From the NCBI GenBank assembly GCA_902594745.1, contig CACJNF010000002.1, positions 1-64,000 of the forward strand: a stretch of 64,000 bases of DNA, written 5' to 3'. The stretch comes from an uncultured Bacteroidota bacterium. Its GTDB lineage: Bacteria > Bacteroidota > Bacteroidia > Flavobacteriales > Flavobacteriaceae. Below, in pieces: positions 1-64,000 of the stretch. Made by a program: the position numbers and the translations under genes. The notes beneath the pieces are model-generated. The model did no database searches. It saw only the letters and a list, made by a program, of their open reading frames with translations, and had not been told where the DNA came from. Each line of letters begins with the position of its first letter. Position 1 is the first letter of the stretch.

Positions 1-27
1 CTTTATGTTAATGTATTGAATTTGGAC

Positions 28-58
28 TTTCAATTTTCATTAATATTTTAAATATTTG
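28..58 (+). promoter_or_regulatory. Possible Bacteroidota-type promoter for nrdBA
   Basis: TTTC at 28-31 and AATATTTG at 51-58 are separated by 19 bases, each one mismatch from the Bacteroidota consensus (TTTG, about 19-21 bases, TAnnTTTG). It would start transcription about 30 bases before nrdB. Both boxes are imperfect in very AT-rich DNA, so the call is weak. Confidence 0.3.
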
Positions 59-96
59 AGGTTATGAATTTATCATAAACCAAAAAAATTTTAATT

Positions 97-1074
97 ATGC
101 AGCAAGAACCACTTTTACAAGAAAATAAAGATAGATTTGTAATCTTTCCAATTGAGCATCATGACATATGGGAATGGTATAAAAAATGTGAAGCCAGTTT
201 TTGGACGGCTGAAGAGATTGATCTTCATCAAGATCTAAATGATTGGAGTTCAAAATTAAATGACGACGAGAGGTTTTTTATCAAACACATCCTCGCTTTT
301 TTTGCTGCCTCAGATGGAATTGTTAATGAGAACTTAGCAGAAAATTTTGTGAATGAAGTTCAGTATTCTGAGGCAAAATTTTTCTATGGCTTTCAGATTA
401 TGATGGAGAATATTCATTCGGAAACATATTCTTTACTTATTGATACATATGTAAAAGATGATAAGGAAAAAGATACTCTATTTAAAGCTATAGAAAATTT
501 CCCTGCAATTAAGAAGAAAGCTGACTGGGCTCTAAAATGGATTGAGTCAGATTCCTTTGCTGAAAGACTTATTGCTTTCGCTGGTGTTGAAGGAATATTT
601 TTCTCAGGCTCATTCTGTTCAATTTTTTGGTTGAAAAAGAGAGGGCTTATGCCAGGATTAACTTTTTCTAACGAGTTAATTTCAAGAGATGAAGGTGTGC
701 ATTGTGATTTTGCAGTTCATCTTCATAATAATCATATTATTAATAAAGTACCAAAGGAAAGAATTAAAGAAATTTTAATAGATGCTCTTAATATAGAAAG
801 AGAATTTATAACAGAATCACTTCCAGTAAGTTTAATCGGAATGAATGCAAAACTAATGACGCAATATTTAGAATTTGTTACCGATAGACTTCTAGATCAA
901 TTTGGATGTGAAAAAGAATTTAATGTTTCTAATCCATTCGACTTTATGGATATGATTAACCTTCAAGGTAAAACTAATTTCTTTGAGAAAAGAGTTTCAG
1001 AATATCAAAAAGCAGGTGTTCTAAATAATGATAAAAAAGAAGAGTCAAACTTTGATCTTGACGATGACTTCTAA
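97..1074 (+). CDS. nrdB: Ribonucleoside-diphosphate reductase, class Ia beta subunit
   Basis: Small (R2) subunit that houses the diiron-tyrosyl radical cofactor and passes the radical to NrdA for reduction of ribonucleotides to deoxyribonucleotides. At 325 residues it is normal length. The expected ligands are visible: D73, E104, H107 (in ENIHSE), E165 (VEG), E199 and H202 (RDEGVH), and the radical tyrosine fits Y111, four residues after H107 as in eukaryotic-type R2. The motifs resemble eukaryotic R2 more than the E. coli protein, which is common in Bacteroidota. It lies 46 bases upstream of nrdA and is surely cotranscribed with it. No Shine-Dalgarno sequence is visible. Confidence 0.97.
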
Positions 1075-1120
1075 AATAATCGTTTAATTAATTTAATTTT
1101 AAAAATGGTATAATAAGGAT

Positions 1121-3607
1121 ATGTCTATGTATGTAATTAAAAGGGACGGAAGAAAAGAGCCCATAATGTTTGATAAAATAACCGCAAGGATAAAGAAGCT
1201 TTGTTATGGTTTTAATGAATTAGTTGATCCTGTTAGAGTTGCAATGAGAGTAATTGAAGGCCTTTATGATGGTGTTACAACTTCAGAATTAGATAACCTA
1301 GCAGCAGAAATTGCTGCTACTATGACAACTACTCATCCAGATTATGCATCTCTTGCAGCAAGAATTTCTGTCTCAAACTTACATAAAAATACCACGAAGT
1401 CCTTCTCTGATACTATGAAGGATCTTCACGCATACGTAAATCCAATAACTGGTAAAAAGGCCCCGCTATTATCAGATGAAGTCTATAAAGTGATTAAGAA
1501 AAATGCAGAGTTACTTGACTCAAAAATCATTTACAATAGAGATTTCGGATATGATTACTTTGGATTTAAAACTCTTGAAAGATCATACCTTTTAAAAATT
1601 AATGGAAATATAGTTGAGAGACCACAACATATGTTGATGAGAGTCTCGGTAGGTATTCATCTTGATGATATTGATGCTGTAATTGATACCTACGAGTTAA
1701 TGTCAAAAAAATATTTTACTCATGCAACTCCAACTTTATTTAATGCAGGTACGCCCAAACCACAAATGTCCTCATGTTTCTTACTAACCATGCAAGATGA
1801 TAGTATTGATGGAATCTATGATACACTAAAACAAACAGCTAAAATTTCACAATCTGCTGGAGGAATTGGTCTTTCAATTCATAATATAAGATCTACAGGA
1901 TCATACATATCTGGAACAAATGGTACATCAAATGGTATTGTTCCAATGCTTAGAGTTTTTAATGATACTGCAAGATATGTAGATCAAGGGGGTGGTAAAA
2001 GAAAAGGTTCTTTTGCAATTTATATTGAACCATGGCACTCTGATATTTATGATTTTCTAGATCTAAAGAAAAATCATGGTAAAGAGGAAATGAGAGCAAG
2101 GGATTTATTTTATGCTATGTGGATTCCTGATCTATTCATGAAAAGAGTTGAAAATAATGAAGAGTGGACTTTAATGTGTCCAAACGAGTGTCCTGGATTA
2201 TATGATTGTCACGGAGACGAGTTTGATAAGCTTTATTTAAAATATGAAAAGCAATCAAAGGGAAGAAAGTCAATCAAGGCAAGAGAGCTTTGGGAAAAGA
2301 TTCTTGAATCTCAAATTGAGACAGGTACTCCATATATGCTATATAAAGATTCTGCAAATAGAAAATCAAATCAAAAGAATCTTGGGACTATTAGATCATC
2401 GAATTTATGTACAGAAATACTTGAGTACACCTCAAAAGATGAAATAGCGGTTTGTAATCTTGCATCAATTGCTCTTCCAATGTTTGTTGAAGATGGAAAG
2501 TTTAATCACCAAAAATTATATGATGTAACAGTTAGAGTTACCAAAAATTTAAATAAAGTTATTGATAGAAATTACTATCCTGTTAAAGAAGCTGAAAACT
2601 CAAACTTTAGACACAGGCCAGTTGGTCTTGGTGTGCAAGGTTTAGCTGATGCATTTATTCTATTAAGGATGCCATTTACTTCTGATGAAGCAAAAGAGCT
2701 TAATCAAGAAATTTTTGAAACTATCTATTATGCTGCACTTAATGCATCAGTTGAGGAAGCTAAAAAAGATGGAGTTTATGAATCATATAAAGGCTCTCCA
2801 ATTTCAAAAGGTGAATTCCAACATAATATGTGGGGAGTTGAAGATGATGATTTAAGTGGGAGATGGGATTGGAAAAAATTAAGAAAAGATGTTTTAAAGC
2901 ATGGTGTGAGAAACTCTCTTTTAGTGGCACCAATGCCAACTGCAAGTACATCTCAAATTCTTGGAAATAATGAATGTTTTGAACCTTATACTTCAAACAT
3001 TTATACTAGAAGAGTTTTATCTGGTGAGTTTATTATTGTTAATAAACACTTACTAAATGACCTAGTTGAATTAGGACTTTGGAGTGAAGATATGAAACAA
3101 GATCTAATGGCTGCAAACGGATCAATTCAAGATATTGAAGGTATTCCAGATGATTTAAAGGAGCTATATAAAACTGTGTGGGAGATGAGTATGAAGGATA
3201 TAATCGATATGGCTAGACATAGAGGGTTTTTCATTGACCAATCACAATCACTTAATTTATTTATGGAAGGTGCTACTATGTCAAAACTTACATCTATGCA
3301 CTTCTATGCATGGAAATCTGGTCTTAAAACAGGTATGTACTATTTAAGGACTAAATCTGCTGTTGATGCAATCAAGTTTACACTTAAGAAAAAAGAATCT
3401 GTTCCTGAAAAAACAGAAGAGATTAAACTTGAAGCAGAGACTGAAGAGGTAGGTGAAGTTCAAATTACTAGAACAGAAAAAGCAGCAAAAACTAAATCCA
3501 AGGAAAAGCCAGTTGCTGTTGAACCGCTAACTCCTGAAGAGCTAAAACAAATTATCTCTCAATCTAAAGAGAATGAGGATGATGACTGTCTTATGTGTGG
3601 TTCGTAA
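1121..3607 (+). CDS. nrdA: Ribonucleoside-diphosphate reductase, class Ia alpha subunit
   Basis: Large (R1) catalytic subunit, 828 residues. The N-terminal roughly 90 residues form an ATP cone (allosteric activity site; [10 protein letters not shown] near the start). Catalytic cysteines can be placed by context: SSCFLL (redox pair, first), SNLCTEI (thiyl radical) and [11 protein letters not shown] (redox pair, second). The C-terminal tail ends CLMCGS, the mobile CxxC that re-reduces the active site with thioredoxin or glutaredoxin. A charged Lys/Glu-rich linker (about residues 760-815) joins barrel and tail and is longer than in E. coli. It follows nrdB in one operon. No intein or intron interrupts it. 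Confidence 0.97.
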
Positions 3608-3655
3608 GACCTTCTAGATATATAAAATTAGTATTTAATAGTTTTAAATTTTATA

Positions 3656-3698
3656 ACTCAAACTTTACATATTCTTAATATAAAAAGAAGTTTTGAGT
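3656..3698 (+). terminator. Weak inverted repeat after nrdA
   Basis: ACTCAAACTT (3656-3665) and AAGTTTTGAGT (3688-3698) are complementary with one bulged T, around a 22-base loop. There is no following T run. It could be a weak terminator or chance in AT-rich DNA. Confidence 0.2.
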
Positions 3699-3722
3699 AT
3701 GATATTTGTTTAAAATTTAAAA

Positions 3723-4148
3723 ATGAGAAATCTTATACTATTACTTATTGCATTATTTTTTGCCACTTCAACTTATTCTCAGAAAATTGGTTATGAATTT
3801 CGTACAAACGGAAAAGCATATATATCTACCTCTTATGCTGGTTTTGAAGTAAGACATAGGACTGATAAAGAGGAAAACAGATTTACATATAGATATAAAA
3901 TGTTGGACTCTGAAAAGTTTACATTTAGTCTACCTCTACATTATAAAGTAGAAAAAGAAAAAGCAACTCTTGAGCCAAGATTGAAGTATCATTTAAATAA
4001 GTTTAGTTTATGGGCTCAAAAAGAATTTAATCTTGAAGAAAACATGAATGCAGCTTTTGGTATAGATATACCTGTAAATGATTTCACTTACAGGATTGGA
4101 TGGGACTCTTCAGATACAGTGAGATTTAGATTAGTCAAAAAATTTTAA
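3723..4148 (+). CDS. Small exported protein, probable beta-rich outer-membrane/periplasmic
   Basis: Unrecognised family. Residues 1-19 are a clear signal peptide ending TYSQ, so the mature protein (about 120 residues) is periplasmic or outer-membrane. The rest alternates polar and hydrophobic residues with many Tyr, Phe, Arg and Lys (for example FTYRYKML, FSLPLHYKV, LEPRLKYHL) and ends in a Phe, which fits a run of beta strands of a small barrel or half-barrel such as the DUF2490-like proteins; that comparison is inference only. It sits 115 bases after nrdA and 5 bases before the phosphate transporter, so it is probably cotranscribed with the latter. Confidence 0.7.
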   Translation: MRNLILLLIALFFATSTYSQKIGYEFRTNGKAYISTSYAGFEVRHRTDKEENRFTYRYKMLDSEKFTFSLPLHYKVEKEKATLEPRLKYHLNKFSLWAQKEFNLEENMNAAFGIDIPVNDFTYRIGWDSSDTVRFRLVKKF

Positions 4149-4153
4149 TAAAA

Positions 4154-5758
4154 ATGGAAAGTATTTATTTATTCATATTAATCGGTTTAATTACACTTGC
4201 ATTTGCTGATCTAATTGTAGGTGTAAGTAACGATGCTGTAAATTTCCTAAACTCGGCAATTGGTTCAAAAGTTTTATCATTTAAAACACTTATGATTGTT
4301 GCAAGTATTGGAGTTTTTGTTGGATGTGTGTTCTCTAGTGGTATGATGGAAGTTGCTAGGAAAGGTATCTTTAATCCTGGTGAGTTTATGTTCAATGAGA
4401 TAATGATAATTTTTATGGCAGTAATGATTACGGATATATTCATTTTGGACTTATTTAACTCTTGGGGTCTTCCTACATCAACTACTGTGTCAATTGTTTT
4501 TGAATTGTTAGGAGCATCTGTGGCAATGGCATTAATTAAAATTGGGATTGATAGTGGATCTTTTTCAGACCTTGCAATCTATATTAACACCTCAAAAGCT
4601 ACTCAGATTATTATGGGAATTCTCCTCTCTGTATTTATAGCTTTTTCTGTAGGTGCAATTGTCCAATGGGTTTCAAGAGTTCTTTTATCATATAATTATA
4701 AAAATAAATCAACATGGGTAGGTTCAGTTTTTGGAGGTATAGCTCTTACGGCTATTTCGTATTTTATATTAATTAAAGGTATAAAAGGAACCTCATTTGC
4801 AGGTGAAAGCTTTGATTTAATTGGTGGAATGACAATTAATAATTTCTTAGAATCAAATGTTATATCAATAATAATATATAGTTCAATAATTTGGACATTA
4901 ATTTCATTTTTGTTAGTAAAACTATTTAAAACAGATATATATAAAGTTATAATTGCCGTTGGTACTTTTGCACTTGCTCTAGCTTTTGCAGGAAATGACT
5001 TGGTTAATTTTATTGGTGTGCCAATAGCTGCTTGGCAGTCTTACGAGGCATGGGTTGCTTCAGGGGTTGCGGCTAGTGAATTTAGTATGCAAGTTTTAGC
5101 TTCCAAAGTTCCAACGCCAGATTTCCTTCTTATAATTGCTGGATTGGTTATGGTTTTAACTTTATGGTTTTCAAAGAAAGCTAAGACAGTTGTTAAAACA
5201 GAACTTGACTTATCTAATCAAGGTGAGGTTAAGGAAAGATTTAATGCGAGTATTTTATCAAAACTTGTTGTTAGTATTGGTTCAAGTATTTCAAGCTTAG
5301 TTTCAAAAATTCTTCCCAAATCTACTAGGCAAGCAATTGATAAAAGATTTGAAGTTCCAGCGATTTTTACAAATAAAATTTCATCAGAGGATAAACCTTC
5401 ATTTGATGTAATAAGGGCATCAGTAAATCTAATGGTTGCAGGTATATTAATCTCTTTTGCAACCTCATATAAACTTCCACTTTCTACAACTTATGTTACT
5501 TTCATGGTAGCAATGGGGACGTCTCTATCTGATCGAGCATGGGGAAGTGATAGTGCTGTTTATAGAGTTTCAGGTGTGCTTAATGTAATAGGGGGCTGGT
5601 TTCTTACAGCTCTATCTGCATTCACTATTTGTGGGATAGTAGTTTTTATCATTTACAAGCTTCAATTAATAGGTATAGGAATTACGTTAATTATACTAGG
5701 ATATTTACTAGTTAAAAATTATAAAAGCTTTAAGAAAAAAGCTAAGGTAAAGCTATAG
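4154..5758 (+). CDS. pitA: Inorganic phosphate transporter, PiT family
   Basis: Low-affinity phosphate (metal-phosphate) symporter of the inner membrane, 534 residues with about ten to twelve membrane segments. Both halves carry the PiT repeat signature: GVSNDAVNFLNSAIGSK near residue 23 and AGNDLVNFIGVP near residue 278, and the C-terminal half has KLPLSTTYVT. A hydrophilic loop at about 345-405 separates the halves. No DUF47/PhoU-like partner gene is adjacent, although such pairs are common. The 330 bases just downstream carry an 11-bp repeat array like a Pho box, which hints at phosphate-linked control in this neighbourhood. Confidence 0.92.
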   Translation: MESIYLFILIGLITLAFADLIVGVSNDAVNFLNSAIGSKVLSFKTLMIVASIGVFVGCVFSSGMMEVARKGIFNPGEFMFNEIMIIFMAVMITDIFILDLFNSWGLPTSTTVSIVFELLGASVAMALIKIGIDSGSFSDLAIYINTSKATQIIMGILLSVFIAFSVGAIVQWVSRVLLSYNYKNKSTWVGSVFGGIALTAISYFILIKGIKGTSFAGESFDLIGGMTINNFLESNVISIIIYSSIIWTLISFLLVKLFKTDIYKVIIAVGTFALALAFAGNDLVNFIGVPIAAWQSYEAWVASGVAASEFSMQVLASKVPTPDFLLIIAGLVMVLTLWFSKKAKTVVKTELDLSNQGEVKERFNASILSKLVVSIGSSISSLVSKILPKSTRQAIDKRFEVPAIFTNKISSEDKPSFDVIRASVNLMVAGILISFATSYKLPLSTTYVTFMVAMGTSLSDRAWGSDSAVYRVSGVLNVIGGWFLTALSAFTICGIVVFIIYKLQLIGIGITLIILGYLLVKNYKSFKKKAKVKL

Positions 5759-5761
5759 ATA

Positions 5762-5789
5762 GTAGGGAGTATTTATAATATTACTCTAC
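5762..5789 (+). terminator. Possible terminator hairpin after pitA
   Basis: GTA-gg-GAGTA (5762-5771) can pair with TACTC-TAC (5782-5789) as an 8-bp stem with a two-base bulge and a 10-base loop. No T run follows on the plus strand. Weak. Confidence 0.25.
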
Positions 5790-5811
5790 CCCATATTTAA
5801 TATCTGATTGA

Positions 5812-5892
5812 TTAAATAGCTACTTGTGCTATGCATGCAAAAACAAATAACACACATGCAAGTACCAATCTTATCTTAATTATTAGGCTCAT
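5812..5892 (-). CDS. Possible 26-residue hydrophobic peptide
   Basis: An ATG at 5892 (minus strand) opens a 26-codon frame ending at a TAA at 5812. The product has a short basic start (IIKIR) followed by a hydrophobic helix with two cysteines (LVLACVLFVFACIAQ), so it would be a membrane microprotein. It begins 14 bases from the phased TTAACA array at 5906-5977, on the strand where the array reads TGTTA. An overlapping plus-strand frame of similar length (5831-5914) exists, so coding is unproven. No family recognised. Confidence 0.3.
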   Translation of the reverse strand: MSLIIKIRLVLACVLFVFACIAQVAI

Positions 5893-5905
5893 AATTTTTG
5901 CTTTT

Positions 5906-5977
5906 ATAACATAAAGTTAACTCTAAATTAACAAAAAACAAACTTTTACATAACATTAAGTTAACATTAAACCATAA
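5906..5977. promoter_or_regulatory. Phased 11-bp repeat array, Pho-box-like operator
   Basis: Hexamers starting at 5906 (ATAACA), 5917 (TTAACT), 5928 (TTAACA), 5939 (CAAACT, degenerate), 5950 (ATAACA) and 5961 (TTAACA) lie exactly 11 bases apart, with CCATAA at 5972 as a weak seventh. The A/T-rich 5-base spacers (taaag, ctaaa, ttaag, ttaaa) are also alike. Direct repeats with an 11-bp period are how OmpR/PhoB-family regulators bind; TTAACA is the PhoP unit in Bacillus, and the opposite strand reads TGTTA, close to the E. coli PhoB TGTCA. Together with pitA this suggests a phosphate regulator; that is inference. Confidence 0.55.
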
Positions 5978-6090
5978 AATATTGATTATCAGTTATATAT
6001 AAACTAATATTTTTACCTCCTTAAAAATGATAAATGTAATTCTAGGATTTAAATGGAAAAAATTTATAATTTCGCCTAAAATATACTTAA

Positions 6091-6390
6091 ATGTCTAAGT
6101 TTGGTGAATTATTGGATGAAAAAAAACCACTATTACTTGTGTTTTTTAGCGAGTATGATGAGCTTTCTTCCTCATTGCATCCAGTTCTTAAAGATGTAGC
6201 TGCTGCACTAGGTGACAAAGGCAAAGTAATAAAGATTAATACAGAAAAAAATATTAAGCTCTCAGAAGCCCTCAGAGTCAAAGTTATTCCTACTTTAATG
6301 ATCTATAAGTATGGTGAAATGGTTTGGAGACAAAGTGGAGATCAAGATGCAAATACACTTATAAGCTTAATGAAAGATCAGCTTAATTAG
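6091..6390 (+). CDS. Thioredoxin-fold protein lacking the CxxC
   Basis: A 99-residue protein with the size and pattern of a thioredoxin: beta strand LLLVFFSEYD (14-23), helix, KVIKINTEK (45-53), the cis-proline loop VIPTLMIY (P67) and a final amphipathic helix. The active-site WCxxC is replaced by SEYDELSS (20-27), and there is no cysteine in the whole protein. It therefore cannot be an oxidoreductase; known cysteine-less thioredoxin folds act as scaffolds or chaperones, but no role can be read here. No signal peptide, so cytoplasmic. It stands alone on the plus strand, 114 bases beyond the 11-bp array, and converges with the gene ending at 6392. Confidence 0.75.
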   Translation: MSKFGELLDEKKPLLLVFFSEYDELSSSLHPVLKDVAAALGDKGKVIKINTEKNIKLSEALRVKVIPTLMIYKYGEMVWRQSGDQDANTLISLMKDQLN

Positions 6391-6391
6391 C

Positions 6392-6613
6392 CTATTTAAT
6401 TTCCTTTAATAGTTTGTGTTCTATAATTTCAGGAATTTCAACATTAACATCTATCAATTCTGGAGCATTTTTTCTTATCCAGTAATAGATTACTCCATTT
6501 AAAAATTGTTTTTCTGTAGGAAAAACACCAAAGCCCTTTTTTGAGGCATTAGAACGGATTGCTTTATTTATTAGATCATGCATCTTATCAGATAATTCGT
6601 AATTTATATTCAT
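6392..6613 (-). CDS. Conserved-looking hypothetical protein, 73 residues
   Basis: Not recognised. It is small, soluble and probably helical: an N-terminal amphipathic helix (YELSDKMHDLINKAI), a Gly/Phe turn (KKGFGVFPTEKQF), a second helix (FLNGVIYYWIRKN) and an acidic tail ending in a basic helix. The layout resembles a small helical adaptor or DNA-binding-like protein, but no motif supports a specific function. It is the last gene of the minus-strand run after the BNR and DUF2723 genes (17 bases after the DUF2723 stop) and converges with the thioredoxin-like gene, ending 1 base from its stop codon. Confidence 0.6.
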   Translation of the reverse strand: MNINYELSDKMHDLINKAIRSNASKKGFGVFPTEKQFLNGVIYYWIRKNAPELIDVNVEIPEIIEHKLLKEIK

Positions 6614-6630
6614 GGTTGTATAACATTTTC

Positions 6631-9600
6631 TTATTCTACAATATTGTTCAAAAGCTCATCAAGATTCTTTTTATAATTATCATATAACTCGCTATTAAAG
6701 AGTTCTATGCTATTTATAATCTTACTATAATTATTAATATCAGAAGTAATTCCCTCGATGTAAAAAATTTGTTCATCCTCATCTAGGTTTGAAAAAACTG
6801 AAACTCTTCTAATTAAAAGATCTTCTATTTTATCAATAATCTGTTTTGAATATTCAAGCTCATTAGACTTTACAAGAGAAACAATAAAATCGGATACTGA
6901 CACATAATAATCAAACTCACCATATATAAAGTTAAATTTCTCAGAACTAGAAATAAACCTTTTTATTTCTTCAACAGTTATTTCACTTGTATCAAAAACT
7001 AACATAGTTTCTATAAGATTTCTATATCTCTCAATGTCAGATATTATCTCCTCACCAACATTGTATTGGTTAAAAATTTCAAGAGACGAATAATAATTTA
7101 ATCTGTCAGAATATTTTAAAGAGATCTTTTTTACTACATCCTGTGCTTTTAAATCTCTATCAATTTTGTAATATCCCTCTATGAAAGGAGTCCACAAACT
7201 ATAGTATCCATAAAAATCAATTGGCATTTTTTCAAATGCTAGATCTATTATCTCTTCTGCTCTATCATATTGCCCTTCTAGAATTAGAGCCTCTGATAAT
7301 CTTGATAAATTACTTCTAAATGAAATACTATTTTTTCTAGTCTCTGGGTCGTGATATATCTCAGTGCTTTCAGAGTTACCCCATGACCACTTTTTTACAA
7401 TATCATACATTAGATCAGAATCAACTCTCCCCATTTCATATGGGTTGCTTCTATCAATAGGTGTTCTAATTGGAACTAATTTATATACTAGGCCATCTAG
7501 TTGAAGATAATCTTTCATCCATATATATTCAGAATCCTCATAACTACCTCCGGTAAAATATATTGGCCTTTTCCAATCATTATTCGCAAGAATATCTAGC
7601 ATTAAAATTTGATTTTTTGTTATAATAGACTCAGGAAGGTCAATATCAATATAATCAACTATAAGATCTTCATCTTCTTTATTCACAATTCCACTTTCTA
7701 TTACATTCTCTTTATTAACAGGAAGTCTAATTTTATTTGTCGGATAAAATACAGTTTCAAGTGCATTCTCAGGATAATCGCTTGTATCACCTCCTGCTTG
7801 AGTTATTAAGTTCCTATATTTAGTTCTTGGATTATCGCTTGCAACCCAGTCAACAAAGTCTCCAATATCCCATCTTATAGAGTCAAGCAGATTCTCATAT
7901 CTTATATAATCTCTTATACCAAATGCATAATTTTCATGTTCCATTTGTGAAGGTATAGGACTACTTTCATATGCTCTTCTTTTCATCTGATCAATATACC
8001 AGTCAGTTGCTAAAAGAGATGTATTAATTGTCCTAATATCAGTTCTAAATTCTTCAATTTCTTGTGCATACCATAGAGCAAAAGTGTCATTATCACCAAT
8101 TGTAAAAATCATTGCATCCTTGTCCTCATCAATTGATTGCAAGTAAGCTCTTGCTAGAGATTGTGCAGTATATCTGTCTGATCTATCATGATCATCCCAA
8201 TTATTACTTGCCATTAATAAAGGAACCGACAATAAACACAACGAGTAAATACCTCCTTGTAAAAGTTTACTATTATATTTTTTCAAATAATATGAAATTG
8301 CTGCATACCCCATACCTATCCAAATGGAGAAAACATAGAAAGATCCAACTAGAGCGTAATCTCTTTCTCTTGGCTCAAAAGGTCTTTCATTTAAATAAAA
8401 CTTTAATGCAAGACCAGTAAACAAGAATAGTAGTAATAATGTCCAGAAGGATTTTATATCATACTTATAGCAGAACATAAGTCCAATAATTCCAAGTATT
8501 AGTGGTAGGAAAAAATAAGTATTTCTTGCTTTATTATTTTTTTGATCCTGATCTATTGAATCTTGATTCCCAATTCTTAACTCATCAATAAACTTAATAC
8601 CACTTATCCAATTTCCATTCATTATTGAATAATCACCTTGAATATCATTTTGTCTACCCGCAAAATTCCACATGAAATATCTCCAATACATGTAATTAAT
8701 CTGATAGGAAAAAAGAAAACTTAGGTTATCAAAAAGGGTAGGTTTACTAATATCAAGATAAGGGCCTAAAGATCTAAAGAACTCATTGTAATCATCACCA
8801 TCAACTTCACCTTGTAACTCTCTATTTAGAAACTCATTTACACTTTCGACAATTACCTGTTCATTTTTATATCTATCTAGAATCTCAAACTTTAACGGAT
8901 TAGTAAAGTTCATATAGTTTGCTGCATGATTTGAGCTCCACAATCTTGGAATCAAACCTCTATGTTTTGAATTTGAATTTATCTCAGAATCCTCCCAATA
9001 ATTTACAACCTTATACCTTCCTGTAGTATAATCTCTTTCGTATTTTGGTTTTCCATCAACATACGGTTCTTTGTCGTCTTGGGGCGCATATATGTCAGAG
9101 AACATTGGTCCATAAAAAAGATAAGTTTTTGGATACTGCTCTAGCCTGTAATATGCTAAAAGTGTTCTTGCATCAGATGGTGAATTCTCGTTGATTACAG
9201 TTTTGGCATTAGATCTTATCGGTATCATTAACCATGATGAAAACCCGATAAATACAAATAGAACACTTAAAAAAAGAGTATTGAATTGAACCATTCCTTT
9301 CGATCTAGTATATGATAACCCTCTGTAAAATATTACAACCATTAATAGACCGGCAATTATTGTTCCGGAGTTAAATGGTAACCCAAATGAGTTTACAAAG
9401 AAAACTTCTAGTTGACCAAAAATCGATAAAGTTGAGGGTAATAGCAGTTTAAAAATAAACAGTAATACAGATACAGATATTATGTTAGCTAATAAGAAAC
9501 CCTTTAAAGAAACATCTTTATATTTTCTAAAATAGTATATCATTCCAATAGCTGGTATTGTTAGTATAGCCATAAAGTGAACGCCGAATGATAAACCAAT

Positions 9601-10143
9601 TAAAAATGAAATTAATAATAACCATTTATCACCTCTTTCATTTTCAAAGTCTTTATCCCATCTTAATCCAGCCCAAAAAGTTGAAGAGAGAAAAAGCATA
9701 GCTAATGCATATACCTCAGTTTCAACTGCGTTAAACCAGAAGCTATCAGAAAAAGTAAATGCTAATGCACCAATTGATGAACTTAAAATTATAGCCCATG
9801 AATTCTTGAATTCATTATTCTTGAAAATTTTATTTAAAATCAAGGTTGTTGACCAGAACAAGAATAATATTACAAATGCACTAGATACTACTGAAAGAAA
9901 ATTTACTGCAAGCGCTATTGACTCATTGCTTGGGGCAAATAATGAAAAAATTGCACCCATCATTTGATGAAAAGGAGCTCCTGGTGGATGACCAATCTGA
10001 AGCTTTGCAGAGGTTGAAATATATTCACCTGCATCCCAGTAGCTAGCAGTTGGCTCTACAGTTAATCCATATGTAAATAGGGCAACCGAAAACAGAATCC
10101 AACCTGCTATATTGTTAATTTTTCGAAACTTAGTTTCGGACAT
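6631..10143 (-). CDS. DUF2723 integral membrane protein (GT-C glycosyltransferase-like)
   Basis: 1170 residues. The N-terminal half has about a dozen membrane helices; the first external loop carries EPTASYWDAGEY (E30, D37, E40), matching the acidic catalytic loop of GT-C mannosyltransferases, followed by the family-typical HPPGAPF. A second conserved block, FEPRERDYALVGSF, lies near the membrane/soluble boundary. The C-terminal half is soluble and ends in helical, TPR-like segments. DUF2723/TMEM260 relatives transfer mannose to proteins from a lipid donor; the role here is inferred from that family. It follows the BNR-repeat gene by 36 bases, so the exported BNR protein could be a substrate or merely a neighbour. 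Confidence 0.88.
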   Translation of the reverse strand: MSETKFRKINNIAGWILFSVALFTYGLTVEPTASYWDAGEYISTSAKLQIGHPPGAPFHQMMGAIFSLFAPSNESIALAVNFLSVVSSAFVILFLFWSTTLILNKIFKNNEFKNSWAIILSSSIGALAFTFSDSFWFNAVETEVYALAMLFLSSTFWAGLRWDKDFENERGDKWLLLISFLIGLSFGVHFMAILTIPAIGMIYYFRKYKDVSLKGFLLANIISVSVLLFIFKLLLPSTLSIFGQLEVFFVNSFGLPFNSGTIIAGLLMVVIFYRGLSYTRSKGMVQFNTLFLSVLFVFIGFSSWLMIPIRSNAKTVINENSPSDARTLLAYYRLEQYPKTYLFYGPMFSDIYAPQDDKEPYVDGKPKYERDYTTGRYKVVNYWEDSEINSNSKHRGLIPRLWSSNHAANYMNFTNPLKFEILDRYKNEQVIVESVNEFLNRELQGEVDGDDYNEFFRSLGPYLDISKPTLFDNLSFLFSYQINYMYWRYFMWNFAGRQNDIQGDYSIMNGNWISGIKFIDELRIGNQDSIDQDQKNNKARNTYFFLPLILGIIGLMFCYKYDIKSFWTLLLLFLFTGLALKFYLNERPFEPRERDYALVGSFYVFSIWIGMGYAAISYYLKKYNSKLLQGGIYSLCLLSVPLLMASNNWDDHDRSDRYTAQSLARAYLQSIDEDKDAMIFTIGDNDTFALWYAQEIEEFRTDIRTINTSLLATDWYIDQMKRRAYESSPIPSQMEHENYAFGIRDYIRYENLLDSIRWDIGDFVDWVASDNPRTKYRNLITQAGGDTSDYPENALETVFYPTNKIRLPVNKENVIESGIVNKEDEDLIVDYIDIDLPESIITKNQILMLDILANNDWKRPIYFTGGSYEDSEYIWMKDYLQLDGLVYKLVPIRTPIDRSNPYEMGRVDSDLMYDIVKKWSWGNSESTEIYHDPETRKNSISFRSNLSRLSEALILEGQYDRAEEIIDLAFEKMPIDFYGYYSLWTPFIEGYYKIDRDLKAQDVVKKISLKYSDRLNYYSSLEIFNQYNVGEEIISDIERYRNLIETMLVFDTSEITVEEIKRFISSSEKFNFIYGEFDYYVSVSDFIVSLVKSNELEYSKQIIDKIEDLLIRRVSVFSNLDEDEQIFYIEGITSDINNYSKIINSIELFNSELYDNYKKNLDELLNNIVE

Positions 10144-10179
10144 TATTTGATCAATTAATTTAAGTTCAGGTTAATTTAA

Positions 10180-13100
10180 TTACATAGAAACATTTAAATA
10201 ATCTAACTCAAGTTTCTTAAAGCTTGAATTAAAACTTGGTATATCGTTAGAAATAATAGTGTCATATATTTCCAATTGCTTATTAACCTTTTCAATTAAT
10301 TCATTCTTTACATTAATGTCTTGGTCTGTAGGACTAAAATCACCACTTCTAAAAGAAGAATTTAGATTACCTAAGTTATTTGTTAGCTTAACTCCATAAT
10401 TTAATGGATCCTGATTACTTTGATTCTTTGTTTGATATAATTCATTTTCAACCTTATCTAGAGATCTTGAAATTGACTTGGACTCTTCGATTAAATCCTT
10501 TGTAAGTTCATTGTCAGAATATTCTGACTGAAACTTTTTAAGATCATTTTTAATTTTTCTAATGTTAATTATTGCTTTGTGAGCTTTATCCACAACCGCA
10601 TTAATCTCATTAACAAAATCGAATTGAGCTTTAATATCATCAATTGATCCTTCTGAAGTTGGGTCTTTTAAAATTGTAAAATCTTTAGAAAGCTCTACAC
10701 CATTAGTAGATAATTTTACAATATAATCTCCTGGAACTGCTTTAGCACCAGAAAAATCTGCCGCCCATAAAACCATTTTATCAAGTCTTTTTGCTCCTGG
10801 ATATTTCATGTTCCAAACAAAAGAATTTCCTCCTTGTTTAACTTTCATTGAGTTTTCTTTGCTTTTATTTGAAAACTCCTTTATCATCTCACCATCATTG
10901 GAGTGAATGGAAAGCTTTACCTCATCATTCTCTTTATCAAAGCTTGGAAGATAATAATGAACAATAACTCCATTTGGAAGATTTGTCCCTGCCGTCAATG
11001 ATTTCATTCCACCACCACCTCTCATTCTATATGAATCTTTTGGCTTGTATAGTTTAGCCTCATCAGAAGATTGACTTAATTGATGAAGTACTGTTAGGTC
11101 ATCTAGAATCCAAATACTTCTTCCTTGAGTTGCAACAATAAGTGAGTTATCTTTTATTGTTAAATCAGTAATTGGAACAATAGGTAGGTTTTTTTGAAAT
11201 TTATTCCAACTGTTACCCTTATCAAAAGAAATATACATTCCTGTTTCGGTACCTGCATAAAGAATATTTTTATTCACCTTATCTGATCTAACTACTCTTG
11301 TAAAATGTTCGCTCTCTATTCCAGAGGTAATTAATTTCCAATTTTTTCCATAGTCCTCAGTTACATATAAATAAGGTGTAAAGTCACCTAATTTGTATCT
11401 CGTTCCTGCTATGTATGCAGTCCCTGTATCAAAGGAAGAGGCGTCAATACTATTTATCATCATCCAATCTGGCATTTTTTTTGGAGTTACATTCTCCCAA
11501 GTGTTTCCGCCATCTTTTGTTAAATGGATTAACCCATCATCACTACCAACCCAGATCAATCCTTCTTGAATTGGAGATTCATCAACAGCGAATAGAGTCG
11601 CATAATACTCTACTCCTGTATTATCTTGAGTAATAGGACCACCAGATGAAACAAGTTTTGTCTTATCATTTCTTGTTAAATCAGGACTGATTGTCTCCCA
11701 GCTTTGACCCTCGTCAGTAGAAAGATGAACATGGTTAGAAAAAGTATAGAGTTTTGACGAATCATGTTTACTAAAAGCAATTGGGAAATTCCAATTAAAT
11801 CTATATTTCATAGCTTCGGCGCCTTCACCAAGAGTTGTGATTGGCCATACATTAATTACTCTAGAAGTATTTTTTTCATGATTCCTTCTTTCTAAAAACC
11901 CTAAATAGCTTCCACCATAAACAATTTCATTATTATTAGGATCAATGGCAATATGACCTGACTCTCCACCAGCAGTACTTTCCCAGTCATTATCACTTAT
12001 GCTATAACCTAAACTTCTATGTCTTACTCTTTGGGTAGAATTATCTTGTTGAGCAACATAGATTCTGTAAGGAAATGAATTGTCTGTAGTTATTCTGTAG
12101 TACTGAGCTGTTGGCTGATTATAATAAGTACTCCAAGTCTTTCCTTTATCATAAGTTACTTGAGCACCTCCATCATCAGCAATTATCATCCTTGTGTTAT
12201 CTTCAGGAGCAATCCATAAATCATGATGGTCTCCATGAGGAGCATAACTTGACTTAAAAGTTTTACCTCCATCATCTGAGAAGTGATAAGCAACATTCAT
12301 TACATACACACCATCTATATCTTGCGTATCAGCATATATTTTTGAATAATACCAAGCTCTTTGTCTTAGAGATCTGCTACTATTTGTATAAATCCAGTTT
12401 TCACCCCCGTCGTCAGATCTATATACACCTCCCTTTTCTTGATTTTCAACAATTGCCCAAACTCTTTCTGAATTAACTGGTGATACAGTTACTCCTATTA
12501 CACCAATCGTTCCAGTTGGGAAACCACTATTTTTACTAATCTTAATCCAATTCTCTCCACTATCAACACTCTTCCATAAATCAGAGCCTTCACCTCCACT
12601 GCTCAAACTATGAGATGTTCTTTGAACTCTCCATGTGGATGCATATAAAATTCTAGGATTATTTGGGTCCATTACAATTTCAAATGCTCCAGAAAGGTTA
12701 TTTGCAAAAAGAACTTTTTTCCATGTTAATCCTCCATCTAAAGATTTATAAACTCCTCTATCATTTGTTGGTTTATAAATGTTACCAAGAACAGCAGCAT
12801 ATACTATGTTATTATCATTAGGATCAATCACTATTCTAGGAATGTGTCTTGAATTTGGTAATCCAGAAAACTTCCATGTTTTACCGGCATCAACACTCTT
12901 AAATACACCGTATCCAGATGAAACATTTCCTCTAATTGTAACCTCACCACCACCAACATATATTACATTCGAATCATCACTAGCAACTGCAATTGAACCA
13001 ATGCTTCCACCAAAGAAACCATCTGAAATATTTTCATAAGTTTTACCTCCATCCTCTGTTTTCCAAACTCCACCTCCAGTAGCACCAAAATAATAGAGGT

Positions 13101-13302
13101 CGGGTTGTCCAGTAACTCCAACAACTGCTGCAGATCTCCCGCCCCTAAATGGCCCAATTTCTCTGTATTCAACTGACTCATGAAGAGTCTGATTAAAAGT
13201 TATACTATTTTTTGATTTTTTTTGTGAGTATAAGTTTGTATTAGATAAAAGAATAGTAATACAAAAAATCGTTATAAGATTTAATATTTTTTTTAACGTC
13301 AT
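10180..13302 (-). CDS. Exported BNR/sortilin-like beta-propeller protein
   Basis: About 1040 residues from the ATG at 13302, which gives a clean signal peptide (MTLKKILNLITIFCITILLS, ending NLYSQ); an ATG 14 codons upstream is less likely. The body has about eleven Asp-box repeats of the form S/T-x-D-x-G-x-T-W (for example KSVDAGKTW, RSDDGGENW, TKDGGNTW), the signature of VPS10/sortilin and BNR beta-propellers. The last 250 residues are a beta domain followed by coiled-coil-like helices (KNDLKKFQSEYSDN). There is no catalytic FRIP motif of true sialidases and no type IX secretion tail at the C-terminus. Likely a cell-surface or periplasmic binding protein of unknown ligand. First gene of the minus operon with DUF2723. 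Confidence 0.88.
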   Translation of the reverse strand: MTLKKILNLITIFCITILLSNTNLYSQKKSKNSITFNQTLHESVEYREIGPFRGGRSAAVVGVTGQPDLYYFGATGGGVWKTEDGGKTYENISDGFFGGSIGSIAVASDDSNVIYVGGGEVTIRGNVSSGYGVFKSVDAGKTWKFSGLPNSRHIPRIVIDPNDNNIVYAAVLGNIYKPTNDRGVYKSLDGGLTWKKVLFANNLSGAFEIVMDPNNPRILYASTWRVQRTSHSLSSGGEGSDLWKSVDSGENWIKISKNSGFPTGTIGVIGVTVSPVNSERVWAIVENQEKGGVYRSDDGGENWIYTNSSRSLRQRAWYYSKIYADTQDIDGVYVMNVAYHFSDDGGKTFKSSYAPHGDHHDLWIAPEDNTRMIIADDGGAQVTYDKGKTWSTYYNQPTAQYYRITTDNSFPYRIYVAQQDNSTQRVRHRSLGYSISDNDWESTAGGESGHIAIDPNNNEIVYGGSYLGFLERRNHEKNTSRVINVWPITTLGEGAEAMKYRFNWNFPIAFSKHDSSKLYTFSNHVHLSTDEGQSWETISPDLTRNDKTKLVSSGGPITQDNTGVEYYATLFAVDESPIQEGLIWVGSDDGLIHLTKDGGNTWENVTPKKMPDWMMINSIDASSFDTGTAYIAGTRYKLGDFTPYLYVTEDYGKNWKLITSGIESEHFTRVVRSDKVNKNILYAGTETGMYISFDKGNSWNKFQKNLPIVPITDLTIKDNSLIVATQGRSIWILDDLTVLHQLSQSSDEAKLYKPKDSYRMRGGGGMKSLTAGTNLPNGVIVHYYLPSFDKENDEVKLSIHSNDGEMIKEFSNKSKENSMKVKQGGNSFVWNMKYPGAKRLDKMVLWAADFSGAKAVPGDYIVKLSTNGVELSKDFTILKDPTSEGSIDDIKAQFDFVNEINAVVDKAHKAIINIRKIKNDLKKFQSEYSDNELTKDLIEESKSISRSLDKVENELYQTKNQSNQDPLNYGVKLTNNLGNLNSSFRSGDFSPTDQDINVKNELIEKVNKQLEIYDTIISNDIPSFNSSFKKLELDYLNVSM

Positions 13303-13377
13303 AATTGATATATTTATAAAACCAAAGTAAAATAAAATATTCAATTTTCATATAGAATTATTGAGTATTAAATAAGG

Positions 13378-14637
13378 ATGGATACATACGCAAACATACT
13401 ATTGATTACTATTCCTATTTTTTTAGTATTAATTACTATTGAGATATTATATGGTGCTTGGAAGAAAGATCAGCAGCACTCATTCATGGATACTATATCA
13501 AGTTTAAGTTCAGGTTTTACAAATTTACTTGTAGATATTCTTGGATTAGGTATAATAATTTTTTCATATCCATTCTTTTACGAAAGACTTAAAATTATTG
13601 ATCTTGAAGAGAGTATTCTTCTTTATTTTATTGCTTTTGTTTGTATTGATTTTGCAAGTTACTGCCATCATAGACTTAAGCATTCAATCAATATTTTTTG
13701 GAATATGCATGTGATTCATCATAGCAGTGAGGAATTCAATCTTGCCTGTGCCTTAAGGCAAAGTATAACTAATAATTTAGGTATCGGAGTATTGTTCCTA
13801 ATACCTGCAGCATTATTAGGTGTACCTCCACAAGTAATTGCTATTTTAGGACCACTTCATCTCTTTGGTCAATTTTGGTACCACACAAAGCATATAGGAA
13901 AGTTAGGTTGGTTAGAATATATTCTTGTAACTCCCTCACAACATAGAGTTCATCATGCAATAAATAAAGAATATATTGATAAGAATCTTGCAGCAATTTT
14001 TTGTATCTGGGATAGAGCCTTTGGAACTTTTCAAGAAGAACTTGATGATGTGCCATGTGTCTATGGAACATTAAAGCCTGTCGAGACTTGGAATCCAATT
14101 TGGATAAATTTTCAACATTTATGGTGCTTAATTCAAGATGCTTGGCATACAAATAGTTTAAAGGATAAATTTAGAATATGGTTTATGCCAACAGGCTGGA
14201 GACCAGAAGATGTAACAAAAAAATTACCTAGAGCTAAAGTTGAAAATGTATATAACCAGGAAAAATATAAACCAGAGTATAAGTTGATTCATAAAATATT
14301 TGCCGGATTTCATTTTGTTGTGCAAAATATAATTCTATTTGTGTTTTTAACTTCATTTGCAGATATATCTGTAGCTGATAAAACTGCATATTTAATCCTA
14401 ATCTTTTCAACTATTTTTAGTTCTACATCTGTTATGGATGGATTTAAATGGTCAACTACATTTGAATTCTTAAGAATATTTATCGGAATAGCAATTATTA
14501 TTTACAGTCAAGAGTTCAATCTTACATATAATTTAACTCTTGCTACTTTCTTGTTATCATATTTTACTGTATCTGCAATTCTGAATTTATTGCTTATTAA
14601 ATCAGTACCTCTGCGTAATATTCAAGAAATTTCATAA
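13378..14637 (+). CDS. Sterol desaturase / fatty acid hydroxylase family membrane protein
   Basis: 419 residues. Membrane helices at about 5-27, 45-65, 78-98 and 140-160 surround the eight-histidine diiron pattern of the family: CHHRLKH (near 100), HVIHHSSEEFN (near 115), WYHTKH (near 165) and HRVHHAINKEYIDKN (near 195). These ligate iron for oxygen-dependent hydroxylation or desaturation of a lipid. After about residue 300 there are four more hydrophobic helices, a C-terminal extension seen in Bacteroidota members. Substrate unknown. It is divergent from the BNR gene with 75 bases between the start codons and stands alone before tRNA-Gln. Confidence 0.9.
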   Translation: MDTYANILLITIPIFLVLITIEILYGAWKKDQQHSFMDTISSLSSGFTNLLVDILGLGIIIFSYPFFYERLKIIDLEESILLYFIAFVCIDFASYCHHRLKHSINIFWNMHVIHHSSEEFNLACALRQSITNNLGIGVLFLIPAALLGVPPQVIAILGPLHLFGQFWYHTKHIGKLGWLEYILVTPSQHRVHHAINKEYIDKNLAAIFCIWDRAFGTFQEELDDVPCVYGTLKPVETWNPIWINFQHLWCLIQDAWHTNSLKDKFRIWFMPTGWRPEDVTKKLPRAKVENVYNQEKYKPEYKLIHKIFAGFHFVVQNIILFVFLTSFADISVADKTAYLILIFSTIFSSTSVMDGFKWSTTFEFLRIFIGIAIIIYSQEFNLTYNLTLATFLLSYFTVSAILNLLLIKSVPLRNIQEIS

Positions 14638-14664
14638 ATATATTTTTTAAAGAAAAAAATAATT

Positions 14665-14672
14665 TAAATTTG
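14665..14672 (+). promoter_or_regulatory. -7 element of the tRNA-Gln promoter
   Basis: TAAATTTG is an exact match to the Bacteroidota -7 consensus TAnnTTTG and ends 8 bases before the tRNA-Gln 5' end, so transcription would start almost at the mature end. The -33 box is only a T run near 14643. Confidence 0.45.
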
Positions 14673-14680
14673 CAGCTAAT

Positions 14681-14753
14681 TGGCCTATGGTGTAACTGGC
14701 AACACGTCTGGTTTTGGTCCAGAAGAGTCTAGGTTCGATCCCTAGTAGGCCAA
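14681..14753 (+). tRNA. tRNA-Gln (anticodon TTG)
   Basis: Full cloverleaf: acceptor TGGCCTA/TAGGCCA, D stem GTGT/ACAC, anticodon stem TCTGG/CCAGA with loop TTTTGGT giving anticodon TTG, and T arm CTAGG-TTCGATC-CCTAG. Discriminator A14753; CCA is not encoded. A terminator-like hairpin follows at 14809. Confidence 0.96.
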
Positions 14754-14808
14754 CAATTTTATTATATCAATAATTTATAATAAATTTGCCAAGCATTTTG
14801 AAAATTTC

Positions 14809-14838
14809 AGAGGCGACATTATGTCCCTCTTTTTTTTT
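14809..14838 (+). terminator. Intrinsic terminator between tRNA-Gln and nusA
   Basis: AGAGG-c-GACA (14809-14818) pairs with TGTC-CCTCT (14822-14830) as a 9-bp stem with one bulged C and a TTA loop, followed by an uninterrupted T run to 14838. Classic rho-independent layout, placed to end the tRNA-Gln transcript; it lies only 17 bases before the nusA start, so it may also act as a nusA leader attenuator. Confidence 0.65.
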
Positions 14839-14854
14839 AAATAAAGTTAAGAAC

Positions 14855-16087
14855 ATGGAAAATATATCATTATTAGAATCTTTTTCGGAATTCAAAGATG
14901 AAAAGTTAATAGATAGAGTAACGTTAATGGTTATTCTTGAAGAAGTTTTTAGAAATTCACTTACAAGAAAATTTGGAACAGATGAAAACTTTGACATAAT
15001 TATAAATCCTGACAAAGGAGATCTTGAGATATGGAGAAATAGAGTAGTAGTAAAAGATGGTGAGGTTGAAGACCCGAATGCTGAAATAGAAATAACTCAA
15101 GCAAGAAAAATAGAGCCTGACTTTGAGGTTGGTGAAGAGGTTTCAGAAGAATTCAAATTAATTGACCTAGGTAGAAGATCTATTCAAGCCTTAAGACAGA
15201 ACCTTGTTGCAAAAGTTTTTGAGCATGATAGTAACAATATTTATAACCAATTTAAAGACAGAGTTGGTGAAATCTTTACTGCTGAAGTACATCATGTAAG
15301 AGCTAGAGAGGTGATTCTTTTAGATGATGATGGAAATGAATTGATTATGCCCAAGGATAAGCAGATACCAAAAGATTTTTTTAGAAAAGGAGACAGCGTA
15401 AGAGGGGTTATTGAAAATGTTGAGTTAAGGGGTAATAAACCCAGAATTATATTTTCTAGAACATCACCGTTGTTTCTAGAAAAGTTGTTTGAACAAGAGA
15501 TACCCGAAGTTTTTGATGGTCTAATTACTATAAAAAAAGCAGTTAGGATTCCTGGTGAAAAAGCAAAAGTTTCCGTTGACTCATACGATGATAGGATTGA
15601 TCCAGTTGGAGCTTGTGTTGGTATGAAAGGATCTAGAATACATGGAATAGTAAGAGAGCTTGGTAATGAAAATATTGATGTAATAAACTATACAAATAAT
15701 ACTCAGTTATATATAACCAGAGCTCTAAGCCCTGCAAAGATTAATTCATTAAATATTGATGAGGAAAAAAAGACTGTTCAGGTTTATCTTAATCCAGACG
15801 AAGTTTCTAGAGCAATTGGAAAAGGAGGTCATAATATTAGATTAGCTGGAAGGCTTACTGGATACGAAATTGATGTCTATAGAGAAGGTGCAGAGGAAGA
15901 TGTAGAACTTACTGAGTTTAAGGATGAAATTGATGAGTGGGTAATTGAGGAATTTAGAAAGGTTGGATTAGATACTGCAAAAAGTGTCCTTGAGTTGGAT
16001 GCAGAGGATCTTGTTAAGAGAACTGATCTTGAAGAAGAAACAGTAGCAGATGTTCTGAAAATTTTAAAAGAAGAATTCGAAGATTAA
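14855..16087 (+). CDS. nusA: Transcription termination/antitermination protein NusA
   Basis: 410 residues from the ATG at 14855 (MENISLLESF), the standard Bacteroidota NusA start; an upstream ATG in frame (14786) would run through the terminator hairpin and is rejected. Order: N-terminal RNA polymerase-binding domain (1-125), S1 domain (about 130-200), KH1 (about 230-300, GACVGMKGSRI) and KH2 (about 300-370, RAIGKGGHNIRLA), then a short acidic tail (ending LKEEFED). It modulates pausing, termination and antitermination. It is 5 bases from infB, but the usual first gene of this operon, rimP, is absent. Confidence 0.96.
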   Translation: MENISLLESFSEFKDEKLIDRVTLMVILEEVFRNSLTRKFGTDENFDIIINPDKGDLEIWRNRVVVKDGEVEDPNAEIEITQARKIEPDFEVGEEVSEEFKLIDLGRRSIQALRQNLVAKVFEHDSNNIYNQFKDRVGEIFTAEVHHVRAREVILLDDDGNELIMPKDKQIPKDFFRKGDSVRGVIENVELRGNKPRIIFSRTSPLFLEKLFEQEIPEVFDGLITIKKAVRIPGEKAKVSVDSYDDRIDPVGACVGMKGSRIHGIVRELGNENIDVINYTNNTQLYITRALSPAKINSLNIDEEKKTVQVYLNPDEVSRAIGKGGHNIRLAGRLTGYEIDVYREGAEEDVELTEFKDEIDEWVIEEFRKVGLDTAKSVLELDAEDLVKRTDLEEETVADVLKILKEEFED

Positions 16088-16092
16088 ATTAT

Positions 16093-18594
16093 ATGTCAAC
16101 ACCTGTAAGGTTAAATAAAGTTTTAAAAGAATTAAATATCTCTCTAGATAGAGCTGTTGAATTCCTTAGTTCAAAAAAAATCGATATTGAACCAAGGCCA
16201 ACCTCTAAGATAGATCAAGAGACCTATGGTCTTCTTCTTGCAGAGTTTCAAACTGATAAGTCTGATAAAGATAAGCTTGAGGAAATTAATACTCAAAAGA
16301 AAAAAGAGCTTGAAGAAAAACAAATTATTGAAGAAAAACTTCAAGAGAAATCTGATGAGAAATTAGTAGTTGAGGAAGAAGCTTTAAAAGAAACTGAATC
16401 TAAAACTAAAATTTCTAAACCAGTTCAAGAAAAATTAGACAAAGAAGAAGAAAAGAAAGATCCTGAAGATTCATCAAAAATTCAAACAAATTTTCAAAAA
16501 TTAACTGGGTTAAAAAAGACAGGTGAAGTTATTGATTTGGATTCAATTAAGAAAAAAGAAGATGAAGTTGAAGAATCTAAAAAAAGAAGAAGGAAAAGAA
16601 TTAGTAAAGATGTTTCTCAACCCAAAGACCTTTCAAATAAATTTAGTAAGGATAATAAATCAAAAAATTTAAATCAAAAAGTAGAACCAACTGATGACGA
16701 AATTCAAAAGCAAATCAGGGAAACTCTAGAAAAACTTCAAGGTAAATCTTCAAAGTCTAAGGGAGCTAAATATAGAAAAGATAAAAGAGATCAACATAAA
16801 CTTAAAAGTGAAGAAGAGCTGGCTCAACAAGCTGAAGAAAGTAAGAAAATAAAAATAACAGAATTCATTACCGTTGGAGAGATTGCTACTTTAATGGAAG
16901 TTAGTTCAAATGACATAATATCTGCATGTATGAGTCTGGGAATTATGGTAACTATGAACCAGAGACTTGATGCAGAAACTCTCTCCGTTGTTGCCGATGA
17001 GTTTGGATTTGAATTAGACTTTGTTAAAACTGATATTGAAGAAGAGAAGGAAGAGGTTGAAGAGGAAGATGATACAGAAAATCTTAAACAGAGATCTCCA
17101 ATTGTAACTGTAATGGGGCATGTAGATCATGGAAAGACTTCTTTACTTGATTATATTAGAAAATCTTCAGTAACAGAAGATGAATCTGGTGGAATTACAC
17201 AACATATTGGAGCATATTCTGTATCTGTAAATTCAAAAAAAATTACTTTCCTTGATACACCTGGTCATGAAGCTTTTACTGCTATGAGAGCTAGAGGTGC
17301 TCAAATAACAGACATAGTAATTGTTGTAATTGCAGCAGATGATAATATTATGCCTCAAACTAAGGAGGCTATTAGTCATGCTCAAGCTGGAGGAGTTCCT
17401 ATTATTTTTGCAATTAATAAAATTGACAAAGAAGGAGCTAATCCTGATAAGGTCAAAGAATCATTGGCTTCGATGAATTTAGTTGTAGAAGATTGGGGTG
17501 GTAAAATTCAATCACAAGATATATCTGCATTAAGTGGGAAAGGTGTAGATGAACTTCTTGAAAAAGTTCTTCTTGAAGCAGAAATTATGGATCTAAAAGC
17601 AAATCCAGATAAATTATCAACCGGAACTATTCTTGAAGCTTATCTGGATAAAGGTAGAGGTTATGTTTCCACTGTTCTAGTTCAAAATGGTTCACTTAAA
17701 ATAGGAGATTATGTTTTAGCAGGAAAGACAAGTGGAAAAGTTAAGGCTATGTTTGACGAGACTGGTAATTCTCTAGAAGTTGCTAAACCCTCAACTCCTG
17801 TTTCAGTTCTAGGTCTTGATGGTGCCCCTCAAGCAGGTGATCAGTATAAGGTTTTAGAAGATGAAAAAGAAGCAAAACAAATTGCAGCTAAAAGAACTCA
17901 ACTTGTAAGAGAACAAAGTGTAAGAACTCAAAAACACTTAACACTTGATGAGATTGGAAGAAGAATTGCAATTGGTGACTTCCAAGAATTCAATGTTATA
18001 ATTAAAGGTGATGTTGATGGATCAGTTGAGGCATTAACAGATTCTTTTCAAAACCTTTCAACTGAGGAGATTCAAGTTAATATAATCTTTAAAGGCGTTG
18101 GTGCGATTACAGAGTCAGATGTTCTTCTTGCCTCTGCGTCTGATGCAGTCATAATAGGATTTAATGTAAAACCAACTCAAAGTGCAAGAAAATTATCTGA
18201 AAAAGAACAAATTGATATTAGGTCATATTCAATTATATATGATGCAATAAATGACCTCAAGGATGCAATGGAAGGAATGCTTTCTCCGGAAATGAAAGAA
18301 GAAGATACAGGTGAGGCTGAGGTTAGAGATACTTTTAAGATTTCAAGAATTGGGACAATTGCTGGATGTATGGTTACCTCAGGAAAGATTCTTAGAAACT
18401 CAAGTGTTAGGGTTGTAAGAGGTGATGAGCAGATATTTGATGGTAAACTACTGTCGCTAAAAAGATTTAAAGATGACGTTAAAGAAGTCGCAAAAGGATA
18501 CGATTGTGGAATACAAATAAATGATTTTAATGACCTTGAAGTGGGTGACCTAATTAAATGTTATCAAGAAATTGCTGTAAAGAAAAAATTATAA
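16093..18594 (+). CDS. infB: Translation initiation factor IF-2
   Basis: 833 residues. The N-terminal roughly 255 residues are a long Lys/Glu-rich low-complexity region typical of Bacteroidota IF-2, then the IF-2N segment (ITVGEIATLMEVS). The G domain starts near residue 338 with G1 GHVDHGKT, G3 DTPGHEAFTAMRARG and G4 NKID, followed by domains II, III and the fMet-tRNA-binding C2 (last about 100 residues, VTSGKILRNSSVRVVR). It positions initiator tRNA on the 30S subunit. Cotranscribed with nusA; its stop overlaps the end of the convergent SPOR gene by 6 bases. Confidence 0.97.
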   Translation: MSTPVRLNKVLKELNISLDRAVEFLSSKKIDIEPRPTSKIDQETYGLLLAEFQTDKSDKDKLEEINTQKKKELEEKQIIEEKLQEKSDEKLVVEEEALKETESKTKISKPVQEKLDKEEEKKDPEDSSKIQTNFQKLTGLKKTGEVIDLDSIKKKEDEVEESKKRRRKRISKDVSQPKDLSNKFSKDNKSKNLNQKVEPTDDEIQKQIRETLEKLQGKSSKSKGAKYRKDKRDQHKLKSEEELAQQAEESKKIKITEFITVGEIATLMEVSSNDIISACMSLGIMVTMNQRLDAETLSVVADEFGFELDFVKTDIEEEKEEVEEEDDTENLKQRSPIVTVMGHVDHGKTSLLDYIRKSSVTEDESGGITQHIGAYSVSVNSKKITFLDTPGHEAFTAMRARGAQITDIVIVVIAADDNIMPQTKEAISHAQAGGVPIIFAINKIDKEGANPDKVKESLASMNLVVEDWGGKIQSQDISALSGKGVDELLEKVLLEAEIMDLKANPDKLSTGTILEAYLDKGRGYVSTVLVQNGSLKIGDYVLAGKTSGKVKAMFDETGNSLEVAKPSTPVSVLGLDGAPQAGDQYKVLEDEKEAKQIAAKRTQLVREQSVRTQKHLTLDEIGRRIAIGDFQEFNVIIKGDVDGSVEALTDSFQNLSTEEIQVNIIFKGVGAITESDVLLASASDAVIIGFNVKPTQSARKLSEKEQIDIRSYSIIYDAINDLKDAMEGMLSPEMKEEDTGEAEVRDTFKISRIGTIAGCMVTSGKILRNSSVRVVRGDEQIFDGKLLSLKRFKDDVKEVAKGYDCGIQINDFNDLEVGDLIKCYQEIAVKKKL

Positions 18595-18969
18595 ATCTGA
18601 GAGTTTTATAATAAATGATCCTGGATAAACTCTTCTAATTTTCTCGAGGCTTTGAGCTGCAACGTTTATATCCTTATATTCTCCTATTCTTACTTTATAG
18701 TTTGGGGTCTCAAATATTAGCTCAGACTTGGTATCTTCATAGTTTTCTTTAAAATCACTATAAATTGAATCTGCCTCATTCAGGCTACCATAAAATATTT
18801 GAATTGTGTAGTAGGTTGATTCAAAAGTTTTCTTGCTGAAATCTTTTTTGATTTGAAAGAATTTCTTAGTTAGTGTGTCATTATAAAAAACATCTTCATC
18901 TTGGGCTGAAATATCCCATATTGAAAATAAAAACAGGCATATAGTTATTAAAAATTTAATTTTTTTCAT
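18589..18969 (-). CDS. Exported SPOR-domain protein
   Basis: About 126 residues from the ATG at 18969, which places a signal peptide at 1-22 (MKKIKFLITICLFLFSI, ending ISAQ). The C-terminal 75 residues fit a SPOR domain: strand YYTIQIFYG, helix with EADSIYSDFKENY, strand YKVRIGEYKD, helix VAAQSLEKIRRVYP and final strand SFIIKL. SPOR domains bind denuded septal peptidoglycan, so a role in envelope or division is likely. A SPOR protein convergent with infB is a frequent Flavobacteriia arrangement. It shares a 179-base divergent upstream region with the respiratory operon; TAAATTTG at 18982-18989 (minus) is a possible -7 box. Confidence 0.75.
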   Translation of the reverse strand: MKKIKFLITICLFLFSIWDISAQDEDVFYNDTLTKKFFQIKKDFSKKTFESTYYTIQIFYGSLNEADSIYSDFKENYEDTKSELIFETPNYKVRIGEYKDINVAAQSLEKIRRVYPGSFIIKLSDL

Positions 18970-18981
18970 CACTAATTTTAT

Positions 18982-18989
18982 CAAATTTA
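18982..18989 (-). promoter_or_regulatory. Possible -7 element for the SPOR gene
   Basis: On the minus strand TAAATTTG matches TAnnTTTG exactly, 12 bases before the ATG at 18969. No matching -33 TTTG at the right distance. Confidence 0.3.
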
Positions 18990-19050
18990 ACAAATTGCAA
19001 TAATATCTTATTTAGAATCATTATAAATTAAATAATTGTTCATTTTAGAG

Positions 19051-19081
19051 TTTCTAAAATGGCGTTTATGATGTAAATTTG
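19051..19081 (+). promoter_or_regulatory. Promoter of the act/cox respiratory operon
   Basis: TTTC (19051-19054), a 19-base spacer and TAAATTTG (19074-19081) fit the Bacteroidota promoter with one mismatch in the -33 box. Start of transcription would be near 19088, leaving a leader of about 60 bases. The leader opens with an imperfect dyad, GTTAAA..AGTG / CACT.TTAAC (19086-19116), which could be an operator or a 5' hairpin. Confidence 0.5.
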
Positions 19082-19148
19082 TCCTGTTAAAAAAAGTGGT
19101 TTTAAAACACTTTAACATCATGATTAAAAATTTAATTGCCCCCGACGA

Positions 19149-20396
19149 ATGTTACTAATAAAAAGGATATTTTTAGTAACACTTCTTCTACCTTCTTTAA
19201 GTATTTCTCAAGAGGCAGACATCCAGGCTGGTAAGAGTTTATTCAATGCTAATTGTGCAGCATGTCATAAACTTAATAAAAAAGCTGTTGGGCCAGCATT
19301 AAGTGGTGTTACTGAAAAGTATGATAAAGAATGGTTGTACAGTTGGATTAGAAACGGTACACAAATGATAAAAGATGGTGACCCTCAAGCGGTAGCGATT
19401 TGGGAGGAATATAATCGTGCGGTAATGACAAATTATCCACAATTCTCAGATGAACAGATTGATAATATTTTAGCCTACACAAACTTTACTCCACCTCCTC
19501 CAACTAATACTACTGCTGTAACTACTGAGTCATCTAGTCAGGACTCTAGTATTTCTCTAAATATAATCTTGGCTGTTACAATACTGATATTTACTATTCT
19601 AATAGTAATGCTCTTCTTAGTTCAAAGGACACTAATTAAAATTGCCAATGCAAGTGGAGTTAAAATTAAAACAGATACAAAAAGGAATATTACACCTTTA
19701 TGGCAAACAGTTGTTAAAAATCAATTCTTGATTTTTATTTTGGTTGTAGGTTTCTTACTCTCAAGCGCATATTTTACTTATGGATATCTTATGCAGGTTG
19801 GTATAGATCAAGGTTATGCACCTATTCAACCAATTCATTATTCACATAAAATTCATGCTGGAGCAAACCAAATTGAATGTAAGTATTGTCACTCTTCTGC
19901 AAGAGTTTCAAAACATTCTGGTATACCATCATTGAATGTATGTATGAACTGTCATGAATATATTGCAGAATATAATGGAGAGGAAGATCTTGAGAATGGA
20001 TATACCAGAGACTTTTATACTAATGAAATTAAAAAACTTTATTCCGCTGTTGGATGGGATGAAGATAACCAAGTATACACAGGGAACACAAAACCAGTTA
20101 AATGGGTTAGAATCCATAACCTTCCAGATTTTGTTTACTTCAATCATGCTCAACATGCACAAGTTGCAAAGATAGAATGTCAAACATGTCATGGGCCTGT
20201 AGAAGAGATGGAAATTATGTATCAGTACTCGCCATTAACTATGGGATGGTGTATTGATTGTCATAGAGAGAGTAATGTTGATAAGAGTAATGAATACTAT
20301 CAAAAAGTCCATGATGAGCTTTCAAAAAAATATGGTGTTGAAAAATTAACTGTAGCACAACTTGGTGGAATAGAGTGTGCAAAATGTCACTATTAA
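19149..20396 (+). CDS. actA: Alternative complex III multiheme cytochrome c subunit ActA
   Basis: 415 residues. A signal peptide (1-20) precedes a monoheme cytochrome c domain (CAACH, C36-H40), then a Pro/Thr linker, two membrane helices (about 135-160 and 190-210), and a pentaheme domain with CKYCH, CMNCH, CQTCH, CIDCH and CAKCH, the last at the very C-terminus. Six haem c sites in all, matching the Bacteroidota form of ActA in which a monoheme domain is fused in front. ACIII oxidises quinol and hands electrons to the cytochrome oxidase. First gene of the operon, overlapping nothing and ending 1 base before actB. Confidence 0.94.
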   Translation: MLLIKRIFLVTLLLPSLSISQEADIQAGKSLFNANCAACHKLNKKAVGPALSGVTEKYDKEWLYSWIRNGTQMIKDGDPQAVAIWEEYNRAVMTNYPQFSDEQIDNILAYTNFTPPPPTNTTAVTTESSSQDSSISLNIILAVTILIFTILIVMLFLVQRTLIKIANASGVKIKTDTKRNITPLWQTVVKNQFLIFILVVGFLLSSAYFTYGYLMQVGIDQGYAPIQPIHYSHKIHAGANQIECKYCHSSARVSKHSGIPSLNVCMNCHEYIAEYNGEEDLENGYTRDFYTNEIKKLYSAVGWDEDNQVYTGNTKPVKWVRIHNLPDFVYFNHAQHAQVAKIECQTCHGPVEEMEIMYQYSPLTMGWCIDCHRESNVDKSNEYYQKVHDELSKKYGVEKLTVAQLGGIECAKCHY

Positions 20397-20397
20397 A

Positions 20398-23300
20398 ATG
20401 AAAAGTAAAAAATTATATTGGAAGGGAATAGAGCAACTAAATAGTGATAGTACTATAGTTGAAGGACTTGAGAATAATGAATTTGTTGAAAAGCTCCCTG
20501 TTAATTCAAAAGAAGAAAATGATGGTGCTTCAAGAAGAGATTTTTTAAAGTATGTTGGTTTTAGTTCAGCAGCAGCTGCATTAGCAGGCTGTGAAGGGCC
20601 TGTGATTAAATCTGTGCCATATGTTGTTCAGCCTGAACAAATAATTCCGGGTGTTGCCAACTACTATGCAACAACAATTGCTGATGGTAACGACTTTAGC
20701 AGTATTTTGGTTAAAACTAGAGAAGGAAGACCAATCAAAATTGAGAGTAATAAAGATGCTTTAAGCTTTGGAGATGCTAATGCAAGGGTTCATGCCTCTG
20801 TATTATCTCTTTATGATGCCAATAGAATTCAGGGTCCAAAAATTTCAGGTGAATACACTGATTGGGATACAATGATTAACCTCGTAAAAGTTAGCTTACA
20901 GAATTTTAAAGATCAAAACAAAAAAGTTGTATTACTAACTCAGACATACCCTAGCCCTACTACAAATAACATTATTAAAGAACTTTTAGATGAGTACCCA
21001 AATGTAAGTCATGTGATTTATGACACTATTTCAGACTCATCTGTTTTAGATGCCTTTGAAAACATCTATGGTATAAGAGCAATGGCTGATTATGACTTTT
21101 CAAAATCTGAAAATATTATCTCAATTGATGCTGACTTTCTATCCGATTGGCAGGGTGGAGGATATTCTGCAGGCTATACTAAGACAAGAGTTCCAGATAA
21201 GTCTAGCAATAAAAAAATGTCATACCACCTTCAATTTGAATCAAACATGACATTAACTGGTTCAAATGCTGATGATAGAGTGCCTGCTAAACCTAGTGAG
21301 CTGAAAAAAATTGTTGCAAGAATTTATTCCAGACTAACAGGTAATGGTGATATAAAAGGTTCACTTACACCAGAAATTGACAAATTCATTGACTTATCAA
21401 TTGAAAGAATTCTTAGCTCACCAAATAAATCGGTAGTTGTATCTGGAGTTGACGATGTTGAAATTCAAGAACTAATACTTCAAATAAATAGATCGATTAA
21501 TTCTGAAGCTATAGATATTAATAATCCAAGGTTGATTAGACAAGGTAACAATTCCGAATTAAATGAATTTATATCTGAATTAAATTCAGGTAAAATCTCT
21601 GGAGTTATTACATCAGGTGTGAATCCACTTTATTCATTTCCAAATTCAGAATCAGTAAAACAATCTTTTGAAAATCTTGAGTTTTCGCTTGTCTTTTCTG
21701 AAAAAGAAGATGAGACAGCAAAGTCTGCTATGTATGTTGCAGCTTCTAATAATTACTTAGAGTCATGGGGAGATTATGAGTTTAAGAAAGGTAATTTTTT
21801 CCTTGCCCAGCCTACAATTAGACCTCTTTTTGATACAATTCAATTTCAGGACTTTTTCTTAAAGCTTTTAGGATCAAATTTAGGTTTTTATGAAAGGATT
21901 AAATCAAATTGGCAGAATACTATACTTAAAGGTAAAACATGGGGTAAATCATTACAAGATGGTTATTATAATGATTTTACAAGTTTTAATTTAAGGCCTA
22001 GAAAGTTATCTTCAAGTATTTCTTCAATAAGCGAAGATAGATCCGAAGAATTTTCTCTTGTTCTTTATTCTAAAACTGGAATTGGAGACGGTTCTCAGTC
22101 CTCAAATCCATGGCTTCAGGAATTTCCTGATCCAATAACTAGAGTTACTTGGGATAATTATTTGACCATGTCAGCTTCTGACGCCAATAAACTTGGGTTG
22201 AATAATTATAATGTTTCGAACGGTGCTTTAAATGGTAGTTATGCTAATATTTCTGACGGTGAGAATAAATTGAAAGTTCCTGTTTTAATTCAACCTGGTC
22301 AAGCAAATGGTACTGTAGGTCTAGCCTACGGATATGGAAAGACTGAAGGTATGAAAGATGTTATGAAAGTAGGTGTTAATGCATATACCTTTTATAATAA
22401 TTTCTCTAAAATTCAAACAGTTAGCATCTCTAAGGTAAAAGGTGATCATGAATTTGCATGTATTCAATTACATAATACCATGATGGGTAGAGATGAGATT
22501 ATTAAAGAAACTGATATCGATACATATAGCTCAAAAGAAAAGTCTTATTGGAATCCAACCGTTATGGTATCTAAAAATCATATTGAGACAAAAGTTACAT
22601 CAAAAGAAGTTGATATTTGGAGAGAATTTGATAGATCCACAGGTCACCACTTTAACTTATCTATTGATTTAAATGCGTGTAATGGATGTGGTGCATGTGT
22701 TATTGCTTGTCATGCAGAAAACAATGTTCCAGTTGTTGGTAAAGAAGAAGTAAGAAAATCAAGAGATATGCATTGGCTTCGAATTGACAGATACTTTTCA
22801 TCTGAAGATACTTTTGAAGGAGATGTAAAAGCCAAAGAAGGAACATCTGGATATAGAGAATATAGGGCTACCCAAACTAAATTGGAAACTGCCGCTGAAA
22901 ATCCTAAGGTAGTTTTTCAGCCAGTAATGTGCCAACACTGTAACCATGCTCCATGTGAAACTGTATGTCCTGTTGCTGCTACATCTCATGGTCGACAAGG
23001 ACAAAATCAGATGGCCTATAATAGATGTGTGGGAACTCGATATTGTGCAAATAACTGCCCATATAAAGTTAGAAGATTCAATTGGTTTGCATATGCAGAA
23101 AATGATGAATTTGACTATAATATGAATAACGATCTTGGAAGAATGGTTCTAAATCCTGATGTAAATGTTAGGGGAAGAGGTGTAATGGAAAAATGTTCTC
23201 TTTGTATCCAAATGACTCAGAAAACTATACTTGATGCAAAAAAAGATGGTAGAAGAGTTGTGGATGGAGAATTCCAAACAGCATGTTCAAACGCGTGTAG

Positions 23301-23454
23301 TGATGGTGCAATGGTTTTTGGAGATATTAATGATAAAGACAGTAAAATTTCTGAGTTAAATCAAAAAGATAGAGCATATAGGCTAATTGAGAGTATAGGA
23401 ACAAAACCTAATGTTTTATATCAAGTTAAGATAACTAATAGTAAAAAAGTATAG
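20398..23454 (+). CDS. actB: Alternative complex III iron-sulfur/molybdopterin-like subunit ActB
   Basis: 1018 residues from the ATG at 20398. A Tat signal SRRDFLK is followed by a hydrophobic stretch and LAGCE, a lipobox-like end. The middle (about 60-720) is a molybdopterin oxidoreductase-like fold that in ACIII binds no cofactor. The C-terminal part is a ferredoxin-like B domain with four cysteine clusters starting at C761 (CNGCGAC), C845 (CQHCNHAPC), C877 (CVGTRYC) and C933 (CSLC), enough for three 4Fe-4S and one 3Fe-4S centres. It relays electrons from the quinol site to the haem subunits. Fused A+B architecture is usual for ActB. Confidence 0.95.
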   Translation: MKSKKLYWKGIEQLNSDSTIVEGLENNEFVEKLPVNSKEENDGASRRDFLKYVGFSSAAAALAGCEGPVIKSVPYVVQPEQIIPGVANYYATTIADGNDFSSILVKTREGRPIKIESNKDALSFGDANARVHASVLSLYDANRIQGPKISGEYTDWDTMINLVKVSLQNFKDQNKKVVLLTQTYPSPTTNNIIKELLDEYPNVSHVIYDTISDSSVLDAFENIYGIRAMADYDFSKSENIISIDADFLSDWQGGGYSAGYTKTRVPDKSSNKKMSYHLQFESNMTLTGSNADDRVPAKPSELKKIVARIYSRLTGNGDIKGSLTPEIDKFIDLSIERILSSPNKSVVVSGVDDVEIQELILQINRSINSEAIDINNPRLIRQGNNSELNEFISELNSGKISGVITSGVNPLYSFPNSESVKQSFENLEFSLVFSEKEDETAKSAMYVAASNNYLESWGDYEFKKGNFFLAQPTIRPLFDTIQFQDFFLKLLGSNLGFYERIKSNWQNTILKGKTWGKSLQDGYYNDFTSFNLRPRKLSSSISSISEDRSEEFSLVLYSKTGIGDGSQSSNPWLQEFPDPITRVTWDNYLTMSASDANKLGLNNYNVSNGALNGSYANISDGENKLKVPVLIQPGQANGTVGLAYGYGKTEGMKDVMKVGVNAYTFYNNFSKIQTVSISKVKGDHEFACIQLHNTMMGRDEIIKETDIDTYSSKEKSYWNPTVMVSKNHIETKVTSKEVDIWREFDRSTGHHFNLSIDLNACNGCGACVIACHAENNVPVVGKEEVRKSRDMHWLRIDRYFSSEDTFEGDVKAKEGTSGYREYRATQTKLETAAENPKVVFQPVMCQHCNHAPCETVCPVAATSHGRQGQNQMAYNRCVGTRYCANNCPYKVRRFNWFAYAENDEFDYNMNNDLGRMVLNPDVNVRGRGVMEKCSLCIQMTQKTILDAKKDGRRVVDGEFQTACSNACSDGAMVFGDINDKDSKISELNQKDRAYRLIESIGTKPNVLYQVKITNSKKV

Positions 23455-23457
23455 TAT

Positions 23458-24843
23458 ATGTCATCACATTATGAAGCTCCTATAAGAAAACCTCTAGTTC
23501 TTGGAGACAAGAGTTATCATGATATAACAGTAGATGTTGCTAGGCCAATAGAGACCCCGCCTAATAAGGACTGGTGGATTGCATTTGGAATATCTATGGC
23601 TGCATTTATGTGGGGTGTTGGATGTATAATTTATACAATTGGAACTGGAATAGGAACTTGGGGTCTAAATAAAACAGTTGGTTGGGCATGGGATATTACA
23701 AATTTTGTTTGGTGGGTTGGTATTGGTCATGCTGGAACTTTAATTTCTGCGGTATTATTACTATTTAGACAGAAATGGAGAATGGGTATTAATAGATCTG
23801 CAGAAGCAATGACAATATTCTCAGTTATTCAAGCAGGATTATTTCCTGTAATTCATATGGGTCGACCTTGGCTTATTTATTGGTTTTTTCCAATCCCTAA
23901 TCAGTTTGGATCTCTGTGGGTAAACTTTAACTCACCTCTTTTATGGGACGTTTTTGCCATTTCTACTTATTTAACAGTTTCATTAGTATTTTGGTGGACT
24001 GGTCTACTTCCTGATTTTGCAATGATTAGAGATAGAGCTGTTAAACCTTTTCAAAAGAAAATTTATAGTTTAATAAGTTTTGGGTGGTCTGGAAGAGCAA
24101 AAGATTGGCAAAGGTTTGAAGAAGTTTCTTTGGTGTTAGCAGGACTTGCAACTCCTCTTGTTTTATCTGTTCATACAATTGTATCGTTCGATTTTGCTAC
24201 ATCTGTAATTCCAGGTTGGCATACAACAATTTTTCCACCATACTTTGTTGCAGGTGCAATTTTTTCAGGATTTGCTATGGTTCAAACATTATTGATTATA
24301 ATGAGAAAGGTATCTAGGCTAGAAAGTTACATTACTGTTCAACATATTGAGATGATGAATATTGTAATTATGATTACTGGTTCAATTGTAGGTTGTGCAT
24401 ACATCACTGAACTTTTTATAGCTTGGTACTCTGGAGTTGAATATGAGCAATATGCATTTTTAAATAGAGCAACGGGTCCTTATTGGTGGGCTTATTTTTT
24501 AATGATGTCATGTAATGTTGTATCACCTCAAGTTATGTGGTTTAAGAAAATCAGGACAAGTATAATATGGTCATTTGTAATTTCAATAGTTGTAAATGTT
24601 GGGATGTGGTTTGAAAGATTTGTGATTATTGTTACATCTCTTCATAGAGATTATCTACCATCGTCATGGACAATGTTCTCCCCAACTTTTATTGATATTG
24701 GAATTTTTATTGGAACCATAGGATTCTTCTTTGTATTGTTTTTGCTTTATGCTAGAAGTTTCCCAGTTGTTGCTCAATCTGAAGTTAAAACAATTCTTAA
24801 ATCATCAGGAGAGAATTATAAAAAATTAAGAGATAGAAAATGA
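23458..24843 (+). CDS. actC: Alternative complex III membrane subunit ActC (NrfD-like)
   Basis: 461 residues with about ten membrane helices and the NrfD/PsrC fold. Conserved segments seen include FVWWVGIGHAGTLISA, FPVIHMGRPW and WHTTIFPPYFVAGAIFSG, which line the quinone pocket and proton path in ACIII. Integral to the inner membrane, it provides one of the two quinol-facing subunits. The gene starts 3 bases after actB and its stop overlaps actD by 4 bases, so translation is likely coupled. Confidence 0.95.
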   Translation: MSSHYEAPIRKPLVLGDKSYHDITVDVARPIETPPNKDWWIAFGISMAAFMWGVGCIIYTIGTGIGTWGLNKTVGWAWDITNFVWWVGIGHAGTLISAVLLLFRQKWRMGINRSAEAMTIFSVIQAGLFPVIHMGRPWLIYWFFPIPNQFGSLWVNFNSPLLWDVFAISTYLTVSLVFWWTGLLPDFAMIRDRAVKPFQKKIYSLISFGWSGRAKDWQRFEEVSLVLAGLATPLVLSVHTIVSFDFATSVIPGWHTTIFPPYFVAGAIFSGFAMVQTLLIIMRKVSRLESYITVQHIEMMNIVIMITGSIVGCAYITELFIAWYSGVEYEQYAFLNRATGPYWWAYFLMMSCNVVSPQVMWFKKIRTSIIWSFVISIVVNVGMWFERFVIIVTSLHRDYLPSSWTMFSPTFIDIGIFIGTIGFFFVLFLLYARSFPVVAQSEVKTILKSSGENYKKLRDRK

Positions 24844-25376
24844 GTTCAAAAAGCTTACATGTTTTGTTTGATGATGATGATATTTTACTAGACGCTGTAA
24901 AGCAGATTGTAAAAAGTAAAATTCATATTAATGAAATATATACTCCATTTCCAGTTCATGGACTTGATAAAGCAATGAAACTTAAGCCAACTAATATATC
25001 CATTGCGACATTTATTTATGGATGTATTGGTTTTACTGTCTCTGTAATGATGATGAATTATATTATGATTGTTGATTGGCCTCAAAATATAGGTGGAAAA
25101 CCAAGCTTTTCATACATTGAAAATATGCCTGCATTCGTTCCAATTATGTTTGAGATGACAGTATTTTTTGCTGCTCATTTAATGGTAATTACTTTTTATT
25201 TAAAAAGTAAATTATGGCCATTCAAAAAGGCAGAGAATCCACATCCATCAACTACTGATGATAAATTTTTGATTGATATGGAGACAGGAACAAATGTTGC
25301 AAAGACAAAGACTATGTTAAAAAAACTTGGTGCAATTTCCATAGATGTAATTAATAACGATGAAGATGAGAAATAG
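24840..25376 (+). CDS. actD: Alternative complex III subunit ActD (DUF3341)
   Basis: 178 residues. A cytoplasmic N-terminal domain (1-55, with IYTPFPVHGLD) is followed by two membrane helices (about 57-80 and 95-120) and a charged cytoplasmic tail. This is the DUF3341 family, the ActD subunit that contacts ActC and ActF. Start overlaps actC by 4 bases (ATGA) and its end overlaps actE by 17 bases. Confidence 0.93.
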   Translation: MSSKSLHVLFDDDDILLDAVKQIVKSKIHINEIYTPFPVHGLDKAMKLKPTNISIATFIYGCIGFTVSVMMMNYIMIVDWPQNIGGKPSFSYIENMPAFVPIMFEMTVFFAAHLMVITFYLKSKLWPFKKAENPHPSTTDDKFLIDMETGTNVAKTKTMLKKLGAISIDVINNDEDEK

Positions 25377-25914
25377 TTTCATATTAATTTTTTCCATAAG
25401 TATTCTACTTACATCATGTTTTGATCCATCAAAACCTAACTTTCAATACTTTCCAGATATGTATGAGTCTTTAGCATATGAAACATATGCTGAGTCTGAA
25501 GCGTTTTCTAATGGAATCGAAGCTCAGCTTCCACCAGAGGGATCTATAGCAAGAGGATGGGAACCGTATGATTATGAAGATTCAAATGAAGGTTATGAAC
25601 TTGCAAAAGCTCAATTAATATCTCCTCTGGAAGTTAATGATTATAATAGAAGCCAAGGTAAAGAGCTCTACGAGATTTATTGTTCTGTATGTCATGGAGA
25701 TAAAGGAGATGGAATGGGGATTTTAGCACAAAGAGAAAAGTTTTTAGGAATACCTGCATATATAGATAGAGAAATTACTCCAGGTAGTATCTATCATGTA
25801 CTTATGTATGGAATAAACGCAATGGGTTCTCATGCAGGACAGGTCAATGAAGAAGAAAGATGGCAGATTGCACAATATGTAATGGAACTAAGAGAAGAAC
25901 AAAAAAGTAATTAA
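25360..25914 (+). CDS. actE: Alternative complex III monoheme cytochrome c lipoprotein ActE
   Basis: 184 residues. Lipoprotein signal with lipobox LLTSC (C20). One haem motif CSVCH (C108-H112) followed by GDKGDGMG, and a methionine near NAMGSHAGQV as likely axial ligand: a class I cytochrome c domain. It is the mobile or peripheral electron-transfer subunit of ACIII, anchored by lipid on the periplasmic side. The start lies inside the end of actD; an ATG two codons later (25366) is equally possible. Confidence 0.93.
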   Translation: MKMRNSFILIFSISILLTSCFDPSKPNFQYFPDMYESLAYETYAESEAFSNGIEAQLPPEGSIARGWEPYDYEDSNEGYELAKAQLISPLEVNDYNRSQGKELYEIYCSVCHGDKGDGMGILAQREKFLGIPAYIDREITPGSIYHVLMYGINAMGSHAGQVNEEERWQIAQYVMELREEQKSN

Positions 25915-27305
25915 TGTATAAAGATTATAAATTTTCAAATCAAATTAAAGTACTTTCTATTAGCTTAATTCTAATTGGACTTCTTGGAATTTTATATGGC
26001 TTTTATACAGCCCCCTCGACTGTTGAAGAAGCAAAAGAAATTGTTGCAAGTATGAGTCATGATTCTGACCATGGAGGCTCTGGTTATGGAGAGTCAGATC
26101 ATGGAGATTCTGACCATGAAGGCTCTGGTTATGGAGAATCAGATCATGGAGATTCTGACCATGGATATGAATCGAGTGGTCATCAATATGATCATGACAA
26201 ACATGTCTTTAATCAGTTACATAACAAGCCATGGGCAGCAATTTATGTCCCCGCATTATTCTTCATGATGATTTCTCTTGGAGTATTAGCTTTCTATGCT
26301 ATTCAAAGAGCTTCTCAAGCTGGTTGGTCTATTGTATTATACAGAATAATGGAAGGAATTACAGGCTACCTATTTTTAGGATGTGTATTCGTGTTAATTA
26401 TTCTAGGTTTTTCAGCATTGAAATTTAATCACCTTTTTATTTGGATGGATCCAGAAGTGGTTGCACATGATGAAATTATCAGAAATAAAATAGGATATCT
26501 AAATATTCCTTTCTTTTTTATACGTGCAATTATATATATAGCAGGTTGGGTTATTTACAGAGAGATAACAAGAAGACTTTCACTTCAGCAAGATGAGAAT
26601 AATGATATAAGTGTTCATAAAAAATTATTTAAGTTTTCTGCTGGATTCCTAGTGTTCTTTTTAGTTTCAGAGTCAATGATGTCATGGGATTGGATCATGT
26701 CTATTGATCCTCATTGGTTCAGTACCCTTTTTGGCTGGTATGTTTTTGCTGGTATGTTTGTTTCAGGTATAACAACTATCGCGCTAATTACGATCTATTT
26801 AAAATCAAAAAATTATTTAGAGTTTGTAAATAATAGTCATATACATGATTTGGCTAAATTCATGTTTGGAGTAAGTATTTTTTGGGCATATCTATGGTTC
26901 TCTCAATTTATGCTTATTTGGTACTCAAATATTCCTGAGGAGGTAACATATTTTATAACAAGAATTGAAGACTATAATTTCTTGTTTTTTGGAATGGTAG
27001 TGTTAAACCTTATATTCCCATTAATTGTTCTTATGAATAGTGATTTTAAGAAGACTAACTTTATTGTAATTTTAACAGGTATTGTAATTATAATAGGTCA
27101 TTATATAGATGTTTATAACATGATTATGCCGTCAGCTGTTGGAGATATGTGGTCATTTGGGCCTGCAGAAATTGGTGGATTTATGTTCTTCCTTGGTGTA
27201 TTTTTGTATGTAGTGTTTAGAGCCATTTCAAAAGCACCAATTTTGGCTAAAGGTGATCCGTTTATAGAAGAAAGTAAAACATTCCAATATTATAATTTAG
27301 ATTAA
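25914..27305 (+). CDS. actF: Alternative complex III membrane subunit ActF (NrfD-like), with His/Asp repeat
   Basis: 463 residues. One N-terminal helix (10-31), then a soluble segment (48-97) made of a 15-residue tandem repeat, SDHxGSGYGESDHGD, present twice plus part of a third copy, very rich in His and Asp. The rest is an NrfD-type bundle of about nine to ten helices (SMMSWDWIMSIDPHWFSTLF is a family-typical segment). It pairs with ActC as the second quinol-binding membrane subunit. Start overlaps the last base of the actE stop codon. The repeat is an addition to the usual fold and may bind metal; the function is not known. Confidence 0.93.
   Translation: MYKDYKFSNQIKVLSISLILIGLLGILYGFYTAPSTVEEAKEIVASMSHDSDHGGSGYGESDHGDSDHEGSGYGESDHGDSDHGYESSGHQYDHDKHVFNQLHNKPWAAIYVPALFFMMISLGVLAFYAIQRASQAGWSIVLYRIMEGITGYLFLGCVFVLIILGFSALKFNHLFIWMDPEVVAHDEIIRNKIGYLNIPFFFIRAIIYIAGWVIYREITRRLSLQQDENNDISVHKKLFKFSAGFLVFFLVSESMMSWDWIMSIDPHWFSTLFGWYVFAGMFVSGITTIALITIYLKSKNYLEFVNNSHIHDLAKFMFGVSIFWAYLWFSQFMLIWYSNIPEEVTYFITRIEDYNFLFFGMVVLNLIFPLIVLMNSDFKKTNFIVILTGIVIIIGHYIDVYNMIMPSAVGDMWSFGPAEIGGFMFFLGVFLYVVFRAISKAPILAKGDPFIEESKTFQYYNLD
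26061..26165 (+). repeat. 45-bp in-frame tandem repeat in actF
   Basis: Units at 26061-26105 and 26106-26150 differ at only two positions, and a third partial copy runs to 26165. Each unit encodes 15 residues with three histidines. In-frame and multiple of three, so copy number could vary without breaking the gene. Confidence 0.9.
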
Positions 27306-27306
27306 A

Positions 27307-28374
27307 ATGACAATATTACTAGTTCTAACATCATTAATTTTAATTTCAATTGCAGTTTGGCAACTGACCAAAATTTTAGAGCTATCTAAACCTGCTGATT
27401 ATGATGATAGCGAGATTGCATCTGATAAGGATAATGATATGCAGGGAAAATTAATGTTCCTGTTCTTAATCTTTATATATGCATTAACAATTTTTTCTTT
27501 TTATCAGTGGGGTGACGTGATGCTTCCTGAATCTGCATCTGTTCATGGAGAAAACTATGATAACTTACTATGGTTTTCATTTGCTGTTATCTTTTTTGTT
27601 CAAACTATTACTCAAGCTTTGCTCCATTACTTTGCATTTAAATATAGAGGTAATAAAAAAAGAAAAGCTTTATTTTTTGCAGATAGTACATTTCTGGAGG
27701 GTGTCTGGACAATTATACCAACAATAGCTCTTGCAGGTTTAATATTATACGGATTATTTACTTGGGTGGATATTATGACAATTGAGGAAAATGATGATGC
27801 TCTTGTTGTAGAATTATATGCTCAACAGTTTAATTGGAAAGCAAGATATGCAGGAGAAGATGGTGTATTAGGTGATGCTAATGTTCGTTTCCTTCAAGAT
27901 TTTGATGGGAAAAACTTGGTTGGTATTGATCCGACTGACAGGAATGGAGATGATGATATTGTGGTTCAAGAACTTCATCTTCCGGTAAATCGAGAAGTTG
28001 TATTTAGAATTAGATCTCAAGATGTACTTCATTCAGCATATATGCCTCATTTTAGGGCGCAAATGAATGCAGTACCTGGAATGATTAATCAGTTTGCATT
28101 TATTCCTAATGTAACAACTGAGGAAATGAGATTACGACCTGAAATTGTTGAAAAGGTAAGAAAAATCAATAAGATTAGATTTGACAAAAGTGAAGATTTA
28201 GTTGCCAGTGGTGACTTCCCCCTTGACCCATATGAATTTGATTTTCTACTTTTATGTAATAAAATTTGTGGGGCTTCTCACTATAATATGCAGATGAAAA
28301 TAATTGTTGAAACTGAAGAAGAATTTAATAGGTGGTTAGATGATCAACCTACATTTAAAGAATTTGTTCAATAG
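27307..28374 (+). CDS. coxB: Cytochrome c oxidase subunit II
   Basis: 355 residues with membrane helices at about 2-20, 47-68, 87-110 and 133-153, then the periplasmic cupredoxin domain. The CuA ligands are complete: H242, C317, C321, H325 and M328 (CNKICGASHYNM), and the electron-entry aromatic region is QQFNW (173-177). No haem c domain is fused at the C-terminus, so the electron donor must be ActA/ActE or a soluble cytochrome. An insertion of about 35 residues (270-305) precedes the CuA loop, as in other Bacteroidota. It follows actF by 1 base. Confidence 0.96.
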   Translation: MTILLVLTSLILISIAVWQLTKILELSKPADYDDSEIASDKDNDMQGKLMFLFLIFIYALTIFSFYQWGDVMLPESASVHGENYDNLLWFSFAVIFFVQTITQALLHYFAFKYRGNKKRKALFFADSTFLEGVWTIIPTIALAGLILYGLFTWVDIMTIEENDDALVVELYAQQFNWKARYAGEDGVLGDANVRFLQDFDGKNLVGIDPTDRNGDDDIVVQELHLPVNREVVFRIRSQDVLHSAYMPHFRAQMNAVPGMINQFAFIPNVTTEEMRLRPEIVEKVRKINKIRFDKSEDLVASGDFPLDPYEFDFLLLCNKICGASHYNMQMKIIVETEEEFNRWLDDQPTFKEFVQ

Positions 28375-28386
28375 AAATAAAACAAA

Positions 28387-30252
28387 ATGGCAAACAAAGG
28401 TAACAGAAGAGCTAAAATAGTTGGAACAGATATCGAGCTTGATATTACTGAAAAAAAGGATATTGTTATTGAATCCCATGATGATGATCATGGTCATGAT
28501 GACCATCATCACAAGGAAACTTTCATAACTAAATATATCTTTAGTATCGATCATAAAATGATATCGAAACAATATCTAATAACTGGATTGATAATGGGTA
28601 TTGTTGGTATAGCTATGTCACTTTTATTTAGACTTCAGCTTGCTTGGCCAGAGGAATCTTTTGGAATTTTTGATGTATTACTTGGTAAATGGGCAACAGA
28701 CGGTGTTATGGATCCTAATGTCTATCTAGCATTAGTGACTATACATGGAACAATAATGGTATTCTTTGTATTAACTGCTGGATTAAGTGGAACATTTAGT
28801 AATCTTCTCATTCCTTTACAAATAGGTGCTAGAGATATGGCTTCAGGATTTTTAAATATGATTTCTTACTGGTTGTTTTTTATTTCTTCTGCATTAATGA
28901 TTGCATCACTATTTGTTGAGGCAGGACCTGCTGCTGCTGGTTGGACAATATATCCACCACTTAGCGCATTACCTCAGGCTCAGCCTGGATCTGCAGCTGG
29001 TATGACTTTATGGTTGGTTTCAATGGCATTTTTTATTGCTTCATCTTTACTTGCTGCATTAAACTATATTGTTACTGTTTTAAACCTAAGGACAAAGGGA
29101 ATGACAATGACAAGACTTCCTTTGACTGTATGGGCATTTTTAGTTACTGCAATTATAGGTGTTGTGTCCTTCCCAGTACTTTTATCTGCAGCATTATTAT
29201 TAATAATGGATAGAAGTTTTGGAACATCTTTTTTCCTATCAGATATCTTTATACAAGGTGAGGTACTCCATTATCAAGGTGGTTCTCCAGTTTTATTTGA
29301 GCACCTTTTTTGGTTCCTTGGACACCCGGAAGTTTATATTGTACTTTTACCTGCTCTTGGAATTGCGTCTGAAGTAATCGCAACAAATGCTCGTAAGCCA
29401 ATTTTTGGATATAGAGCAATGGTAGGATCAATCCTTGCTATTGCATTTTTATCAACGATAGTTTGGGGTCATCACATGTTTGTAACTGGAATGAATCCTT
29501 TCCTAGGATCGGTATTCACATTTACAACTTTATTAATTGCTATACCATCTGCTGTTAAAGCATTTAATTACATAACTACAATATGGAAAGGTAATATTCA
29601 ATTCAATCCCGCAATGTTATTTGCTATTGGACTTGTTTCTACATTTATAACAGGTGGTTTAACTGGAATTATTCTTGGAGATAGTGCTCTGGACATCAAC
29701 CTACATGATACATATTTTGTTGTAGCTCACTTTCATTTAGTAATGGGTATTTCTGCTCTTTATGGTTTATTTGCCGGTGTATACCATTGGTATCCAAGGA
29801 TGTTTGGTAGAATGATGAATAAAACACTTGGATACGTTCATTTTTGGATTACTGCAATTAGTGCTTATGGAGTATTCTTCCCAATGCATTTCATTGGTAT
29901 GGCTGGTCTTCCTAGAAGATATTATACAAATACAAACTTTCCATATTTTGATGATGTTGCAAACATTAATGTCATAATTACATTGTTCGCACTTTTAGCA
30001 GGTGCTGCACAAATTATTTTCTTATATAATTTTATAAGCAGTATGTATTATGGAAAGAAAACTGAACAGAATCCATGGAAGTCAACAACATTAGAATGGA
30101 CAGCTCCAATTAAACATATCCATGGAAACTGGCCAGGTAAAATACCTCATGTTTTTAGATGGGCTTATGACTATTCAAAACCTGGTTCCAAAGAGGATTT
30201 TATCCCACAAAATGTTCCATTAAAAAAAGGTGAGAAAGAGCTTCAGCATTAG
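28387..30252 (+). CDS. coxA: Cytochrome c oxidase subunit I
   Basis: 621 residues, twelve or more helices. Type A heme-copper oxidase core: H313 with Y317 (GHPEVY, the cross-linked pair), CuB ligands H362 and H363 (WGHHMF), and haem ligands H448/H450 (AHFHLVMG). The cytoplasmic N-terminus (31-42) is unusually rich in His and Asp (HDDDHGHDDHHH). Terminal oxidase that reduces oxygen and pumps protons, fed by ACIII encoded just upstream. Last gene of the act-cox run; a strong inverted repeat follows. Confidence 0.97.
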   Translation: MANKGNRRAKIVGTDIELDITEKKDIVIESHDDDHGHDDHHHKETFITKYIFSIDHKMISKQYLITGLIMGIVGIAMSLLFRLQLAWPEESFGIFDVLLGKWATDGVMDPNVYLALVTIHGTIMVFFVLTAGLSGTFSNLLIPLQIGARDMASGFLNMISYWLFFISSALMIASLFVEAGPAAAGWTIYPPLSALPQAQPGSAAGMTLWLVSMAFFIASSLLAALNYIVTVLNLRTKGMTMTRLPLTVWAFLVTAIIGVVSFPVLLSAALLLIMDRSFGTSFFLSDIFIQGEVLHYQGGSPVLFEHLFWFLGHPEVYIVLLPALGIASEVIATNARKPIFGYRAMVGSILAIAFLSTIVWGHHMFVTGMNPFLGSVFTFTTLLIAIPSAVKAFNYITTIWKGNIQFNPAMLFAIGLVSTFITGGLTGIILGDSALDINLHDTYFVVAHFHLVMGISALYGLFAGVYHWYPRMFGRMMNKTLGYVHFWITAISAYGVFFPMHFIGMAGLPRRYYTNTNFPYFDDVANINVIITLFALLAGAAQIIFLYNFISSMYYGKKTEQNPWKSTTLEWTAPIKHIHGNWPGKIPHVFRWAYDYSKPGSKEDFIPQNVPLKKGEKELQH

Positions 30253-30263
30253 TTTTTGTCATG

Positions 30264-30297
30264 ATATCAAATTACACAATTAGTGTATATTTGATAT
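30264..30297. promoter_or_regulatory. Inverted repeat abutting the ruvB start codon
   Basis: ATATCAAAT-TACAC (30264-30277) is the complement of GTGTA-T-ATTTGATAT (30283-30297), a 14-bp stem with one bulge and a 5-base loop. The right arm contains TATATTTG (30286-30293), an exact -7 consensus only 5 bases before the ruvB ATG at 30299. It may be an operator over a near-leaderless ruvB promoter or a terminator for coxA; no T run follows. Confidence 0.45.
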
Positions 30298-30298
30298 A

Positions 30299-31297
30299 AT
30301 GGATATTAATCAGGAAAAAGATAATGAATTTGATAAGGCTTTAAGGCCTCTAAAATTTTCTGATTTCATTGGTCAAGAGTCAATTATTAAAAATCTTAAA
30401 GTTTTTGTAGAGGCATCTAATCAAAGGAACGACGCATTAGATCATACATTATTTCATGGACCTCCAGGTCTAGGGAAAACTACATTAGCTCATATTTTAG
30501 CAAATGAACTTAATGTTGGTTTAAAAGTTACATCTGGTCCAGTAATTGACAAGCCTGGAGACTTGGCTGGATTACTCACAAGTCTTGAAGAAAGAGATAT
30601 ATTATTTATTGATGAGATTCATAGATTAAGTCCTGTAATTGAAGAGTATTTATATTCTGCAATGGAGGATTATAAAATTGATATTATGATTGAGTCTGGA
30701 CCAAATGCAAGGACAGTTCAGTTAAATTTAAATCCATTTACACTTGTTGGTGCAACTACTAGATCAGGCTTTTTAACTAATCCAATGAGAGAAAGGTTTG
30801 CCATTTCAAATAGACTTGAGCATTATGAGGATGAGCTTTTATCAAAAATTGTTGAGAGGAGTTCAAATATTCTAGACTTATCCACAGATAGTGAATCTTG
30901 TTTTGAAATTGCTAGAAGAAGTCGTGGTACTCCAAGAATTTCAAATTCTTTACTTAGAAGAGTTAGAGATTTCGCGCAAATTAAAAGTGATGGAAAAATT
31001 AATCTTGAGATTACAAAATATGCCCTAAGTTCTTTAAATGTAGATAAAAACGGTCTTGATGAAATGGATAATAAGATTCTAGAAACTATTATAGAAAAAT
31101 ACAATGGGGGTCCAGTTGGAATTTCAACATTATCTACATCACTATCAGAAAATTCTGAAACTATTGAAGAAGTCTATGAACCCTTCCTAATTCAACAGGG
31201 ATTTATTATAAGAACACCTAGAGGAAGACAGGTAACAGAAAAGGCCTACAATCATCTTGGAAGAAATAAAAACAATCAGAATAATTTATTTAATTAA
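30299..31297 (+). CDS. ruvB: Holliday junction branch migration helicase RuvB
   Basis: 332 residues, normal length. AAA+ motor of the RuvAB complex. Walker A GPPGLGKTT (about 54-62), Walker B LFIDEIHRLS, sensor 1 GATTRSGFLTNPMRERF with the arginine finger region, and a C-terminal winged helix (GPVGISTLSTSLSE, then RTPRGRQVT). Separated from ruvA by maeB, an order common in this class. The start codon follows directly on an inverted repeat. Confidence 0.97.
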   Translation: MDINQEKDNEFDKALRPLKFSDFIGQESIIKNLKVFVEASNQRNDALDHTLFHGPPGLGKTTLAHILANELNVGLKVTSGPVIDKPGDLAGLLTSLEERDILFIDEIHRLSPVIEEYLYSAMEDYKIDIMIESGPNARTVQLNLNPFTLVGATTRSGFLTNPMRERFAISNRLEHYEDELLSKIVERSSNILDLSTDSESCFEIARRSRGTPRISNSLLRRVRDFAQIKSDGKINLEITKYALSSLNVDKNGLDEMDNKILETIIEKYNGGPVGISTLSTSLSENSETIEEVYEPFLIQQGFIIRTPRGRQVTEKAYNHLGRNKNNQNNLFN

Positions 31298-31302
31298 TAA
31301 TT

Positions 31303-31310
31303 TATATTTG
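31303..31310 (+). promoter_or_regulatory. Possible -7 element for maeB
   Basis: TATATTTG matches TAnnTTTG exactly and lies 16 bases before the maeB ATG. No good -33 box at the expected spacing. Confidence 0.3.
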
Positions 31311-31326
31311 ACTATAATTCATCTTT

Positions 31327-33606
31327 ATGGCAAAGAGAAGAGATAGGAGAGAATCATTAGTTTATCACGCAAAGCCAAAACCGGGAAAAATTGAGGTTGT
31401 ACCTACAAAAAAATACAATTCACAAAGAGATTTAGCTATTGCATATTCACCCGGTGTAGCAATTCCATGTCAAGAGATTGAACAGGACCCTTCGAACGTA
31501 TATAAGTATACTAATAAATCAAATTTAGTTGCCGTTATTTCAAATGGAACAGCTGTACTAGGTCTTGGTGATATTGGGCCTGATGCTTCAAAGCCTGTTA
31601 TGGAAGGTAAAGCACTTCTGTTTAAAATTTTTGCTGATATTGATGTTTTTGATATTGAGATTGATGAAAAAGATCCAGATAAGTTTATAAGTGTTGTTAA
31701 GTCAATTTCTACAACTTTTGGAGGAATTAACCTTGAAGATATTAAAGCGCCTGAAGCTTTTAAAATTGAAAGAGAACTTATCAATGATCTTGATATTCCT
31801 GTTATGCATGATGATCAACATGGGACAGCAATTATATCTGCTGCAGCTTTATTAAATGCACTTGAATTAGTTAATAAAAAAATAGAGGATGTAAAAATAG
31901 TTGTATCTGGAGCAGGTGCAGCTGCAATTGCCTGCACTAAGTTATACATATCCTTTGGAGCCAAACTTGAAAATATTGTAATGACTGATAGTAAGGGTGT
32001 AATAAATCAATCCAGATCAGGTCTTTCTGATGAGAAAAAGCTTTTTATTACAAAAAGAAAAATTAACTCTCTTGAAGAGGCAATGGAAAATTCAGATGTT
32101 TTTATTGGTTTGTCTATGGCTAACATTTTGTCGGAAAAGATGCTTTCTTCAATGTCAAAAGATCCTATTGTTTTTGCAATGGCAAACCCAGATCCTGAAA
32201 TTGATTATAATACTGCTATGTCTGTTAGAGATGATATAATATTTGCTACTGGTAGATCTGATCTTCCAAATCAAGTAAATAATGTTCTTGGCTTTCCTTT
32301 TATATTTAGAGGAGCTCTGGATGTGAGGGCTACTAAAATAAATGAAGAAATGAAAAAAGCTGCTGTGATAGCACTTGCTGAACTTGCAAAAAAACCTGTC
32401 CCTGAGCAAGTTAATATTGCTTACGACGAAACTAAACTTCTTTTTGGAAAAGACTATATTATACCTAAACCATTTGATCCAAGACTTATTAGTGAAATCC
32501 CTCCTGCTGTAGCAAAAGCAGCTATGGAATCTGGTGTTGCTCAAGAACCAATTTCGGATTGGGATAAATATACACAAGTTTTAGAGGAGCGGTTAGGTAA
32601 CAATCAAAAATTAATTAGAATAATTCATAGACGTGCTAGAAAAGCCAAAAATAAAAAACTTGTATTTGCTGAGGCTGACCATATGGACGTATTAAAAGCT
32701 GCCCAGATTTGTTTTGAGGAAGGGATTGCTGAACCAATTCTCTTAGGTGGAAAAAAAATTATTGAAGAACTTATGGAATCTCTTGAGTTTAACGAAGATG
32801 TTGAAATAATTGATCCAAAAGATAAAATTAATAAGGACAGAATTGAAGAATATTCACTAATTCTATTTAAGAAATTAAAGAGAAAAGGTAAAACATTAGA
32901 TGATGTAAAAAGGCTATTAAGGGGAAGGGATTATTTTGGAGCAATGATGGTAGAAAATGGTGATGCTGATTGTATGCTCTCAGGATATTCAAAAAGTTAT
33001 CCTTCTGTATTTGTCCCTCTTATAAGATCTATTGGTAAAGCAAAAAATGTTCAAAAAGTTGCAGCTACCAACCTCATGATAACTAGAAAAGGTCCTTTAT
33101 TCTGTTCAGATACTTCTTTAAATATTAATCCTACACATAAAGAGATTGCAAGAATTACTGTTGATACTGCAAAAGTTGTTAAGAGGCTTGGGATAGACCC
33201 TGTAATTGCAATTTTATCTTATTCAAATTTTGGTTCATCAGATTTTGATGAAGCAAAAAAAGTTTCAAAGGCTGTTGAAATTCTTCATAAAGACCACCCT
33301 GAGTTGATTGTTGATGGTCCTATTCAATCAGATTTTGCCTTAAACAGAGAAATGTTAAAAAATAGATTCCCGTTTTCAATTCTTAATGGTAGAAAAGTTA
33401 ATACATTAATTTTCCCAAACCTAGACTCTGCCAATGTCACCTATAAAATAATTAAAGAACTGGACAGAGCAGTTTCGGTTGGACCTATACTTATTGGTTT
33501 AAATCAACCAATTCATATTTTGCAACTTGGAGCATCAGTTGATGAAATTGTAAATATGGCTGCTATATCAGTTATTGATGCAAATGAAAGAAAAATAAAA
33601 AAATAA
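31327..33606 (+). CDS. maeB: NADP-dependent malic enzyme with phosphotransacetylase-like domain
   Basis: 759 residues. Residues 1-about 425 are malic enzyme: [10 protein letters not shown], the substrate loop [11 protein letters not shown], and the NAD(P) fold [11 protein letters not shown]. Residues about 430-759 are a phosphate acetyltransferase-like domain ([16 protein letters not shown], then [12 protein letters not shown]) that in MaeB acts as an allosteric module responding to acetyl-CoA. It decarboxylates malate to pyruvate, providing NADPH. The stop overlaps the ruvA start by 1 base. Confidence 0.96.
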
Positions 33607-34187
33607 TGATCACTTACATCAAAGGAAGACTGATTGAAAAAACACCTACAAAGATTATAGTTGAATCTAATGGAATAGGTTATGAAATAAATATATCTCT
33701 AAATACGTTTGAGAGAATCCCAGATGAAGAGAACATAAAAATTTTCACATATCTTCAAAGAAAAGAGGACGCTGATATATTATTTGGATTTAGTGAAGAA
33801 TCTGAGAGAGCTATTTTTCAACAACTAATATCAATTTCTGGTGTTGGTCCTAGTACAGCAAGAACAATTTTATCATCAATTTCTCCAAAAGAAATTCAAG
33901 ATGCGGTTTGGTCAGAAGATGTAGAAAGAATAAAATCTATTAAAGGAATTGGATTAAAAACTGCTCAGAGATTAATAATAGAATTGAAAGATAAAGTAGA
34001 ATTATTTGACAAAAAAGATTTAGATTTATCGGGCGAAAGTTATGACATAAAAAAAGAAGCTTTACTTGCTTTATCAGTCTTAGGCTTTAATAAATCTAAA
34101 TCAGAAAAAATAGTAAGTAAAATTTATTTTGAAAATAAAGAAATAGAGCTTCAAGAATTAATTAAACAATCATTAAATAAATTATAA
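33606..34187 (+). CDS. ruvA: Holliday junction branch migration protein RuvA
   Basis: 193 residues. N-terminal OB fold (1-62; MITYIKGRL start is typical), a middle domain with two helix-hairpin-helix motifs (ISGVGPSTARTIL and IKGIGLKTAQRLI), and a C-terminal domain III that contacts RuvB (about 145-193). It is translationally coupled to maeB. In many Flavobacteriia the next gene is sprA; here gcvH starts 1 base after the ruvA stop. Confidence 0.96.
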   Translation: MITYIKGRLIEKTPTKIIVESNGIGYEINISLNTFERIPDEENIKIFTYLQRKEDADILFGFSEESERAIFQQLISISGVGPSTARTILSSISPKEIQDAVWSEDVERIKSIKGIGLKTAQRLIIELKDKVELFDKKDLDLSGESYDIKKEALLALSVLGFNKSKSEKIVSKIYFENKEIELQELIKQSLNKL

Positions 34188-34188
34188 T

Positions 34189-34569
34189 ATGAATATTCCG
34201 CAAGAACTTAGATATACAGAAGAACATGAGTGGGTTAAATTAGATGGTAATGTTGCAACTGTAGGTATTACAGATTTCGCTCAAAGTGAACTAGGTGATA
34301 TCGTATATCTTGAAATCGATACGTTAGATGCTGAGATTAATTCAAATGATGTATTTGGAACAGTTGAAGCAGTTAAAACAGTTTCAGATTTATTTATGCC
34401 TGTAAATGGTAAGGTTATAGATGTTAATTCCTCACTAGAAGATAATCCTGAAGTAGTAAATGATGATCCATACGGACAGGGCTGGATAATAAAAATTGAA
34501 GTATCTAATCCATCTGATATAGATACTCTTATGAGTTCTGAGGAATATAAAAATCTAATAGGTAGTTAA
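34189..34569 (+). CDS. gcvH: Glycine cleavage system H protein
   Basis: 126 residues, standard size. The lipoyl-attachment lysine is K63 in TVEAVKTVSDL, inside a beta-barrel of hammerhead type. It shuttles the aminomethyl group between the P, T and L proteins in glycine breakdown. None of the other gcv genes is in the window. It is packed 1 base behind ruvA. Confidence 0.96.
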   Translation: MNIPQELRYTEEHEWVKLDGNVATVGITDFAQSELGDIVYLEIDTLDAEINSNDVFGTVEAVKTVSDLFMPVNGKVIDVNSSLEDNPEVVNDDPYGQGWIIKIEVSNPSDIDTLMSSEEYKNLIGS

Positions 34570-34642
34570 AAAAAAATAAAGAACCAGCTATCTGTATGAA
34601 ATAATTATATTTTTTTATAGATTAGCACTTTAAAATTGATTA

Positions 34643-35347
34643 ATGCAACCAAAAAAGAATCCAAAAGCTGATTTAAATAAAGACAGGAATCTATACTTTG
34701 TAATAGGTCTTACTCTTGTTCTAGGTGTTACTTGGGGTGCTATCGAGTATAAAACATATGAGAAGGTTTTTGATCTTGCTGCACTTGATATGCTTGAAGA
34801 TGATGACGAGGATATTCCTATCACAGAGCAGTTAAAAACTCCTCCTCCACCACCACCACCTCCTCCTGCTCCAGAGGTTATAGAAGTTGTTGAGGATGAA
34901 GAAGAAGTTGAAGAAACTGTTATAGAGTCTACAGAGACTGATCAAGACGAAATTATAATTGAGGATATAGAAGTTGAAGAAGAATTTGAAGATATTGATG
35001 TTCCTTTTGCAGTGATTGAGGACGTTCCAATTTTTCCTGGTTGTGAGTCTGTTGCTAAGTCTCAAAGAAGAGCTTGCTTTCAAGATAAAATTAATCAACA
35101 CATAAGAAGAAATTTTAGATACCCTGAAATTGCACAGGAAATGGGTATTCAAGGTAGAGTATACGTTAACTTTATTATTGCTAAAGATGGCTCAATCACT
35201 AACATTAGAATGAGAGGACCAGACAAAAACCTTGAAAATGAAGCTCAGAGAATAATAAGTAGACTACCACAAATGACTCCTGGAAAGCAAAGAGGAAGAG
35301 CTGTAAGGGTTCCATTTAGTATACCGATTACATTCAGACTTCAATAA
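34643..35347 (+). CDS. Energy transducer TonB-family protein
   Basis: 234 residues. One N-terminal membrane helix (19-36), a polyproline stretch of nine residues (67-75), then a strongly acidic linker (81-118, nearly all Glu, Asp, Val, Ile) and a TonB C-terminal domain (about 148-234) with YPEIAQEMGIQGRVYV and VPFSIPITF. It spans the periplasm and powers TonB-dependent receptors. Unlike E. coli TonB, whose linker is Pro/Lys-rich, this linker is acidic. A TonB protein beside gcvH is usual in Flavobacteriia. Confidence 0.92.
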   Translation: MQPKKNPKADLNKDRNLYFVIGLTLVLGVTWGAIEYKTYEKVFDLAALDMLEDDDEDIPITEQLKTPPPPPPPPPAPEVIEVVEDEEEVEETVIESTETDQDEIIIEDIEVEEEFEDIDVPFAVIEDVPIFPGCESVAKSQRRACFQDKINQHIRRNFRYPEIAQEMGIQGRVYVNFIIAKDGSITNIRMRGPDKNLENEAQRIISRLPQMTPGKQRGRAVRVPFSIPITFRLQ

Positions 35348-35371
35348 AGGATATTTCCTAAATATAAATTA

Positions 35372-36265
35372 ATGTCTGAAACTTTAAATATAAAGCAATC
35401 GTCTTTATTTTCTCAAACTCTTATTTTAATTAAATACAGACTTTCCCTAAGCGTTGTTCTTTCATCAGTATGTTCATATTTGATAGCTTTTGATATTTTT
35501 TCATTAACTACATTTTTACTTCTTATTATAGGTGGATTCTTTGTAGTAGGTTCATCAAACGGTTTTAATCAAATAATTGAAAGAAGAAGAGATGCATTGA
35601 TGACGAGAACATCTTCTAGGCCACTTCCTAGTGGACAAATGACAGTTAATCAAGCACTTATTATATGTGCTTTTCTTAGCTTGTTAGGTCTAACTATGTT
35701 ATATATAATCAATTTTAGAACAGCAATCTTTGGACTTATATCAATGATTATTTATTTAGCATTATATACACCCTTAAAAACTATAACCCCCTTATCTGTA
35801 TTCTTTGGAGCTATTCCTGGAGCTATTCCTTTTATGTTAGGATGGGTTGCAGTTACAAATAGATTTTCAATTGAAACAGGAATCTTATTTATGATTCAAT
35901 TTTTTTGGCAATTTCCTCATTTTTGGGCTATTGGATGGGTCTCTCATGATGACTATAAAAATGCTGGTTTTAAAATGTTGCCAACTGGTAAAAGAGATAA
36001 TGCTACTGCATTTCAAATTGTATTTTACACAATATGGATGATTATCGTTTCAACACTTCCTTATTTTAGTTTTACAGGAAAACTATCAATAGGCATATAC
36101 TCATTAATTTTAATTTTACTTTCAGGATGTTTAATGTTATATCAGGCTTTGAAATTAATGAGGTATAAGGATAAACAAAACGCTATAAGACTTATGTATG
36201 TTAGTATTTTTTATTTAAGTTTTATTCAAATTATATTTGTTATCGATAAATTTTTATTTCAATGA
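35372..36265 (+). CDS. cyoE: Protoheme IX farnesyltransferase (heme O synthase)
   Basis: 297 residues with about eight to nine membrane helices. UbiA-family prenyltransferase motif NQIIERRRDALMTRTSSRPL supplies the Mg-diphosphate-binding acids, and a second acidic region follows WVSHDDYKNAGFKMLP. It attaches farnesyl to haem b, giving haem O for the terminal oxidase encoded nearby. The end overlaps the next gene by 4 bases (ATGA). Confidence 0.95.
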   Translation: MSETLNIKQSSLFSQTLILIKYRLSLSVVLSSVCSYLIAFDIFSLTTFLLLIIGGFFVVGSSNGFNQIIERRRDALMTRTSSRPLPSGQMTVNQALIICAFLSLLGLTMLYIINFRTAIFGLISMIIYLALYTPLKTITPLSVFFGAIPGAIPFMLGWVAVTNRFSIETGILFMIQFFWQFPHFWAIGWVSHDDYKNAGFKMLPTGKRDNATAFQIVFYTIWMIIVSTLPYFSFTGKLSIGIYSLILILLSGCLMLYQALKLMRYKDKQNAIRLMYVSIFYLSFIQIIFVIDKFLFQ

Positions 36266-36876
36266 GTGAAGCAAATATAATAGAATCTAAAACTGCAAAA
36301 GCTAAAAAGATGATGTTATGGTTTGGTATGATAAGTATCACTATGACTTTTGCTGGTCTAACTAGTGCATTTATTATTAGTAGTTCAAGACCTGATTGGT
36401 TAGAATCTTTTGTTTTGCCAACATGGTTCACTATAAGTACTATTTCAATCATACTTAGTAGTGTATTTTTTCAGTTAGCAAAAATTAAACTTGATCAATA
36501 TGTTCGAGTTTCACTTCCTGAAAACATAAATATTTACCTTCAAAGAAATAACGTAAATATTTTTCTTGGACTTACCATTTTAATGGCATTAACTTTTGTT
36601 GTTTCTCAGTTTTTAGGCTTTGGTGAGATTATATCACAAGGCTATTATTTTACAGGCCCTGAAAGCTCTGTAACTACATCATATATTTACATCTTAGCAT
36701 TTTTACATTTAGCTCACTTATTTGCTGGTATTATTGTTTTAAGTGTTGTTACAACTAGATTTAATAAACAAAAATATGAGAAGAATAAACTAGGTTTTGA
36801 AATGGCATTAATTTTCTGGCATTTTCTAGGAGCTTTATGGATATATTTATTCTTTTTTATTAAATACTTCAGCTAA
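36262..36876 (+). CDS. Cytochrome c oxidase subunit III, short form
   Basis: 204 residues with five membrane helices, the compact COX3 fold. The family-typical end FWHFLGALWIYLFFFIKYF and LAFLHLAHLFAG are visible. It is the first of two tandem subunit III genes; the pair is typical of Bacteroidota oxidases. Overlaps the cyoE stop by 4 bases. Gene symbol left blank because coxC/ctaE naming of the two copies is inconsistent. Confidence 0.92.
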   Translation: MSEANIIESKTAKAKKMMLWFGMISITMTFAGLTSAFIISSSRPDWLESFVLPTWFTISTISIILSSVFFQLAKIKLDQYVRVSLPENINIYLQRNNVNIFLGLTILMALTFVVSQFLGFGEIISQGYYFTGPESSVTTSYIYILAFLHLAHLFAGIIVLSVVTTRFNKQKYEKNKLGFEMALIFWHFLGALWIYLFFFIKYFS

Positions 36877-36883
36877 AAATTAA

Positions 36884-36891
36884 TAAATTTG
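36884..36891 (+). promoter_or_regulatory. Possible internal -7 element before the second subunit III gene
   Basis: TAAATTTG, exact TAnnTTTG, 18 bases before the ATG at 36910, inside a 33-base gap. -33 box not evident. Confidence 0.3.
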
Positions 36892-36909
36892 TACTCAAAA
36901 TTGCCCTAG

Positions 36910-37890
36910 ATGCAAGCATCTTCATTAACAAAAACAAAAAATAATTCTTGGGGAGGAGGTGGAATTAAACCACTTGATGCAGCTTATGGAAAACTAATGA
37001 TGTGGTTTTTTATAGTTTCGGATGCTCTTACATTTTCTGGATTCTTAGTTGCTTATGGATTCTCAAGGTTTAAGAATATAGACTCATGGCCTATAGCCGA
37101 CGAGGTATTTCACCATTTTCCATTTCTTCATGGAGTAAACGCTCCAATGTACTATGTGGCTTTGATGACTTTTATTTTAATCTTCTCATCAGTAACTATG
37201 GTTTTAGCTGTTGATGCAGGTCATAATAATGATAAAAACAGAGTTGCTTTCTACATGCTATTAACTATAATTGGAGGTGCAGTTTTTGTTGGTTCACAAG
37301 CATGGGAATGGAAAAACTTTATTAAAGGTGAGTATGGAGCGGTTGAAATACAAAATGGAGAAATACTTCAGTTCTATGATATTAAAAAAGATAAAAGAAT
37401 TCCAATTGATGAATTTGCTATTCTCCAATCTCAAGAAAGAATTACTCATGATGATAATGTTGGTGTATGGTATCAAAGTGAAACTAAGCTTCCTGAAATT
37501 ACTCTCTCTGAGGTCATGGAGGGTTTTAAAACCAATTCTGCTATCACAGTTAGAGTTGAAAAGTTAGATGATAAGGGTCATAAAATAATTCTGTCAAGAG
37601 AAGATGCAGAGGATAAACTTTCTTCAGCTACAAGAGTTGTAAAAGGGGCTAATTTAATCAGAAATGAGTATGGGAATCCACTTTTTGCTGACTTCTTCTT
37701 CTTCATTACTGGTTTTCATGGTTTTCATGTATTTTCAGGAGTTGTCATTAATATTATAATATTTATTAATGTCCTTTTAGGAACCTATGAAAGACGAGGT
37801 CACTATGACATGGTTGAAAAAGTAGGACTATATTGGCACTTTGTTGATTTAGTCTGGGTATTTGTATTTACATTCTTTTATTTAGTATAA
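36910..37890 (+). CDS. Cytochrome c oxidase subunit III, long form
   Basis: 326 residues. Helices near 25-47, 70-92 and 105-127 precede a soluble insertion of about 110 residues (about 135-245; contains YDIKKDKRIPIDEF and a charged segment), then helices with FITGFHGFHVFSG and the COX3 end YWHFVDLVWVFVFTFFYLV. The insertion splits the fold and is seen in Bacteroidota COX3 proteins of this size. It forms the oxidase together with CoxA and CoxB. Confidence 0.92.
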   Translation: MQASSLTKTKNNSWGGGGIKPLDAAYGKLMMWFFIVSDALTFSGFLVAYGFSRFKNIDSWPIADEVFHHFPFLHGVNAPMYYVALMTFILIFSSVTMVLAVDAGHNNDKNRVAFYMLLTIIGGAVFVGSQAWEWKNFIKGEYGAVEIQNGEILQFYDIKKDKRIPIDEFAILQSQERITHDDNVGVWYQSETKLPEITLSEVMEGFKTNSAITVRVEKLDDKGHKIILSREDAEDKLSSATRVVKGANLIRNEYGNPLFADFFFFITGFHGFHVFSGVVINIIIFINVLLGTYERRGHYDMVEKVGLYWHFVDLVWVFVFTFFYLV

Positions 37891-37892
37891 AC

Positions 37893-38285
37893 ATGGCAAA
37901 GCACGAACACAAATTAGAAATTTTTAGAGGTTACTTAAAGTTTAAGTCCAATGTCCAAAAAATATGGGGAGTCTTGATTTTTCTATCAATTGTTACTGCG
38001 ATTGAAGTTGCACTTGGAATCCTAAAACCTCCAATTTTAATGAACTACTTTCTTGGTCTTAAATTAATAAATTGGTTGTTTATTATTATGACAATAATAA
38101 AGGCTTACTATATAACATGGGACTTTATGCATGTTAGAGATGAGAAGCCGTTCTTAAAGAATACGATTATAGTTCCCTTGCTTATTCTAGTGCCATTTTT
38201 ACTTTTTATTCTACTGTGGGAAGGTTCTTACATCTTTGATGTAATGCTAGATGGCTTAAAAGAATGGGATTTTGATATTTATTAA
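37893..38285 (+). CDS. Cytochrome c oxidase subunit IV family protein
   Basis: 130 residues with a His/Lys N-terminus (MAKHEHKLEIFRGY) and three membrane helices (about 24-46, 50-72, 88-110), matching the prokaryotic cytochrome c oxidase subunit IV family. Conserved YYITWDFMHVRDE after the second helix. Small accessory subunit. 2 bases after the subunit III gene and overlapping the next start by 1 base. Confidence 0.9.
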   Translation: MAKHEHKLEIFRGYLKFKSNVQKIWGVLIFLSIVTAIEVALGILKPPILMNYFLGLKLINWLFIIMTIIKAYYITWDFMHVRDEKPFLKNTIIVPLLILVPFLLFILLWEGSYIFDVMLDGLKEWDFDIY

Positions 38286-38944
38286 TGACTAAGAATCTTA
38301 AAAAGTATTTAATTCTTGGCTTTCTCTTCTTTTTCCCAATTTTCGTATATGTTTTTTTATCCACTGGGATAAACAATTTTGCCAAGTTACCAGTTTTAAC
38401 TTATGGAGTAAATGATATAGTTGATTTGGAAGGAAATCTATCAAAAGTATCACTAAAAGATAATATCTCAATAGTAGGTTTTTGGGGTGGAGATATTGAG
38501 AACAAAAAGTCTGAAGCACTTAACTTAAATCAAAAAATTTACAAACGTTTTTATGAGTTTCAAGATTTTCAATTTGTTTTTCTATATAATGTTGAAGAAT
38601 CTAGTGCAATTGAAGATTTAAAATTGGAATTAATTAGTGGTGTAGGTACAGATCTAAAAAAATGGAACTTTATTCCAACATCACAGTCAACTATAAATGA
38701 TGTATTTAATAGTTTTAAAACTAATATAGAATTAGATGAAAATTTTAGTACTCCATATGTATTTATTGTAGACAGAGATTTAAGTTTGAGGGGAAGAGAT
38801 GATGACGAAGATACCGGAATGTTATTTGGGTTTAACTCTCAATCTGTTGCTGAAATAAATAATAAAATGGTTGATGATGTAAAGATTATTCTGGCAGAGT
38901 ATAGATTAGCTCTCAAAAAAAACGATTCACTATTTAATGAATAA
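38285..38944 (+). CDS. Membrane-anchored SCO-like thioredoxin fold without cysteines
   Basis: 219 residues. An N-terminal membrane helix (9-28) is followed by a periplasmic domain whose pattern parallels the neighbouring SCO1: strand ISIVGFWGGDIENKK where SCO1 has its CxxxC, a later TPYVFIVDRDLSLRGR strand-turn matching the SCO/thioredoxin C-terminal beta hairpin. No cysteine and no copper-ligand histidine is present. In Flavobacteriia a hypothetical exported protein commonly sits between subunit IV and SCO1, so a role in oxidase assembly is inferred. Overlaps both neighbours (1 and 8 bases). Confidence 0.75.
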   Translation: MTKNLKKYLILGFLFFFPIFVYVFLSTGINNFAKLPVLTYGVNDIVDLEGNLSKVSLKDNISIVGFWGGDIENKKSEALNLNQKIYKRFYEFQDFQFVFLYNVEESSAIEDLKLELISGVGTDLKKWNFIPTSQSTINDVFNSFKTNIELDENFSTPYVFIVDRDLSLRGRDDDEDTGMLFGFNSQSVAEINNKMVDDVKIILAEYRLALKKNDSLFNE

Positions 38945-39635
38945 TAATTTAAAATATATTGGATTACTGTTAATTATACTTCTTTTTGGAATATTCTCAC
39001 TTCCAAAAATATATGAAAGGATCATTAATTCAGATATTACTGACACAAATAGACTTCACAGAAATGAGAGACTTTCGTATTTAACAATTTCAGATGAAAA
39101 AAGAAAAGCCCCTGATTTTGTTCTCACGAATCAGGATTCTATTTTGATATCAAATGAGGATATGAGTGGAAAAGTTTATGTTCTAGAATTCTTTTTTACA
39201 AGATGCCCAGATATATGTATTGAGATGAATCAAAACATGAAGTTACTAGACGATAAGTTTGCTGAGACAGATGAATTTGGAATAATTTCAGTTACAATTG
39301 ATCCCAAAAATGACACTCCTTCAATCTTAAAAAAATACTCTGAAGCGTTAGAGATCAAATCTCAAAACTGGCATTTTTTAACAGGTGAAAAAGATTATAT
39401 ATATGATTTAGCAAATAATGGGTTTAATATTTTTGCTAATGAAAACACAAGTTTTGCAGGAGGCTTTGAACATCAGGGCTATTTTGCACTTATTGATAAA
39501 GATGGGTATATTAGGTCCAGAAAAGATAGTTTTGGTAATCCAATTATGTACTATTTAGGGATAACTGACATTAACGCAAACCAGCAAGGAATAGAGATGC
39601 TTAGCTATGATATAAAGAAATTAATTGATGAGTAA
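38937..39635 (+). CDS. SCO1/SenC copper chaperone for cytochrome oxidase
   Basis: 232 residues. Membrane anchor 7-24, then a thioredoxin-fold domain with the copper site C90-PDI-C94 (FTRCPDICIEM) and the third ligand H179 (GGFEHQGYF). It delivers copper to, or reduces, the CuA centre of CoxB. Its position after the oxidase subunit genes supports this. The ends overlap the previous gene by 8 bases and reach just past the next ATG. Confidence 0.93.
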   Translation: MNNNLKYIGLLLIILLFGIFSLPKIYERIINSDITDTNRLHRNERLSYLTISDEKRKAPDFVLTNQDSILISNEDMSGKVYVLEFFFTRCPDICIEMNQNMKLLDDKFAETDEFGIISVTIDPKNDTPSILKKYSEALEIKSQNWHFLTGEKDYIYDLANNGFNIFANENTSFAGGFEHQGYFALIDKDGYIRSRKDSFGNPIMYYLGITDINANQQGIEMLSYDIKKLIDE

Positions 39636-40167
39636 AATTGAAAATTCGGGCCAAACTTTGAAATATAAATCTTTAATAATTGTAGTCTCAATTGTTATTC
39701 CATTAGTGGTTTTGATATTATTTAACATAAGAATAACATCTTTGCCACCATTAACATTTTTGCCTCCTATATATGCTACAATTAACGGAATTACAGCTAT
39801 ACTTTTAATAGCTGCTCTTTATAGTATTAAAAACAAAAAAATAAAGCAGCATGAATTGTTAATGAAAACCTCAATCTTCCTATCACTTGTTTTCCTTATT
39901 ATGTATATACTGTATCATATGACTACAGATCCAACTCCTTATGGGGGAGAGGGTATAATAAGAAGTGTTTATTTCTTTACTTTAATCTCACACATTGCAC
40001 TTTCTATTTTTATTGTACCCATGGTATTAGTCACATATGTAAGAGCTATATCTAAAATGTTTGATAAGCATAAGAAAATTGCAAGAATTACTTTTCCAAT
40101 CTGGCTTTATATAGCTATAACAGGTGTTATAGTGTATTTAATGATTTCACCTTATTATGTTTATTAA
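39628..40167 (+). CDS. DUF420 membrane protein, oxidase-associated
   Basis: 179 residues from the ATG at 39628 (a TTG one codon upstream is less likely). Four membrane helices at about 18-38, 45-65, 80-100 and 115-140 plus a fifth near 155-175. Histidines in a helix (YILYHMTTDPTPYGG) and SHIALSIFIVPMVLVTYVRA match DUF420, a family almost always found beside cytochrome oxidase genes and thought to help haem or copper handling. Overlaps the SCO1 stop. Confidence 0.9.
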   Translation: MSKIENSGQTLKYKSLIIVVSIVIPLVVLILFNIRITSLPPLTFLPPIYATINGITAILLIAALYSIKNKKIKQHELLMKTSIFLSLVFLIMYILYHMTTDPTPYGGEGIIRSVYFFTLISHIALSIFIVPMVLVTYVRAISKMFDKHKKIARITFPIWLYIAITGVIVYLMISPYYVY

Positions 40168-40382
40168 TGAATAGAGTTATACTCATATTATTAATTTTTC
40201 TTTTGTCCTCAACAGAGTCTTTTGCTCAATGTTCTATGTTAAGCGCAATAATGGAGACAGACCAACAATACGAAGCTGCTAAGGGCCTTAATAGAGGTAT
40301 AGTTTATTTAATGTCAATACCTTATATACTTGTTGGATTAATTATTTGGAAGATATACAGGACCAATAAAGTATCTAATTAA
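40167..40382 (+). CDS. Small exported membrane protein, end of the oxidase cluster
   Basis: 71 residues: an N-terminal hydrophobic signal (MNRVILILLIFLLSS, ending SFAQ), a short polar loop (CSMLSAIMETDQQYEAAKGLN) with one cysteine right after the predicted cleavage site, and one membrane helix (47-63) with a basic end. It overlaps the stop of DUF420 by 1 base. Similar short proteins follow DUF420 in Flavobacteriia; no molecular function is known to me. Confidence 0.75.
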   Translation: MNRVILILLIFLLSSTESFAQCSMLSAIMETDQQYEAAKGLNRGIVYLMSIPYILVGLIIWKIYRTNKVSN

Positions 40383-40400
40383 TTTTTTTAAAAATTTTTG

Positions 40401-40446
40401 TGTAACGTTTGCTTCTCATAAAAAAAAATGATAAGTTTGCGTTACA
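40401..40446. promoter_or_regulatory. Promoter within an inverted repeat, DUF6249-xre operon
   Basis: A full Bacteroidota promoter is visible: TTTG (40408-40411), a 20-base spacer, TAAGTTTG (40432-40439). It is enclosed by TGTAACG (40401-40407) and its exact complement CGTTACA (40440-40446), with a second inner pair TTCTCAT / ATGATAA (40413-40419 / 40428-40434, one mismatch). GTTTGC also occurs twice directly. The arms lie 39 bases apart, on both sides of the RNA polymerase site, as expected for an operator; the XRE protein of the same operon is the natural candidate. Confidence 0.6.
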
Positions 40447-40466
40447 TTAATATAAAATAAATAAAT

Positions 40467-40880
40467 ATGGAGCATGTTTTAGGAGGGTTAGGAATACTTA
40501 TTCCAATAATAGCAGTATCTCTTCCCGCAATAATTATCTTGATTGTATTTAAATATGAATCAAGAAATAAAAAAAAGAAATATGATACTATTATCGAGGT
40601 ATCAAAAAACATTAATGATCCTGAAGAAATTAGGGATCTTATTAAAGGCTTAGAGGATAACCAAAAAAAATCACCTATTGATCTAAGAAGAAGTGGCGTT
40701 ATAACCATTTTCGTTGGAGCTGGTTTATTTATGCTTGGCTGGATAGCGATAGGTGAAATTTTAAAAGGCGTAGGAGCATTAGTTGCCTTAATTGGAATAG
40801 GCCAGATGGTTGCAGGATATATTTATCCAAATCAATCGGAAGAAATTAATAAAGTAGTTGAGGAGTTTGAGAAAAAATAA
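40467..40880 (+). CDS. DUF6249-type small membrane protein
   Basis: 137 residues. Hydrophobic helix at 7-28, a charged cytoplasmic-type segment (30-75; KYESRNKKKKYDTIIEVSK, then PEEIRDLIKGLED), two more helices (79-97 and 100-120) and an acidic tail. The pattern fits DUF6249, small membrane proteins of unknown role found widely in Bacteroidota, often next to small XRE regulators. First gene of the operon with the promoter at 40408; 3 bases before xre. Confidence 0.75.
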   Translation: MEHVLGGLGILIPIIAVSLPAIIILIVFKYESRNKKKKYDTIIEVSKNINDPEEIRDLIKGLEDNQKKSPIDLRRSGVITIFVGAGLFMLGWIAIGEILKGVGALVALIGIGQMVAGYIYPNQSEEINKVVEEFEKK

Positions 40881-40883
40881 ATT

Positions 40884-41099
40884 TTGGGTAGAAATCATCA
40901 AAAACTTAATAATAGTCTTGAGGAGCTAAGGAGAAAAGCTGGCTTAACACAGCAAGAACTATCTGAAAAAGCAGAAGTTTCAAGAAAGAGTATAAACGCA
41001 ATTGAAAATGGAATTTATGTTCCTTCAACTGTGCTTTCTCTTAAAATTGCTAAGACATTAAAATGTAAAGTTGAAGATTTATTTGAATTACCAGATTAA
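40884..41099 (+). CDS. Small XRE-family transcriptional regulator
   Basis: 71 residues, a single Cro/C1-type helix-turn-helix: SLEELRRKAGLTQQELSEKA, VSRKSINAIENG, PSTVLSLKIAKTLKC and the end KVEDLFELPD, which is the compact YgzD/YozG-like type. The start is a TTG (40884), 3 bases after the DUF6249 stop; no ATG precedes the domain. It probably represses its own operon through the inverted repeat at 40401-40446. Confidence 0.88.
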   Translation: MGRNHQKLNNSLEELRRKAGLTQQELSEKAEVSRKSINAIENGIYVPSTVLSLKIAKTLKCKVEDLFELPD

Positions 41100-41108
41100 T
41101 TCCTTGAT

Positions 41109-41573
41109 ATGAAAATTAAAATATTCAATATCATATTACTATTTGTATTAACCTTCCAGGTCTGTTTATCTCAGGCGGGAAATCAAGAATTTCCTGAAAA
41201 GTATTATTTAACAGAACTTAGAGGGAACATTTCTTTAGACATCGAAATAACTGACTTAAAGAGCAATAAGGGAATGATTAATGTCTTGATTTCAGATGAA
41301 AGTAAAAATGAAATAGCTTCAGCAACTTTTATTAAAGTTGAGGGTCTAAAAGCTGAAGTCTCTTTTGATTCAATTCATCCAGGCAGATATGCTATTCAAT
41401 TCTATCATGATGAAAATCAAAACGGCAAACTTGATATGAATCTTATTGGGATTCCTAAAGAAAGTTATGGAAGTTCAAATGATGTAAAACCAGTATTGGG
41501 TCCACCAAAATTTGAGAAAATGTTATTCAATTTAATTGAGAATAAAAAGGTAATAATGGTTCCAGTTAATTAG
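41109..41573 (+). CDS. Exported DUF2141 protein
   Basis: 154 residues. Signal peptide 1-21 (ending CLSQA). The mature part is a beta-sandwich of the DUF2141 type: KSNKGMINVLISDE, HPGRYAIQFYHDENQNGKLDMNLIGIPKESYG, with an Asp/Asn loop that looks able to bind calcium, and PPKFEKMLFNL near the end. Function in the family is unknown; a periplasmic location is likely. It follows xre by 9 bases and is probably its operon partner. Confidence 0.88.
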   Translation: MKIKIFNIILLFVLTFQVCLSQAGNQEFPEKYYLTELRGNISLDIEITDLKSNKGMINVLISDESKNEIASATFIKVEGLKAEVSFDSIHPGRYAIQFYHDENQNGKLDMNLIGIPKESYGSSNDVKPVLGPPKFEKMLFNLIENKKVIMVPVN

Positions 41574-41616
41574 AAAGTTTTAATGTTAGGATAACACATA
41601 TAACTATAATAAAAAC

Positions 41617-41624
41617 TAATTTTG
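41617..41624 (+). promoter_or_regulatory. Possible -7 element for the ABC exporter operon
   Basis: TAATTTTG, an exact TAnnTTTG, ends 7 bases before the ATG at 41632. If used, the transcript would begin at or next to the start codon, a leaderless message. No clear -33 box. Confidence 0.35.
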
Positions 41625-41631
41625 CATTAAT

Positions 41632-42330
41632 ATGATTAAAATTGATAAACTCCATAAGTCCTATGAAATGGGATCATCTTCTCTTCATGTATTAAAAGGG
41701 ATTGATTTCAACGTGGAAGCTGGAGAATTGGTTGCAATAATGGGATCTTCTGGGTCAGGTAAATCAACTCTTTTGAATATCCTTGGAATGCTTGACAATG
41801 CTGATGAAGGTACATATGATCTAGATAAAATGAGAATTGAAAATCTAGATGAAAAAACTGCAGCAGAATATAGAAACAAATTTTTAGGCTTTATATTTCA
41901 ATCTTTTAATTTAATAAATTATAAAAGCGCACTTGAAAATGTTGCATTACCACTTTATTATCAAGGTTTAAAAAGAAAAGAAAGACAAAAAATCGCACTA
42001 AACTATCTAGATAAAGTTGGTCTTAAAAACTGGTCTACCCATCTTCCCAGTGAATTATCAGGTGGTCAAAAACAAAGAGTTGCAATTGCTAGAGCACTAG
42101 CTTCTAATCCTAAAGTTTTATTAGCTGATGAACCTACTGGAGCATTAGACTCAACAACATCAATGGAGGTAATGGCTCTAATTCAAAAAATTAATAATGA
42201 AGGAAAAACAATATTAGTTGTAACTCATGAACATGATATAGCTATGATGTGTAAAAGAATAGTTAATCTTAAAGATGGAGTAATTGTAGAGGATAAAAAA
42301 GTTAAACAAAATATTATTAAGAATGTTTAA
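41632..42330 (+). CDS. ABC transporter ATP-binding protein, MacB/LolD type
   Basis: 232 residues. Walker A GSSGSGKSTLLN, Q-loop FIFQSFNL, signature LSGGQKQRVAIARAL, Walker B VLLADEPTGALD and H-loop VVTHEHD are all intact, and the short length and sequence context place it in the MacB/LolD (mechanotransmission) group. It energises the two permeases that follow and overlaps the first by 8 bases. Substrate cannot be read; with the adaptor and TolC it makes a tripartite export system. Confidence 0.93.
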   Translation: MIKIDKLHKSYEMGSSSLHVLKGIDFNVEAGELVAIMGSSGSGKSTLLNILGMLDNADEGTYDLDKMRIENLDEKTAAEYRNKFLGFIFQSFNLINYKSALENVALPLYYQGLKRKERQKIALNYLDKVGLKNWSTHLPSELSGGQKQRVAIARALASNPKVLLADEPTGALDSTTSMEVMALIQKINNEGKTILVVTHEHDIAMMCKRIVNLKDGVIVEDKKVKQNIIKNV

Positions 42331-43552
42331 TGTAGAAAGGTGGAAAGAAATATTTCAGTCTATTAAAAAGAATAAACTTAGAACAGTATTGTCTGGTACT
42401 ACTGTTTCACTTGGAATATTAATTTTTATAATTCTTTTTGGTTTAGGAGAAGGTTTAAAAAACTCTTATTCTGACCTGTTTCTTCGACAAGCAAATAATG
42501 TAGTTTTTCTTTATACAGGCAAGACTACCAAGCCCTATGGTGGTTTTAAAACAAACAGAAGGATTGAATTTGATAACTCTGACATTGCCGATATAAAGGC
42601 GAATTTTTCTGATAGAGTTGAGTATATAAACCCTACAATTCGTTATGGAGATAACATAAAATATAAATTAGAGTCATATAACTTTTCAATTCAAGCTGTA
42701 TCCCCTTCAAATCAATACATTGAGGGCAATGTTTTAATGAAAGGAAGATATATAAATGAAAAAGATATTGAGAACAAAACAAAAGTTGTTGTCATTGGGA
42801 GACTCGTTGCAAGAGATATTTTTAAAACAGAAGATCCAATAGGAAAATTTATAAATATTGGAAGTAGATCATACAAAGTAATTGGAGTATTTCAAGATCT
42901 TGATGGTGATAATGAGGAAAGTTATTTATTCCTTCCATATACTACTAGACAGCAGATACTTATGGGAAGTGATAAAGTAGGGAGTATTGCAATAACATTT
43001 AATCCTAATTTAGGAGGGAAAGGTGCTGTAAAGCTTGAGAATGACATAAAGACATTTCTTAAAAAGAAAAAATCAATAGATCCAACAGATCCAAGTGCAA
43101 TAAGAGTTAGAAATGTTGCTGATGAATTGGAAAGATCAATGCAATTTGCAGGAGCTTTGCAAATTATTGTTGCATTTGTTGGGATAGGAACTTTAATAGC
43201 TGGGATAATTGGTATTTCAAACATTATGGTATTTATTGTTAAGGAAAGAACAAAAGAACTCGGTGTAAGAAAGGCATTGGGCGCTCAGCCAAGTGAAATT
43301 ATAAAGATGATCTTAACTGAGTCAATCTTTATTACTTCAATTTCTGGCTTTGCAGGTATGATAATAGGGGTAATTGCATTGAACTCTTTAGAATCAGGTT
43401 TACAAGAATATTTTATTACCAGACCACAGGTAAGCTTAAACATAGCATTTATAGCTACAGTTATTTTAATAATATTTGGTGTCATTGCTGGATACATTCC
43501 AGCAAAGAGAGCTGCACAGATAAAACCAATAGTTGCACTTAGAGATGAATAA
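42323..43552 (+). CDS. MacB-like ABC permease, first copy
   Basis: 409 residues. One N-terminal membrane helix (20-42), a periplasmic MacB-PCD domain (about 50-245), then three C-terminal helices of the FtsX fold with the coupling motif ERTKELGVRKALGAQPSEI and the end PAKRAAQIKPIVALRDE. The four-helix layout is that of MacB-type permeases. It likely dimerises with the second copy as a heterodimer, being a different sequence. Overlaps both neighbours by 8 bases. Confidence 0.92.
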   Translation: MFNVERWKEIFQSIKKNKLRTVLSGTTVSLGILIFIILFGLGEGLKNSYSDLFLRQANNVVFLYTGKTTKPYGGFKTNRRIEFDNSDIADIKANFSDRVEYINPTIRYGDNIKYKLESYNFSIQAVSPSNQYIEGNVLMKGRYINEKDIENKTKVVVIGRLVARDIFKTEDPIGKFINIGSRSYKVIGVFQDLDGDNEESYLFLPYTTRQQILMGSDKVGSIAITFNPNLGGKGAVKLENDIKTFLKKKKSIDPTDPSAIRVRNVADELERSMQFAGALQIIVAFVGIGTLIAGIIGISNIMVFIVKERTKELGVRKALGAQPSEIIKMILTESIFITSISGFAGMIIGVIALNSLESGLQEYFITRPQVSLNIAFIATVILIIFGVIAGYIPAKRAAQIKPIVALRDE

Positions 43553-44819
43553 TTTAAAAAAAATATTTGATGCAGATACTTGGGATGAAATCTTTGAGTC
43601 AATTTCAAAGAATAGAACAAGAACTATAATCACAACAATTGGGGTTTTCTGGGGGATATTTATATATATTGCTCTAGCTGGATCTGCAACTGGGTTAGAA
43701 AATGGTTTTGATGATGCATTTAGTGGTTTAAGTAAGAACTCAATGGGTATTTGGGTGCAGAGTACATCGATTCCTTACAAAGGTTTTGAGGAAGGTAGAC
43801 GTTTCCCATTTCGCTTATCAGATGTTGATTACCTAAAGGATAGAGTTCCAGAGATAGAGTATATTTCTCCAGGACTTCAAGCTGGTGCCTTTTCGGGTTC
43901 ACCCCCGCGGGTAACTAGAGGTATAAAATCTGATAATTTCAATTTATTTGGCAACTTTCCTACTCAAGCAAACATATCTGTAATTAAGATATATGATGGT
44001 GGTAGATATATAAATGATGAGGACATAAAATATGAGAGAAAAGTAGCAGTGATTGGAGAAGGTACTCAAGAAAGACTTTTTGATCAAGATGAGGATCCAA
44101 TTGGAAAGAATATAATTATAAATGATGTTAATTTCAAAGTAGTTGGAATTGAAAAATTCTCTGAAGGCCAAGGATTTGGCTCTGATTCAGATATCACAAT
44201 ACCATACACAACATTTGCAAGAATGTATAACCGAGGAGATAGATTTGGTTTTATGTTTCTGTCAGGATATGATTATGTCAATCCAAAAAATTTAGAGGAA
44301 ACTGTATTAGATAATCTTAAAGTTTTAAAAACAGTTTCACCAGATGATGATAGAGCATTTGGAACTTTTAATATTGGCTCATTATTTGAAAGTATAATTA
44401 AATTTTCTTCTGGTATGATATTTTTATCACTTGTTGTTGGTATTGCAACCATTTTTGCTGGTGTAATAGGGATAGGAAATATAATGTTGATTGCTGTAAA
44501 AGAAAGAACAAATGAGCTTGGAATAAGAAGAGCTCTTGGTGCAACACCTGGACAAGTTAAAGTGCAAATTGTTCTTGAATCAGTTTTTTTAACAATAATT
44601 GCAGGAATAATAGGAATTATTGTAGGTGCTTTATTATTATTCCTAATAAATATAGGAACGGCTAATCTAGAAGATTTTCCATTTACAAATCCAACTGTTC
44701 CATTAGCAATCGTCTTTGGCGCTTTTGCTATAATGGTAACACTTGGTACGCTTATTGGTCTTATACCTGCTGAGAGAGCAGTTAGTATAAAACCAATAGA
44801 GGCTTTGAGAGAAGAGTAA
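43545..44819 (+). CDS. MacB-like ABC permease, second copy
   Basis: 424 residues from the ATG at 43545 (the frame opens four codons earlier). Same plan as the first copy: helix near 28-48, a periplasmic MacB-PCD domain, and three C-terminal FtsX helices with ERTNELGIRRALGATPGQV and the end PAERAVSIKPIEALREE. The copies share plan and motifs but differ throughout, so they are old paralogues. Together with the ATPase and the adaptor downstream this is an export pump. Confidence 0.92.
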   Translation: MNNLKKIFDADTWDEIFESISKNRTRTIITTIGVFWGIFIYIALAGSATGLENGFDDAFSGLSKNSMGIWVQSTSIPYKGFEEGRRFPFRLSDVDYLKDRVPEIEYISPGLQAGAFSGSPPRVTRGIKSDNFNLFGNFPTQANISVIKIYDGGRYINDEDIKYERKVAVIGEGTQERLFDQDEDPIGKNIIINDVNFKVVGIEKFSEGQGFGSDSDITIPYTTFARMYNRGDRFGFMFLSGYDYVNPKNLEETVLDNLKVLKTVSPDDDRAFGTFNIGSLFESIIKFSSGMIFLSLVVGIATIFAGVIGIGNIMLIAVKERTNELGIRRALGATPGQVKVQIVLESVFLTIIAGIIGIIVGALLLFLINIGTANLEDFPFTNPTVPLAIVFGAFAIMVTLGTLIGLIPAERAVSIKPIEALREE

Positions 44820-44839
44820 TTAATTAAAACAAAATAAAA

Positions 44840-45976
44840 ATGAAATTTAAAAATATCGGAATTATATTATTAATCTTAGGTTTTCTTTTTGCGATTGCCT
44901 ATTTCGTAAGAACAAATAGTAAATCTGCAATTGAATATGAAACTACTAATCCATTTATATCATCTATAGAACTTACATCGGTAGTTACTGGGAAAGTCAT
45001 TCCTGAAGATGAAGTTGAAATAAAACCTCAGCTTAATGGTATAATTGAAAAAATTCTTGTAGAGGAAGGAGACACTGTGCAAAATGGTCAATTAATTGCC
45101 GTAATTAAAGTTGTGCCTGATGAAAGGTCTGTATATGGAGCACAAGCTCAAGTAACTTCTTCAAAATTAAATCTAGAAAATGGTGAAAAACAATTAAATA
45201 GAGCAAAAGAACTTTTTGCTAAACAAATAATTTCACAACAAGAATTTGAAGATGCAGAATTAAGATATAACTCTGCTAAAGAAAACCTAAAAGCTGCTGA
45301 AAATGATTTAGAAATAATAATGAATGGTTCAGTTGCTGGGTCATCTACTGCTAATACTAACATTAGAGCAACTCTTTCTGGGACTATTTTGGAGATCCCA
45401 GTTGAAGTTGGAGATCAAGTAATTGCTGCAAATAATTTTAATGCTGGTACATCTGTAGCAATAATCGCTGATTTAAGTCAAATGATTTTTGAAGGAAAAG
45501 TAGATGAAGCAGAGGTAGGGAATTTAACTAATGGTATGAAGATAATTGTTAGTATGGCCGCCATACCTGATAAAGAATTTGATGCAAAGCTTAAGTTTGT
45601 AGCTCCAAAGGGAACGGAAGAAGGAGGTGCAGTACAATTTAAAATTGAGGCTGAACTTACTTTAGATGATGATACTTTTGTAAGAGCTGGATACAGTGCT
45701 AACGGTGCGCTAGTTGTTAACTCTAAGACAGATATAATGGTTATTCCTGAGGCTGTTCTTCAATTTGATAGAAGAACTCAACAGCCTTTTGTTGAAATTG
45801 AAATTTCAGATCAAAATTTTGAAAGAAGAGAATTAGAAACTGGTTTATCTGATGGTATAAAAGTTGAAGTTTTATCTGGAGTTGAAATGACAGATAATAT
45901 TAAAATTTGGAATAAGACAGAGCCATTAAAAATTGAACCAGAGGAATCAGCATTTGATCAATTTGAGGATAGATAA
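44840..45976 (+). CDS. HlyD/MacA-type periplasmic adaptor protein
   Basis: 378 residues. An N-terminal membrane helix (7-23), a lipoyl-like domain split by an alpha hairpin (about 85-145; QLNRAKELFAKQIISQQEFEDAELRY), beta-barrel and membrane-proximal domains (for example GTILEIPVEVGDQV). Membrane-fusion protein that bridges the inner-membrane permeases and TolC. It follows the second permease by 20 bases and precedes TolC by 19. Confidence 0.93.
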   Translation: MKFKNIGIILLILGFLFAIAYFVRTNSKSAIEYETTNPFISSIELTSVVTGKVIPEDEVEIKPQLNGIIEKILVEEGDTVQNGQLIAVIKVVPDERSVYGAQAQVTSSKLNLENGEKQLNRAKELFAKQIISQQEFEDAELRYNSAKENLKAAENDLEIIMNGSVAGSSTANTNIRATLSGTILEIPVEVGDQVIAANNFNAGTSVAIIADLSQMIFEGKVDEAEVGNLTNGMKIIVSMAAIPDKEFDAKLKFVAPKGTEEGGAVQFKIEAELTLDDDTFVRAGYSANGALVVNSKTDIMVIPEAVLQFDRRTQQPFVEIEISDQNFERRELETGLSDGIKVEVLSGVEMTDNIKIWNKTEPLKIEPEESAFDQFEDR

Positions 45977-45995
45977 ATACTAGAGATTTAAAAAT

Positions 45996-47330
45996 ATGAA
46001 ATATATATACACTATTATCGTTTTATTTTTTTCAACAGTATTGATTGCTCAGTCTGATGATAATATTCTGACTCTTCAAGATGCTGTTGACATGGCTATT
46101 GAAAAAAATATAAGCATTAAACAATCTGAACTAAACTTACAAAACTCAGAATTAGGAAAGTCTGATGCTATCGGAAACTTTTTACCAAGGGTTTCTGCAT
46201 CTGCAAATCATCAATGGAATATTGGACGAGGAATTAATATTACTACCAATGTTATTGAAGATATTACTACATCATTCTCATCAATGAGTGCAGGAGTTGG
46301 ACTAGATGTATATAATGGTTTTAGAAATGTTTATCAGCTTCATCGAGCAAACCTAGAAATACTGGCATCACAATATCAGTTAGATGATATGAAAGATGAT
46401 ATAAAATTATTGGTTGCTAACTCGTATTTGCAAATAATGTTTAACAAGGAAATATTAAAAGTTCAAAAGTCTCAACTTGAGATTACTAAAGTTGAGTATG
46501 AAAGGACCAAAGATTTAATAGAAATAGGGACATTTTCTCCAAGACAAATCTTTGAAATTGAAGCAAGTCTTGCATCTCAAGAACAGAACGTAGTTCAAGC
46601 AGAAAACAATTATAGGAACGCAAAATTAAGCTTGGCTCAACTTCTCCTAATTGATGATTTTAATAGTTTTGAGATAGCAAACGAAGACTTTAGTATTCCA
46701 TTTTCTGATATTCTAACTAAGAGTCCTAAAGAGATACTTAATAAGTCTATGACTTTTAGAAACGATATTAAGTTAGCTGAAACTAATATTTCTATTGCTG
46801 AAAAAGATATTCAGATCTCAAAATCACAACTTCAACCATCAGTTACTTCCTTTTATCAATGGAATACAAGAATTTCATATCAGGATAATCTACCTAGTTT
46901 TGAAGATCAATTTGATCTAAATAAGGGACAAGGGTATGGGTTAGCCTTAAATATTCCAATATTTCAGGGTAAACAGATAAGAAATAATGTTGAAAGAAGT
47001 AAAGTGAATCTTGATAGACTTAAAAATCAGTATGAGCAAGAGAAACTTAATCTTGAGAATTCAATTAATCAAGCATATAACGATCTTACGGGAGCAATTA
47101 AACTATATGAAGCTTCAAATAAAACATTAGCTTCTCTTAAAAGTGCATATGAAGATACTTCAGATAGATTCCTACTTGGTGCTGTAAATTCTTTTGACTT
47201 TATTCAGTCAAAACAAAGATATGAGTCTGCTCAATCTGAAAATATCAGAGCTAAATTTGATTATATATTTAAATTGAAAGTTCTAGAGTTTTATTTTGGG
47301 TTACCTTTATCAATCCCTCTATCTAATTAA
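45996..47330 (+). CDS. TolC-family outer-membrane efflux protein
   Basis: 444 residues. Signal peptide 1-18 (ending LIAQ), then two TolC repeats, each with long alpha-helical coils (for example EAEASLASQEQNVVQAENNY-like region near 185-205 and ENSINQAYNDLTGAIKLYE near 345-365) and beta strands, ending KLKVLEFYFGLPL. Outer-membrane duct of the exporter encoded upstream. Closing gene of the five-gene pump operon. Confidence 0.93.
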   Translation: MKYIYTIIVLFFSTVLIAQSDDNILTLQDAVDMAIEKNISIKQSELNLQNSELGKSDAIGNFLPRVSASANHQWNIGRGINITTNVIEDITTSFSSMSAGVGLDVYNGFRNVYQLHRANLEILASQYQLDDMKDDIKLLVANSYLQIMFNKEILKVQKSQLEITKVEYERTKDLIEIGTFSPRQIFEIEASLASQEQNVVQAENNYRNAKLSLAQLLLIDDFNSFEIANEDFSIPFSDILTKSPKEILNKSMTFRNDIKLAETNISIAEKDIQISKSQLQPSVTSFYQWNTRISYQDNLPSFEDQFDLNKGQGYGLALNIPIFQGKQIRNNVERSKVNLDRLKNQYEQEKLNLENSINQAYNDLTGAIKLYEASNKTLASLKSAYEDTSDRFLLGAVNSFDFIQSKQRYESAQSENIRAKFDYIFKLKVLEFYFGLPLSIPLSN

Positions 47331-47341
47331 ACTCTTTTAAG

Positions 47342-48001
47342 ATGTCATTAATTTTAAATTTTGAGACATCCAGTAAAAACTGTTCAGTTAGTCTATCTTC
47401 AGAAGGTAAGCTTATATCAAATTTTGACTTAGAAGATGATAAATATCGTCACAGTGAACTTTTAACAAGCACAATCAAAGATATTTTAACTCAAAATAAT
47501 ATTAGTGCTAAAGAACTATCTGCTGTCGCCGTTGGTATTGGCCCAGGATCGTTTACAGGGCTTAGAATTGGTTTTTCTGTCGCAAAAGGACTATGTTATC
47601 CACATAAAATAAATTTGATAGGTATTTCATCTTTAAAAATTTTGGCTAATTCTATAAAAAATGACACTGGAGATATTATACCAATGATAAATGATAAGGG
47701 GAATTATTACTATTTGTCAACTTTTGAAAATGGATTAAATGAAGTAGGTGCCCCATTATTATATCAGGTTGACTCTGACTTTATTAATAAAAATATAAAA
47801 GAAAACTCTACAATTGTAGTTAATAATGAAGAATCATTCAAGTATATCAATTCTATTATAAATGATCAGGTTAAACTGCAATATAAGTCAATATCATCTA
47901 TCAATATGATTGACTTATCATTTGTATCATTTATAGAACAAAAATTTGAAGACTTAGCCTATTTTGAGCCTTTGTATGTAAAAAAGCCTTACGTAACTTA
48001 A
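47342..48001 (+). CDS. tsaB: tRNA threonylcarbamoyladenosine biosynthesis protein TsaB
   Basis: 219 residues. ASKHA-fold protein with GIGPGSFTGLRIG (about 67-79), the characteristic TsaB motif, and the early LNFETSSKNCSVSL strand pair. It is the partner of TsaD and TsaE for the t6A37 modification of ANN-decoding tRNAs. The C-terminal half is short and variable as in other TsaB proteins. It lies 11 bases after tolC and is convergent with ompH, with 7 bases between the stops. Confidence 0.94.
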   Translation: MSLILNFETSSKNCSVSLSSEGKLISNFDLEDDKYRHSELLTSTIKDILTQNNISAKELSAVAVGIGPGSFTGLRIGFSVAKGLCYPHKINLIGISSLKILANSIKNDTGDIIPMINDKGNYYYLSTFENGLNEVGAPLLYQVDSDFINKNIKENSTIVVNNEESFKYINSIINDQVKLQYKSISSINMIDLSFVSFIEQKFEDLAYFEPLYVKKPYVT

Positions 48002-48008
48002 ATTTCTT

Positions 48009-48515
48009 TTAGAATCCTAGCTCTTTCTTTACATCTGCTAAAAGATCTTTTCCATCTGCAAGTATGATTCCTCCATTTGGACTAGAATCAATTACGTAAT
48101 TAAAACCTTGTTCTTTTCCTACTTTAGTAATAGCATCTCTAGCTTTCTCTAAAAGAGGGGTCATTAGATCCATTTGCTTTTTCTGTAGCTCTTGAGCTGC
48201 TGAATCTCTAAACTCTTGTAGGTTAGTCTGCATACTTTCAAGCTCTTTTTGTCTTGCTTGATTTGTAACATCAGTTTGATTTGCAGCATCTGCTGAATAA
48301 GATTGTGCTTTAGTCTGAAATTCTTTGAAAGCATTATCTATTTGAGTAGTATAATCCTTCTCGAGCTTTGCTAACTCATTCTGAGCAGCAATTACTTCAG
48401 GCATCTCACTTATTAGTTGTTGAACATTTATATGAGCAACATTAGACTGAGCTGAAGCAGATAGTGGTGCTAAAGTCAATAAAGCTGCAGTGATTAATTT
48501 TAGTACTGATTTCAT
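48009..48515 (-). CDS. OmpH/Skp family periplasmic chaperone
   Basis: 168 residues: a signal peptide (1-22, ending ASAQ), HINVQQLISEMPEV, a long coiled coil (about 45-125, NELAKLEKDYTTQI onward) and a C-terminal strand ILADGKDLLADVKKELGF. Skp-type trimers carry unfolded outer-membrane proteins to BamA, encoded directly upstream. Many Flavobacteriia carry two ompH copies in this place; only one is present. Confidence 0.93.
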   Translation of the reverse strand: MKSVLKLITAALLTLAPLSASAQSNVAHINVQQLISEMPEVIAAQNELAKLEKDYTTQIDNAFKEFQTKAQSYSADAANQTDVTNQARQKELESMQTNLQEFRDSAAQELQKKQMDLMTPLLEKARDAITKVGKEQGFNYVIDSSPNGGIILADGKDLLADVKKELGF

Positions 48516-48567
48516 AATCTATTAAATATTTCGAATTGCAATATCGTAATTTTTATTCAAATATTGC

Positions 48568-51114
48568 CTAAAATTGTTGACCTATTACAAAGTGTGTTTG
48601 CCATCCAGAAGGTTCAAAAGTATTAGAAAGATTTGTGCTATCAAATCCGTAACCAAAGTCAATACCAAGAAGACCAAAAGCAGGCATGAAGACTCTTACT
48701 CCAATTCCAGCAGATCTTTTAAGATCAAAAGGACTATAATCTTTGAAATCATCAAACCCATTACCAGCTTCTAAGAAACTCAAAGCAAATACTGATGCAC
48801 TAGGTTTTAAACTTATTGGGTAACGAAGTTCAAGAGAAAATTTATTATATATTATCGAACCATCTCTACTCGATAAAGATTGATTTTCATACCCTCTTAA
48901 AGCAATTGTTTCTCTTCCATCTAAAGCGTACTGCATCATCCCATCTCCACCAAGAAAAAATCTTTCAAAAGGTATATTCCCTTTATTTTTATTGTAAGTA
49001 CCTAAAAATCCAAAGTCAGTTTGAGCTTTTAATACAAACTTCCCAAACAATCTAGTATACCAGCTTCCATCAAATTTTACTTTATAGAACTCTAACCATC
49101 TAAACTTTGCCTGATCAATTTCGGCCAAAATTGGATTACCATTTCTGTCTAAATATTCAGGTCTTTCATTTATATCAGAGAAGTCATCTCCTGTAATTAA
49201 AGAATATGGCGGAGAAAACCTTGCACTTAAAGTAAATTTTGATCCACCTACAGGGAAAATGGGATTTGTAAATGTATTATTTCTTGATAATGCAATATTA
49301 TATGCAATGTTGTGAGACTCTCCGTCACCAAATGTAAAAAGTCCTGTATAGTAATTATTTAAATTATAATATTGATATGAAATAGATTGAGATAATACAA
49401 AATAATCGTCAGGGACCCTTAATCTCTTAGCTATACCCAGGTTGAAACCTTTAATTTGAAAAGATTGGCTTTTATCAGCTCTTCTAGTAAAATAGTCATA
49501 CCTATACTGAGTTGTAGAGGACAATGATGCAGAAAATTGAACAGGTTCTCTTCCTCCAAACCAAGGTTCAACAAAACTAAAACTAGTTGTATTGTAGAAT
49601 GAACTAGTTTGAAGTCTTATAGCAAGGGTTTGTCCATCACCACTAGGAAATGGTTGCCAAGCTTTTCTATTCCTAATATTTTTAACAGAAAAATTATTAA
49701 ATGCTACACCAAACGTTCCCATGAATCCACCTCCACCATATCCACCTTGCAATTCTAGTTGACTGGCTCCAGCCTCAATTACTCCAAGTTCTATATCAAC
49801 AGTTCCTTGATTAGGATCAACATTTTTAAAATCTGGACTTATCTGTTCTGCATCAAAGAAACCTAATTGTCCAACTTCACGAATTGTTCTTACAACTTTA
49901 TCCTTACTATAGAGCTCTCCTGGTTTAATCCTGAGCTCTCTAAAGATTACATTATCATTAGTTTTGGTATTACCAACTACTGAAATTTTATTAAAACTAG
50001 CAAGCTTACCTTCATTAATCCTGATTTCAAAATCGATAGTATCATTTTCAGCACTTACTTCAACAGCATTTACAGATGAGAATAAATATCCATTATTTTG
50101 ATATAAGTTAGATATGTCAGCTGCATCAGGTTGCTCATCCTGAATTCTTTCTTTTAGTAAAACACCATTATACGCATCACCTTTTTCAATTCCTAAAATT
50201 TGGTCAAGTTGAAAATTAGTAAATGAACTATTTCCTATATAGTTAATGTCCCCGAAATAATACTTGTTTCCTTCATCAATATTCAAATTAATATCAATTG
50301 TTTTTTCATCGTTTATAACAACTGTGTCAAATTCTACACGAGCATCTCTATATCCCTTCTCTTTATAAAATGAGATTAAATTCTCCTTATCTGCAATATA
50401 ATCTGAATCAATAAGTTTGGATTTTTTCCAAAATCTAAGAGGAAACTTTTTCTTAGTCTTTTTTAATTTAGATCTAAGCTTAAAGTCTCCATAAATTTCA
50501 TTACCAGAAAAATTTATATTTTTTATTTTAATCCTTTCACCTTTATCAATGTTAATATCTAAGTTGATCCTATTTGAGCCTATAGAGTCAGGAACGGTTA
50601 CTAGTTTTACTTCAGAATTTAAATAACCATCTTTCTTTAACTCATTCCTTATATAGTTCTTGGTATTTGTAAGAAAGCTTTCAGATAATCTCTTACCTTC
50701 AGATAATTCTGTTTCCTTTTCATATGTTTCTGCTTTACCTTTTTTTATACCATTTATTCTATACTTTAACAATGTTGGTAATTCCTCTACATTGATTTCA
50801 AGTTTGATGGATCCATTATTTATGTCAGTTACATAAAGATCAACATTACTAAATAGTTCTAAATTCCAAAGTTTTTTTAAGATTGCGCTAATCTCTTCTC
50901 CAGGAACTTGAATTGACTGCCCTTGCCTTAAGCCACTGTATGTTACTACAGTCCTATCACTAAAGTTTTTAAGCCCAACAACAGTAATAGTATCTATAGT
51001 GTAAGTACCACCCTTTCTATATATATCTTGAGAATAAAGAAGTCCTGAGGTTAGAAGAAGGACAGCAAGAATATTAAAAATATTTAATCTAAAGTTGTTT
51101 ACTAGTTTTTCCAA
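48568..51114 (-). CDS. bamA: Outer membrane protein assembly factor BamA
   Basis: 848 residues from a TTG at 51114, which gives MEKLVNNFRLNIFNIL and a signal peptide ending LYSQ; ATG alternatives upstream (51150, 51210) add residues with no signal character and lie deep inside uppS. POTRA domains 1-5 occupy roughly residues 25-430 (IDTITVVGLKNFSD opens POTRA1), and a 16-strand barrel follows with LRGYENQSLSSRDG and a C-terminal WQTHFVIGQQF. Folds and inserts outer-membrane barrels. Start overlaps uppS by 26 bases. Confidence 0.94.
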   Translation of the reverse strand: MEKLVNNFRLNIFNILAVLLLTSGLLYSQDIYRKGGTYTIDTITVVGLKNFSDRTVVTYSGLRQGQSIQVPGEEISAILKKLWNLELFSNVDLYVTDINNGSIKLEINVEELPTLLKYRINGIKKGKAETYEKETELSEGKRLSESFLTNTKNYIRNELKKDGYLNSEVKLVTVPDSIGSNRINLDINIDKGERIKIKNINFSGNEIYGDFKLRSKLKKTKKKFPLRFWKKSKLIDSDYIADKENLISFYKEKGYRDARVEFDTVVINDEKTIDINLNIDEGNKYYFGDINYIGNSSFTNFQLDQILGIEKGDAYNGVLLKERIQDEQPDAADISNLYQNNGYLFSSVNAVEVSAENDTIDFEIRINEGKLASFNKISVVGNTKTNDNVIFRELRIKPGELYSKDKVVRTIREVGQLGFFDAEQISPDFKNVDPNQGTVDIELGVIEAGASQLELQGGYGGGGFMGTFGVAFNNFSVKNIRNRKAWQPFPSGDGQTLAIRLQTSSFYNTTSFSFVEPWFGGREPVQFSASLSSTTQYRYDYFTRRADKSQSFQIKGFNLGIAKRLRVPDDYFVLSQSISYQYYNLNNYYTGLFTFGDGESHNIAYNIALSRNNTFTNPIFPVGGSKFTLSARFSPPYSLITGDDFSDINERPEYLDRNGNPILAEIDQAKFRWLEFYKVKFDGSWYTRLFGKFVLKAQTDFGFLGTYNKNKGNIPFERFFLGGDGMMQYALDGRETIALRGYENQSLSSRDGSIIYNKFSLELRYPISLKPSASVFALSFLEAGNGFDDFKDYSPFDLKRSAGIGVRVFMPAFGLLGIDFGYGFDSTNLSNTFEPSGWQTHFVIGQQF

Positions 51115-51799
51115 ATCTTCTCTCTCTTTTTTGATATTCGATAATTGCATCTGTAAAATCTTCTTCGGAAAAGTCAGGCCAATATTTTTTAGTGAAATAT
51201 AATTCAGCATATGCTATTTGCCATAATAAGAAGTTGCTAATTCGTTGTTCACCACTGGTTCTAATTAGCAAATCTACATCTGGTAAATTTTTTGTGTAAA
51301 GATGGTCATTAATGATGGAATCATCAAAATTATCTAGACAAATTATCTCATTTTTAACTTTTTCTGAAATCTCTTTGACAGCCTTAAAAATCTCCTGTTT
51401 TCCACCATAACTCAAAGCTAAGGTTAATGTCATTCCTGTGTTGTCTTTAGTATTATTGATAATTTTGCCTAGTTCATATCTTACTTCGTTGGGAAGTGAT
51501 TTTACATCACCTATAGCATTCAATCTTATATTATTATTAAATAAATCCTCAAATTCATCTCTAAGAGTTTCTACTAAAAGTCTCATTAATGTTTCTACTT
51601 CATAACTAGGTCTTTCCCAGTTCTCAACAGAGAATGCAAATAATGTTAAGTACTTTACTTTATGCTTATTAGCTTCCTCAACAATTTTTTTTACAGACCT
51701 AACTCCATTTTGATGACCAAATTCTCTAGGCATTCCTTTTTGTTCGGCCCATCTTCCATTTCCATCCATAATTATCGCTACGTGATTGGGTGTATTCAT
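51089..51799 (-). CDS. uppS: Undecaprenyl diphosphate synthase (isoprenyl transferase)
   Basis: 236 residues. The N-terminus has AIIMDGNGRWAEQKG, with the Mg-binding Asp, then FGHQNGVRSVKKIV. LTLALSYGGKQE and TSGEQRISNFLLWQIAYAEL are the family's later blocks. It makes the C55 lipid carrier for peptidoglycan and surface glycans. The ATG shares its A with the last base of the nadK stop codon, and its end overlaps the presumed bamA start. Confidence 0.96.
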   Translation of the reverse strand: MNTPNHVAIIMDGNGRWAEQKGMPREFGHQNGVRSVKKIVEEANKHKVKYLTLFAFSVENWERPSYEVETLMRLLVETLRDEFEDLFNNNIRLNAIGDVKSLPNEVRYELGKIINNTKDNTGMTLTLALSYGGKQEIFKAVKEISEKVKNEIICLDNFDDSIINDHLYTKNLPDVDLLIRTSGEQRISNFLLWQIAYAELYFTKKYWPDFSEEDFTDAIIEYQKRERRFGKTSKQL

Positions 51800-52677
51800 C
51801 AGTCGCTAATTTTATTATTTCTCATATCTTGTCCCCAAAAAAGTTTTTCTCTTAACCTTTTATAAAAGTTATCGTCATCAAGTTTAATTGTCTTTATAGT
51901 GAATTTTGATTTTGATATCTGAATTTCATTTTTTGATTCAAACGAATACATTCTAGAGTCCAAAGATAAATTAATATTATCAGTTCCTTCAACTTGAATT
52001 TTAACCTCTGAATCATCAGGTATTATTAGAGATCTCATATTAATGTTATGTGGCGCAATTGGATTCAATATAATTACCTTGGACTCTGGAGAAACAACTG
52101 AACCACCATTACTTAGAGAATAACCTGTTGAGCCTGTAGGAGTTGATATAATTAATCCATCTGACCAATAATTTGTTAAATAATTACCATTAATTGTACA
52201 CGATATGTTTAGAAGAGATGTAGTGTCTTTTCTTTGAATTGTAACTTCATTTAGTGCATATGAAAAAAGCTTACTGGCTGAATATGACTTTACCTCCAGT
52301 AGCGTTCTATCTATAATGCTAAATTTGTTTTCTTTTATTTTATTTACAGCTTCACCTATGTTATCTTTTTGTATGCTAGTTAAAAAGCCAAGCCTTCCTG
52401 CATTTATTCCTAATATCGGTACTCCTGAATCTTTTACGTATGTAATTGATCTCAATATTGTTCCATCACCACCAACTGCAAAAACATAGTCAATGTCTTT
52501 ATCAATAGGGTCTGATGAATCAAAAAATGAAAATTTACTCTGTAATTCCTTATCAAGCTCATTCTTAATTTTTGAGTCAATAATTATATCATTTTCTGCT
52601 GACACAATATCAATAACTTCCTTGCAGCAATTAACTGAAGAACTATTATTAAATGCTATATATAGAGCAATTTTCAT
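51799..52677 (-). CDS. nadK: NAD kinase
   Basis: 292 residues from the ATG at 52677 (MKIALYIAFNN); an ATG five codons upstream is less likely. GGDGTILRS (near 75) is the ATP-site motif, followed by NAGRLGFLTS, and later TSTPTGSTGYSLSNGG-type loop that binds NAD. Phosphorylates NAD to NADP. Opens the operon nadK-uppS-bamA-ompH, divergent from pdxJ with 67 bases between starts. Confidence 0.95.
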   Translation of the reverse strand: MKIALYIAFNNSSSVNCCKEVIDIVSAENDIIIDSKIKNELDKELQSKFSFFDSSDPIDKDIDYVFAVGGDGTILRSITYVKDSGVPILGINAGRLGFLTSIQKDNIGEAVNKIKENKFSIIDRTLLEVKSYSASKLFSYALNEVTIQRKDTTSLLNISCTINGNYLTNYWSDGLIISTPTGSTGYSLSNGGSVVSPESKVIILNPIAPHNINMRSLIIPDDSEVKIQVEGTDNINLSLDSRMYSFESKNEIQISKSKFTIKTIKLDDDNFYKRLREKLFWGQDMRNNKISD

Positions 52678-52714
52678 ATAGCTAAAATACAAACTTTAAA
52701 ACTTTATTAAGTAC

Positions 52715-52722
52715 TATATTTG
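52715..52722 (+). promoter_or_regulatory. Possible -7 element for pdxJ
   Basis: TATATTTG, an exact TAnnTTTG, 22 bases before the pdxJ ATG at 52745 in the divergent nadK/pdxJ gap. -33 box weak (TTTA near 52695, 16-base spacing). Confidence 0.35.
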
Positions 52723-52744
52723 CATTTAAGTTTAATGAATTGAG

Positions 52745-53458
52745 ATGACTAAATTAAGTGTAAACATTAATAAAATAGCAACTCTTAGAAATGCTAGGGG
52801 AGAGGATTATCCTAACTTAGTAAAAACTGCTAAAAACATCATTAAATTTGGTGCTGAAGGGATAACTATACACCCTAGACCTGATGAAAGACATATCAAA
52901 TACTCTGATGCATATGATTTAAAACAAAATATTTCAACTGAACTAAATATTGAAGGGAATCCATCTAAAAAATTTATAAATATGGTTTGTGAAGTAAAAC
53001 CTGATCAAGTTACTTTAGTCCCTGATGAATCTGATGCAATTACCTCTAACTCAGGTTGGGATACAGTTAAAAATTTTGATTTTTTGAAAGATGTGGTTGA
53101 GGAATTTAAACTAAACTCAATTAGAGTATCAATATTCATTGATCCTGACTCTAAAATGCTTGAAGGAGCAAAAAAAATTAATTCAGATAGAGTCGAATTA
53201 TTTACTGGTCCATATGCCAAACAATACATAAATGATAAATCAAATGCTATAAATAGATACATTGATTGCTCTGAGATTGCTAATAAAATTGGAATAGAAC
53301 TTAATGCAGGTCATGATCTAAATCAACAAAACCTTGAATTTTTTAAAAACAATATTGTAAATCTTAAAGAAGTATCCATAGGGCATGCACTAATCTCGGA
53401 GTCACTTTATTTTGGCCTTGAGTCTACAATTAAATCATATTTAAAAATTTTAAATTGA
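52745..53458 (+). CDS. pdxJ: Pyridoxine 5'-phosphate synthase
   Basis: 237 residues, standard length. TIM-barrel enzyme with LSVNINKIATLRNARG, the phosphate/substrate loop ITIHPRPDERHI, VTLVPDE and the final ELNAGHDLNQQN and SIGHALISESL segments. It condenses 1-deoxyxylulose 5-phosphate with 3-amino-1-hydroxyacetone phosphate to make pyridoxine phosphate (DXP-dependent vitamin B6 route). The pdxJ / nadK divergent pair is common in Flavobacteriia. The stop codon overlaps the next start. Confidence 0.96.
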   Translation: MTKLSVNINKIATLRNARGEDYPNLVKTAKNIIKFGAEGITIHPRPDERHIKYSDAYDLKQNISTELNIEGNPSKKFINMVCEVKPDQVTLVPDESDAITSNSGWDTVKNFDFLKDVVEEFKLNSIRVSIFIDPDSKMLEGAKKINSDRVELFTGPYAKQYINDKSNAINRYIDCSEIANKIGIELNAGHDLNQQNLEFFKNNIVNLKEVSIGHALISESLYFGLESTIKSYLKILN

Positions 53459-54225
53459 ATCTGCTTCACTCTAAAATAGTTGGTGATTCTGATAAGAATA
53501 TCATTATTATTCATGGTTTTCTTGGTATGGGAGACAATTGGAAATCTCATGCAAATAAAATTGCTGAAAGTGGATTTAAAGTTCATCTTATTGATTTAAG
53601 AAATCATGGAAAAAGTTTTTGGAGTAATCAATTCAGTTTCGATTTAATGGTAGAAGATATATATAAATATATCTCTTATCATAAAATCTCAAATTTATAC
53701 ATGATAGGTCATTCAATGGGCGGAAATGTTACAATGCTTTTCGCCAAGAATTATCCGGAGCTACTTAAAAAAATTATAATTGTAGATATAGTTCCCAAAG
53801 CATACAAACCTCACCATGATTATATACTTAAAAGCTTAAAATCTCTTGACTTTAAAATAATAAAATCAAGAAATGATGCAGACTCTCAACTTTCAAAATT
53901 AATTTCTGATGAAAGAGTTAGACAATTTTTGTTAAAGAATCTTTATTGGAAAGACCAAGATACATTAGGTCTAAAAATTAATCTTGATATATTATATGAT
54001 TTTAAAAATAAGCTCTCATTAATTTTGAAAGAAGATTTTTATTTTAATAATCCAACCTTACTTATTCATGGAGAAAATTCTGATTATGTAAATGAATCTG
54101 ATTATGAGTTAATGAATTGTTTTTTTAAGAATCTGGAAATAATAAAGGTCCCATCTGCAGCCCATTGGGTTCATGCAGATAATCCTAAATTTTTTCTTGA
54201 AAAAACGATTAATTTTTTAAATTGA
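53455..54225 (+). CDS. Alpha/beta hydrolase
   Basis: 256 residues from a TTG start (53455), whose bases overlap the pdxJ TGA stop (TTGA); no ATG precedes the first conserved block. IIIIHGFLGMGDNWK gives the oxyanion loop, GHSMGGN the nucleophile elbow with Ser, and SAAHWVHADNP the catalytic His near the end; the acid is likely in LLIHGENSDYV. YbfF-like esterases sit beside pdxJ in Flavobacteriia. Substrate unknown. Confidence 0.92.
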   Translation: MNLLHSKIVGDSDKNIIIIHGFLGMGDNWKSHANKIAESGFKVHLIDLRNHGKSFWSNQFSFDLMVEDIYKYISYHKISNLYMIGHSMGGNVTMLFAKNYPELLKKIIIVDIVPKAYKPHHDYILKSLKSLDFKIIKSRNDADSQLSKLISDERVRQFLLKNLYWKDQDTLGLKINLDILYDFKNKLSLILKEDFYFNNPTLLIHGENSDYVNESDYELMNCFFKNLEIIKVPSAAHWVHADNPKFFLEKTINFLN

Positions 54226-54228
54226 ATT

Positions 54229-54714
54229 ATGGTTAATACTACAATTAGAAAGGCTAATTCAGATGATGTTAAAGATATATTGAGATTATTAATTGAACTT
54301 GCTATATATGAAAAAGAACCAGATGCTGTAAAAGTTACTGAACAGGAATTAACAAGAGATGGATTTGGTAAGAATCCAAAATATCAATGTATTCTAGCTG
54401 AAATTGATAATACAATTGTCGGACTGGCTTTCTATACACCAAGATATTCTACATGGGTAGGAGAGACCCTCCATCTTGAGGATCTAGTGGTTACAGAAAA
54501 AATGAGAGGTAAAGGAATAGGTACACTTCTATATAAATCATTTCTAGAGGAAGCTAAAAGAAGAGATGTAAATAGAGTAGAGTGGTCTGTTCTTGATTGG
54601 AATAAGCCTGCTATTGACTTTTATAAAAAAACGGGTGCAATAATTGATGGTCTTGATCAATGGAAAATTGTTCGAATGAACAAAAAAATAATTGATGATT
54701 ATTTATCTAGATAA
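54229..54714 (+). CDS. GNAT-family N-acetyltransferase
   Basis: 161 residues. GNAT fold: start TIRKANSDDVKDILRLL, the beta4 strand LHLEDLVVTEKMRGKGIG with the acetyl-CoA pyrophosphate loop, and VNRVEWSVLDWNKPAIDFYKKTGA. This resembles diamine N-acetyltransferase (SSAT)-like members. Substrate unknown. The end overlaps the convergent ArsC-like gene by 16 bases. Confidence 0.92.
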   Translation: MVNTTIRKANSDDVKDILRLLIELAIYEKEPDAVKVTEQELTRDGFGKNPKYQCILAEIDNTIVGLAFYTPRYSTWVGETLHLEDLVVTEKMRGKGIGTLLYKSFLEEAKRRDVNRVEWSVLDWNKPAIDFYKKTGAIIDGLDQWKIVRMNKKIIDDYLSR

Positions 54715-55115
54715 TTATCTATAAATTTCTGAATAAACCTCTTTATTTCATTTCTTGCTTTTATAAAATGGTCCCCATATTCACCGTTTTTAATTTTCGT
54801 AGGGTCAATAAAGTCTTTATGTATTTTAACTAAAGATTCACCTGTAAAAATTGGACATGTCTCATTAGCGTTATCACATACGGTTATGATAAAATCAAAT
54901 TTAATTTTTAGGTAATCTTCTACTAAATTTGAAGTATGATTAGATATATCAATTTTATCCTCAAGCATACAGCGAACGGCATTTGAATTTAACCCATGTT
55001 TTTCAATCCCTGCACTGAATACAGATACAGAATTATCTGTTAAATGATTCAAATATCCATGAGCAATTTGACTTCTACATGAATTACCAGTACAAAGTAT
55101 AAGAATTTTTTTCAT
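54699..55115 (-). CDS. Arsenate reductase, thioredoxin-linked ArsC-type (low-MW phosphatase family)
   Basis: 138 residues. P-loop CTGNSCRS (C8 to R14, CX5R) and a later pair TVCDNANETCP (C80, C87). The spacing 8-80-87 (72 and 7 residues) is exactly that of the three redox cysteines of S. aureus ArsC (10, 82, 89), so arsenate reductase is favoured over a plain tyrosine phosphatase. The DP loop FIDPTK supplies the general acid. No arsR, acr3 or arsB gene is nearby. Its ATG shares a base with the mgtE stop (TAATG). Confidence 0.85.
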   Translation of the reverse strand: MKKILILCTGNSCRSQIAHGYLNHLTDNSVSVFSAGIEKHGLNSNAVRCMLEDKIDISNHTSNLVEDYLKIKFDFIITVCDNANETCPIFTGESLVKIHKDFIDPTKIKNGEYGDHFIKARNEIKRFIQKFIDNYLDK

Positions 55116-56473
55116 TAAAATCCTAAGGAAATTTTTGCTATGTAAAAGAATAAGAAGATTCCAAAAATATCGTTAGCAGTAGTTATAAAAGGCCCTGTAG
55201 CTATTGCCGGATCAATTCCTTGTTTATCAAGAATTATAGGTACAAAAGTTCCAACTAGTGCTGCAATTATTATAACTCCCATCATTGATCCAGCTATAGT
55301 AAGACTCATAAATAAATCTTGATTGACTATTTGGCCAAAAATTATTAAAATAACTGAAAGAGCAAAACCATTAATTAGACTAAGTCCAACTTCCTTAAAA
55401 AGTCTATTTAGTAATGAGCCTTTTACTAAATCATTTGCTAAACCTTGAACTATAATTGCAGAAGATTGTACACCAACATTACCAGCCATAGCTGCAATTA
55501 AAGGAGTATAGAAAAATAAATTTCTGAGGTCAGGCTGATTCATTATCTGTTCAAAATCTTTTAAAATAAAAACACTCCCAAGCCCACCGAGTAGCCCTAA
55601 AAATAACCATGGTAATCTGGCTTTAGTCAATTGAAAAATTGAATCATTCACTTCAACTTCAGATGATATACCAGCAGCTAATTGGTAGTCTTTTTCAGCT
55701 TCATCTTTAATCAAGTCAACAATATCATCAATTGTAATTCTACCAAGTAATGTTTTTCCTTTATTTGTAACAGGAATGGCTTCCAAATCATATTTAGACA
55801 TAATTTTTGCAACATCTTCTCCCTCCTGATCAACAGTAACATAATCAACATTTGGAATATAAATATCCCTAACTTTAGATCTAGACTTAGCAGTAACAAC
55901 ATCTTTAAGCGAAAGTCTTCCTTTTAATCTGTTTTTTGAATCAACAACATAAATGGAATGAACTCTAGTTACATTCTTTGCTTGTTTTCTTATTTCATCA
56001 AGACATTTGGAGATACTTAGATTCTCATTAACACTTACTAACTCTTTAGCCATCAAACCACCAGCTGTATCCTCATCATATTTAAGTAATTCTTTAATAT
56101 CATCTGTTAACTCAGAATCTTTAATTTGAGAGAATACTCTTTCTTGTCTCTCTTCAGTTAATTCAGAAATAACATCTGTTGCATCATCTGTATCAAGCTC
56201 AACAATTTTTTCAGCAATTTCTTTAGCAGATAATTTTTCTAAAATAATTTCTCTTAAGTCTTCGTCAATTTCTGCTAATGCGTCTGCTATTTTTTGCTTA
56301 TCAAAAATTTTAACAAGAAAAATTACTTCTGTTGTTTCTAATAATTCAAAGATTTCTGCTAAATCTGCATAATGAATATCTGCTAAAATAGATAAAAGCT
56401 TATCTCTGTTGTTGTCTTCAATAAGCTTGTTAATCTTACTGATTAACTCATCATTAATTTTAAATTGTTTCAT
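55115..56473 (-). CDS. mgtE: Magnesium transporter MgtE
   Basis: 452 residues. N-terminal helical MgtE_N domain (about 5-130, ISELTEERQERVF), two CBS domains (about 135-260) acting as Mg sensor, a plug helix, then five membrane helices from about 285 with AGNVGVQSSAIIVQGLA and the end PFITTANDIFGIFLFFYIA. Mg2+ channel gated by cytoplasmic Mg. Start overlaps rsmA by 14 bases. Confidence 0.96.
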   Translation of the reverse strand: MKQFKINDELISKINKLIEDNNRDKLLSILADIHYADLAEIFELLETTEVIFLVKIFDKQKIADALAEIDEDLREIILEKLSAKEIAEKIVELDTDDATDVISELTEERQERVFSQIKDSELTDDIKELLKYDEDTAGGLMAKELVSVNENLSISKCLDEIRKQAKNVTRVHSIYVVDSKNRLKGRLSLKDVVTAKSRSKVRDIYIPNVDYVTVDQEGEDVAKIMSKYDLEAIPVTNKGKTLLGRITIDDIVDLIKDEAEKDYQLAAGISSEVEVNDSIFQLTKARLPWLFLGLLGGLGSVFILKDFEQIMNQPDLRNLFFYTPLIAAMAGNVGVQSSAIIVQGLANDLVKGSLLNRLFKEVGLSLINGFALSVILIIFGQIVNQDLFMSLTIAGSMMGVIIIAALVGTFVPIILDKQGIDPAIATGPFITTANDIFGIFLFFYIAKISLGF

Positions 56474-57245
56474 TACTGATTTTTTGTGTTAATCTTATAA
56501 AGTCATTTACAGATAGTTGCTCAGGCCTTAAACCAAAGATACTATCTTCTAGAATATTTTCCTTTATATCAAGTTTTTTTAAAGAGTTTTTTATTTTCTT
56601 TCTTCTTTGCTGAAAACTAAGTTTTACTAATCTATCAAATAGCTTTAGATCAAAATTAATATTAATATCCTTCTTTCTGGTCATTGAAATAACTGATGAA
56701 TTAACTCTTGGTTTTGGAAAGAATACGTTAGGTGAAACATCAAATAGAATTTTAACATCATATAATAACTGAGTCCTTACTGAGACTATTCCATATTCCT
56801 TAGAGTTAGGTTTACTAATAATCCTTTCTGCGACTTCTTTCTGAAACATTCCTATTAGATTGCCTACTAATAAATAGTTTTCCAATATTTTAAAGATGAT
56901 TTGTGATGAAATATTATATGGAAAGTTACCTATTATTAAGTTTTTACTAGTCTGAGACAAAACATCCTTCAAATTATATTTTAAAAAATCTTGTTTAATA
57001 ATATTTGGATTGTGTTTTTTATATGAACTTTTTATAAAGTCAACAGACTCAGTATCATATTCAATAAGAATTAATTTATCACTAAATTCAAATAGGTATT
57101 TTGTTAAAGCACCTTTTCCTGGTCCAATTTCAATTATTTTATCAAACTCTTTTAAACTAACAGAATTAACAATCTTCTTAGAAATATTTTCATCAATAAG
57201 AAAATGTTGACCCAGGAATTTTTTTGGACTAACATTTTCAATCAT
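56460..57245 (-). CDS. rsmA: 16S rRNA (A1518/A1519) dimethyltransferase
   Basis: 261 residues. KKFLGQHFLIDENI start, SAM motif I IEIGPGKGALTKYL, motif IV NFPYNISSQIIFK, and a C-terminal helical region with QQRRKKIKNSLKKL. Known as KsgA; dimethylates two adenines of helix 45 and checks 30S maturation. Neighbours serS (4 bases upstream) and mgtE (overlapping) are typical in this class. Confidence 0.96.
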   Translation of the reverse strand: MIENVSPKKFLGQHFLIDENISKKIVNSVSLKEFDKIIEIGPGKGALTKYLFEFSDKLILIEYDTESVDFIKSSYKKHNPNIIKQDFLKYNLKDVLSQTSKNLIIGNFPYNISSQIIFKILENYLLVGNLIGMFQKEVAERIISKPNSKEYGIVSVRTQLLYDVKILFDVSPNVFFPKPRVNSSVISMTRKKDININFDLKLFDRLVKLSFQQRRKKIKNSLKKLDIKENILEDSIFGLRPEQLSVNDFIRLTQKISNETI

Positions 57246-57249
57246 AGAA

Positions 57250-58524
57250 TTAGTTTATTATATCAAATCCAGTATATGGGACTAAAACATCAGGAATTAT
57301 AATTCCATTTTCAGATTGATTATTCTCAATTAGTCCAGCCATTACTCTGGGAAGAGCCAAAGAGCTACCATTTAGAGTATGTAGTGTGTAGTTTTTCCCA
57401 TCTTTATCTTTAAATTTTAAATTAAGACGATTTGATTGATATGTTTTAAAGTTTGAAACTGAGCTTATCTCAAGCCATTTTTCTTGACCCTTTGAAAAAA
57501 CTTCAAAATCATATGTTATAGAAGATGTAAAACCTAGGTCACCCGCACATAAATTTAAAATTCTAAAATCAAGTTTAAGTTCGACTAGAATCTCTTTTAT
57601 ATGCTCTTTCATTTTTGTTAATGCATCATCAGATTTATCAGGATGTTCAATTCTTACTATCTCTACTTTATCAAATTGATGTAATCTATTTAGTCCTCTT
57701 ACATCAGATCCATAACTTCCTGCTTCTCTTCTAAAACATGGGGTATAACCAGTCATCATAATTGGAACCTGGTCAACTGCTAAGATTCTATCTCTGTATA
57801 TGTTTGTTAAAGGAACCTCTGCTGTAGGAATTAAATAAAAGTTGTCATTGATGACATGATACATTTGACCATCTTTATCAGGTAATTGGCCAGTAGCATA
57901 AGCAGAGTCTGAGTTTACCAAGTGAGGAACTTGAAATTCATTGTATCCTGCAGAGCTATTTTTATCTAAAAAGAAGTTTACTAATGCTCTTTGAAGTTTC
58001 GCTCCTTTATCTTTATATACTGGAAATCCTGATCCTGTTATCTTACTCCCTAATTCAAAATCAATAATGTCATATTCTTTTGATAAATCCCAGTGATTTT
58101 TTAGATTATATCCAGACTCTTTAAAATTAGAGCTTCTAAATACTTCAATATTATTTTCCTCGGAAAGTCCATCAGGTACTTTAGAATCAGGAATATTAGG
58201 TACTGTAGTTATTAGATCCGATAATTTAATTTTAACTGCATCTAATTCTTCTGCTAAACTCTTTGACTTTAATTTTAAATTCGAAGACTCAGATTTGAGA
58301 CTGTCAATGTCAATATCATTATTACCTAATTTAAATGCTTCTGCTATGTCTTTTGAAATTGTATTAGACTTAAAAAGAATATTATCAAGTTCTTGTTGTA
58401 TTTTTTTTCGATTATTATTGAGCTCTATTATGCTATCTAATACATCTAGATTCTTGAAACCTCTTTTTTTAAGGCCTATAATTGCGTCATCTTTTGAGTT
58501 TGTGATGTAATCAATTGAAAGCAT
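57250..58524 (-). CDS. serS: Seryl-tRNA synthetase
   Basis: 424 residues. N-terminal coiled coil (about 25-105, LKSESSNLKLKSKSLAEEL-like run) that recognises the tRNA long variable arm, then the class II core: motif 2 FRREAGSYGSDVRGLNRLHQFDKVE (in part) and motif 3 GSSLALPRVMAGLIENNQ. Charges tRNA-Ser and tRNA-Sec. It starts 25 bases after ribF. Confidence 0.97.
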   Translation of the reverse strand: MLSIDYITNSKDDAIIGLKKRGFKNLDVLDSIIELNNNRKKIQQELDNILFKSNTISKDIAEAFKLGNNDIDIDSLKSESSNLKLKSKSLAEELDAVKIKLSDLITTVPNIPDSKVPDGLSEENNIEVFRSSNFKESGYNLKNHWDLSKEYDIIDFELGSKITGSGFPVYKDKGAKLQRALVNFFLDKNSSAGYNEFQVPHLVNSDSAYATGQLPDKDGQMYHVINDNFYLIPTAEVPLTNIYRDRILAVDQVPIMMTGYTPCFRREAGSYGSDVRGLNRLHQFDKVEIVRIEHPDKSDDALTKMKEHIKEILVELKLDFRILNLCAGDLGFTSSITYDFEVFSKGQEKWLEISSVSNFKTYQSNRLNLKFKDKDGKNYTLHTLNGSSLALPRVMAGLIENNQSENGIIIPDVLVPYTGFDIIN

Positions 58525-58549
58525 AATTATTTTAAATCAAAGATAAAAT

Positions 58550-59476
58550 TTATTTGTTGATTAACTGAGTACAATAAGTTTCATCTTTTTTTAATTGTTC
58601 TTTTAAGGCTTCAATTGATGAAAACTTTATCTCATCTCTTATTTTTAATAATACATCAACAGAGATAGTTTTATCATAGATATCATTATCAAAATCAAAT
58701 AAATGAACTTCTATTGATTTTTTATTTTCACCTATTGTAGGTCTATGACCAATATTCATCATTCCATTGAATTCTTTATCATCAATTAAAGTTTTTATAA
58801 AATAGACCCCATCTTTAGGAATAATCTTATAATTTTCTTCAACATATAGATTTGCAGTTGGATAATTAATTTGTTTTCCCAAACCATCACCTTTGACAAC
58901 TTTTCCAGTTATTTTAAAAAATCTACCTAAAAATTTTGCTGATTTATCAAGTTCACCACTATTAATTGAATCTCTAATTTTAGTTGAACTTACAGCTATA
59001 GATTCAACCTCATGTGCTTTAATTTCTTCAACTATAAAATCAAAACTTTCTCCATATTTTTTTAAATCATCTACTGATGCCTCCCTGCCTTTACCAAATC
59101 TGTGATCATACCCAATAATGATATGATTAATTTTTAATTTTTCAATTAAATAATCTTTAATAAATTGATCAGCAGATAATAATGAGAAACTTTTATCAAA
59201 AGGATGTATAATAAGATTTTCAATCCCTAACCTTTCAAAAGCTTTAATTTTTTCATCTAATGTATCTATCATTTTGACTTCATTATACTTATTCAAAATA
59301 ATCCTAGGGTGAGGGAAAAATGTAAGGACAACAGATGATAAATTCTTTTTTTTTGATGAGGAAATTAACTTATTTAAAATTTTCTTATGACCTTCATGAA
59401 CTCCATCAAATGTTCCAATTGTTAGAATGGTTCTTTTATTTATGTTATAATCTTCAATACTTCTGAAAATTTTCAT
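58550..59476 (-). CDS. ribF: Bifunctional riboflavin kinase/FAD synthetase
   Basis: 308 residues. Adenylyltransferase domain (1-about 180): LTIGTFDGVHEGHKKIL and the loop IIGYDHRFGKGREAS; flavokinase domain (about 185-308): KGDGLGKQINYPTANL, GVYFIKTLID, MNIGHRPTIGENKKSIEVHLFDF. Makes FMN and FAD. Overlaps pth by 4 bases (ATGA). Confidence 0.96.
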   Translation of the reverse strand: MKIFRSIEDYNINKRTILTIGTFDGVHEGHKKILNKLISSSKKKNLSSVVLTFFPHPRIILNKYNEVKMIDTLDEKIKAFERLGIENLIIHPFDKSFSLLSADQFIKDYLIEKLKINHIIIGYDHRFGKGREASVDDLKKYGESFDFIVEEIKAHEVESIAVSSTKIRDSINSGELDKSAKFLGRFFKITGKVVKGDGLGKQINYPTANLYVEENYKIIPKDGVYFIKTLIDDKEFNGMMNIGHRPTIGENKKSIEVHLFDFDNDIYDKTISVDVLLKIRDEIKFSSIEALKEQLKKDETYCTQLINK

Positions 59477-60099
59477 TTAATAAAATTTTTCTTGTTGTAG
59501 AGATTCATTGTCTCTTCAATACCAGTTTGAATAAATGAGAAAATAATCTCAATTGAGCTAATTGTAAGACTATTTATATTGGACATTTCATAGCTGCTCC
59601 ACTTTCCTAAAACATAATCTGATTTGGGAATCTTATTGTTATTGGATATTCCAACCCTTAACCTAGCATAATTAGAAGTTCCAAGATTATCTTCAATATC
59701 TTTTAAACCATTATGGCCTCCAGATGTACCATTTGGTTTTATTTTAATATTTCCAAAAAATAAATTTAAATCATCACAAACAACCAGAATGTTTTCAAGT
59801 GAAACTTTTTCTTTTTTTTGCCAATACACTAATGATCTTCCTGAATTATTAACATAATTGTTTGGTTTTATGATAATTATCTTTTTTCCTTTGAAACTTG
59901 CTTCTGCCCTTTGAGCTAGTTTTACAGATTCAAACTTGGTATCTAGATTTTGAGAAAGTTGATCAACAATTTCAAAGCCTATATTATGCCTAGTATCATC
60001 ATACTCGTTACCAATATTTCCAATACCTAGAATAAGATATTTATTCATATCAGAATTATTATTTAAACTTGAGAAGATCTTCTTAAGAAAATTCATCAT
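59473..60099 (-). CDS. pth: Peptidyl-tRNA hydrolase
   Basis: 208 residues including about 17 extra N-terminal residues before the usual start (NKYLILGIGNIGNEY); an ATG at the second codon and one at the usual start are alternatives. DDTRHNIGFE holds the catalytic His, later NYVNNSGRS, CDDLNLFFGNIKIK and GTSGGHNGLKDI. Recycles peptidyl-tRNAs. N-terminal extensions are seen in Flavobacteriia. Confidence 0.95.
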   Translation of the reverse strand: MMNFLKKIFSSLNNNSDMNKYLILGIGNIGNEYDDTRHNIGFEIVDQLSQNLDTKFESVKLAQRAEASFKGKKIIIIKPNNYVNNSGRSLVYWQKKEKVSLENILVVCDDLNLFFGNIKIKPNGTSGGHNGLKDIEDNLGTSNYARLRVGISNNNKIPKSDYVLGKWSSYEMSNINSLTISSIEIIFSFIQTGIEETMNLYNKKNFIK

Positions 60100-60146
60100 T
60101 ATTTATTAACCTAATAAAGTTAAGATTAATTAAATAACGCCAAATA

Positions 60147-60851
60147 TTAAGACTCTTTTGACTCATCTTTAGGAGCTTCAGCATCAGAACCTTTTGAATC
60201 TGCACCTTCTGCGCCTTCTGCACCTTCTGCGCCTTCTGCGCCTTCTGCGCCTTCAACACCTTCTTCACCTTCAACGCCTTCCTCTTCCTCTGGTAATATC
60301 ATTGATGCTCTTGATGTTCTAACTTGACAGATTACAGTATTATCTGGGTGAAGTATTTCAAAGTCATCGTCATCCACTTGAGATGTGTAATATTTATCTC
60401 CTAATTCAAGTGAAGAAATATCTACATCAATAGAATCAGGAAGATTACCTGGAAGTGCTTTTACCTTAATCTTTCTTTTATTTCTACTTAAAACACCACC
60501 ACTATTCATAACTCCAGGGGCTGACCCACTAAGAATTACCGGTATTTCCATTGTAACTGGCTTATCATCAAAAAGTTCATAAAAATCAGCGTGTAATATT
60601 TTATCAGTTACTGGGTGAAATTGAATATCTTGAAGAATAGCATTCACTTTTTTATCACCAAAATCTAATACAACAGTGTGAGCAGCAGCTGTATAAACAA
60701 GATCTTTAAATCCTATTTCTTTTGCAGAAAAATGTACTACCTCATTACCTCCATACAAAACACATGGAACATTACCTTCTTTTCTTAAAGAATTTGTGCT
60801 TGTTTTACCAGTATTCTCTCTGTTGTTACTTTTAATTTCTATTGATTTCAT
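60147..60851 (-). CDS. rplY: 50S ribosomal protein L25/Ctc with acidic C-terminal repeat
   Basis: 234 residues. L25 domain (1-95; [13 protein letters not shown]), a C-terminal TL5/CTC beta domain (96-185; [36 protein letters not shown]) that binds 5S rRNA. Residues 188-234 are an acidic tail with repeats of E-G-A (195-217). The tail is encoded by 9-bp repeats. It follows prs by 2 bases, the usual prs-rplY-pth order of Bacteroidota. Confidence 0.95.
60201..60278 (-). repeat. 9-bp tandem repeat tract in rplY
   Basis: On the plus strand TTCTGCGCC-type 9-mers repeat from 60207 (units at 60207, 60216, 60225, 60234, 60243), then degenerate units to 60278. Encodes Gly-Ala-Glu triplets in the L25 tail. 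In-frame, so copy number can drift without frameshift. Confidence 0.85.
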
Positions 60852-60853
60852 TT

Positions 60854-61795
60854 TTATTTATTTATAAATAGCTTATCAATTGATTTGTTATGATGAACAT
60901 TATACATTGCCTCAGCAAACATTTTTGAGCAAGATAAGTGTTCAACTTTATTAGATTCTTTTTTGATTTCAATTGAATCGCTTGTTATTAATTTATTTAG
61001 TTTAGATTTTTCAATTTTTTCATAAGCATCACCGGAAAGTAGTGCATGTGTACAAATTGCTATTACAGACTCTGCACCTTTTTCTATCATTAAATCTGCA
61101 GCCTTTGTTAATGTTCCAGCAGTATCAACCATATCGTCAATTAAAACAACATTTTTTCCAGTAACATCACCAATTAACTCCATATGTGTTATAATGTTAC
61201 CTTTTGATCTTTGCTTGTAACATATAACTACGTCTGAATCTAAAAATTTTGAGTATGCATAAGCTCTTTTAGAACCACCCATATCAGGTGATGCAATTGT
61301 TAAGTTATCTATATTTAAAGACTTTAAATATGGAACAAATATTGATGATGCATATAAATGATCAACAGGTTTTTCAAAGAATCCCTGAATTTGATCAGCA
61401 TGAAGATCCATCGTAATAATTCTTGTAGCTCCTGCTGACTCTAATAATTTAGCAACTAATTTTGCACCTATTGGTACTCTTGGTTTATCTTTTCTATCCT
61501 GTCTTGCCCATCCAAAATATGGAATTACTGCAGTAATATGTCTTGCAGAAGCTCTTTTTGCAGCATCTAGCATAAGAAGCATTTCCATTAAGTTATCTGT
61601 GGAAGGGTTTGTAGAACCAATTATAAATACTCTTGAACCTCTAACTGACTCTTCAAAAGAAGGTTGAAATTCTCCATCGCTATATCTTTGAAAACTAACA
61701 ATACCAAGATCTTGTCCAAACTCTTTGGCAATTTGCTTAGAAAGAGACATACTCTGGGTACACGAAAATATCTTTACTGGCGTTTCCACTATCAT
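60854..61795 (-). CDS. prs: Ribose-phosphate pyrophosphokinase
   Basis: 313 residues. [17 protein letters not shown]-type flexible region, [20 protein letters not shown], and the PRPP-binding loop [13 protein letters not shown]. Makes PRPP for nucleotide, His and Trp synthesis. First gene of the long minus-strand run to arsC; upstream TAAATTTG (61808-61815, minus) may be its -7 box. Confidence 0.97.
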
Positions 61796-61807
61796 TTAAT
61801 TGGAGTG

Positions 61808-61815
61808 CAAATTTA
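61808..61815 (-). promoter_or_regulatory. Possible -7 element for the prs operon
   Basis: Minus-strand TAAATTTG, exact TAnnTTTG, 12 bases before the prs ATG. No clear -33 box. Confidence 0.35.
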
Positions 61816-61873
61816 TAAATAATTATTGTTCAGTATAATTTTATCATAAATTATTTAATATCATGGAATTTAT

Positions 61874-61881
61874 TAATTTTG
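61874..61881 (+). promoter_or_regulatory. -7 element of the tRNA-Leu promoter
   Basis: TAATTTTG, exact TAnnTTTG, ends 9 bases before the tRNA 5' end, the same spacing as at tRNA-Gln. Confidence 0.45.
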
Positions 61882-61890
61882 AGGCCCTTA

Positions 61891-61972
61891 GCTTCGGTGG
61901 CGAAATTGGTAGACGCGCTGGATTCAAAATCCAGTTCCTCTGGGAGTGTGGGTTCGATTCCCACCCGAAGTA
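61891..61972 (+). tRNA. tRNA-Leu (anticodon CAA)
   Basis: 82-base class II tRNA: acceptor GCTTCGG / CCGAAGT (first pair G:U), D arm with GCGAAATTGGTAGACGC, anticodon stem CTGGA/TCCAG with loop TTCAAAA giving CAA, extra arm TTCCTCTGGGAG, T arm GTGGG-TTCGATT-CCCAC, discriminator A. No encoded CCA; a T run follows from 61974, which can serve as the terminator. Confidence 0.94.
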
Positions 61973-61985
61973 CTTTTTTTAAAAA

Positions 61986-62627
61986 TTATTTTATCAATTG
62001 GTCAAAATCTGTATAATTATTTATTGATTTAATACAGCCGGCATTATTTAAAATATCACTTGAACTACTTGATGTCACGCCAATTACACTAATGCCAGCA
62101 TTTACTGCAGCACCAACCCCTTCAATAGAATCTTCAAAAATTATGCAATCATCCTTTTTTAAGTTAAATCTAATTACAGTCTTATCGAACATTTCAGGAT
62201 TGGGTTTTCCAAAACTTACTTCATCACCACATATAATACTGTCAAATAAATCATGAACACCTAATTCATTTAGAGTAAGAGTCACATTTTTTCTAATTGC
62301 ATTACTAGCTAATCCTACTAGAATTTTTTTTGATTTTAAGTCAAAAATAAACTCTAGAAAACCTTCAATTGGCTTAATATTTCCTTTGTATATTTTTCTA
62401 AAGATAACTTCTTTATCATCACTCATTTTTTTTAACTCATCTATGGAATAAATATCTCCATATACAGCTTTCATTAAATCAAGTGTTCCCCCTCCCTTAT
62501 ATCTTTTTAGTTTTTCAGAATAATCATCAACTTTATTTTCCTCAAAAAATATTTGCCATGCATCATGATGGTAGGGTAAACTATCAACGATAGTTCCATC
62601 CATATCAAATATTACCCCTTTTATCAT
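61986..62627 (-). CDS. HAD-superfamily phosphatase (beta-phosphoglucomutase-like)
   Basis: 213 residues. Motif I FDMDGTIVDS, cap domain (about 15-85), motif II-like LASNAIRK, then GDEVSFGKPNPEMF and motif IV CIIFEDSIEGVGAAVNAG. Subfamily IA, close to beta-phosphoglucomutase and sugar-phosphate phosphatases. Substrate unknown. It is divergent from the isomerase-like gene at 62678. Confidence 0.92.
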   Translation of the reverse strand: MIKGVIFDMDGTIVDSLPYHHDAWQIFFEENKVDDYSEKLKRYKGGGTLDLMKAVYGDIYSIDELKKMSDDKEVIFRKIYKGNIKPIEGFLEFIFDLKSKKILVGLASNAIRKNVTLTLNELGVHDLFDSIICGDEVSFGKPNPEMFDKTVIRFNLKKDDCIIFEDSIEGVGAAVNAGISVIGVTSSSSSDILNNAGCIKSINNYTDFDQLIK

Positions 62628-62677
62628 TTTGTATTTAAAAAATTATAATTTATTTTAAATAAAAATATGAAACCACT

Positions 62678-63577
62678 ATGAACTCAAGAAGGAACTTTAT
62701 AAAAAAATCATCATTAATTACTCTTGGAGCACTAAACTATAATTTTTCTCCAATTATAAAAGATATTAATGGTATAGATATTTCAGTTATCACATATTCA
62801 TTTAATCCAGGTGTTGAGGATATGAACGTAATTATCCAAAATTGTATAGATACAGGTTCTGATAACATTGAACTAATGGGTAATCATATTGAAAGATCAA
62901 TGGGTATGCCTAGATCGAGTAGGTCACATGCTGAATGGAGGGCCAATATATCTATGAAGGAATTTAAGAATGTAAAAAAACAATTTCAAGATCAAGGAAT
63001 AAATATTTTTGCTTATAAGCCTTACTGTATGAATCCAAATAATAAAGATGAAGAAATTGAATATGCTATGAAAGCTACAAAAGCACTAGGTGCAGAATAC
63101 GTTATGTCTGAACTTACTTCTGAAGAAAATACTAAGAGAATATCTCACTATGCTGAAAAGAATAATGTTAATGTTGGTTATCATGCTCATCTTCAAGCAT
63201 CTGATACTGCATGGGATTTTTCACTTAATGATTCAAAAAATAATTTTATTAATCTTGATATTGGACATTATATTGCAGCAGGTAAAAAAAATACCAAAGA
63301 AACATTATTGAAGTTTATTGAAAATAATTATGCTAGAATATGTAGTCTTCACCTAAAGGATAGACAGTATGCAAAAACCTTAAATGTTATTGCAACAGAT
63401 AATCAAGTTTGGGGTGAAGGTGATACTCCTATTACTGAAGTTTTAAGACTAGTAAGAGATAATTCCTATAAATTTACTTCTACTATTGAGTTGGAATATA
63501 GAATTCCAGAGGGTTCAAATAGAGTTAAAGAAGTGATAAAGTGCTATGATTATTGTAAGCAGGCACTTATTTCATAA
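62678..63577 (+). CDS. Tat-exported sugar phosphate isomerase/epimerase-like protein
   Basis: 299 residues. The N-terminus carries a twin-arginine signal (SRRNFIKKSSL, then a hydrophobic run). The rest is a xylose isomerase-like TIM barrel of the AP endonuclease 2 family: DNIELMGNHIE, VGYHAHLQASD, NLDIGHYIAAGKKN, CSLHLKDRQ, WGEGDTPITEVL and TIELEYRIPEG hold the conserved His/Glu/Asp metal ligands. Likely periplasmic sugar epimerase or isomerase. It is 4 bases upstream of the receptor gene. Confidence 0.88.
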   Translation: MNSRRNFIKKSSLITLGALNYNFSPIIKDINGIDISVITYSFNPGVEDMNVIIQNCIDTGSDNIELMGNHIERSMGMPRSSRSHAEWRANISMKEFKNVKKQFQDQGINIFAYKPYCMNPNNKDEEIEYAMKATKALGAEYVMSELTSEENTKRISHYAEKNNVNVGYHAHLQASDTAWDFSLNDSKNNFINLDIGHYIAAGKKNTKETLLKFIENNYARICSLHLKDRQYAKTLNVIATDNQVWGEGDTPITEVLRLVRDNSYKFTSTIELEYRIPEGSNRVKEVIKCYDYCKQALIS

Positions 63578-63581
63578 CTAA

Positions 63582-64000
63582 ATGTATAAGCTACATTTAA
63601 CCTATGTATTCTTGATACTTACCTCAAGTATATTTTCTCAAAATTTTGGAAGTTTAACAGGTAAGGTAATTGATAATGAAACTGGTTCCCCTCTAGAAGG
63701 GGCAACAATTAGAGTTGAAGATTCAAATTTTTTTGCAATCTCAGATCAAAATGGGTTTTTTCAAATATTAGATCTGCCAACAACAAGTTATAATATAACA
63801 GCAAGTTTTATCGGTTTTAAATCTCAAACAAAATTTAATATAATTGTTAAATCGGTTGGAAATCAAAGTTTAGACTATACTTTAAATCCGTTATCAGATA
63901 TACTTGATGAAGTTATCCTAACAGAGTCTCCTTTTAAGACTTCAATTGAGACTCCATTATCAACTCAAACATTTTCTGCAGTTGAAATTGAGACATATCC
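63582..64000 (+). CDS. TonB-dependent receptor, N-terminal part (cut by window end)
   Basis: The frame opens at the ATG at 63582 and is still open at 64000, 139 codons plus 2 bases. A signal peptide (about 1-20, ending SIFSQ) is followed by a carboxypeptidase-regulatory-like domain (GKVIDNETGSPLEGATIRV, then YNITASFIGFKS) and SDILDEVILTES, which is the start of a TonB plug (TonB box region). Typical of Bacteroidota TonB-dependent receptors. It begins 4 bases after the sugar isomerase-like gene, so the two may form a substrate uptake operon. Confidence 0.85.
   Translation, partial: MYKLHLTYVFLILTSSIFSQNFGSLTGKVIDNETGSPLEGATIRVEDSNFFAISDQNGFFQILDLPTTSYNITASFIGFKSQTKFNIIVKSVGNQSLDYTLNPLSDILDEVILTESPFKTSIETPLSTQTFSAVEIETY

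Follow-up and report, generated by a model that had tools for sequence, protein, structure and literature searches.

Direct repeats at 11-bp steps are a general feature of the sites bound by OmpR-family regulators. The PhoP box of Bacillus subtilis is made of TTAACA repeats, and the Pho box of Escherichia coli has a defined orientation, being on the same strand as its target gene. E. coli PhoB recognizes 11-nt direct repeats of CTGTCAT in tandem, head-to-tail (PMC4415409). In Flavobacterium johnsoniae, the PHO regulon includes PhoBR, OprP, PitA, TonB-dependent transporters, and lipoproteins, and oprP, within the PhoBR operon, is not induced by low phosphate (PMC8115612); the main text of that paper does not use the words Pho box, motif, promoter, binding site, MORN, or YwqK. 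Pho boxes have also been predicted in the plcP clusters of marine bacteria (PMC4796936), and the −7 box of Bacteroidota promoters is placed at −12 to −5 (PMC9723704). Searches of a collection of open-access papers turned up neither the motif reported here nor its link to MORN genes.

The DNA analyzed here is a stretch of 64,000 nucleotides from an uncultured Bacteroidota bacterium (hereafter, the window). Between pitA and a thioredoxin-like gene, six TTAACA-like hexamers start at exact multiples of 11 bases (5906, ATAACA; 5917, TTAACT; 5928, TTAACA; 5939, CAAACT; 5950, ATAACA; 5961, TTAACA), confirming the positions given in a preliminary description of the locus. Taken together, they agree with TTAACA at 30 of 36 positions. 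The runner-up six-unit score in the 64-kb window, with overlap of the array excluded, is 23, and 200 dinucleotide shuffles of the window gave a maximum of 26 (mean maximum, 23.8), none reaching 30. A consensus-free measure of periodicity in the intergenic region (5759–6090) gave 31 at period 11, against a best of 29 in 200 shuffles of that region at periods 7–15. With at least two tandem half-sites at 11-bp spacing, the array has the form of a direct-repeat operator. Judging from aligned relatives, it most likely works on the minus strand, as four half-sites joined to a −33/−7 core promoter. The features concerned are as follows.

4154–5758, plus strand: a phosphate transporter of 534 aa, convergent with the short open reading frame (ORF); we take it to be pitA from the preliminary description and knowledge of the family
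5812–5892, minus strand: a 26-aa ORF, MSLIIKIRLVLACVLFVFACIAQVAI, occupying the place of the MORN_2 gene of relatives
5907, minus strand: predicted transcription start, placed from a −7 box at −12 to −5 (PMC9723704)
5912–5919, minus strand: −7 element TAACTTTA, at offset 47, overlapping the hexamer at 5917 and one mismatch from the consensus TAnnTTTG
5928–5933, minus strand: half-site 4, TGTTAA, at offset 33, outside the search anchor, within the −33/−7 spacer
5939–5944, minus strand: half-site 3, AGTTTG, at offset 22, holding the −33 TTTG (5939–5942)
5950–5955, minus strand: half-site 2, TGTTAT, about −48 to −43, at offset 11, also in the anchor
5961–5966, minus strand: half-site 1, TGTTAA, about −59 to −54, offset 0 of the conserved box
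6091–6390, plus strand: thioredoxin-like gene

This layout emerged from upstream regions of other genera, which align to a shared promoter consisting of TGTTAATTTAATGTTAnGTAAATGTTGC, a TGTTA-like half-site, and then TATATTTG. Of 30 MORN loci, three were excluded, having no ORF start by the rule applied; among the remaining 27, the two-unit anchor was found in 24 and the strict three-unit pattern in 20. The half-site 1 position reads TGTTAA or TGTAAA in 24/24 anchored MORN_2 promoters, which were selected by that very anchor. Half-site 3 is AGTTTG across the 14 promoters of the window's genus, except for TGTTGC in L041, and GTTG or GTTT is common there in other genera, where the strict search pattern itself required it. 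In the promoters of other genera, at least 16 of 24 have TGTAAA, CGTAAA, TGTTAA, or TGTTAT as half-site 4. A half-site within the −33/−7 spacer (offset 33; 5928–5933 in the window) recurs in other genera; for an activator site, this placement is unusual.

When contigs of GTDB genomes were scanned for the extended motif, TGTTAANTWAATGTTAYGTRAAWGTT, at least 117 sites came to light. Among the matches listed, TAnnTTTG is exact at offset 47 in 70/117 and within one mismatch in 94/117; exact copies at offset 46 or 48 add 18 more, for 88/117 at offsets 46–48. Because the −7 box stands at nearly one fixed distance, four of the units are read as regulator half-sites. The −7 box covers part of unit 2, and the predicted start falls at unit 1, such that the alignment with relatives ruled out six equal sites. 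The preliminary description had proposed OmpR/PhoB-type direct repeats in a long six-site array; the repeat type held, whereas the six sites gave way to four half-sites plus a core promoter. With its predicted position near 5907, the start lies 15 bases upstream of the ATG (5892). A scan of 5650–6120 for consensus terminators gave none, and the fold of the predicted transcript is unremarkable (z −0.28). A known Rfam RNA family at the array was considered and rejected, an RNA family search that covered the window together with seven loci having returned two tRNAs and nothing else.

At MORN_2 genes, the array lies on the same strand as its target, as in E. coli. It shares with the PhoP box of B. 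subtilis the TTAACA-like hexamers at 11-bp steps, and differs from it in promoter class and in having TTAACA on the strand that serves as template for the target. With the E. coli Pho box, it shares the 11-nt direct repeats (TGTCA there and TGTTA here; PMC4415409); unlike that box, the array, as a putative PhoB site, has TGTTA, three to four half-sites, and a Bacteroidota −33/−7 promoter. The putative PhoB sites of plcP clusters likewise belong to marine heterotrophs, including flavobacteria (PMC4796936).

The element has a consistent partner. Among the matches listed, the start of a MORN_2 gene follows within 260 bases, in the sense direction, at 109 of the 117 sites. Of the eight others, four lie so near a contig end that fewer than 160 bases remain, and the other four are those of sister genomes (G013, G014, G015, and G023), identical to loci L022, L023, L024, and L026, where a short ORF is present. 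Since the scan pattern was built from MORN promoters, these counts speak to the specificity of the extended element, not to the absence of the regulator elsewhere. The records of 80 listed sites name Flavobacteriaceae genera (as we presume the named carrier genera to be) or uncultured Bacteroidota. Again among the matches listed, only 58/117 have pitA or an oprP-like porin in divergent orientation, and 8 have pitA in convergent orientation; 32 sites for which 3 kb or more of sequence was available have neither pitA nor a porin nearby, and 19 had less sequence.

In most of the Flavobacteriaceae sites seen, the target encodes a secreted MORN_2-repeat protein of ~119 aa, and, of 199 genomes sampled from the bacterial family, 174 have a homologue. 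The protein of L044 matches Pfam MORN_2 (PF07661), and that of L032 gave no Pfam match at E ≤ 0.001. The predicted structure is a beta sheet (pLDDT 81.9), with SET7/9 as its best PDB match (E 1.1e-3) and weaker matches to MORN1 and radial-spoke proteins; the matches are weak, so a MORN-like sheet is only hinted at. In its MORN_2 match and predicted sheet, the usual target resembles secreted MORN_2/YwqK-like proteins, unlike the window, which has only a signal-peptide-like frame of 26 residues.

Within the window's genus, the box occurs in 14 of 25 genomes, one copy each, and the reversed pattern in none; full-length MORN genes accompany it in eight carriers and a short ORF in six. The array is 3′ of pitA in five close sisters of the window (G010, G013, G014, G015, and G023) and in eight genus members that are more distant. 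In eight same-genus genomes, the minus strand encodes a secreted MORN-like-repeat protein of 99–118 aa, convergent with pitA, whose start lies 74 bases from the first half-site in seven and 73 in the eighth.

Evidence for a link to phosphate comes from a matrix trained on the MORN promoters and applied, in two- and three-unit tests, upstream of other genes. In Flavobacteriales, repeats precede pstS in 10/15 cases at p ≤ 0.05 and 7/15 at p ≤ 0.01 (15 matches over the cut-off), compared with 1/15 and 0/15 for pstS-like paralogues (15 under the cut-off, without L198 and L199). Thioredoxin controls (the 12 other-genus members of 30 loci) passed in 4/12 at p ≤ 0.05, which makes that threshold lax, and in 0/12 at 0.01. 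Three-unit repeats stand before five of six other-genus porin-pitA (oprP-pitA) operons (p 0.002–0.03), the set comprising loci where the gene preceding pitA is complete; the sixth, L039, has a two-unit repeat only (p 0.022). Regulator genes (10 of 30 loci) carry repeats in 5/10 and 2/10 at the two thresholds, and Na/Pi cotransporter genes (15, without L229, L230, and second matches) in 3/15 at both. Of the known phosphate genes in the lineage, pstS and porin-pitA thus tend to have repeats in front of them, with Na/Pi cotransporters reaching only 3/15. Four strong PhoX matches, from one large genus, have no start-proximal site; their three-unit p values are 0.036, 0.094, 0.38, and 0.004; the matches behind the two lowest lie 127–164 bases away. 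In most pstS and porin promoters, the orientation is the reverse of that at MORN genes, where the box reads TGTTA in sense. The box-linked genes recall the PHO regulon of F. johnsoniae, with its PhoBR, OprP, PitA, TonB-dependent transporters, and lipoproteins; that oprP is not induced by low phosphate there speaks against a phosphate link (PMC8115612).

The window's own genome gave a different picture. At up to two mismatches, forward and reversed patterns are about equal (10+10 vs 15+9), so the genome-wide enrichment anticipated earlier was not borne out there, and no pstS was found in this 84%-complete assembly. By eye, its arrays at C5:46990, C5:21370, and C6:59011 have no link to phosphate genes; the first precedes a moxR-like gene and the second lies between tetR-like and polyprenyl-synthetase-like genes. 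Across 100 genomes of the family, three TTWAC units gave 69 matches vs 21 for the reversed pattern (hand-summed), an excess that is not by itself a measure of a Pho regulon because it includes 14 copies of another site and, in 6/30 loci, sites at an AraC-like gene. The pattern that the preliminary description named as support thus appears across the family at pstS and porin-pitA, and weakly or not at all at other phosphate genes, and its suggestion of a Bacteroidota Pho box before a small transcript gains from the repeats at pstS and oprP-pitA. From this gene context, the array is probably a Pho box.

Two OmpR-type regulators were found in the window's genome. The first is closest to PhoB models and adjoins a histidine kinase gene; both fall below the curated NCBIfam cut-offs (209.7 of 296.2 and 204.8 of 270 for the regulator; 223.6 of 334.2 for the kinase against PhoR). 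It is 56–60% identical to pst-neighbouring regulators of G043, G046, and G050, which are divergent from a porin-pstS cluster, divergent from pstS, and near pstS, respectively, and only 38% identical to a regulator that G037 carries on its pst contig (L111). With the G043 protein it shares VVGDRTIDVHIRKLREK, which we take to be the recognition-helix region. The second regulator is closest to RprY, and its helix region differs from those of the pst-neighbouring regulators. In the reading proposed here, the PhoB-like protein would regulate the array, acting as an activator.

The surroundings of the array differ between the window and its relatives. Upstream of pitA, the window contains two further features.

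3653–3680, plus strand: a second box, weaker than the first, ahead of the pitA operon, with ATAAC, TTTAC, and TTAAT spaced at 11 bp
3723–4148, plus strand: a secreted protein of 141 aa in front of pitA, likely in the same operon

The 141-aa protein gave no Pfam match at E ≤ 0.001 and no NCBIfam match at E ≤ 1e-10. With the MORN-trained matrix, the second box has a three-unit p of 0.006 and a two-unit p of 0.054, and a similar stretch is present in sister loci L022–L027 and L045; in three related loci, the box upstream of the pitA operon gave three-unit p values of 0.02–0.05, the two-unit tests being not significant. In 13/13 related array-bearing loci, the far side of the array is occupied by the 3′ end of nrdA, convergent with it. 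In the window, nrdA lies upstream of the pitA operon, and the thioredoxin-like gene adjoins the array there only, an arrangement that would fit an inversion of the block of 141-aa gene, pitA, and array between nrdA and the thioredoxin-like gene (97–6390). The nrdA end beside the array in every one of these relatives removes thioredoxin, earlier considered a possible target. In the array-less same-genus loci L027, L028, and L045, pitA extends C-terminally where others have MORN and the array. The window's PitA has 534 aa, and array-bearing relatives have a PitA of similar length; its frames are about 730–790 aa in most other-genus matches, L027, and L028, and that of L045 (G018) is interrupted by stop codons.

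Taken together, we consider it rather probable that the array is a regulated sigma-A promoter of a minus-strand gene, with a PhoB-like regulator at the TGTTA half-sites and a phosphate link shared with pitA. In this scheme, the PhoB-like response regulator would bind the TGTTA half-sites head-to-tail, at 11-bp steps, from about −59 to −32, and recruit polymerase to the −33 TTTG/−7 TAnnTTTG promoter. The minus-strand gene, together with pitA, would thereby be coupled to phosphate supply. At most Flavobacteriaceae sites seen, that gene encodes the ~119-aa MORN_2-repeat protein; in the window's clade, only a hydrophobic ORF of 23–26 aa takes its place.

Other readings fare less well. Periodicity arising by chance in AT-rich intergenic DNA could be entertained at an A+T content of 69%, yet no shuffle reached the array's score and the element is conserved across many genera, which already refutes it; we regard this reading as negligible. 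Control of the plus strand, of thioredoxin or an antisense transcript, would accord with TTAACA being read on that strand, the commoner orientation at pstS. Nevertheless, thioredoxin is replaced by the nrdA 3′ end in the 13 related loci and, by eye, the plus strand has no good −7 box at the right place, making such control very improbable. That the same minus-strand promoter is read by another member of the OmpR family, such as the RprY-like protein, is less easily set aside: the genome does encode that second regulator, the OmpR family as a whole uses 11-bp direct repeats, and the start-proximal box is absent at phoX. Against this, the box carriers and their neighbours include pitA, oprP, and pstS genes, and it is the PhoB-like helix region, not the RprY-like one, that matches the pst-neighbouring regulators; a regulator other than PhoB is thus quite unlikely. 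The most likely interpretation of the sequence comparisons is therefore a Pho-type, PhoB-controlled minus-strand promoter, serving MORN_2 in most relatives and a short ORF here. The Pho-type operator before a small transcript that was first suggested is hence retained in outline, without the six-site array, the role for thioredoxin, or enrichment in the window's own genome.

What the promoter drives in the window's clade is more ambiguous. No MORN_2 match was found in the window's 84%-complete genome, and directly downstream of the box is the 26-aa ORF instead. Its start is 74 bases from the box start, as for MORN_2 in the genus; sister ORFs, MNIIVKLRLIVACMLLVLACLFA or close variants, have in-frame ATGs at 68 and 77 bases, and across the clade the frames are hydrophobic and 23–26 aa long. 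The ORF stops after a signal-peptide-like stretch, and the MORN body is absent from the window and the five sisters. By position, with no detectable sequence homology, the ORF would be the truncated start of the MORN_2 gene, and a peptide is predicted to be made from it. Between the window and the five sisters, divergence amounts to 8–9% over the 65-base array and 22–23% over the initial 60 bases of the ORF, compared with 56–58% at 4-fold sites of pitA. Divergence is below the 4-fold sites in 5/5 comparisons (p about 1e-13 for the array and 1e-6 for the ORF), the sisters being mutually close and the comparisons thus not independent. Since array divergence is so far below that of 4-fold sites, the promoter is clearly constrained. 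The ORF is also more constrained than neutral sites, but coding selection is only suggested: changes by codon position number 5–6, 1, and 6–7, with pN of 0.17–0.19 and pS of 0.31–0.39 over only 20 comparable codons.

One tentative, rather doubtful possibility is that, in this clade of uncultured flavobacteria with streamlined genomes, truncation of MORN_2 left its signal peptide as a selected membrane microprotein of 23–26 aa, which is expressed from the PhoB promoter, convergently with pitA, and perhaps acts on PitA or, antisense, on its mRNA. It is also possible, if unlikely, that the MORN_2 gene has simply decayed, leaving a promoter and short ORF that are now functionless. The few codons, with pN and pS values that give no strong coding signal, and a predicted transcript without special fold are compatible with such decay; the divergence of array and ORF, far below that of pitA 4-fold sites in all five non-independent comparisons, and the single change at second codon positions (5–7 at the others) speak against it.

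Whatever the fate of the short ORF, the promoter is shared across a large flavobacterial family and looks to be under phosphate control. These results offer an explicit Pho-box and promoter layout for Flavobacteriaceae that is open to testing, assign to a likely phosphate regulon a secreted MORN_2 protein that is widespread and uncharacterised, and provide an example of a promoter and short frame outliving the body of a gene.

Several recurrent sites were encountered alongside this element. A near-identical intergenic site, TTTACAATTAATTAACGTTAAATTTACA, with ~30 conserved bases, occurs in 14/100 genomes (L164, L166, L177, L178, L184, and L188, at about 1501–1528, and eight further genomes) and is unexplained by phosphate genes; by eye, the end of an rsmG-like gene is nearby in four of six loci inspected. 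Near 1501 in L159, L160, L162, L168, L172, and L176, three TTAACA-type 11-bp repeats lie ~60–85 bp from an AraC-like gene (by eye), with a divergent gene for a secreted protein of ~200 aa, constituting a different recurrent 11-bp array. Finally, also by eye, L181 and L186 have a TTAAC box near 1501 ahead of a TonB-transporter-like gene, and L174 and L182 have one ahead of a lipoprotein-like gene. All four boxes lie within a few kb of MORN_2 or pitA, and the genes resemble the low-phosphate-induced pair of F. johnsoniae (PMC8115612).
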